Below, piece by piece: positions 1 through 32,203 of a stretch of 32,203 nt of DNA. Numbering within the stretch: position 1 is the stretch's first letter; the number at the start of each line of letters is the position of its first letter. The stretch is from IMG/VR virus record IMGVR_UViG_3300000477_000005, positions 1-32,203 of that record, one strand, 5' to 3'. Below the pieces are notes generated by a model. It ran no database searches. It had not been told where the DNA came from and worked only from the letters and a program-made list of their open reading frames with translations. The position numbers and the translations under genes are program-made. Source of the stretch: a virus.

Positions 1-2925
1 CCAGCTACTGGAGATGATGGGGATGCTTGGATTACTGAGGACACCGGTCACCTATGGGTTTGGGATGGATCTAGTTGGCAGGATGTTGGTCAGATACAAG
101 GCCCTGCGGGTGAAGATGGCCAGGATGGAGACCCTGCTCCCGAGGTAATATTTGAGTACTCCTCGGATGGCTCTAGTGACTGGAGTACTACCTATGACCC
201 AAATGCTGATCATAAATGGGTTCGGTTTTCTACTGATGGAGGTAACACCTGGTCTGATCCTGCTAAGTTTATTGGAGAAGACGGTGAGCCTGCTCCCTTT
301 TTATTAGTGAGATACGGTGAGACCGAAAATGGACCTTGGTTTAATGAATTCCAGGAGGGCAGAGATTGGATTCAAACTTCAAATGATGACGGTCAGACCT
401 GGAGCTCTTCTGTTAAAATTGTGGGAGAAGATGGAGAGAAAGGCGACCCTGGAGATCCTGGGGAAGATGGCTCTTTTGTGGAATACAGGTTCCAGGTAAA
501 TCAAAGTCCCACTAATCCTCCCTCGCTAAATGACTCAGATCGCACGCCCTCGGGGTGGTCAGATGCTCCTCCCTCAGTGGGAGAAGGAGATTATCTATGG
601 ATGATTAAAGCTACAATAGATGCCGATGATAACCTTGAGTCTAATTGGGCTGGTCCTACCAGAATATCCGGAGACAAAGGAGATAAGGGGGACCAGGGAG
701 ATCAGGGTCCCGAAGGACCTGAAGGACCTCAGGGCGATCCCGGGCCAGGCCTTGTTTTCCGAGGAGAATATGATTCCAGTGCTACTTATTTTGCTGATGA
801 TGTAAGAGTAGATGTTGTTCGGTCTGGGTCTGATTATTATTATGCTCTCCAGGATGATTTTAGCGGGGAGTCCCCCCCAAATGCGGCATACTGGGGGCTG
901 ATGTCTCAGTTTGATTCTATTGCTACGGGATTGTTGTTAACTCAAGATGCTGCTATTACTCGCACCCTTACTATCGGAGAAGGTGAGCCGGAGGGAGTTA
1001 TAAGGTCGGCTGGAACCACCTTCTCCTCGGGCACCGGTTTTTGGCTGGGCTATGATGATGGTGACCCTAAGTTCCGAACAGGTAGCACTAGCCGCTATTT
1101 TCAGTTTGATGGCACAGATATTTCTTGGCAAGGGGAAAATACCTCTTTGACTACTGGGGGCTTATTCACTGCTCAGGATGCGGATATCACTGGTAAAATA
1201 AGCGCTAATGAAGGCGATATTGGAAATTGGACAATAACAGCTAATGACATTCACTCTGGCAGTATTTTTATAATATCTAGTGGAGAAGGTAGAATAGAGG
1301 TTGGAGACGATTATTGGGACGGCAACGGTCAATTTTTATTTGGGGGCTCAACGGATGCTATTTATTACCCTGGCTCGGGCAAAGTTGAAATAGGAACAGG
1401 AGTTGAAATTCAGGGAACCGCAGTGGTCGGTAAGATCGAGTCTGACGGTTGGGACGGAACAGACGGAGACGGGTTTGCCCAAAATGGGACTCAAATTGAT
1501 CTAGATAATGGTAATATTATCTCCGAAGCTTTTTATGTTGTTGACGGTAATGCAAGATTTAAAGGGGATATATCAGGTTCAAGTGGTAACTTTGAAGGTA
1601 ATATATCTTTTGGAAATTTTGTTATTGGTGTTGATGTTCAACCCGTTTTTACTAATGGGTTTAAAGGTGTTACTTTTGATAACTCAGTTACTTCGAGTCC
1701 CGCTAATATTCCGAATGCATGGTTAGAATATGAGGGCCAAACATGGTTTAATGTAGGTAATACAGGTACTGCACAAGACCCGAAGGGTATAAGATATAAT
1801 AGTGATGGTGATTTTATAATAGGAGATAATGTTGAGTTTAAGGGTGACTTGACAGGCGGGGATATGACACTTGATGGTACATTACAAATAAGAGATGAAT
1901 CTGATGATCTTCTTCTTGAAATGGGGAATACTAATGTTACGGGTGCTTTGATAAGGAATTCAAATAATAGTTTTCGAGTTCATTCCAATTTTACTCATTT
2001 GTCAGGATTCACTATGGGTGAAACAAGAATGAGATCCCGATGGAGTACTGTTAGCGGAGTAACTGGTGATATAGCACGTAGAACTTTCGATATTTTACAA
2101 CCCCAGTCTGATATATCTCCACTAATTACGGTTTTTAGAGAGCAAATTGACAGTAATCAAGAATACTTCAACCCCCAAAACACATTTGAATTACAATCAG
2201 ATGGAAAAATGACATTTTGGGAAAAGGATGGAAATGATAATACAGTAGAATCCATTATAATTGACCCGAAGGAGGGTGGAGCAGAATTACAACTTTTAAA
2301 TGGAGGTCGTATTGTTAATAATATTGATTCTAATCTATTAATAAACATGTCTAACGGATTTAAAACATTTTCAAGATTTGACTTCCTTACATGGGATGTG
2401 GTTGACTCAGCAATGAATATAACTTCAAGTACAACGGGAAATTACATAGATTTTAAACGGGTCCATTATGACACTCAGGTAACTGGATCACCTCCTGATT
2501 TAGGATCAAATGAAAATACAGAAGACTTAGAAACAGAATTTAGAATACATCATTATGTTGACCCCGGAGGATCTTCGTTATTATCAAGAGTAGATTTTTT
2601 ATATGGCCAAAGTGAATCCGAGAGGTCTTTTTATATCGACTATCAAGGAAAGGTGACTTTTGAGGAAAATGTTACTTTAGTAAATAATGTAGATATTCAG
2701 GGCGATATAACCTCAGGCTCAGGAAACGGGAAAGGAAGGGTTGGAAGAGTCTTTAGGTTTACTGATAGCGTTTCAGATGAACCTATTGACAGAGATTTTG
2801 CACCTCATGCTGATCCTGGGGATGTGGCTATACGTCAAGCCGGTAGTCCTTCCAGTTGGGCTATATGGATGTTTATAGGAGGTAGTAGTACAAGTACTGC
2901 AAATTGGAGAAGATTAGATGATTAA
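1..2925 (+). CDS. Collagen-like tail fibre / tail-tip protein, 5' end missing
   Basis: The reading frame is open from the first base, so this is the last 974 codons of a longer gene; the GTG at 307 is only an internal codon. The first third has Gly-X-Y collagen-like stretches (about bases 100-145, 430-475 and 670-750), which in phage fibres form trimeric shafts. Two short units of the type S-x-D-G-G-x-T-W lie at about 229-252 and 379-402. From about base 1140 there are repeated 'DITGxIxAxxGxIGNW'-type units (bases 1180-1240, 1570-1620, 1840-1880, 2695-2720), as seen at the C-terminal ends of tail-tip and central fibre proteins. No endosialidase-type chaperone motif was seen at the C-terminus. 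Host attachment is inferred. The last half is visibly more AT-rich than the first, suggesting a swapped receptor-binding part. Confidence 0.8.
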   Translation, partial: PATGDDGDAWITEDTGHLWVWDGSSWQDVGQIQGPAGEDGQDGDPAPEVIFEYSSDGSSDWSTTYDPNADHKWVRFSTDGGNTWSDPAKFIGEDGEPAPFLLVRYGETENGPWFNEFQEGRDWIQTSNDDGQTWSSSVKIVGEDGEKGDPGDPGEDGSFVEYRFQVNQSPTNPPSLNDSDRTPSGWSDAPPSVGEGDYLWMIKATIDADDNLESNWAGPTRISGDKGDKGDQGDQGPEGPEGPQGDPGPGLVFRGEYDSSATYFADDVRVDVVRSGSDYYYALQDDFSGESPPNAAYWGLMSQFDSIATGLLLTQDAAITRTLTIGEGEPEGVIRSAGTTFSSGTGFWLGYDDGDPKFRTGSTSRYFQFDGTDISWQGENTSLTTGGLFTAQDADITGKISANEGDIGNWTITANDIHSGSIFIISSGEGRIEVGDDYWDGNGQFLFGGSTDAIYYPGSGKVEIGTGVEIQGTAVVGKIESDGWDGTDGDGFAQNGTQIDLDNGNIISEAFYVVDGNARFKGDISGSSGNFEGNISFGNFVIGVDVQPVFTNGFKGVTFDNSVTSSPANIPNAWLEYEGQTWFNVGNTGTAQDPKGIRYNSDGDFIIGDNVEFKGDLTGGDMTLDGTLQIRDESDDLLLEMGNTNVTGALIRNSNNSFRVHSNFTHLSGFTMGETRMRSRWSTVSGVTGDIARRTFDILQPQSDISPLITVFREQIDSNQEYFNPQNTFELQSDGKMTFWEKDGNDNTVESIIIDPKEGGAELQLLNGGRIVNNIDSNLLINMSNGFKTFSRFDFLTWDVVDSAMNITSSTTGNYIDFKRVHYDTQVTGSPPDLGSNENTEDLETEFRIHHYVDPGGSSLLSRVDFLYGQSESERSFYIDYQGKVTFEENVTLVNNVDIQGDITSGSGNGKGRVGRVFRFTDSVSDEPIDRDFAPHADPGDVAIRQAGSPSSWAIWMFIGGSSTSTANWRRLDD

Positions 2926-3077
2926 TTTTCAATCAACACTCTCGGTATCCTCATAAGTCTATATGTTTCAAAGCCCTATCGATTAAATAAATGAAATATA
3001 GCCTTATCCTATTTCAATGATTCACCAAAATGATTAAATTAATTTATCCATTAACCAAATAATAAAAAGAGGCTAAA
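2926..3077. other. AT-rich intergenic gap (152 bases)
   Basis: This is the longest gap in the window, separating the fibre gene from the packaging block. I see no T-tract hairpin terminator, no ORF and no well-spaced sigma70 promoter. It is a reasonable place for a late promoter of unknown type, but nothing in the sequence proves one. An AAGAGG ribosome binding site lies at its right end, before the ATG at 3078. Confidence 0.5.
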
Positions 3078-3464
3078 ATGGCTAACAAGAAAAAAACAAA
3101 AGAAAAAAGTGACCTTGAAGTCGGAATGGATATTTATACGCGTATTATGTTGGGCAATTTGTTCCCTGAGCGGTGTTCAATTGAGGAGTATCTCTTGTTT
3201 GATGATATAAAAAAGAAAATAGAGATAAGCGAGGAGGAGACAAAAGAAATTAATTTCCAAATTTCTCCAGACGGTAAAACAAGTACCTGGAACCGAAAAG
3301 GCAACGAGAATAAGCCTTTTTTCTTTACTCCCAAAGAAGCTAAAACGATCCTTAATACTTGTGAGCTAGCTTCTCGGAATAAAAACTTCCCAAATAATAC
3401 TCGATTTTTTGCTTTCTATAAAGAGATAAAAAACTTTGTAGATTCTCAAAAAGAAGAGAAATAA
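3078..3464 (+). CDS. Unknown 128-aa protein
   Basis: I do not recognise this protein. It is hydrophilic, with a Lys-rich N-terminus, an acidic central segment (about residues 45-62) and a mixed C-terminal half; there is no signal peptide or membrane segment. AAGAGG lies a few bases upstream of the ATG. Its stop (3462-3464) is followed one base later by the ATG of the membrane/coiled-coil gene, so the two are very likely co-translated. Its place just ahead of the small terminase is where phages often keep small packaging or lysis accessories, but no function can be assigned. Confidence 0.7.
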   Translation: MANKKKTKEKSDLEVGMDIYTRIMLGNLFPERCSIEEYLLFDDIKKKIEISEEETKEINFQISPDGKTSTWNRKGNENKPFFFTPKEAKTILNTCELASRNKNFPNNTRFFAFYKEIKNFVDSQKEEK

Positions 3465-3465
3465 C

Positions 3466-3918
3466 ATGAGCTTGTTTTATCTGTTATCACAGTCTACTCC
3501 ACAAGTAGAGGGGGGCTCCGAGCCTCTACTTATTAACATCATCATCTTTTTGGCTCTTGTGATGGTGGTGGGTTTATTTGGTTGGATAGTCCGAGAGATC
3601 GGTAAACTCAAAGACCATATCGATTCTAATCAATCTAAGATGTATGAGAGGATTGAGTCTGCTAACTCTGAGACTACTAGTAAGTTTGAAAGATTCCGTG
3701 CTCAGCTGGCTGAGCACGATAGTTTCAGGGAGGTGATAACCCTTAAGCTAGAGCATATCTCTCAACACTTACCTGATTATGCATTAGTTTTTCGGAAGTT
3801 CACTGAAATTGACGATAAGATAACAGAACAAAATAAGAAGATAAAGAAATATGACCATGAGATTGACCGTCTTACTAGTCGCATAGATGAAGTAAAAGAA
3901 AAAGCGACTAAAAAATAG
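3466..3918 (+). CDS. Membrane-anchored coiled-coil protein
   Basis: The 150-aa protein has one strongly hydrophobic segment at about residues 22-44, rich in Ile, Leu, Val, Phe and Gly and ending in a Trp, followed by a long charged helical region to the C-terminus with heptad-like spacing. The short N-terminus lacks positive charges and the residues after the helix include Arg and Lys, which suggests N-out/C-in topology with the coiled coil in the cytoplasm. Single-helix proteins of this kind near terminase or lysis genes can be holin accessories or spanin-like proteins. Neither is provable here: the coiled coil would be on the wrong side for a classical inner-membrane spanin. Function unassigned. 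Confidence 0.7.
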   Translation: MSLFYLLSQSTPQVEGGSEPLLINIIIFLALVMVVGLFGWIVREIGKLKDHIDSNQSKMYERIESANSETTSKFERFRAQLAEHDSFREVITLKLEHISQHLPDYALVFRKFTEIDDKITEQNKKIKKYDHEIDRLTSRIDEVKEKATKK

Positions 3919-3934
3919 CTCTTAATTTATTGAT

Positions 3935-4687
3935 ATGTCTACTAAAGGAGAAAGCAAATATAAAATAGTATCTCCTTACGAAGTTTACCTTTTAGATAAA
4001 CAAGGTGAGCCTTCTAAAAGGATATGCGGAGTTCAAAGGAATAACCGTCCTAAAGGGCACCTTTGTCATAAAGATGCTGGGGCAGGTACTAATCATCCAG
4101 GAGTGGGACCTTGTAGTTCTCACGATCGTCAAATAACTAATCCCCGTAATACCTCTCTTTGGCATAAACTCAATCGCCAGCATAATGTCCCCTCGACTCT
4201 AATGGAGTTTATTGAAAATGCTAGTGATATTGAAGATAGAGTTCTTGCTTCTGTTGATGATGACATTAAGTTTTTATATGCTTTAAAAGCATATTTCTTG
4301 GAGAAGAAAGGGAGATCAAAAGATGGCCAGGAGATGGAGCTTTCTTCAGATAATATTGAGTTGGCCCTTAAAATCACTGATACTATTATCAAGGCTAAAG
4401 ATAAGAGAATCAAGATAAAGAAAGAGGTTGTGTTGGATGCTACTACCGTTCGAGCATTCATTGATCAGATATTCCGGGTAATTGTTGCTAATACAAACCA
4501 AGCCCACTCCCGTCGAATACTGACCGAGATATTAGACAATGTCATTATGCCTTTTAAGCAATCAGGCAGAATCTCCGGAGACTTTGATTTCAGCAATAAT
4601 ACGAAGAAGGTTACTAAGGAGGTTGGAGCTGAGATTGAGGAAGATGATGATTCCGGTTTCTGGGATGATCTAACCGAGGAGGACTAA
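3935..4687 (+). CDS. terS: Terminase small subunit (probable), zinc-motif type
   Basis: This would be the DNA-recognition subunit of the packaging motor. Residues 31-63 carry a Cys/His pattern with ligands C31, C44, C60 and H63, including the phrase AGAGTNHPGVGPC. I know very similar phrases (CGAxTxxGxPC...AGxGTxHxGxGxCxxHGG) from small terminases of phages of Gram-positive bacteria. The rest is mainly helical and charged with an acidic C-terminal tail, as expected for an oligomerising TerS. The gene lies directly before the large terminase: the last base of its stop (4685-4687) is the first base of the next ATG, and GAGGAGG just upstream can serve as the ribosome binding site for terL. Assignment rests on motif and position; the recognition site on DNA is unknown. 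Confidence 0.75.
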   Translation: MSTKGESKYKIVSPYEVYLLDKQGEPSKRICGVQRNNRPKGHLCHKDAGAGTNHPGVGPCSSHDRQITNPRNTSLWHKLNRQHNVPSTLMEFIENASDIEDRVLASVDDDIKFLYALKAYFLEKKGRSKDGQEMELSSDNIELALKITDTIIKAKDKRIKIKKEVVLDATTVRAFIDQIFRVIVANTNQAHSRRILTEILDNVIMPFKQSGRISGDFDFSNNTKKVTKEVGAEIEEDDDSGFWDDLTEED

Positions 4688-7011
4688 TGGCCCGTAAAAG
4701 GAAAAGAGAAGAAGAAGATGCTGTTGGTATTTGGCCTGATCAAATAGACTCGTCTTCTCATAAAGACCTATTAGCCAATTATGGAGAAGAGTGGATTGAA
4801 AAATACCAACAGGACGACTCCGGGGCTGTATATGACTGGAACCAATCTACCATTGAAGAGTTTAAGGATATAGATGTAGAGACCCTATTAACGGATCCCT
4901 ATTTCTTAAACTTGAAAGATACCGTTTTCCCGGGTGTATGGGAGGACATTATAGACTTATGGGAAGAAAGGAAAAAACGTGAAGTAAACTTAGCTTTATT
5001 CTTAGAAGGGATCGGCAGTGGCAAGTGCTATGGGGGTAATACTCTAGTTTTTAAACCTGAAGGCATTTATAGGATAAAATCATTAATGCCTAAAAATGCT
5101 AAATTAGGTTTTACTCCTTATAAAACTAAGCTATTAAATAGGGATAAAATTGTTGAATCAACTGATTACTATGTAACTGAAGAGCCCTCTAATGTTATAA
5201 AGATAACTGTTCAAAATGGGTATGAGATAAAAGGAACTCCTACTAGTAAAATAAGAGTTATAGAAGATCATGTATCAATTTGGAAAAAATTATCTGAGAT
5301 AAAAGAAGGGGATATCATTCCTATAAGAGTTAATCAGCAGTGTTTTGGGTCTGACGATATTTCTGATATTGTTAAGTTAGGCCCTAAAAAACTCAACGCT
5401 GATTTAGCCTATATTATCGGGGCTATAACAGGGGATGGGAGTATAGCTAAGGTAGGTAAAAGAGAGAATAAGACCACTGTTATAAGGATTTCTGCCCATG
5501 GTGGTGATAAGGCTATTTTGGAAAGAGTAAAAAAGGGTTTAGAAGATAATTTTTACTATAGTCCTAATATAAAAAATAGGAGGCCACAAGGGGCTGATCA
5601 TTTAGATTATATTAGCATATCTAATCAAGTTTTTGCAAAATGGCTAGAAGCATTAGGGATTAAAGGGGGGTCAAGAGAGAAAGATGTTCCAGATTGTATC
5701 CTAAGGGCGAGTAAAAAAGTTCAAAGAGGTTACTTACAAGGCTATTTTGACACAGACGGGGGTAGTCGAGAAAAAGACGGTTTGATTGAGTTATCTGCTG
5801 TTAATAGACAGAGGATAAAGGATGTTCAGGTTATGTTGGCTAATTTCGGTATTGTTTGTTACACTGGCCATCGAGTTGCTAGAAGGAGGTCTAAAGGTAA
5901 GATAATTTATGAGGCTGATGCTTGGAGAATAAAAATAAGAGGAGTTCATGCTTTAAAGTTCTACCAAGAAATAGGTTTTCATTTACCGAGTAAACAAAAA
6001 AATAAAGAGAATATTGGTAAACTAATCTATAGAGATGAAGTCCCCATATCTAAAAAATGGTTAAGAGAATATAAATCTGAGAATATATCTAGAGACTGGT
6101 CTCCTTCTAAAAGGGCAAGATTTGTTAGAAAGATATCAGGCAGAGATGCAATAACCCGCTCTTTCGTTGAAGACTATTTGGGCTATAAGCCCGATTTTTA
6201 TCATAAGGATGAATTCTATTTCCCGGTTAAAGAAATAGAGCGCCTTAAAGATAAAGAGTATTGTTATGATTTTAATATACCAGAAGGTCATAGCTTTATT
6301 GGTAATGGGGTTATTTTACATAACTCAATGAAAGCCTCGATTATAGCCTGGTTATTGAGTTACGAGCTTTGTATGCATAAGAACCCTCAGCAGCACTATG
6401 GGTTAGCGGATAATTCGGTAATCGCTATTATGCTACTTTCCCGAACCGAGACCCAGACAAGACGGGTTATTTTTACTTATGTATGGGACCGTTTTCAGTC
6501 TCAATTCAATAAAGACTATTTCCCTGTTAACCCGAAATTCTCTCGGGAGTTAAGGATAGAAAGGAACCGAACTTGTATTTATGCGGGAACTAGCTCGGCC
6601 TTATCGGCTTTGGGCTATAATGCCTATGCGGGAATTGTGGATGAGGCTAACTTTCTTGAAGTTATTGAAGACTCTAAGAAAAGCGGTGGGGATGTCTATG
6701 ATGCAGCTGAGGAGATCCATAACGCTATTTTGAATAGGATGTCTTCTCGTTTTATGAGGGAGGGAGTTATTCCTGGTATGCTTTGTATGATTTCTTCTCC
6801 TCTTTACCCTGACTCTTTTATGGAGAGAAAAATTGAACAGCTCAAAAGAGTAGGATTAGAAGAGTTAAAGGGGTTCTATCGAATTCGGCCGACTTGGGAA
6901 GCTAAAGGCGAACGGTTTTTCCCCGAGTTCTATAGGGACAATGAGTATATTGAGGTAGATATAGAGACTCTTGAGATTATAAAAGAAAACGTAAAGAGGC
7001 TGAGAAAATGA
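4687..7011 (+). CDS. terL: Large terminase ATPase half, interrupted by an intein
   Basis: This encodes the packaging ATPase. The exteins are residues 1-113 and 547-774, giving a 341-aa protein after splicing. Walker A is EGIGSGK (107-113) joined to Ser547, Walker B is AGIVDEANF (D652, E653), and a coupling-motif-like MISSP follows further on. The ORF stops soon after the ATPase fold; the RNase H-like nuclease expected in the same polypeptide is encoded separately at 8061-9092. Residues 114-546 are an intein. The stop overlaps the start of the exonuclease gene (ATGA at 7008-7011). GAGGAGG upstream of the ATG supports the chosen start. The N-terminus is Lys/Arg/Glu-rich. Without splicing the P-loop is interrupted, so the precursor should not hydrolyse ATP; this last point is inference. 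Confidence 0.92.
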   Translation: MARKRKREEEDAVGIWPDQIDSSSHKDLLANYGEEWIEKYQQDDSGAVYDWNQSTIEEFKDIDVETLLTDPYFLNLKDTVFPGVWEDIIDLWEERKKREVNLALFLEGIGSGKCYGGNTLVFKPEGIYRIKSLMPKNAKLGFTPYKTKLLNRDKIVESTDYYVTEEPSNVIKITVQNGYEIKGTPTSKIRVIEDHVSIWKKLSEIKEGDIIPIRVNQQCFGSDDISDIVKLGPKKLNADLAYIIGAITGDGSIAKVGKRENKTTVIRISAHGGDKAILERVKKGLEDNFYYSPNIKNRRPQGADHLDYISISNQVFAKWLEALGIKGGSREKDVPDCILRASKKVQRGYLQGYFDTDGGSREKDGLIELSAVNRQRIKDVQVMLANFGIVCYTGHRVARRRSKGKIIYEADAWRIKIRGVHALKFYQEIGFHLPSKQKNKENIGKLIYRDEVPISKKWLREYKSENISRDWSPSKRARFVRKISGRDAITRSFVEDYLGYKPDFYHKDEFYFPVKEIERLKDKEYCYDFNIPEGHSFIGNGVILHNSMKASIIAWLLSYELCMHKNPQQHYGLADNSVIAIMLLSRTETQTRRVIFTYVWDRFQSQFNKDYFPVNPKFSRELRIERNRTCIYAGTSSALSALGYNAYAGIVDEANFLEVIEDSKKSGGDVYDAAEEIHNAILNRMSSRFMREGVIPGMLCMISSPLYPDSFMERKIEQLKRVGLEELKGFYRIRPTWEAKGERFFPEFYRDNEYIEVDIETLEIIKENVKRLRK
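5026..6324 (+). mobile_element. LAGLIDADG homing-endonuclease intein in the TerL P-loop
   Basis: The 433-residue intein (precursor residues 114-546) begins CYGGNTLVF (Cys1, block A) and ends SFIGNGVILHN, followed by extein Ser547. It therefore has a Cys nucleophile, the penultimate His, terminal Asn and a Ser at +1: a standard class 1 layout. Two LAGLIDADG motifs flank the endonuclease core: AYIIGAITGDGS (D250) and GYLQGYFDTDGG (D357). Block B reads GTPTSKI, with Ser187 where the conserved TxxH His normally stands. Insertion is exactly between Lys and Ser of GSGKS. The element is plainly more AT-rich than the flanking exteins, which fits later acquisition. The open frame and intact motifs suggest that both the splicing and homing functions are alive. 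Confidence 0.93.
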
Positions 7012-7499
7012 GCACTTTTTGTATTGTTGATGTGGAGACAACAGGGTTTAAACCTCATCGGGATAATATATGGAGTGTGTCGGGGATTAAGGTTGTCCGT
7101 GGTCAGGTGGATAGTTTATTTGATAGTTTAGCAAGGCCCCGTAATCCCGCTAAGGCCAGTGAATTTGTAAAGGCCTCTGGCATTGAACGGGAGAAGTTTG
7201 AGGATGCAATAGCTATTGAATTTGTAGCTCAACAAGCCTTTCAATTTTTCAAAGGTTTTACTATATATGCATATAAGGCATCTTTTGATAAAAGAATGCT
7301 TGTTAGTGCTCACAGTGGGTTTAATCGATTAAGATTTGTTGACTATTTACCCATTGTTAAAGAGCGAAGGCCGGGTTTAAAGAGTTATAAATTAGAAGAA
7401 ATATCTAAAGTCTTTAATCTTAACCATAAGAAAAAAGGCTATGACTCTTTAAACGATTGTTACACTTTACTGGATTTAATTAAAAAACTAGGGCTATGA
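7008..7499 (+). CDS. DnaQ-like 3'-5' exonuclease with altered ExoIII motif
   Basis: The 163-aa protein is a compact DEDD-superfamily exonuclease. ExoI is IVDVETTG (D8, E10), ExoII is YKASFD (D94, with Lys in place of the usual Asn), and ExoIII is YDSLNDCYTLLDL (D150). The general-base position, normally His in H-x-A-x-x-D, is Tyr145, while a true DEDDy protein has Tyr one residue closer to the Asp. All four acidic metal ligands are present, so activity is plausible but the mechanism is uncertain. There is no polymerase or helicase domain attached. It starts in an ATGA overlap with the TerL ATPase gene and ends in an ATGA overlap with the amidase gene. Its setting between two terminase pieces points to packaging, DNA-end processing or homing rather than replication, which is inference. 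Confidence 0.85.
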   Translation: MSTFCIVDVETTGFKPHRDNIWSVSGIKVVRGQVDSLFDSLARPRNPAKASEFVKASGIEREKFEDAIAIEFVAQQAFQFFKGFTIYAYKASFDKRMLVSAHSGFNRLRFVDYLPIVKERRPGLKSYKLEEISKVFNLNHKKKGYDSLNDCYTLLDLIKKLGL

Positions 7500-8059
7500 A
7501 TTCAATAATAGACAGCTTTCCCGGGTCAGGTAGAGCAACACCTCTCCTTCACGATTTAGATATAGATAAGTCAGTTAGTTGCCCAAACTACAACCAGAGA
7601 GCTAAAGGAGATGAGATTATCTGTATCTGTATTCACCACTCCGGCTCTAATAACAGTGGGGGAGACCTAAACTACCTCTCTCGATCACATAACTCGGATG
7701 GCTCACGGATTTATGCAGGCTACCATTACTATATTGATTTCTCCGGTAAAGTTTATCAATTGATGGACGATGATAAGAGGGCTTGGCATGCAGGCCACAG
7801 TATTCTCCACGGTAAAACTGATGCTGGTAATAAAAGCATAAACGGTATATCTCTGGGGGTCTGTTTAACGGGCAACGGAGAACGAGAGTTTTCAAGAGAC
7901 CAATATGCCTCTCTTATACAATTAGTCTTTGCTAAACAGATAATTTATAAGGTAATACCGCCTTTTATCGTAGGGCATTTACATGTATCTCCGGGAAGGA
8001 AAATTGACCCTCAGCCCTTTGATTGGAATAAACTCTTCCGGGGCATTTATAACTCTTGA
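7496..8059 (+). CDS. N-acetylmuramoyl-L-alanine amidase (endolysin, Amidase_2/PGRP fold)
   Basis: The 187-aa protein should cut the amide bond between muramic acid and the stem peptide. CIHHSGS (H47, H48) supplies the first zinc His. HYYID with G84 and the WHAGHS segment (H98, H101) match the family core. GHLHVSPGRKIDP (H161, K169, D171) matches the usual GHxDxSPGRKxDPG. There is no signal peptide, membrane helix or separate wall-binding domain, so release would need a holin; the membrane proteins at 3466 and 17332 are candidates. It starts at an ATGA overlap with the exonuclease stop, and its own stop is separated by one base from the terminase nuclease ATG. Finding a lysin inside the packaging operon, between two terminase halves, is unusual. 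Confidence 0.9.
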   Translation: MNSIIDSFPGSGRATPLLHDLDIDKSVSCPNYNQRAKGDEIICICIHHSGSNNSGGDLNYLSRSHNSDGSRIYAGYHYYIDFSGKVYQLMDDDKRAWHAGHSILHGKTDAGNKSINGISLGVCLTGNGEREFSRDQYASLIQLVFAKQIIYKVIPPFIVGHLHVSPGRKIDPQPFDWNKLFRGIYNS

Positions 8060-8060
8060 T

Positions 8061-9092
8061 ATGGAACAAGGAAAAAGAAAACGGAAGACAGTTAAAATCC
8101 CTCTTTCCCTTAAACCGAATTTCCTAAGGGACCCAGAGAATTTTATTCGCGATATAGCGGCAATTAGTACGGAGAGTGTAAACCCGTTTATCCGGAGAAA
8201 AGATAAGATACTGGAATGGGAGGAGTCTTCAAAGAAGATCATTAATCCTTTTGATGAGGAGGCCATGGTTTTTGATGAGGACTTTTATGCTGACAGCCCC
8301 TTTAATCGATATATGCATATTGACTTGGGTGTTGTCAAAGATGCTGTAGGTATTAGTATGTGCCATATTCCCTTTTTCATTGATAGGCGAGTAAAAGTCA
8401 CAGGCCCTAATGGATTAGAGGATAGAGTAGACCGAGTTCCTTTTGTAGCTTTTGATTTTGTTGGGAGGATAAAGGCTAACCAGGGTGAGGAGATTGTGCT
8501 TTCTGAGGTTCGTCAAATAATCTATGAGCTAACTAACCTGGGTTTCTATATTGATTTGATTACGTATGATGGCTTTCAATCCGTAGAATCAATTCAAACC
8601 CTTAGGAACCAGGGATACCGAGCTGCTCGTCTCTCTATAGATAGGACGGCTACAAAGGTGCTCTCTATTAAACAGAAAGAAGATAAGCAGGGGAAAAGCA
8701 ATTACGGAATAAGAAGAGAAAGTACGGATGGTAATATCCTAGCAGCTTGGGAGGCTATTAAAGAGCTTATCTATGATAATCGAATTGATACTCCCCATCA
8801 TCCCATTCTCTTTAAAGAAGCTCGAGGCCTTCAAGAAGACCGTAAGAAAATGAAAATTGACCACCCTCCAAAGGGTAGCTCTGACTTAATTCAGTCTGTT
8901 GCTGGCTCGGCCTTTAATGCCATTAATAACGAGCAAGAGGGGGTCCTCCACGATGCTGAGTCATATACGGAGAAAACGGGGGATTCATTTTATTCTCAAC
9001 TAAACCCTTCTAAAGGCATAGATTTAGAGAAAGATAAGGTCGAAGATTGGCAAGACTCCTTTGACCCTAATGACCGAGATTATTTATATTGA
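8061..9092 (+). CDS. terL: Large terminase nuclease half (RNase H-like), separate gene
   Basis: The 343-aa protein is the DNA-cutting half of the terminase. Its acidic residues match the TerL nuclease pattern: YMHIDLGVVKDAVG (D88), LITYDGFQS (D170) and HPPKGSSDLIQSVAGSAF (D275). Residues 20-44 (NFLRDPENFIRDIAAIST...) resemble the linker that in ordinary TerL joins ATPase to nuclease, so the break lies at the domain border and no catalytic motif is lost. The ATG at 8061 follows the amidase stop by one base and has no obvious Shine-Dalgarno, so initiation probably depends on coupling to the amidase gene. An in-frame ATG at 7983 exists, but it would read through the conserved end of the amidase in another frame and is less likely. 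Confidence 0.9.
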   Translation: MEQGKRKRKTVKIPLSLKPNFLRDPENFIRDIAAISTESVNPFIRRKDKILEWEESSKKIINPFDEEAMVFDEDFYADSPFNRYMHIDLGVVKDAVGISMCHIPFFIDRRVKVTGPNGLEDRVDRVPFVAFDFVGRIKANQGEEIVLSEVRQIIYELTNLGFYIDLITYDGFQSVESIQTLRNQGYRAARLSIDRTATKVLSIKQKEDKQGKSNYGIRRESTDGNILAAWEAIKELIYDNRIDTPHHPILFKEARGLQEDRKKMKIDHPPKGSSDLIQSVAGSAFNAINNEQEGVLHDAESYTEKTGDSFYSQLNPSKGIDLEKDKVEDWQDSFDPNDRDYLY

Positions 9093-9112
9093 AGATATAA
9101 AACCTTGATGAA

Positions 9113-10954
9113 ATGAAAAAAATCTTAGAAAAAATAAGGAAGAGATTCGGGTATTTAACTATACATGAGTTTAATCAGGCTGTAGATAGTGCGGTCTCTA
9201 GAGCTGTAAATGAGACCGAGCGCTGGTATAATAACGGCCCGACTCATAGTCCAAAAACCGGTCTTCAAGAAAGCTCAGATGATCGCTTTCGTTTGTATGA
9301 ATCCCACTATAAGAAGGACTATGAAAGTAACTCGGCTAAATCTGAAGAAGACAAACAAGCTCAAGAGGATTTTAAAATACTAGAGAGTTTTACGGGGGGA
9401 TGGCACCCCCATTTTGATCGGACCTATGACCAGAGCGTACAGCAACTTCATCGAATGCAAGAGGTTACGCTTTCAAAATACTTCTCTGACCCGCATTGTC
9501 GCTCTATTATTGATAACTGGGTTAACTACACAATTGGCTCAGGTTTAAAATTCAATGTGGGTAATAAAAAGGTAGAAGAGGTTATCTCTGAGTTTCGCCG
9601 TAAGAATGGGATGGCTCAAAAAGAGAAGGAAATTCTTCAAATGCTTTTTACTGAGGGTGAAGCTTTCTTGGCTTATTTTATTAACCTTAACACCGGTGAT
9701 ATTAAATTGAGGAGGGTCCGTCCTCAAGAAATTATTGATATTGAAACTCACCCCGAGGATGTTGAGAACTATTTTGCTTACCATTGGTCATATCAAGACT
9801 CAAGGACAGGTACTACCCAAATTTACTCTGTAGATAGGTGGGTTCAAGATATTGAATACGATAATTATTTAGAGGAGACTCGATCCAAGGGTGGTATGCC
9901 CAAGAGAAGGTCAAAAAGGCACCCCGAGCTTAAGACCTCAATCCAAATGCAGTTTATTAAGCTGGGCATTGATAATGAGATCCGAGGTAGGGTACCCCTT
10001 CAACCTGTTCTTCGCTATCTCAAATATTATGAGGATTGGTTGGTTGACCGTATCATCATGAACCATGAGCGATCAAAGGTGGTATGGATTAAATCTATTA
10101 AAGGTCGCTCTCAAAGCGATTGGGCAAATAAGTCCTCTCCTGCTCAACGGGCTCCCAAAGGTGGTATTATGCTTGTTGAGACTGATAATGAGACTTATCG
10201 GATTGAGTCCTCAGAAATCCGGGCTGATGAGGCTAAGGAAGACGGTATGGCTATTTTACATGCTATTGGGGCGGGTAGTTCTCTCCCCCTGCATATCTTG
10301 AATCAAAGGGCTGATATGCAGAATTATTCAAGCATAAGAAAGGCTGATACTCCTTTTAGTCAATTCATCAAAGGCAAACAGACCCATGCTAAGGAGGCTT
10401 TTGAGAAAATGTATAGGGAGGTCATTGACCAAAAGGTCCGAGCTAAGGAGCTCCCGGAGTATACTAAAATTTACGATTATTCTCAAGAAAGCCTTCGCAA
10501 AGCTTTCCACCTTGTTAACGAGGCCTATATTGAAGGTAAAAATATTGAGGATTTAAGGGAAGAAGTGGATAAGCTAATAGAACCCGAACCGGATAAAAAA
10601 AGGGTTAGAACGATTGATATTCCACTTGGCATAGAATTTCCTGAAATCATACGGGAAGACCTAAAAGCCCAGGCAGAAGTTCTTCGGATCCATAAGGAAA
10701 TGGGTATTGCTAGTTTGGCTACTCTTGCTGCAAAAGCGGGTTACAATTGGAAAGAGGAGCTTCATAATTTGTTGGTTGAAAAAGAGACAATGAAAGAGCT
10801 CAATAGCTATGGCCAAGACCCTGAGGACGATCCCGATAATAATCAAGACGGGGATCCAGGCAACCAGGGGGATGATGGCAAGAGCGAGCCCACTGGAGAT
10901 AAGGGCCGAGATGGTGATAATAACGATGATGACGATAATAACGAAGACGATTGA
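9113..10954 (+). CDS. Portal protein
   Basis: The 613-aa protein forms the DNA channel at the unique capsid vertex and docks the terminase. Position right after the terminase, the size and the sequence fit. Residues about 120-215 contain a typical portal start (LSKYFSDPHCRSIIDNW, then VNYTIGSGLKF, then TEGEAFLAYF). A late segment (NYSSIRKADTPF) matches the clip/stem region of lambda-type portals. The last 50 residues or so are an extremely acidic, Asn/Gly/Asp-rich tail ending in DDDDNNEDD, which is probably disordered. No Shine-Dalgarno is evident before the ATG; the previous stop is 20 bases upstream. The stop overlaps a TTG of the next reading frame. Confidence 0.88.
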   Translation: MKKILEKIRKRFGYLTIHEFNQAVDSAVSRAVNETERWYNNGPTHSPKTGLQESSDDRFRLYESHYKKDYESNSAKSEEDKQAQEDFKILESFTGGWHPHFDRTYDQSVQQLHRMQEVTLSKYFSDPHCRSIIDNWVNYTIGSGLKFNVGNKKVEEVISEFRRKNGMAQKEKEILQMLFTEGEAFLAYFINLNTGDIKLRRVRPQEIIDIETHPEDVENYFAYHWSYQDSRTGTTQIYSVDRWVQDIEYDNYLEETRSKGGMPKRRSKRHPELKTSIQMQFIKLGIDNEIRGRVPLQPVLRYLKYYEDWLVDRIIMNHERSKVVWIKSIKGRSQSDWANKSSPAQRAPKGGIMLVETDNETYRIESSEIRADEAKEDGMAILHAIGAGSSLPLHILNQRADMQNYSSIRKADTPFSQFIKGKQTHAKEAFEKMYREVIDQKVRAKELPEYTKIYDYSQESLRKAFHLVNEAYIEGKNIEDLREEVDKLIEPEPDKKRVRTIDIPLGIEFPEIIREDLKAQAEVLRIHKEMGIASLATLAAKAGYNWKEELHNLLVEKETMKELNSYGQDPEDDPDNNQDGDPGNQGDDGKSEPTGDKGRDGDNNDDDDNNEDD

Positions 10955-10962
10955 GACTTGCC

Positions 10963-11184
10963 ATGGAAGATAAGAAATCACCTTTTAATCCAATTAGCGG
11001 TATCATTGATGAGGAAGAACAATCCTCTCAAGAGACCAATATAGAAGAAGTAACTGTAATTATCCGCATAGAGGGGGAGAAAAACCCCGTTTGCTTGGAT
11101 ATTAAATCTGAGCCTTTAAAGACCTGGATTGTTAATGCAATCGCAGATAAAGAGCTTTCGGAGGATAATAGCCATGAGTTTTAA
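10963..11184 (+). CDS. Small acidic unknown protein
   Basis: This 73-aa protein is rich in Glu and Ser and has a short beta-like stretch (VTVIIRIEG). I do not recognise it. The ATG at 10963 is preferred; an in-frame TTG at 10951 overlaps the portal stop and would add four residues. Its last codons overlap the start of the HNH gene, so it belongs to the portal operon. Small proteins between portal and protease vary greatly between phages. Confidence 0.6.
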   Translation: MEDKKSPFNPISGIIDEEEQSSQETNIEEVTVIIRIEGEKNPVCLDIKSEPLKTWIVNAIADKELSEDNSHEF

Positions 11185-11458
11185 TAACCCAGACGATGGT
11201 CGATTTGACGGTGAAATAGGCATAACTGAAGTTAATAAATCTATGCAACGCTTTGGTTCAAAGAACGGGCGTTGGAAGAAAGGTAGATCTAAGTCCTATC
11301 GCCGAAGGGTGACTAAGGCAAAACCGGGTGAAGTAGTTCACCATAAAGATAAGAATAAGAACAATAACAAGCCCTCTAATTTCCAAAAGATGAGTGCTGC
11401 TAAGCATAACAAGGTGCATCCGGAAAAGGGCCGTAAATCTAAAGGTAAAAGGAAATAA
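11174..11458 (+). CDS. Small HNH-type protein, possible packaging nuclease
   Basis: The 94-aa, very basic protein has the core phrase GEVVHHKDKNKNNNKPSN, followed by MSAAKHNKVH, which is the His-His, Asn, His layout of HNH nucleases. The tail is Lys/Arg/Gly-rich. The start at 11174 (MSFNNPDDG) overlaps the previous gene by 11 bases; a start at 11129 would overlap it much more. Established work on HK97-like phages shows that HNH proteins encoded beside the terminase and portal genes can be part of the packaging machine and stimulate terminase cutting, so a packaging role is attractive given the split terminase. A selfish homing role is the alternative. Confidence 0.75.
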   Translation: MSFNNPDDGRFDGEIGITEVNKSMQRFGSKNGRWKKGRSKSYRRRVTKAKPGEVVHHKDKNKNNNKPSNFQKMSAAKHNKVHPEKGRKSKGKRK

Positions 11459-11727
11459 TGAAGAATCCACACCTCTTAGAGTACAACGAAAAACAGAAAG
11501 CAGAGATAAGAGAAAAAGTAATCGGAGCTCTTAATAAATCTTTCGAAGTTAACAAATTCGGCCAGGGTTGCCCTATGTGGATGAATTTGTTATTTCTTCT
11601 GGACCAATTTAATAGCGGAAAGTACTATGGTACTATAGAAATAAAAATCTTGGGTACCTCGGTTAATGATGCTCGGGAGAAAGAGAAGACTCATAAAATG
11701 AGGGAAATATACCCCGATGTAAAATAA
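11458..11727 (+). CDS. Unknown 89-aa protein
   Basis: I do not recognise this protein. It is hydrophilic and probably helical in its first half, followed by a hydrophobic patch (MWMNLLFLLDQF) and a short beta-like stretch (GTIEIKILG). It begins in a TAATG overlap with the HNH stop (11456-11458), so it is translated as part of the portal-HNH cluster. A gap of 89 bases follows, ending the cluster. Confidence 0.65.
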   Translation: MKNPHLLEYNEKQKAEIREKVIGALNKSFEVNKFGQGCPMWMNLLFLLDQFNSGKYYGTIEIKILGTSVNDAREKEKTHKMREIYPDVK

Positions 11728-11816
11728 TAAGTGATCATCAAAGATTATATTTTGAGGTCCTTGAAAGAGTTTCTATAGTTACTTAATTTCATAATAACTC
11801 TAAAAATCGTGAAAAA
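11728..11816. other. Gap before protease-scaffold gene
   Basis: This is 89 AT-rich bases without an ORF. A TTGAAA at 11761-11766 is followed after 17 bases by TAATTT, a weak match to a sigma70 promoter. There is no T-tract terminator. No clear Shine-Dalgarno precedes the ATG at 11817. Confidence 0.3.
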
Positions 11817-13145
11817 ATGGATAATACAGAGATTAAAGAAGCGATGGAGAAGCTAACTAAGATAGCCAGCATTCTCGAGTCTCATTCTCAAACACCTCCT
11901 GCTAATGGTAATCCCCAGGAAACAGACCTGTCTTATAAGTCTGAGCCGGGTTCTGTTCGTATGTTGGAGGATTATGATGATGAGAAGAAAAAGAAAGAAA
12001 AGAAAGTTAAGAGGATGGAAGTTAAGCTCTTAGCCGAGGGGTGGTCTAAAAACGGCTATTATTACTCTAGGGAAGTTGCAGAATCCCTTGCCCACCTTAT
12101 CAACTCTTCGGGACGCCGTAAGATGTATATTGACCACCAAGATATGTTCTTTTCTACTCCCAGCCGGAAACTGAAAGAATTTGCTGCGGTCATTGTTGAA
12201 TGTTACGCCAAAGAGGGGGCCAGCTACGCTATTGTAGAATCCACTGGCAACCCCATGACCGATTGGATATTTGAATTTGCTGAACGTCACCCCAAAGAAA
12301 TCGGGGCTTCTATTGATGCAAGGGCTAAAGTAGAAGAGGTTGATGAGCCCGAAGATGAAGAGAAAAAGAAAGACCGTTGGAATGTCAAGGAGCTTACTTT
12401 TGTAAACTCTGTCGATTTTGTCTCTTATGCCTCGGCCGGTGGAGAAGTAGTATCTGCCTTGGCCCAAGAAGCTCTTCAGATTATGGAATCTTACGTTGAG
12501 CAAAACAAGGAGCTTATCTCTACCTATTCTGCTAATGTAGAACCTGATAAGGGGAAAGGTGGGGACACTCAACCTACAAAAGAAGGTGAAGAACCCAAAA
12601 CTAGTAGTACACAAAGCAAAAACACAAACAAAAAGGAGTCCAACATGGATGGCAAAGAAAAAGTAACGCTGGAATCTCTGAAGGCTGAGCACCCGGACAT
12701 CCTTAATAGTCTTCGAGAGGAGATTACAAAGGAGGTTAAAAAGGAGTTTAATGCCGAGAAAGAGACTAAAGGCTTGAAAGAGCAAGTGTCCAATCTTGAG
12801 CAGGAGGTTAAAACTGTCAAGGAAGAAAGAGACACTCTCAAACAGAAAGTAGATGACTTCGAAGTTAAAGAAGCTATTGAAAAACGCCGTAAGCGTATTG
12901 GCGAGCTTATTAGTGAATATGAGCTTCCTGAGCAAGCGGTTACCGAAACTTTCAAGAAAGATCTTGAGAAGTTTGAGAAGGAAGAGGATATTGTTGAGAG
13001 AATCAAGGATCGTAAGGAGTTTATCTCCAATTTCGATGGAGAGGTCTTAGGCAACGGTCCTCGAAATACCCAGGAATCTGATAAGGGCAAGGGTGAAGAT
13101 ACCGAGCTCTCTGAGGAAGCCCTGGTAGCCGGCATTAAATCTTAA
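11817..13145 (+). CDS. Prohead maturation protease fused to scaffold
   Basis: This 442-aa protein combines a serine protease and a scaffold. Residues about 65-215 are the protease: RKMYIDHQDM (H107), EIGASIDARA (S165 as probable nucleophile) and the family signature VNSVDFVSYASAGG (about 196-209) match prohead proteases of the herpesvirus-assemblin-like fold. Residues 215-276 form a flexible Gly/Ser/Thr/Lys linker. Residues 277-442 are a highly charged coiled-coil scaffold with heptads around 315-350 and a basic segment EKRRKRIG. The full-length form would bring the protease into the prohead through its scaffold part. A second in-frame start with a good ribosome binding site begins the scaffold alone (12645). 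Position before decoration and capsid genes agrees. Confidence 0.85.
   Translation: MDNTEIKEAMEKLTKIASILESHSQTPPANGNPQETDLSYKSEPGSVRMLEDYDDEKKKKEKKVKRMEVKLLAEGWSKNGYYYSREVAESLAHLINSSGRRKMYIDHQDMFFSTPSRKLKEFAAVIVECYAKEGASYAIVESTGNPMTDWIFEFAERHPKEIGASIDARAKVEEVDEPEDEEKKKDRWNVKELTFVNSVDFVSYASAGGEVVSALAQEALQIMESYVEQNKELISTYSANVEPDKGKGGDTQPTKEGEEPKTSSTQSKNTNKKESNMDGKEKVTLESLKAEHPDILNSLREEITKEVKKEFNAEKETKGLKEQVSNLEQEVKTVKEERDTLKQKVDDFEVKEAIEKRRKRIGELISEYELPEQAVTETFKKDLEKFEKEEDIVERIKDRKEFISNFDGEVLGNGPRNTQESDKGKGEDTELSEEALVAGIKS
12633..12638 (+). promoter_or_regulatory. Internal Shine-Dalgarno for nested scaffold
   Basis: AAGGAG lies six bases ahead of the in-frame ATG at 12645, inside the linker of the protease-scaffold gene. 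It is better than any ribosome binding site visible for the full-length gene at 11817, which would favour an excess of scaffold over protease. Confidence 0.75.
12645..13145 (+). CDS. Nested scaffold protein (internal start)
   Basis: The 166-aa product starts at MDGKEKVTLE, in frame with the upstream protease, and is the C-terminal scaffold part alone. It has a charged coiled coil and a C-terminal segment (about residues 95-166) that would contact the capsid protein. The layout is like lambda C/Nu3, where a capsid protease gene contains an in-frame scaffold gene. The internal ATG has a strong ribosome binding site and stands exactly at the domain border, which is why I list it as a separate product. 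Scaffold assembles the major capsid protein into proheads and is then removed by the protease. Confidence 0.75.
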   Translation: MDGKEKVTLESLKAEHPDILNSLREEITKEVKKEFNAEKETKGLKEQVSNLEQEVKTVKEERDTLKQKVDDFEVKEAIEKRRKRIGELISEYELPEQAVTETFKKDLEKFEKEEDIVERIKDRKEFISNFDGEVLGNGPRNTQESDKGKGEDTELSEEALVAGIKS

Positions 13146-13179
13146 TCAAATAATAACGCTAATTTAAAAGGATAATAAC

Positions 13180-13638
13180 ATGCCTGAATTGAAAGCAAAA
13201 TCAATCCGACAGATGGGAGATGCCGTCTACGGTCGGCTTACTCTCAACAAGAAGACCGCTGGTGATGCCATTAAGAAAGGTGATTTTCTCCGTAAGGATG
13301 ATCATGGCGTTGAGAAAATGACTAATGGCGATCAGTGGGATACCTTCGTAGGGGTCTCTGCTATGCAGTCCGATGACAGCGATGGACCTCAGCAATTGCT
13401 GGTTTATACACAATGTGTAGTTGTTGTTCCCGCAGCATCAGCTCGTTATTCCTTCGGTCAAGCTGTTAAGTTTGAGCACGGAGAAGACCGAGTAACTGCT
13501 GCTACGGGCGATGACAATAACGTAGAGGCTATTGGCTGGGTATGGGAGGCGGATACCGGAGCTGATGCTACTGAAGTCAAGATTATGGTAGATACTACCA
13601 AGCTTGGGGGACTTTTCCCGGCTGGTACTGGCGCCTAA
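13180..13638 (+). CDS. Capsid decoration protein (DUF2190-like)
   Basis: The 152-aa, beta-rich, Gly/Ala/Asp-rich protein looks like the DUF2190/head-decoration group. Features are a 'KKGDFLRKDD' opening strand, FGQAVKFEHGEDRVT in the middle and AIGWVWEADTGADATEVKIM near the end. Such proteins bind the outside of mature capsids and stabilise them against internal DNA pressure. The place between scaffold and major capsid protein is the usual one. AAAAGGA lies upstream of the ATG. There is no cysteine cluster and no membrane segment. Confidence 0.7.
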   Translation: MPELKAKSIRQMGDAVYGRLTLNKKTAGDAIKKGDFLRKDDHGVEKMTNGDQWDTFVGVSAMQSDDSDGPQQLLVYTQCVVVVPAASARYSFGQAVKFEHGEDRVTAATGDDNNVEAIGWVWEADTGADATEVKIMVDTTKLGGLFPAGTGA

Positions 13639-13686
13639 TCACCAGCTTGATAACTAATAACTAACAAAAAACAAAGGAGACATATT

Positions 13687-14874
13687 GTGAAGAAAGGAAT
13701 CCTTAAACAACTCGTAAAGCAGCACGAGGATCAGGCTGGTAGTAATGTACGAGAAGCACATCAACACGCCGCTGACCAAATTGCTGCTCTGATTAAAGAC
13801 AATAAAGTTTCTACACGAGACTTTAACCTTCGTCAAATGTATGAAGAGCTTGTTGACCATCCATTGTCCGATGATGTAACTCGGGTAGCAGAGGCGATCA
13901 ACACTTCAGCTTTTCCTACCTTTGCTTCAACTATCCTTCATAGTGACATTATCAAGGAATACGAAGCTCAGGTAAGAAACTATGAGGATCTTGTAACCGA
14001 GAGCCAGGCTCGACTCACCAATAAAGAGAAAATTGGTGGATTCGAAGCAATGGACAATGAACCTCAGATGAGGCCAGAAGCAATGGCTTACGAAGAGACA
14101 TCTTTCGGTGAGAAGCACTGGGAAGTTCAAATGGCTGACTTTGGTCGTATGATTTCTGTTACCAGAGAAACCATTTATGAGGATCACACCAACGAAGTAA
14201 TGAATCGTGCCCGAAATATCGGTCGAGCTGCTGGTCAACATAAGGCTCGCATGATCATTCAAACCCTTGAGTGCCTTCCTAGAACTGCTTTCAATGAAAG
14301 CTCTTTCCAGGGTGCTATCTACAAAGGCACTGCTTTGAATCAAGGACAGATGTACTCAGCTGATCACAGCTCTATTGATGGAGTTGTCAATGACAATCTC
14401 GCTACTAGCAATGCGCTGGAGACCTATGAAAGCATTGATAACGCAATGCAACTCTTTAGTGAGATGGTAGATGAGGGCGGTAATAAGATCAACATTACTC
14501 CCTCGGTTCTTATTGTACCCCGAGCTCTTGCAGTTACGGCTTACAATATCATGAACACCACTACCTATATGTTCAGTGGTGGGGATGCCACTTCTGGTGC
14601 TGAGCCAAGCATGAACCCGACCCTTAACCCGATTCGGGCTCTGGGTAATTTCCGGGTTATTGATACCACTTACCTGGCCAATAACACTAATTGGTACTTG
14701 GGTGAACCGAAAGATCAGCTCAAGTGGCTGACCGTTTATCCGCCTTCAACGGCTTCTCAGGGAGCTAACTCTGAATTGGCATTCACCAATCAGATCGTTG
14801 CTCGGTTCCGGTTCTCCTACCATGGAGGAGTTGGTCATTCCGATTATCGTCACATTGTACGCAATACGGCGTAA
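13687..14874 (+). CDS. Major capsid protein (HK97 fold)
   Basis: The 395-aa protein forms the capsid shell. Typical signs are a helical charged N-terminus (about residues 1-70, perhaps the delta domain or a contact for the scaffold), a central stretch MADFGRMISVTRETIYED, a long-helix segment with Arg/Ala repeats (NRARNIGRAAGQHKARMI), a P-domain-like INITPSVLIVPRALAVTAY, and a C-terminal RFSYHGGVGHSDYRHIVR. Translation starts at GTG 13687, with AAAGGAGA upstream at good spacing. Codon choice is the richest in C-ending codons of the window, as expected for the most abundant product. A strong terminator follows directly. Assignment is firm from position and sequence style, but no maturation cleavage site is assigned. 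Confidence 0.88.
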   Translation: MKKGILKQLVKQHEDQAGSNVREAHQHAADQIAALIKDNKVSTRDFNLRQMYEELVDHPLSDDVTRVAEAINTSAFPTFASTILHSDIIKEYEAQVRNYEDLVTESQARLTNKEKIGGFEAMDNEPQMRPEAMAYEETSFGEKHWEVQMADFGRMISVTRETIYEDHTNEVMNRARNIGRAAGQHKARMIIQTLECLPRTAFNESSFQGAIYKGTALNQGQMYSADHSSIDGVVNDNLATSNALETYESIDNAMQLFSEMVDEGGNKINITPSVLIVPRALAVTAYNIMNTTTYMFSGGDATSGAEPSMNPTLNPIRALGNFRVIDTTYLANNTNWYLGEPKDQLKWLTVYPPSTASQGANSELAFTNQIVARFRFSYHGGVGHSDYRHIVRNTA

Positions 14875-14880
14875 TCTCTT

Positions 14881-14912
14881 GGGGTAGCCCTATTCGGGGC
14901 TACCCCCTTTTT
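14881..14912 (+). terminator. Rho-independent terminator after capsid gene
   Basis: GGGGTAGCCC (14881-14890) pairs perfectly over 10 bp with GGGCTACCCC (14897-14906) across the loop TATTCG, followed by C and five T. It starts six bases after the capsid stop codon. As the genes beyond must also be transcribed, it probably acts as a partial terminator that keeps capsid mRNA in excess, and it may also protect the 3' end. Confidence 0.92.
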
Positions 14913-14937
14913 AACCTAAACTCAAAATAAGAGAAAA

Positions 14938-15198
14938 ATGGCTGATTTTGGACATAAACGGAAAACCGCTACAACTAAAAGCTCAGATACATCTAATGAG
15001 GTAGTTAAGCGGATGAGCGATAAGCTCAATGAGTCTGTTGTACAGATGGGAGAACTAGATCAAAAAGTACAAGAGTTAGCAGAAAAAGTAACTTCTTTTG
15101 AAAAATTGCTCAGCGATCTTGAATTTGTTGAGGATGAAGCAGAAGAAGAGGATAAGGTCAAAACTAAGTCCTCAAAAGCAAAAAAGAAAAAATCCTAA
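14938..15198 (+). CDS. Small coiled-coil protein, unknown role
   Basis: The 86-aa protein has a basic N-terminus (KRKTATTK), a heptad-like helix (about residues 25-60), an acidic cluster DEAEEEDK and a Lys-rich C-terminus. I do not recognise it. It is the first gene after the capsid terminator, ahead of the head-tail connectors. Small coiled-coil proteins at this site may be head-tail joining accessories, but that is a guess. Its leader shares TCAAAATAAGA with the leader at 28520-28530. Confidence 0.65.
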   Translation: MADFGHKRKTATTKSSDTSNEVVKRMSDKLNESVVQMGELDQKVQELAEKVTSFEKLLSDLEFVEDEAEEEDKVKTKSSKAKKKKS

Positions 15199-15208
15199 CT
15201 AAGGGGTT

Positions 15209-16024
15209 ATGATCCAAAGGTTCTCTACCATAACGAATTTGATTAATCGAGTTCCTCAGATTATGAATCAAAGAGGTGATACGACAGCGGGTGTTTTATC
15301 TTACTCGCTGTCGCACCTCAATAATGTGATAATGGAAGCCGAGGGTATGCTATACCCCCTTATCCAACCTTATTATAATCTAGAGGGCTCTATGGTAGAT
15401 GCTTGGGCTTCAAACCCCGAATCTATTGTTGAGGAGTTCAGGGAAACAACCTCCAAGGTTGAAGAGGACCTTGCTAATTGGTACCAGCAAAGGTCAATTG
15501 AACCTGAAGGCTCTGGGGAGCTATTAACATCGCATATACAACTTGATAAGAAAGCATCAACCCAGTTTGTTTATTTGAAGTTTTTAAAAACCGATGGGCT
15601 CCGTCAGGTAAGAGCTATATCAGATACCTATGGGTTCTTGGGGGACTTTGATTATGGCAATGAGGACGTAGATGCCATGGGTAAAGCAGGTTTCTTGATT
15701 GAGAAAGAAGGCTTTGAAGGCCTTTTTAAGGAAAATAATATCTTAAGTTTCTCGGTTTATCGCTACAGTCCCGAGATTGTATCTCTCTTTAGTTTACAAG
15801 CAGCTATTGTTTTCCTTGAGAAGACCTTTACAAATGATATGCCCGAGTCACCTGCAACTGCATCGGACTATCAAAATCAACTCAATCAGGCACTTAATCA
15901 AATAAGATTTGGACGAGCTCATTTAAGAGCTGCACCGAACAGATTGGACACTACTCCAATCTCATTGCCTTATGAAATAGACGAAACAGGAACTGACGTA
16001 TCTAAAAGGAACACGGATTACTAA
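15209..16024 (+). CDS. Probable head-tail connector / adaptor protein
   Basis: The 271-aa protein begins with a helical region (residues 1-60: FSTITNLINRVP, then LSHLNNVIMEAEGMLYPLI) resembling gp6-like connectors, whose ring binds below the portal. A middle part (about 105-200) looks beta-rich, and the end is flexible. Function is inferred mainly from its position after the capsid gene and before the tail-terminator-like gene. An AAGGGG ribosome binding site lies just upstream of the ATG at 15209, 10 bases after the previous stop. It is longer than typical gp6-type adaptors, so an extra domain is likely. Confidence 0.5.
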   Translation: MIQRFSTITNLINRVPQIMNQRGDTTAGVLSYSLSHLNNVIMEAEGMLYPLIQPYYNLEGSMVDAWASNPESIVEEFRETTSKVEEDLANWYQQRSIEPEGSGELLTSHIQLDKKASTQFVYLKFLKTDGLRQVRAISDTYGFLGDFDYGNEDVDAMGKAGFLIEKEGFEGLFKENNILSFSVYRYSPEIVSLFSLQAAIVFLEKTFTNDMPESPATASDYQNQLNQALNQIRFGRAHLRAAPNRLDTTPISLPYEIDETGTDVSKRNTDY

Positions 16025-16050
16025 TCGGTGCTATTTAAAGCACTATTGAG

Positions 16051-16998
16051 ATGTCTGCAAATACTTCAACTTCATTTAAGGAGTTGCTAGATAACATCCA
16101 ATCTATGTTTAGTGAGGAGTTTAATTCTAGCCCTGACTTCCGGTCTATAGCCGGAAACTATAAGGGTGCTCCTCGTAATCCCGGCCGTTTTCCTTACGTA
16201 GCCACTATCCCCGTACAAGAGAGAAACGGTGGCATCTATAATGGATTAATCAATAATATCCGTAGAGTACGAATTTTTGCCTATTGCCATCATAATAAGT
16301 CCCGGTCTGCTATGAGGCAATCCATGGGCATTATTGATAATATCAGGGCATTGTTTAACCCTCACGGGGATAACACCTTTATCACTAATAAAGAGGGTAA
16401 AAATACAACCTATGAGTTGAGTTTCCCGGCTATCAATTACTCTCAGCGGCCAATGCCCTGGAGAAATGGGTTCCTTCAATACTCAACATTAGATATTGAT
16501 TTTATCTCCCGTGAGCCCCTATTAAACGGTTTGTTGAATGAGCACCCCGTAGAAAGAGGTTTTGCTGACTCTAAAACAATGGCCGATGCTATATATAACG
16601 TATATAAGTCATATTCTGTTGAGTTTTTACCTGAGGTAGCCTCTTTTAAGGACTTAACCCTTACTCCTCAAACAAATTACCCAGTTATATTTTTATCTTT
16701 AGAAGATGCAGTATACTCCCGAAGGTTTACAGGTATAGATACCTATAATCTTCTCTTTTACGTTAATGTATTATCTCGGGCAGACAACTCAGCAAAAGCC
16801 CTCGATAATAATATGGGCATTATAGATAAGGCTAAGCAGATATTGTTTGCTAATTGTGATTTTGGAGGTAAAGCTATTGATTACGAATATCGAGGAGTAG
16901 ATTTTGGTCAATTAATAAGCCCCAGTGGCTTGCTATATGGTAGTTCTCTAATGTTTTTAGTACAGACCTATAAGGATCAACTAGTCCCAACGGAGTAA
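16051..16998 (+). CDS. Tandem tail-terminator-like protein (two fused domains)
   Basis: The 315-aa protein consists of two diverged copies of the same layout. Copy A is about residues 8-155 and copy B about 174-310. Each has an N-terminal helix, a strand (FPYVATIP at 47; YPVIFLSL at 210), a second strand (VRIFAYCHH; NLLFYVNVLSR) and a helix marked by the shared phrase MGIID (92-96 and 255-259), followed by Lys/Arg and 'xxLF'. Each ends with a final strand (LQYSTLDIDF; YGSSLMFLVQ). This is the secondary-structure order of tail completion/terminator proteins, which cap the tail tube and join it to the head. Single-domain versions are about 130-150 residues, so this is about double. A duplication followed by divergence is the simplest explanation. 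Confidence 0.65.
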   Translation: MSANTSTSFKELLDNIQSMFSEEFNSSPDFRSIAGNYKGAPRNPGRFPYVATIPVQERNGGIYNGLINNIRRVRIFAYCHHNKSRSAMRQSMGIIDNIRALFNPHGDNTFITNKEGKNTTYELSFPAINYSQRPMPWRNGFLQYSTLDIDFISREPLLNGLLNEHPVERGFADSKTMADAIYNVYKSYSVEFLPEVASFKDLTLTPQTNYPVIFLSLEDAVYSRRFTGIDTYNLLFYVNVLSRADNSAKALDNNMGIIDKAKQILFANCDFGGKAIDYEYRGVDFGQLISPSGLLYGSSLMFLVQTYKDQLVPTE

Positions 16999-17006
16999 GC
17001 TTTACA

Positions 17007-17035
17007 TTGAATTTTGTCGCTAATAGTGGTACAAT
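17007..17035 (+). promoter_or_regulatory. Predicted sigma70-type promoter
   Basis: TTGAAT (17007-17012) and TACAAT (17030-17035) are separated by exactly 17 bases in the 67-base gap after the tail-terminator gene. They match 4/6 and 5/6 bases of the consensus. Transcription would begin at about 17042 and serve the small protein at 17066 and the tail genes. The prediction assumes a host with a standard sigma70 -35/-10. Confidence 0.5.
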
Positions 17036-17065
17036 TAACTAAACCTAAAACTCAATCAATCGAAT

Positions 17066-17332
17066 ATGCCAACACTCCAATTGAAAAAAGGACGCGGATT
17101 TGCTAAGGTGGCTGGAGCCCCTAAGATAGATCGCGAGAAAGTGAAAACCTTTAAAAAAGGCAAGCCTGTTGATTTTACTGTTAAAGAGATGTCTGGCCTT
17201 AAGCCGGGTACCTATAAAGAGGCTACTGCTGAGCAGAAACCGACAGTAAAAGCTGATGAATACAAGAAGCCTTCTGGCTCTGCTTCTAGCAAGAACTTTT
17301 TCGAAAAGAAAGAGAAAAAAGAAGATAAGTAA
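17066..17332 (+). CDS. Small basic Lys-rich protein, unknown
   Basis: The 88-aa protein has about a quarter lysine, a short N-terminal basic segment (LQLKKGRGFAKV), a small central region with VDFTVKEM and a low-complexity Lys/Ser/Glu tail. I do not recognise it. No strong Shine-Dalgarno is visible. It ends in a TAATG overlap with the two-helix membrane protein gene, so both are translated together. A predicted promoter lies directly upstream, suggesting that these two proteins may be expressed separately from the head genes. Confidence 0.6.
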   Translation: MPTLQLKKGRGFAKVAGAPKIDREKVKTFKKGKPVDFTVKEMSGLKPGTYKEATAEQKPTVKADEYKKPSGSASSKNFFEKKEKKEDK

Positions 17333-17640
17333 TGCCTAAACTGAGAAGAGAACCTCCCAGGCTGTTTTTTACAGTTCTTGTCTTGTCTATTTTGATAAGC
17401 ATCGGGTTGTTCATGTCTTTTCAGATAGTGACAGAGACCTCACCGGGTTATCATATTATAGAGGAACGGGTTGATGAGCCTCGAACAGAGTCCCTAATTG
17501 TTCCGGAGGACCCGGGTGATAAGGTGTCTTCTTGGCAGATTTTTATCTTAAGCATTATGGAACTGGCAGCCCCTTGGGCTCCAGTTTTAGTACCTGTAGT
17601 ATATTACTTTTTTGGAAAACCAAAAGAAAAATCAACATAA
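17332..17640 (+). CDS. Two-helix membrane protein, holin candidate
   Basis: The 102-aa protein has two hydrophobic segments, about residues 10-32 and 70-93, separated by an acidic loop of about 37 residues. Both ends are basic (PKLRREPPR and GKPKEKST), so by the positive-inside rule both termini are cytoplasmic and the loop is outside. Small two-helix proteins with this charge layout include class II holins, which would release the amidase at 7496. The position, between the head-tail joining genes and the major tail protein, is not a usual holin place, and the loop is longer than in most class II holins, so an unrelated membrane role is possible. Its ATG overlaps the preceding stop by one base. 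Confidence 0.55.
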   Translation: MPKLRREPPRLFFTVLVLSILISIGLFMSFQIVTETSPGYHIIEERVDEPRTESLIVPEDPGDKVSSWQIFILSIMELAAPWAPVLVPVVYYFFGKPKEKST

Positions 17641-17703
17641 ATCGACTTTAAAAGTAGTGCTATTAAAGACACCTAAGGTCTTAAATAAATAAGGAGAAAA
17701 AAT

Positions 17704-18915
17704 ATGGCTACCAACACTAGAACTCGATGGCAAGATCTTTACGGGGTTCAACAATTTAACTTGGAAAGCAACGATGGACTGAGAGATCATGTGGCGCTTG
17801 ACCCCACTTTTGACGCGGGTGATATCGGTGTTCAAGATGGTGTCTTTGGATTACCTCTGACCGATCATCCCAATCTTCCCGCTCCAGCTTCTACTATTGA
17901 AGATGACCAAGCAAGGGGAATTGCCCAGGTTGACATGCCTGAGCGGAATACTGCTCAAACGGCGGATCCTCCTGAGGTTACTCTTCCTATGTTAGCAGAT
18001 GCTTATCATGGAAGTTTGTTCGGTCTTTCTTTTTTCCAAGCTGGGGCTGAGGAAGCAGAATCTGATGACACGGAGTTGAACATCTTGACATGCCGCCCCT
18101 ATGACACTGCGGACCCCATTACTTATCTTCAGTTGATTCGGCTGCTTCAAAGGACCAATGAATCCGAAGAAGTTGACCAAATAATGAAGGGAGGAGTTTG
18201 CAGCAACTTGAACTTTAATGGCGAGGTAGGTCAAATTACCTCTATTGAAGCTACGGTAAGGGCAGCTAACTGGGAACAAGACGATAAGTCTGCTTTGTCA
18301 GATGGTCAAGTCAATTTTGTTCGGGGAGTACTTCCCTTTAAGCATCAAGATATGTCCGCTGCTATGTGGGACCCGGAGAACGAGCAATGGGTAGAAATGT
18401 TTATTCCTTCGTTTGAACTTAACTTGGAGAACAACGTTGAATTCAGCTATTTCAACGATCCCACAGCCGTCTCGTCTATTATGAGCAGAATCCTTGCTTC
18501 GGGTTCTGTAACAGTACCCTGGAGCCAGGGAGGCGGGGCAGGTAAAAACTACTTCATTAATCGCTTCCTTGAAGGAGAACCTCGGAAACTTGTTTTCTAT
18601 TGGGGACAATCCGGAAGTGAATTTGATGGAGATGATTACCTGCTAGACCATGACGGTAATACTGTCAATAAGTTTAAGACAGGAACCACTAACCCGAAAA
18701 ATTTTATGAGTATAATGGTAAATGCTCGGGTAAGTGAGTATGATATGGAAGGTGAAAACGAGCACATGGTTGTTGCTTCCTTTGAGGGAGTAAGACAATG
18801 GGCTACAGTAGCTCAGGGTTATGTACCCGAGGATACGGAAACTGAAGGTTATATAAACTCAGTTGAGCTCCGTTTCGGATATGATAATACCCTCTTGACT
18901 CGATTGCCTGAATAA
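17704..18915 (+). CDS. Major tail protein (tail tube)
   Basis: The 403-aa, acidic, beta-rich protein lies directly before the tail assembly chaperone pair, the position held by the tube protein in siphoviruses. A segment INSVELRFGYDNTLLTRLPE forms its end, and NNVEFSYFNDPTAV, GSVTVPWSQG and MSIMVNARVSEYDMEGENEH suggest tube-fold strands. It is longer than many tube proteins, so an extra domain exposed on the tail surface is likely. AAGGAGA lies upstream of the ATG with good spacing. No sheath gene follows, which argues for a non-contractile tail. Assignment rests on context and composition. Confidence 0.75.
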   Translation: MATNTRTRWQDLYGVQQFNLESNDGLRDHVALDPTFDAGDIGVQDGVFGLPLTDHPNLPAPASTIEDDQARGIAQVDMPERNTAQTADPPEVTLPMLADAYHGSLFGLSFFQAGAEEAESDDTELNILTCRPYDTADPITYLQLIRLLQRTNESEEVDQIMKGGVCSNLNFNGEVGQITSIEATVRAANWEQDDKSALSDGQVNFVRGVLPFKHQDMSAAMWDPENEQWVEMFIPSFELNLENNVEFSYFNDPTAVSSIMSRILASGSVTVPWSQGGGAGKNYFINRFLEGEPRKLVFYWGQSGSEFDGDDYLLDHDGNTVNKFKTGTTNPKNFMSIMVNARVSEYDMEGENEHMVVASFEGVRQWATVAQGYVPEDTETEGYINSVELRFGYDNTLLTRLPE

Positions 18916-18977
18916 TTGAAACACTCAAACACATAAAAGGTACCTTATCAAAGGACAACTAAAAAAGGAGAAATAAA

Positions 18978-19445
18978 ATGGCAATTAAAGGAGTATCGAA
19001 AAAACCAGTCCCTTACATCCCCGAGATGGAAAGGGATAACCTTGATAATCCCACTTGTTTTTGGATTAAACCCAAAACCGGTAAGGATGCAAATGAAACC
19101 ATGCGGAGATATGCCGCAGCTTCAAAGGAGAGCCGTAAGGGGTATCGTGACCTTGATGTCCGAAAACTTAACTCAGCGGATATTGAGGAGTTCATTACCT
19201 TTGTAAGTAAAGTTGAGAATTACGAGTTTTCTGATAATTACCCTGATGAAGAAGAAAAGGGCGTTATCCCCGTTATTGAAGATGAAGAGACCCTTATTAA
19301 GGTCTGCCATGATCTTCCCTCTGATATCTTGATTGAGATATTTGATGCGGCAGGTAATATGGCTCAGCTTCAAGCGGGTTCTAAAAAAAACTCCAAATCC
19401 TCACCTACTTCAGCCTCTGGAAGCAAGAAAGCAGGGAAAGGATGA
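18978..19445 (+). CDS. Tail assembly chaperone, first part (gpG-like)
   Basis: The 155-aa protein matches the gpG-type chaperone by position (between tail tube and tape measure genes), size and pairing with an overlapping downstream frame. It has a small folded part (about residues 5-120) and a low-complexity Ser/Lys/Gly end (residues 133-155) found only in the unshifted product. At codons 137-138 the message contains the slippery heptamer A AAA AAC, where a fraction of ribosomes should shift to -1 and continue into the next gene. AAAGGAG lies upstream of the ATG at 18978. Such chaperones coat the tape measure protein and recruit tube subunits, and are absent from the finished virion. Confidence 0.78.
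   Translation: MAIKGVSKKPVPYIPEMERDNLDNPTCFWIKPKTGKDANETMRRYAAASKESRKGYRDLDVRKLNSADIEEFITFVSKVENYEFSDNYPDEEEKGVIPVIEDEETLIKVCHDLPSDILIEIFDAAGNMAQLQAGSKKNSKSSPTSASGSKKAGKG
19385..19391 (+). promoter_or_regulatory. Programmed -1 frameshift site A AAA AAC
   Basis: The heptamer is in the correct phase: zero-frame codons are AAA (19386-19388) and AAC (19389-19391), and it forms part of an eight-A run (19383-19390). The -1 frame has a stop at 19382-19384, immediately before, and is then open to 19996. The shifted product would be about 339 residues, joining 138 residues of the first protein to 201 residues decoded in the -1 frame. The A8 tract could also allow RNA polymerase slippage. Confidence 0.75.
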
Positions 19446-19996
19446 ACACCTATGACTGTGATTTCTGCATAGCAAATAAGCTGTATGAATCACGTCATTG
19501 TTATTTAGATCAGTATCCGGGTCAAGAAGAGAACTTTATCTCGGTTCCTCTTTTTGACTCGGACGATTTTAGTCCCAATGTTATTGGGGAAGAAAGAAAG
19601 ACACTAGATAAGGAAGGGATATTTGAGGAACTCGAGACACTTGAAGCCGTATTCCCTCATCTCTCACCCTTCGAAATACTACGTTCTTATTTTAGTCAAC
19701 CACGGGAAGTTTGTCCCACTGGAATAGTCGATCCACACCATAACTTCTTGTTAGAGATGGAATTCTCTTGCAGGGAGTATAATTGTCTTCCCTTTGAAGG
19801 GGGGCTCTTGGATCAGCCTCTTATATTAATGGAGGTTTTTAGGACAATTCAGGCGGAGAAAGCTTCTTATGAAAGATCAAGGATGTCTAAAATGAAGAAA
19901 AAGTTTTCAGATAAAAACTCGAGTTCCTCAAAGCCAAAAAGACCTGCATTACCTCAAGGTCCAAAGGGCTCTAATCCATTTCAACAAGATGCGTAA
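19442..19996 (+). CDS. Tail assembly chaperone, second part (gpT-like, read by frameshift)
   Basis: The 184 residues from the ATG at 19442 lie in the -1 frame of the preceding gene and most likely form the C-terminal part of a G-T-type fusion. The N-terminal part has a cysteine/histidine cluster (CDFC, then C20) and further Cys residues near the middle. The middle (about 60-135) is helical and the end is a basic, Ser/Pro-rich tail. The ATG overlaps the stop of the first frame and has a weak AGGG at 19433-19436, so independent initiation is also possible. In the lambda model the T part binds the tube protein while the G part binds the tape measure protein. Its last bases overlap the following gene. 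Confidence 0.7.
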   Translation: MNTYDCDFCIANKLYESRHCYLDQYPGQEENFISVPLFDSDDFSPNVIGEERKTLDKEGIFEELETLEAVFPHLSPFEILRSYFSQPREVCPTGIVDPHHNFLLEMEFSCREYNCLPFEGGLLDQPLILMEVFRTIQAEKASYERSRMSKMKKKFSDKNSSSSKPKRPALPQGPKGSNPFQQDA

Positions 19997-20684
19997 GGCT
20001 GGAATCAAATTTACGATTGGTGGTACTACCTTTAGCAATCCAGTTCAAGCAATGGAAAGCTTTACTCGGCCTGCTGGTCAAATAAAGAACCGGCTAGGGG
20101 AGCTCACATCGGTGTACGATGAAATTGCGCCCCAACTTATCAATAGAATTAAACACCGTTTTAATAGTGACTTTTTTGGAACCTCTCCTATGCCGCCCTT
20201 GGGGGATAAAGCAAGGAAGGTAAGAAAGGCCCGAGGCATAAATCCCGATAACCCTACACTTGTAGGCACAGGGGCTTTAAGAGATAGTATAAAAAGGAGA
20301 CCCGGTCCTACCCGCTCTGCTGAGGGAGGCCAAAGGGAGGTTTATATGCTCCGTATTGGTTCAACGGGGGTCCCCTATGCTAAAGATGTATTTGAAGGCA
20401 GTATCTGGGAGTTGCCCGTTTTCTTCCACCCCGGTGGTTGGTTCTTGATTGACTATGACCATGTGGAGGGAGCTGTACAAAGCACTGATCAAGCGTATAC
20501 CAAGAATACCCTTGATTTTATGAGAAGGGAAATGACGGCTACGGTACTTCAAGTCCCAGTGCCAGCTAGAGATTTCTTACAAATGATGCCAGAAGATGAA
20601 CGATTGATTATGTCTAAAGTTGAGACGTTCCTTGCTAATATGGACCTCTCAGAGGCTTCAAGTCAATTTAACTCCGGCTTTTAA
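19989..20684 (+). CDS. Phage virion morphogenesis protein (Mu gpG / HK97 gp10-like)
   Basis: The 231-aa protein shows the family phrases LVGTGALRDSI (about residue 90), a V-PYAKDVFEG segment (about 128) and VPARDFLQM (about 194), corresponding to 'TGxLxxSI...YAxxhexG...iPaRpFl'. Members join or complete heads and tails. These genes normally sit beside the head-tail connectors, whereas here the gene follows the tail chaperone and precedes the tape measure, which is a rearranged order. It starts eight bases before the end of the chaperone frame. The Lys/Arg-rich part (about residues 50-85) is suited to contact DNA or the acidic tube. Confidence 0.7.
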   Translation: MRKAGIKFTIGGTTFSNPVQAMESFTRPAGQIKNRLGELTSVYDEIAPQLINRIKHRFNSDFFGTSPMPPLGDKARKVRKARGINPDNPTLVGTGALRDSIKRRPGPTRSAEGGQREVYMLRIGSTGVPYAKDVFEGSIWELPVFFHPGGWFLIDYDHVEGAVQSTDQAYTKNTLDFMRREMTATVLQVPVPARDFLQMMPEDERLIMSKVETFLANMDLSEASSQFNSGF

Positions 20685-20695
20685 ATTTTAGTATT

Positions 20696-23600
20696 ATGAG
20701 TGATGCAATGCAAAGACGTCTGGATATGCTCCTTAACATCAGTGTTCAAGGACTCCAGGACGTAGATAAGGCTACACATGCAATAAGGAGACATGGCTCT
20801 AAGGCTAAGGCCGTAGCACTGGGCTTGACAGAAATTGAAGGGGCAGCAGAGAATGCAGGGAGAAACTTTGATGCTTTCAGGGAAGCAGCGGCTAGAGCAG
20901 GAACAGCTTTATCAAAATATAATGATATTCAAGACCGTCTTAAGGCTCAACAGAGTGAACTAGCTCAACTTACCGAGCAAAGAGCAAGCTCCATGGCTCA
21001 GGCCGAGGAAAGGAGTGTAGAGGCAGCGCAAAATCTACAAAACACCTTTGAAGACCTAAAAGACTTATATGCCCGTGCCGAAGAGGCAGCTGGTACTACC
21101 TTTAAACCCTTGGAAGAAGAAGCGGGTCGGGCAAAGGTGAGCATGAGGCAGCTTGAGGAGTCCCTATCTCGAATAGAGGACTCTTATCGTAAGATGGAAG
21201 CAGCAGCTGGACAGCCTCGGGATGCTTCTGGTCGATTTGCTCAACAACCTACTGAGGGGGGTGCACAAGTAGACCCTCAGCGAATTGAGCAGGAAAGAGC
21301 AGCTCTCATGGAAAGGGCTAATATAATAAGGGAAACTATTGAGAGAGTGAATGAGCTGACCGAGGCTCAACAGCGTTATACGGAAACCCAGCAACAAATT
21401 ACTGAGATTGAACGGAGGATGGGGACTAAGATGAATGCATCTTCCGAAGCAGTTCAACAGTTAACTCAGCGAAGGGATGCATTGGTCAGAAAAATACAAA
21501 GAGAAGGGGAGGTCCTTAATCAACTTTCAGGCCAGAGTCTTGTAAGTGTTAACCGGGAAACGGGCGAGGCTAGTGTCCGTACAAAAGAGTTAGACGGTAT
21601 CTTAAGGCAAATGGATGAGACTACTAAGCGCCTTAATACTGAGATGGAGCGAAATACCCGAGAAGGCCAGAGGGCTACTCAAGCTAAGGAGGGAGTAACA
21701 AACGCTTCAAGAAGAACTACCGATTCATTAGAAGACCAGAACCGAGAATGGAACGTAATGAGGCAACGGATCTCTAAAAATGATGAAGCCCTCTGGGGAC
21801 TGAGAAGGTCTTTGGGTGCTTTAAGGAACCAGATCCTCGTTGTCTTGTTTGCCACTAGAGGCCTTAGAAACGCTATGTCATCTGCAAGGGAAACCATTAT
21901 CGAAGTTGACCAAGGGATGATAGGCTTAAGAAGAACTGCTATCTCTATGGGCGAAGATTTTCGTCACCTTGAAGGAATAACTCGGGAATTTGAAAAGAGA
22001 GGCCTTCAGAATGCAGATGAAGCAGCTGTTGCTCTCCGAAATATCCTTCAAACAGGACTTGGGACCGAAGAGGCTACTAATCTACTTTGGGCTTTTACTG
22101 ATGCCGCATCTTTTAATGCAAGGAGTCAAAGGGATTTAACTGACGCAGTTATCCGGGCATCCGAGGCCTTCCGAGACCAAAGAGCTCAGGGATTACAAGC
22201 TATTGGAGTTAGTCAAAGGATGACCGATATGGTAAGATCCCATGCTGCTGCTACAGGTCAACAAGCATCGGAGATAGAGGGCCTTGAAAGGCACATGGCT
22301 ATCTATCAAGCAGTCATGAATGAAAGCGCTAAGTTCACCGGTAATGCTAATGACCTGCTTAACACCTTTGAAGGAAGTATGATCTCTCTTCAGGGAGCAG
22401 CTAAAAGCAATTCCGAGGCTTTCGGTAATACACTAAGGCCTGTATTTGAAGAATTTAACAGGACACTTACCCGAGGCCATCAATCATCGGCCGAATTTTT
22501 TAACCAGCTTAACGAGGCTCACAGCACGGATATTGATCGATGGGCTGCAAGAGTAGCCAAATTCGTTGAAGAATTATCTGCTGTGGTAGGAGCTGCTGGC
22601 GGAACTATCTTAAAACTAATTATTAAATATGGAGATTGGTTAGTCATTATCGGGCAAGTATTGCTTGCTAAGTCAATCCTTAATAAAAGGATGGCTAAAC
22701 ACGCTGAGAAGATGATGGCTATGCAATCGGCTGTTAAAAATCAAACGGTTGCCACTCAGGAGTATACAACATGGCTGGGTAACCAAAATACTAAGTTAGT
22801 AGCTGTTAACAAAGTTACGGGAGAGCAAGTAGAGGGTCTACAAGCCCTTAGGGTAGCTTATCAAAAAAATAGATTAGAGGCGATAAGGTCTAACACTGCT
22901 CTCCAAGCGGGCATTAAGTCAGGAGACTTGAAAATAGCTACATTAAGTAAAAAACAAGCTAGCCTTCATACTCTATCAGGAGCATACGCGGGGGTTACCA
23001 CTGCTATTACTACTAATACGAATGCTGTATTAGCCAATAAAGGGGCAAAAACCCGTTTAAGGATGCTTGTAGTTAGTATGGCAGCTCCTTTTAGAGCCCT
23101 TGGCGCAGCAGTTACTGCAGCGGGGGGAGCAATGAGAGCAGCAGCTATAGCTGCTAGAACCCTTATGGCAGCATTTCTAAAATTTGCGGCTATATTTCTT
23201 GTTATACAAGTTATAACCCGATTAATATCCCGTTTAACGGGAGCGAGTGAAAGGGCTAATGAGTTAACAATGGCGAATGAAAGACTTAAGCGGTCTTATC
23301 AAGAATTAGCTGGGACAGTGGAACGGGCTTCTAGAAGATTTGATGCTGTTAGAGAGAGGGCAGATATATTTGGGGTAGATATCGGTCCCCTAAAACAAGT
23401 TGAAGATCAAGTCAGGGAGCATTATGACCGACTTCTTGAACTAAAAGATAAGTATATACAAAGCGAGGATGAGGACCAGAGGGAGCAGTTAAAGGGGCGA
23501 ATTGAACGCCTTAAGGAGGCGCTTAATGAAGAAAGGGATATCTTGGAAATGATGAGTCAAGAGAAATTAGAGACTTTTCAAAAATACGAGGAGCTCTTGC

Positions 23601-26260
23601 TCGACCTCCAAGAAAAAAGCCAGGAGGCACAAACTGATCTCCTATCTCACCACGGTGTTCAACAATTACATGAAGCTCGTCAAAATAATCGAGAGTTTGA
23701 AGCTCTGCTTCGAGAACGCCATGAGGCTATAAAGGCAATTACTCATGTATCTGAGACTGCAAGGATACGGTTTGAACGATGGGCTGATTCGGTAAGAACT
23801 GAGAACACGAGACAGGCTAATGAAGAACAAAAAGAGCTCCATGAAGATCTCTATAGGACTATTCTTGATACAGAGAGGAATGCTCAACTGGATAGGCTTT
23901 CACTGGGTAGAGAAACAACTGAGAATTTAAGGCGACAATTCGAAATTCGTAGACAGATCCTTAAAGATGAAAATGAGGAAACAATCCAGGGATATGAAGA
24001 GAGAGTCGAAGGATTAAGGCAAGTCCAAAGGGCAGAGAGACAAGCAATAGAAGAAAGAGTTCAAGCTACTACTATCGGTATTCAAAATGAGATAAAAGCA
24101 ATTAATGAAGAAACACGTAGACTAGAAGAAACGCTGGGTGGACAAATAGGTAGTAGGGTAGGCCAGAGGATGGAGTTTATAGGTCCTTTTGAGGAATTTG
24201 CTAATCAGCTGGATGACCTTAACCGTAAGTTGGTTGAGGCCGATGGTCCAGAGCAATTCCAAAGAGTCCTCTTGGATATGAATGATGCTATGACTGAGTT
24301 TGAAAAGACTACGGGGCGAGATAGTCCAGCAGCAGATGCTTTAAGATACGGATTTAGTGCTGAGCTACAGGACCTAGAAGAGCATACCCGGAATTGGATT
24401 TCTAATATGGAAGACTCGGCTAAAGCAGCTGAACTTAATAAAAGAGAAGTAAGGCCTTTACTTAACCAGATAGAGGCTTTAACTGATGTTACTTTCCGAC
24501 AAGCTAGAGAGGTTCAAGAGCACACCTCTGAGATGGACAGGGAGATATCTGCTTATGAAACTAAAATTCAGAGGCTAAGGGAAGCTCAAAGGGAGATGGT
24601 TAGTAATCTGAATGAAGAAGAAAGGCTACAGGTATCTGCTTTAGAGCTCTCTAAGGCCTATGAGGCAGTAGAAAAAGCAGTTGAAAAGGTAACTCGGGCC
24701 GAAGATCAAAGAGCTAGAAGGAGAGATATCAATGACACCCGGGCTATTACTCAAATGGAGTTGAATTATAATCGAACTCTCCTTGAGTCTACTGAGAAAT
24801 TGAATGAGGCTACCCTTGCTCAGATGTCCAATAACAGGACTATTGAAGAGTCAAGACGGGAAAGACAAGAGCAGGTCCGTGCACTAAGGGGTGAAAAAGA
24901 AGCTGTAGCTGAGAATCTTCAGGAGCTTCAACGAGAAAGAGAAATGAGGAAGGGATTATTAGCCGAGCGGGACCTTGAAGAGATGGATAAGCGAATAGAG
25001 CAATTAAAAGATGAAAAAGAGTTCTTAGGTGATATTATACAAGAGACGGTAATCCTGCACGGTCAACAATCTCGGTTAGCCGATCAAGAGGCTCGATTAG
25101 AGCTCTCAAGAGCACATCTTACCCATATAACTGACCAACTTAATGATGCTCAACAGGAGTTTAATGATAAGCTTCAGCACCAGCAGGAGTTGATGTCAAT
25201 AAGAGAGCAAACCCACCAAACTCAATTGCTCCAACAAGAGCTTACAGCTAGAGAGAGGCTGTTGCCTGTAATGGGACATATCCTTAGCGATCGAAGGGAG
25301 GGCATTAATGCTATGCGCACCCAGCTCCGGGAACAAAGAAACGAGATTGAGTTGCTTAATCGTCAACGACAGGCAATTGGTGAAAATGCAAGGCTCTTAA
25401 GGGATTACATTAATAATAATGAGGACCTTAGAGGGCAAGAACGGCTCCAGGCCCAGGAAAGGCTCCAACAATTAGAGCAACAATATCAATGGATGGGTGA
25501 GCTAACAAGGGCTAATGAGGAATATCTTGAAGTCCTTGAAAGACAGACTGACACAGAAAGAAGACAGGAGCTTACCCGGTCGATAGTAGATAATCTCCAG
25601 CCTACTATTGATATGTACCAGAACTTTGCACAACAGATGAGAGAGATTGATGATCAGATCCTTTTGGATCGTCATCGGTTCCGCCTTGAGTATCTCGATC
25701 AGCTTAAACACGGTGAGATTACTCATGCTGAGCACTCTCATATTATGTTGGCTCAACAGCAGTATCTCAATGCTAGAGAACAACATCTCCGACAAGAACG
25801 GATAGCTAATCTTGTAAGAGATGTAGGTAGGGAGATCTCTCTTTATGCTGCTAGAATAGCTGCTCAATCAGGTAACATCCCAGCAGCACTTGGCTTATTG
25901 GCGGGTGGAGCTATCATGGCAACGGCTAATGCAGTTGCTTCAAGGATTGAAAGACAGTCTACAATGGCTTATCAACAGGCTCAAATTGAATTCCAGAGAG
26001 CTCAAAGGCAAATGCAGGACTCTCAAGATGGAATGAGCGGGGATGATAGCCGGTCCCGTAAATTCGGAGGAACTATCCGGGCCGATAACATGGTAGTTAA
26101 TATCTCACCCACTGTGGTTGTTGAAGGTGAGCAAATATTCATTGGCTCGGGAAGTGCAGTTGAGTTCTCCAGAGAAATGGCAGAAATGATGATGGAAAAC
26201 ATACAACAATCTATTGACGACAGAAGAATTGATTTGTCTAATGTACCCAGAGGAGAATAA
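20696..26260 (+). CDS. Tape measure protein
   Basis: At 1854 residues this is the largest gene, located right after the chaperones. Most of the protein is Gln/Glu/Arg/Ala-rich coiled coil (residues about 40-360, 860-1300 and 1320-1700). Residues about 365-610 resemble the conserved tape-measure core (LRRSLGALRNQILVVLFATR, then GLQNADEAAVALRNIL). Hydrophobic segments lie at about 635-665, 805-845 and 1710-1750, as usual for proteins that enter the host membrane during DNA injection. No lysozyme or peptidase motif was seen. By the established ratio of about 0.15 nm per residue the tail would be close to 280 nm long, which indicates a long flexible siphovirus tail. There is no good Shine-Dalgarno; the start follows the preceding stop by 11 bases. 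Confidence 0.9.
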   Translation: MSDAMQRRLDMLLNISVQGLQDVDKATHAIRRHGSKAKAVALGLTEIEGAAENAGRNFDAFREAAARAGTALSKYNDIQDRLKAQQSELAQLTEQRASSMAQAEERSVEAAQNLQNTFEDLKDLYARAEEAAGTTFKPLEEEAGRAKVSMRQLEESLSRIEDSYRKMEAAAGQPRDASGRFAQQPTEGGAQVDPQRIEQERAALMERANIIRETIERVNELTEAQQRYTETQQQITEIERRMGTKMNASSEAVQQLTQRRDALVRKIQREGEVLNQLSGQSLVSVNRETGEASVRTKELDGILRQMDETTKRLNTEMERNTREGQRATQAKEGVTNASRRTTDSLEDQNREWNVMRQRISKNDEALWGLRRSLGALRNQILVVLFATRGLRNAMSSARETIIEVDQGMIGLRRTAISMGEDFRHLEGITREFEKRGLQNADEAAVALRNILQTGLGTEEATNLLWAFTDAASFNARSQRDLTDAVIRASEAFRDQRAQGLQAIGVSQRMTDMVRSHAAATGQQASEIEGLERHMAIYQAVMNESAKFTGNANDLLNTFEGSMISLQGAAKSNSEAFGNTLRPVFEEFNRTLTRGHQSSAEFFNQLNEAHSTDIDRWAARVAKFVEELSAVVGAAGGTILKLIIKYGDWLVIIGQVLLAKSILNKRMAKHAEKMMAMQSAVKNQTVATQEYTTWLGNQNTKLVAVNKVTGEQVEGLQALRVAYQKNRLEAIRSNTALQAGIKSGDLKIATLSKKQASLHTLSGAYAGVTTAITTNTNAVLANKGAKTRLRMLVVSMAAPFRALGAAVTAAGGAMRAAAIAARTLMAAFLKFAAIFLVIQVITRLISRLTGASERANELTMANERLKRSYQELAGTVERASRRFDAVRERADIFGVDIGPLKQVEDQVREHYDRLLELKDKYIQSEDEDQREQLKGRIERLKEALNEERDILEMMSQEKLETFQKYEELLLDLQEKSQEAQTDLLSHHGVQQLHEARQNNREFEALLRERHEAIKAITHVSETARIRFERWADSVRTENTRQANEEQKELHEDLYRTILDTERNAQLDRLSLGRETTENLRRQFEIRRQILKDENEETIQGYEERVEGLRQVQRAERQAIEERVQATTIGIQNEIKAINEETRRLEETLGGQIGSRVGQRMEFIGPFEEFANQLDDLNRKLVEADGPEQFQRVLLDMNDAMTEFEKTTGRDSPAADALRYGFSAELQDLEEHTRNWISNMEDSAKAAELNKREVRPLLNQIEALTDVTFRQAREVQEHTSEMDREISAYETKIQRLREAQREMVSNLNEEERLQVSALELSKAYEAVEKAVEKVTRAEDQRARRRDINDTRAITQMELNYNRTLLESTEKLNEATLAQMSNNRTIEESRRERQEQVRALRGEKEAVAENLQELQREREMRKGLLAERDLEEMDKRIEQLKDEKEFLGDIIQETVILHGQQSRLADQEARLELSRAHLTHITDQLNDAQQEFNDKLQHQQELMSIREQTHQTQLLQQELTARERLLPVMGHILSDRREGINAMRTQLREQRNEIELLNRQRQAIGENARLLRDYINNNEDLRGQERLQAQERLQQLEQQYQWMGELTRANEEYLEVLERQTDTERRQELTRSIVDNLQPTIDMYQNFAQQMREIDDQILLDRHRFRLEYLDQLKHGEITHAEHSHIMLAQQQYLNAREQHLRQERIANLVRDVGREISLYAARIAAQSGNIPAALGLLAGGAIMATANAVASRIERQSTMAYQQAQIEFQRAQRQMQDSQDGMSGDDSRSRKFGGTIRADNMVVNISPTVVVEGEQIFIGSGSAVEFSREMAEMMMENIQQSIDDRRIDLSNVPRGE

Positions 26261-26262
26261 CT

Positions 26263-28482
26263 ATGGCACAAGTCCCAAAGAGACAACCTCTATCAGGTAT
26301 TGATTCTATTGGTAAATCGGACGTTGGAACTCAACATACCGAGAAGCCCACTGGTTCTCCATGGGAAATGGGGATAGCGGTTCCTTTAAGAAATCGAAAA
26401 TTTGAAAGAGGAACTCTATTAGAATATCGGCTATCTTCGGATTCTTATGGTAAAAGTAGGGTATTACCTCGAGATACACAATTTGGTATTGAAGCTGTTA
26501 ATCGGGGTCCTCAAAACACCCCCAGTAATTTTATACAGCATGGAGATAAAGCTATGCTGGGATTATCCACCTCACCTGATTGGCCTAATCACTCAGAGTT
26601 TATACGTATTGGAGCTGTGGGGGAAGTCCTCAAAAGTTTAACTGCTTGGAAGAACGGAGAAATATATCCTCTTGACAGGGCTAATAAGTTTGGTTATCAG
26701 TCGGGGGACAGAGTAACGGTCTATGGAACGGGTTGCGGAGATAATTGGATGCCCCTTGACCAACGGATACAGACCTTGGGTCTCCAGAGAGGGATAAGCT
26801 CTCTTAATAGAAGAGGAAGATATAAGCCACAGCAGGGTCAAATTGAGGTTTATGAGGATGCTATGGCTGATGATCATCTAGCTTTTGAAATTCAGCTCCC
26901 CTCTCATTCTAATTATAATAGCTCCCTCGATAGCGGTAATCATTCTCGTTCTTGGGGGAATATGGCATTATTGCCTTTTAGAACTCAAGACTATTTATCT
27001 GTAGATAACTATGATTGGTTTTATGAGGACGGCCCGAATAGTGGTATCTTCCGATTTATGTTATCAAAGAATACAGACGGATATGCTAAGGCTCTTTACA
27101 CCGCAGATAGTCCGGGGGGTTTAGCTGAGTACAACATCCGTATCAGTGGTGCAAACAACAGCTACCTTAAGAAAGATGGATCGGATTCTATAGCCCAGGT
27201 AGGAGATTCTATTACATCAGATCGGTTTACTTCCCTTATCCGATTTGATTTGCCTTCTGGTAGAGGATTGGCTAGTGGTAGTAATATCCCGAATGTACGG
27301 ATCTCAGATGGCTCTACTGAGATAACAATTGATTTCGGTGGAGACACTATTAGTGATTATGAAAATGATCCTTTATCTTTTGCTCAAGTAATTATTGATG
27401 CCATTAACGCAGAGCCCAACTTTGCTGTTTATGCTGAGTTGCCTCCCGGAGTATTTCCTGTTGGTTTTCCTTTTTACATTCGAGCTATTAATAATGAGGT
27501 CAGTTTTGTTTCAGACATCAACTTTGATAATGAGGTTAAAACACCGCTGATATTAGGCTTTAACCACCCTGGAGGTCACACCACAGACTATGCTCAAGCT
27601 TTATTGTCAATAGCGAATAATGAGAGTAAAAAGGATGGATCTTTTTATGAGAATATTGGGGTTCTTTCTCAAGTCATAAAGCCCGTTTCTCCTCGCTATT
27701 CTGGTATTATATCTCAAACGGAGTACCGCATGGGAGTAACTTGGAAAGGCTATATTACTCCTGATATAGACCCCAGTAACTTCCAGGGCTCTGAGTTCTT
27801 TGTTGGTTTTCGTTGGAGTCCCCTTGTAGGTCAGGGGAGCCAAGACCATTATCAAAATAGTATGATGTCAACTAAAGCCCTCCTTGATGAGTCTCACCCA
27901 ACACAAGACCAATGGAGGACGGATTTAGTAAGTTCAAAGGTCAATGAGGTTGAATTAGATAGCCTTGGCGACGATGAGTCTAATAGAATTGATATTGTAC
28001 TTAAATCAAGAGGCCAAGATTCATACATCGACAATTCCAGCGGCCAGGGGATTGAATTAATGGCTTTCATTGACCAAATATGGCTTGAACATCAAGGCGA
28101 TGTCCCGGGAGGAGAGAACGGTTGTGTTATTATTGATCACTTCCCCAATCAAGATACCTTAGCGGTTAATAGAAGACCCATTCAAGAAGAAGAGACCTTA
28201 ACTATGGCTAATGGTCAGCAATTTAATGTCTCTAGTGTTTTAACAGGGGATAAGAGGAGGTATGAGATTGATGCTGATTTTGTAAATATCCCTTTGAACG
28301 TATACGATAAGTTCCGGGCTTTATTAAGATGGCAAGACCGGGGTTATCATTTGACACTTCACCCCTATTTGCCGGGAGTTCCCCATTGTTTAATCGGTAG
28401 AGTTGAAATCACAAATGAGCAAAAGAACCACTGGGATTTGAATCGATATACTTTTCATTTTAAATTTACTGAACAAGACTAA
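26263..28482 (+). CDS. Tail-tip structural protein, Dit-like C-terminus possible
   Basis: The 739-aa protein is encoded two bases after the tape measure stop, with AGAGGAG as ribosome binding site; this is the place of the distal tail protein. It is beta-rich and acidic. The C-terminal 110 residues (RRYEIDADFVNIPLNVYD, then LRWQDRGYHLTLHPYLPG, then RVEITNEQKNHWDLNRYTF) read like the Dit/tail-tip core, which repeats the tube fold. The N-terminal and middle parts (for example about 345-400, with a sheet and an FAQVIIDAINAEP helix) seem to be added modules. It is much longer than a classical Dit, so an evolved Dit with adsorption domains or an unrelated tip protein are both possible. No enzymatic motif is recognised. 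Confidence 0.55.
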   Translation: MAQVPKRQPLSGIDSIGKSDVGTQHTEKPTGSPWEMGIAVPLRNRKFERGTLLEYRLSSDSYGKSRVLPRDTQFGIEAVNRGPQNTPSNFIQHGDKAMLGLSTSPDWPNHSEFIRIGAVGEVLKSLTAWKNGEIYPLDRANKFGYQSGDRVTVYGTGCGDNWMPLDQRIQTLGLQRGISSLNRRGRYKPQQGQIEVYEDAMADDHLAFEIQLPSHSNYNSSLDSGNHSRSWGNMALLPFRTQDYLSVDNYDWFYEDGPNSGIFRFMLSKNTDGYAKALYTADSPGGLAEYNIRISGANNSYLKKDGSDSIAQVGDSITSDRFTSLIRFDLPSGRGLASGSNIPNVRISDGSTEITIDFGGDTISDYENDPLSFAQVIIDAINAEPNFAVYAELPPGVFPVGFPFYIRAINNEVSFVSDINFDNEVKTPLILGFNHPGGHTTDYAQALLSIANNESKKDGSFYENIGVLSQVIKPVSPRYSGIISQTEYRMGVTWKGYITPDIDPSNFQGSEFFVGFRWSPLVGQGSQDHYQNSMMSTKALLDESHPTQDQWRTDLVSSKVNEVELDSLGDDESNRIDIVLKSRGQDSYIDNSSGQGIELMAFIDQIWLEHQGDVPGGENGCVIIDHFPNQDTLAVNRRPIQEEETLTMANGQQFNVSSVLTGDKRRYEIDADFVNIPLNVYDKFRALLRWQDRGYHLTLHPYLPGVPHCLIGRVEITNEQKNHWDLNRYTFHFKFTEQD

Positions 28483-28534
28483 TGGCGGCATATAAGACTC
28501 TGGGCCTTATATAAGACTTTCAAAATAAGATAAG

Positions 28535-29755
28535 ATGAAAATCGATGATATACAGTCAATAACCCCTAAGCTTTTTATTCAGGATGATGGGACTGATTAT
28601 GATACGGGGGAAGAATCCAACGGGCTTTGGCCGGGTTTTGGTGACATCGGCCATTGGAAGTTGAATGAGCAATCTGGTTCTTTAGCTTTTAATAACAGAG
28701 ACAGACGCCGTAGGAACATCAATCTCTCTAACGTTCGTTGGAATACTGATACTCAGGGGAACTTTATATCTTATCGATTGCCTCAGGGTGAGCCTCTAGT
28801 TAGCCCCTCCCCCAATTTGATAATGATGGTAGGATCGGGGGGAGGCTTTAGTTCGTTTTCAAACTTTGATAACTTTCTTAAATCCGATGGGCTCCCCCCT
28901 CATCCCCTGAATTATCAATTCGATATTTGGGTGAAGATTGAGCGCCCTTTGCAAGACGGAGAGTCTGAGACCCTGCTCTATCTCCATGATACAAGTGCTG
29001 AGACCTCTTTTCATCGAGTACTTAAATTTGCTATGGAAAGAGATAATGGCCAACTTTCTCTCAACCTCTATTGTGTGCATGAGAACAGAGAGGAGTGGAG
29101 TAAGGTTTACTCCGAAGAGGCCGGAGACTTTATAGATAGCCTCATGGATAAGGGGATTTCGGGTTTAATTCAATTAGCCTTTGTTTACCGGATTGGCTCC
29201 CTTAATAAACTCCAATTCAGAACATCAGAGGATGAGGTTTTCAGGGCTCGGTCTAGTGATTACCCTCGGAGGCTATTAGTATGGGACCCCGATGCTTCTC
29301 AAGACATGGATTTCTCTGATCGCGCTCTTTCTTTTTATGTGAATGGTCGTTCTTTTGAGGTTGACCTTGAAACTACAAATGATTGGTATAAAGGCGGCAT
29401 TACTCTAGATGTAAATCCGCTCATAGGATGCCAAATATCATCTGATGCACCTCAATTCTCCGGCAGAAGAAATAGTCCCAATCAAGAGGTGGCATTTAAC
29501 CAGCATTTCACTGGAAAGATATATGCTATTCAATGGAATAATGCTTTTGAGAACCCGAGTCCTGAGAGGATGGCTACTCTCTTTAATTTGAAGTTTGATG
29601 TGCCCCGAGGTCCCTCTTGGGTAGATTTTTCTGACTTCGAAGAGACAAAGGGTAAGAACCTTTTGAAGAACATGGGTAGAATTAGTCAAGCAATAGAAAA
29701 TAAGCAAGGTAATTTTTACGTGACTCTCAATAGAGTTACAATGAGGAATACATAA
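28535..29755 (+). CDS. Concanavalin A/LamG-like tail protein
   Basis: The 406-aa protein has the look of a laminin G/concanavalin A-like jelly roll. Seen are an opening 'GHWKLNEQSGSLAFNNRDRR' strand pair, YQFDIWVKIERPL, ETLLYLHD, GQLSLNLYCVHEN, and GLIQLAFVYRIGSLNKLQF with RALSFYVNGRSFEVD. These follow the order seen in sugar-binding lectin domains of phage tails. The C-terminal 60 residues (SFDDF-like, then ENPSPERMATLFNL) probably attach it to the tail. A role in reversible binding to host surface glycans is inferred. It lies 52 bases after the previous gene and ends in a TAATG overlap with the next. Confidence 0.65.
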   Translation: MKIDDIQSITPKLFIQDDGTDYDTGEESNGLWPGFGDIGHWKLNEQSGSLAFNNRDRRRRNINLSNVRWNTDTQGNFISYRLPQGEPLVSPSPNLIMMVGSGGGFSSFSNFDNFLKSDGLPPHPLNYQFDIWVKIERPLQDGESETLLYLHDTSAETSFHRVLKFAMERDNGQLSLNLYCVHENREEWSKVYSEEAGDFIDSLMDKGISGLIQLAFVYRIGSLNKLQFRTSEDEVFRARSSDYPRRLLVWDPDASQDMDFSDRALSFYVNGRSFEVDLETTNDWYKGGITLDVNPLIGCQISSDAPQFSGRRNSPNQEVAFNQHFTGKIYAIQWNNAFENPSPERMATLFNLKFDVPRGPSWVDFSDFEETKGKNLLKNMGRISQAIENKQGNFYVTLNRVTMRNT

Positions 29756-32203
29756 TGTCTACACCCAAAGATAATCCTGTACAATCCCGGTTCTGGGATC
29801 AATTCAATACCGAAGATTTATATACGGCTGATGGTTTTAAAGCTCGTTTCGGTCCCACAAAAGGTGGGGGTTCGAATACCTGGCCTAATCGTAGAGTTAA
29901 AGCTTCGGCTCAGATAGCAGATAAACAAGGTAAATCTTCTATCCACGACATCGGGGTGTTTTATATTTCTCGAGTAAAAACGGCTTTAAACTCTGATACT
30001 GCTGACTTAGAATTGCATGCCTTAACTAAGCCTCTTCAAAAAGTGAATGCAGAAAAGGTTAAGAACGGGACTCAATGGTGGGAAAATGTCCCTCTCTCTT
30101 TTCTAATCAGTCGACTACTAGAGACTGTCTATAAGGAAGAAGGGGGTCAGTTGTCAGAGAAAATGTCAGTTAGTCGTCAAGATTTAGCCGATGCCATTAA
30201 CTTGGAGGACCACCAACTATGGAACTTGGGAGTACCGCCTAATTGGGATGGTCAATCATTTCAACCCTCTCCCAATGCTAACCCCGTAACTGCAATGGTA
30301 GATATCCCCGGTAGTGATGACATCGTTGTCGGATTGGGCGGCTATGATGGTTATAAAGCTGAGTTATGGAGATATAATGGGACCGAAGACCTTTGGACTA
30401 AAATTGCTTCAAATGAAGAGTTTGATGGCCCTATCCAATCTCTGGTTTATAATACCGAGGACGATTTGGTCTATGGTATTTGTTGGAAAGACCTTACTCA
30501 AGACCAGAGAACTGCACAGATAAGCGGACATAAATGGTTAGCCCCTGATGCTAAGCTTTTTTGGAAAGGGCCATCAGACACCGGGGGGTACCTTGATGAC
30601 TCTAATAATTCTATTGAGGTGGAGGACTTTTTCCCCGGATTGTGGGATGTAAGAGAGATGTTTCCTTTGGAATATGGTAAAGGAGATTTACCTCAGAACA
30701 GCGATAGTCCTGGAGAGCTCTCTTTTATTAAAGATGGATTTAAAGCCTCGGTTGGTAATTACGAAGCTATAGAGCAGATAAGTAGTCCCCTGCCTGGCGG
30801 AGATAATATGGACCGAAGGTTCTTCCCTCTTATTGATGAGCAGGACTATAGATACGACGATGACCCTCTGGGTAGAGATAGGTTCTCCTTTACTCAAAAA
30901 GGAGAGACTGACTGGACTTCAATAGAAGTCGATCAAACCTTAGAGGATACAAATGACGGGGATTTAAGATTTGCGGGAGGTCAGCTTTCTGGTTTTGATA
31001 ATCAGGGAGATAAGGTATCATTTACAATCTCTAATACTCATTTTGAAGCTCTTATAAAAAACGTTAAACCGGATTATAATTACCGGGTACGTCTTGATGC
31101 TGACCTTAGTAGCGATCAAGCAGGTATCCCTGCTAGAGTCTCTATTATAGCTCAATACTTTAATGCTAGTTTTACTACCTTAGAAGATGCCCATTTCTTA
31201 GTAAGAGATGAGCCTTGGGAAAACGGCTTTAAGGAGCTTTATATTGCTTGTCCTTTTGATGTAGTTAAAAGAGACCGGATGAGGTTAGTAATCCGGGTCT
31301 ATAATGAGAATCATTCATCTGGGGGTAATTTAACAGTTGAGTTTAATACGCTATCAGTAGTGCCCTGTTTAAATTGGTCGCTCAAAGAACCTGTGGCTTA
31401 TCAAGCGGGAGAGAATATTCCTGTAACTCAATTCTCTAAGGTGGTTGCGGGGATTTATAATGAGCGTCCTACTAATAATGGCTCAGAAGGACCGGGCTAT
31501 GACTTATATAATGGGTTAGGAGAGGATTTTGAACCTATAGAGGGTGATTTACAAGCTCTTGCTTTTGTTCCTGGAGAACCGGATATAGCATTTGCCACTG
31601 ATGCCAAGGGTTCAATTTATCGGACGGGTGATCAGGGTCTAACTTGGAGAAGAGCGGGATCATTAGCTCAACTTCGTTCTATTAATGATATCTATATGCA
31701 TAATCCCAACGAGGGATGGTTGGTTGGAGATAACGGTATTGTAGCTAATACAGAGAATGCGTCTTCAACAACTGAGCAGGGGCCCGTTTGGTTAGGAGTA
31801 GAAACGGAGATGGGAAGGAATATTAGAATCCTTGATTTTTATAACTCTGATGTAGGTTGGTTCTCGGGTAATTCAAGTGATATTTACCTAACTACAGACG
31901 GGGGAGTAAATTGGCAAGCTATAGATAAAGGCACAAGCTCTGATTTCTCTGATTTTGAGATAATAAATGAGAATACTCTTATTGCTTGTAGAAGTAGACG
32001 GCGTAGTGCTAGCATGAAAGTGCATAAAACAACGAACCAAGGGGCAGATTGGTCAACTTATGACATTGACGCTAAAATGATACAAGGGGCCTATACTATT
32101 TCCCATAATGCCAGGATTGCATTCCTTGATAGTAGTATAGGTTTTATAGTTGCAAGAGTTAGCCTAATCTCTGGTTCACCGGCTACTAATTTTCAAATTT
32201 TTA
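29755..32203 (+). CDS. Large tail-tip/adsorption protein with Asp-box repeats, 3' end missing
   Basis: Reading from the ATG at 29755, which overlaps the previous stop by one base, the frame stays open for 816 codons to the end of the window. The N-terminal about 120 residues are mixed alpha/beta with WENVPLSFLISRLLETVY, reminiscent of tail hub modules. Residues about 175-255 look like beta-propeller strands (DDIVVGLGGYDGYKAELWRY). Residues about 400-530 form a jelly-roll-like part. From about 600 there are Asp-box/BNR units of the S/T-x-D-x-G-x-x-W type: TGDQGLTW (31624-31647), TTDGGVNW (31891-31914) and TTNQGADW (32029-32052). Between them are Ycf48-like phrases, NEGWLVGDNG and DVGWFSGN. Such propellers bind glycans or, in sialidases, act on them; catalysis cannot be judged on the part visible. 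Confidence 0.75.
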   Translation, partial: MSTPKDNPVQSRFWDQFNTEDLYTADGFKARFGPTKGGGSNTWPNRRVKASAQIADKQGKSSIHDIGVFYISRVKTALNSDTADLELHALTKPLQKVNAEKVKNGTQWWENVPLSFLISRLLETVYKEEGGQLSEKMSVSRQDLADAINLEDHQLWNLGVPPNWDGQSFQPSPNANPVTAMVDIPGSDDIVVGLGGYDGYKAELWRYNGTEDLWTKIASNEEFDGPIQSLVYNTEDDLVYGICWKDLTQDQRTAQISGHKWLAPDAKLFWKGPSDTGGYLDDSNNSIEVEDFFPGLWDVREMFPLEYGKGDLPQNSDSPGELSFIKDGFKASVGNYEAIEQISSPLPGGDNMDRRFFPLIDEQDYRYDDDPLGRDRFSFTQKGETDWTSIEVDQTLEDTNDGDLRFAGGQLSGFDNQGDKVSFTISNTHFEALIKNVKPDYNYRVRLDADLSSDQAGIPARVSIIAQYFNASFTTLEDAHFLVRDEPWENGFKELYIACPFDVVKRDRMRLVIRVYNENHSSGGNLTVEFNTLSVVPCLNWSLKEPVAYQAGENIPVTQFSKVVAGIYNERPTNNGSEGPGYDLYNGLGEDFEPIEGDLQALAFVPGEPDIAFATDAKGSIYRTGDQGLTWRRAGSLAQLRSINDIYMHNPNEGWLVGDNGIVANTENASSTTEQGPVWLGVETEMGRNIRILDFYNSDVGWFSGNSSDIYLTTDGGVNWQAIDKGTSSDFSDFEIINENTLIACRSRRRSASMKVHKTTNQGADWSTYDIDAKMIQGAYTISHNARIAFLDSSIGFIVARVSLISGSPATNFQIF

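Follow-up and report, generated by a model that had tools for sequence, protein, structure and literature searches.

The window, by which we mean the whole stretch of 32,203 nucleotides that was analyzed, very probably includes a packaging operon that belongs to an uncultivated tailed phage and specifies a working large terminase subunit (TerL) made up of two polypeptides, a motor ATPase and an RNase H-like nuclease, encoded by separate genes. The association of the two chains, packaging and cutting are inferred, in the absence of any experiment, transcript or proteome. TerL is a hallmark enzyme of tailed phages and herpesviruses. An overview of jumbo phages describes the attached RNase H nuclease as a universal feature of the Caudovirales (PMC7824862).

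The window covers nearly all of a 32,371-base linear IMG/VR record which is itself incomplete. The order of the relevant genes is ATPase, exonuclease, amidase, nuclease (Table 1), and the open reading frames, coordinates and junctions given in a preliminary description of the locus were all verified: the ATPase and exonuclease genes, and the exonuclease and amidase genes, are linked by ATGA overlaps, and the ATG of the nuclease gene sits one base past the amidase stop. The gene in the TerS-like position encodes a product without a match in Pfam or PHROG; members of the same family are found upstream of the ATPase gene in three related lineages (L004, L005 and L006). In L064, a TerS-like gene (6716-7435) with the motif C..N.AG.GT.HPG..RC..H lies between the ATPase and nuclease genes rather than upstream. 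Soon after the portal gene, the window contains an HNH_3-like gene (11129-11458), and a similar gene occupies the same place in L004/L006 (10914-11264).

Table 1. Features of the predicted packaging operon (positions in the window)
Feature	Positions	Strand	Evidence
Conserved gene upstream of the ATPase gene, TerS-like position	3935..4687	+	83% aa identity to L003 counterpart; TerS identity not shown
Large-terminase ATPase gene, 774-aa precursor with intein, exteins total 341 aa	4687..7011	+	PHROG 17415 'terminase large subunit' E 2.6e-17; L036 model
N-extein, residues 1-113, ends in Walker A ...EGIGSGK	4687..5025	+	
Intein with LAGLIDADG endonuclease, Cys114 to Asn546, then Ser547	5026..6324	+	Pfam
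C-extein: remaining Walker A, Walker B VDE (D652/E653), coupling motif ISSP	6325..7008	+	
DnaQ-like (RNase_T) 3'-5' exonuclease family gene	7008..7499	+	Pfam PF00929 E 2.7e-16
N-acetylmuramoyl-L-alanine amidase (endolysin), variable slot	7496..8059	+	Pfam PF01510 (Amidase_2) E 4.7e-24
Large-terminase RNase H-like nuclease, separate gene, 343 aa	8061..9092	+	structure model + D88, D170, D275
Portal protein	9113..10954	+	Pfam SPP1_portal E 1.6e-8; PHROG 10963 portal E 1.1e-18

A search of PDB sequences with profiles of the ATPase and the nuclease detected no terminase, so that a fold search was needed. The AlphaFold2 model (pLDDT 84.2) of the ATPase from L036, an intein-free sister of the window ATPase with an 89% identical C-extein, is most similar to the ATPase domains of the P74-26, HK97 and T4 gp17 TerL proteins (Z 16-17). 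The G/G/K residues of Walker A and the D/E residues of Walker B are invariant in 24 intein-free ATPases, and the Walker B motif of the window protein reads VDEANF. Judging by the model, the gene product is a P-loop packaging ATPase of the TerL-type fold. The preliminary description listed both Walker motifs; Walker B stands, but Walker A turned out to be interrupted by an intein that had been missed. This intein, residues 114-546 of the precursor (Intein_splicing PF14890, E 1.3e-15; LAGLIDADG_3, E 1.4e-16), is placed between Lys113 and Ser547 of Walker A and retains the splicing residues, namely Cys114 at the first position, His545-Asn546 at the end, and Ser547 at +1. Intein-free alleles are present in L036, L005 and L007, the first of which reads GSGKSMKAS across the insertion site. 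Because Walker A becomes complete only once the intein is removed, the ATPase must be protein-spliced and is probably made as an inactive precursor; both splicing and homing activity are inferred. The intein DNA is 99.5% identical between the window (5026-6324) and L003 (2514-3812), whereas identity in the neighboring genes is no more than 64-82%, with synonymous sites close to saturation. This contrast is indicative of recent homing of the predicted intein unless L003 is locally mis-assembled.

The P-loop site has been described in mycobacteriophages as TerL1-a, between the invariant Lys and the Ser/Thr of Walker A (PMC5050341); the window intein shares this site with the mycobacteriophage inteins, but the latter interrupt single-chain TerL. 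An intein in L004 (4850-7051) occupies the neighboring Walker A site, between G and SGKT, so that the two sites match the a/b site pair of mycobacteriophage TerL. Nuclease-domain inteins, found here in L031 and L033, resemble that of the Mic1 cyanophage TerL (PMC7156551) which, however, is a single-chain protein. In L033 (2729-7401), the two-gene TerL contains three inteins, in Walker A, in Walker B and in the nuclease catalytic motif TFDxF.

The AlphaFold2 model of the nuclease (pLDDT 82.8) has its best matches among the nucleases of the G20c, T4 gp17, D6E, HK97 and herpesvirus terminases (Z 14-17). The window nuclease has no match in Pfam and only a weak match to a terminase PHROG. The three acidic residues named in the preliminary description, D88, D170 and D275, are present and are invariant in 36 aligned nucleases. 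The frame remains open back to an ATG at 7983, but the proteins of the relatives begin just before a conserved 'IKVP..L' motif, in support of a start at 8061. As predicted by the model, the gene product is an RNase H-fold TerL nuclease with three catalytic acidic residues. With a nuclease encoded by a separate gene, five copies per portal are no longer a requirement, and the fold also resembles those of the RuvC/Ydc2 resolvases; accordingly, one could imagine that the ATPase packages alone, in a phi29-like manner, and that the free nuclease acts outside the motor, for example, in the resolution of replication intermediates. We consider this scenario unlikely given that the similarity to the resolvases is much lower (Z about 8), the TerL nucleases being the closest folds by far, and that the nuclease stays in the packaging operon beside the portal gene and co-diverges with the ATPase (Mantel r 0.86; no more than 0.27 in any of 2000 permutations). 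Comparison of the window with L003 shows a protein identity of 92% for the C-extein and 79% for the nuclease with synonymous sites near saturation, which indicates strong purifying selection on both halves. From this selection, the co-divergence and the location beside the portal and TerS-like genes, we conclude that the two chains function jointly as a single terminase.

When compared to HK97 TerL, the ATPase and nuclease models cover residues 1-260 and 274-483, respectively, so that the gene break lies in the linker. In the fused relatives, a linker of 1-48, mostly 20-46, residues connects the final strand of the ATPase to the conserved beginning of the nuclease region (V-x-VP...RD-AG). The split forms have an ATPase that ends inside the linker region, 9-117 residues past the conserved block, and, in many cases, a nuclease that starts a few residues before its conserved start; in the window, the C-extein terminates after the linker strand 'YIEVDIETLEIIKEN'. 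The distance from the ATPase stop to the conserved nuclease region varies from 6 to 2590 bases among the split forms. The models and the position of the linker in the fused relatives thus agree with the earlier placement of the break at the natural domain border, and the split costs no catalytic or conserved part of the protein. The 30 N-terminal residues of the nuclease show no extra conservation over the rest of the protein relative to the fused homologs, and the possibility that the N-terminus is a new docking site was rejected on this ground.

To delineate the spread of the split, IMG/VR was scanned with the nuclease, the ATPase and successive alignments, named phages from a phage collection were added, and the sequences were clustered at 92%; the last scan employed a motif common to the split and fused forms, so that both could be found. 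The resulting 84 distinct nuclease lineages include 48 that are split, 31 that are fused, and 5 that are located at contig ends without a detected ATPase. All 20 named phage genomes that were inspected encode a single-chain TerL. The split lineages, which are metagenomic and come from many different assemblies, range down to about 30% nuclease identity. Lack of relatives with the same split and conserved catalytic residues would have counted against the two-polypeptide reading of the preliminary description; such relatives were looked for and found (48 lineages), and with the split kept and the catalytic residues intact, the proposal of a working two-polypeptide enzyme is supported. Given that every member of the set is a metagenome assembly, a broken or mis-assembled terL gene, resulting from sequencing error, chimerism or decay, has to be considered. 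However, the same architecture recurs in 48 lineages and many assemblies, with invariant catalytic residues and with synonymous sites near saturation, so that an assembly error is excluded as the explanation, and the broader possibility of a broken gene can for practical purposes be dismissed. Nor was a second copy of the ATPase or nuclease half, or a second complete terL, found in the 32,371-base record, with the caveat that this is an incomplete linear contig.

In the phylogenetic tree of the nuclease domain, all split forms are located on one side of a branch with 100/99 support and the fused forms are on the other side, with the exception of L030. The split/fused label requires 2 changes on this tree, compared to about 25 in shuffles; the second change is L030, in which the nuclease is fused to the C-terminal half of an ATPase with a fracture of its own at Walker B. 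A tree in which all split forms comprise a single clade without L030 is not rejected (p 0.23), and L030 may be either an unsplit sister or a re-fusion. The simplest reading of these phylogenetic data is that the split arose by one fission of an ancestral fused TerL, in the linker. The split members are all metagenomic contigs that lack a host assignment. Assignment to a prophage or host was rejected: a scan of genome contigs yielded two weak matches, one fused and one cut off at a contig end, and a scan of plasmids yielded one weak Rhizobium match.

An alternative is that the halves are rejoined during expression, by splicing of the interval as an intron, by split-intein ligation or by frameshifting. 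Interrupted terL genes are known from other phages: that of the Jug phages contains group I introns, as backed by RNA evidence (PMC12363816), and that of ICP1 contains an intron (PMC10448857); as in the window, the frames in these genomes are separate, but RNA splicing restores a single chain. Within the clade of the window itself, L008, L030 and L077 have split inteins at Walker B. Nevertheless, rejoining appears very unlikely for the window. About 1 kb of other coding sequence stands between the ATPase and the nuclease, which are in different frames; in many relatives, the nuclease starts at a conserved site of its own; and the interval genes are unrelated and variable in number, with none at all in L073 and L077, where the ATPase and nuclease frames abut, so that no intron is needed to explain the split. 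There is no intron signature in the interval: a search for Rfam introns in the gap was negative at both the gathering and a relaxed threshold, and none was detected in 12 loci, although Rfam alone does not exclude undescribed introns. No intein halves were found at the tail of the ATPase or the head of the nuclease, and a split intein at this junction was rejected; those that were found sit at Walker B. On the strength of these comparisons, joining of the halves by an intron or a split intein is disfavored, and the two-chain organization remains the preferred interpretation.

The fractured ATPases are of interest in their own right. In L008 (3145-4907), L077 (1025-2813) and L030 (3073-5976), the ATPase gene is broken at Walker B and its two open reading frames carry complementary intein halves (in L008, Intein_splicing 3-78 and 118-155), which are candidate natural split inteins. 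They resemble the fractured genes described previously (Dassa et al. 2009; PolB in MIJ3, PMC6892783). Unlike in such genes, the break between the ATPase and the nuclease in the window comes without intein halves, so the chains would stay separate. Because the ATPase of L008, a close sister of the window, is fractured, its terminase would come from three genes.

The interval between the two halves is occupied by variable sets of genes. Apart from the lineages without an interval, it consists of the exonuclease gene alone in L007, of exonuclease and amidase genes in the window, L003 and L036, of exonuclease and GH108 lysozyme genes in L004 and, by sequence resemblance, in L011, L016, L018 and others, and of the exonuclease gene and one for a DUF5675 protein in L005; other relatives encode a glycosyltransferase, a radical SAM enzyme, a metallophosphoesterase, a LAGLIDADG endonuclease or a TerS-like protein. 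In L045 (6661-9247), sulfotransferase-like and radical SAM genes are located within the terminase interval. Replacement of the amidase by GH108, DUF5675 and other genes indicates that the lysin is a swappable passenger. The preliminary description regarded both interval genes of the window as foreign, and for the variable lysin slot this characterization is apt; it does not hold for the exonuclease. The exonuclease gene is located between the ATPase and nuclease genes in 28 of the 48 split lineages, its presence there requires 3 changes on the tree (shuffles, at least 10, mean 15.5), and its sequence co-diverges with those of the ATPase and the nuclease (r 0.80-0.85). By these measures, the exonuclease has long had a stable place at the locus in many of these phages and is no recent intruder. 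In L059, L061 and L063, a DnaQ-like exonuclease gene is found upstream of the ATPase gene instead of between the halves. The catalytic residues depart from the textbook set of DnaQ-like DEDD exonucleases, DxE, a motif II Asp and Hx4D. Residues D8, E10, D112 and D150 are invariant in the five exonuclease sequences compared, and motif II has Glu in L004 and L007. Where the catalytic His of the Hx4D motif is expected, the window and L003 have Tyr145 (GYDSLND), and L036 and L008 have Phe. It is conceivable, if rather doubtful, that many of these phages possess a three-part terminase consisting of the motor ATPase, the DnaQ-like exonuclease and the RNase H nuclease, in which the exonuclease, kept between the other two genes over very deep divergence, would trim or proofread the DNA ends made by the nuclease as a functional subunit of a modular enzyme.

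Taken together, the observations are best explained by the following scenario. The ancestral single-chain TerL would have been cut once in the variable linker between the ATPase and the nuclease, and the two-gene form would have been inherited for a long time since. Both chains would be co-expressed from one tightly coupled operon that consists of the TerS-like, ATPase, exonuclease, lysin, nuclease and portal genes. The ATPase precursor would be made first, and splicing would have to restore the junction between GSGK and S before ATP can be bound; the spliced ATPase would then drive translocation from its place on the portal, joined there by the nuclease, a separate chain that would make the cuts at initiation and termination. 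The splicing activity, the physical association of the chains and the recruitment of the nuclease by the ATPase or by the portal are inferred, as is the control of the nuclease, which would be re-made through protein-protein binding such that cutting is held off during translocation. When the ATPase and nuclease domains of a normal TerL are separated, as known from work on T4 gp17, they remain enzymatically active but packaging is lost, so that the split form would need some compensation; none was identified.

The single-chain TerL proteins of Gordonia Eggsie/GTE7-like, Vibrio sm030/SIO-2-like, Rhizobium, Maribacter and Streptomyces phages are homologous to the two-gene form (about 20-36% identity) and have the same order, catalytic residues and linker position as the window, but in one chain instead of two genes. 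P-loop and nuclease-domain inteins of TerL and intron-broken terL genes are already known. The open-access literature, to which the search was limited with subscription journals not covered, yielded no description of a stable two-gene TerL. The 315-position profile of PHROG 2699, annotated as 'terminase large subunit', weakly matches 4 of 36 relatives, and its length hints at free-standing TerL proteins of nuclease size in reference genomes, although these could be intron-split pieces. Given this low rate of matches and the lack of a Pfam match for the window nuclease, such phages may be overlooked or wrongly assigned by annotation and taxonomy pipelines built around a single full-length TerL. 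A large lineage in which the motor and the nuclease have long been separated offers a natural experiment on the way cutting is prevented while DNA is translocated and set off when translocation ends, and also on the need for five nucleases per motor.
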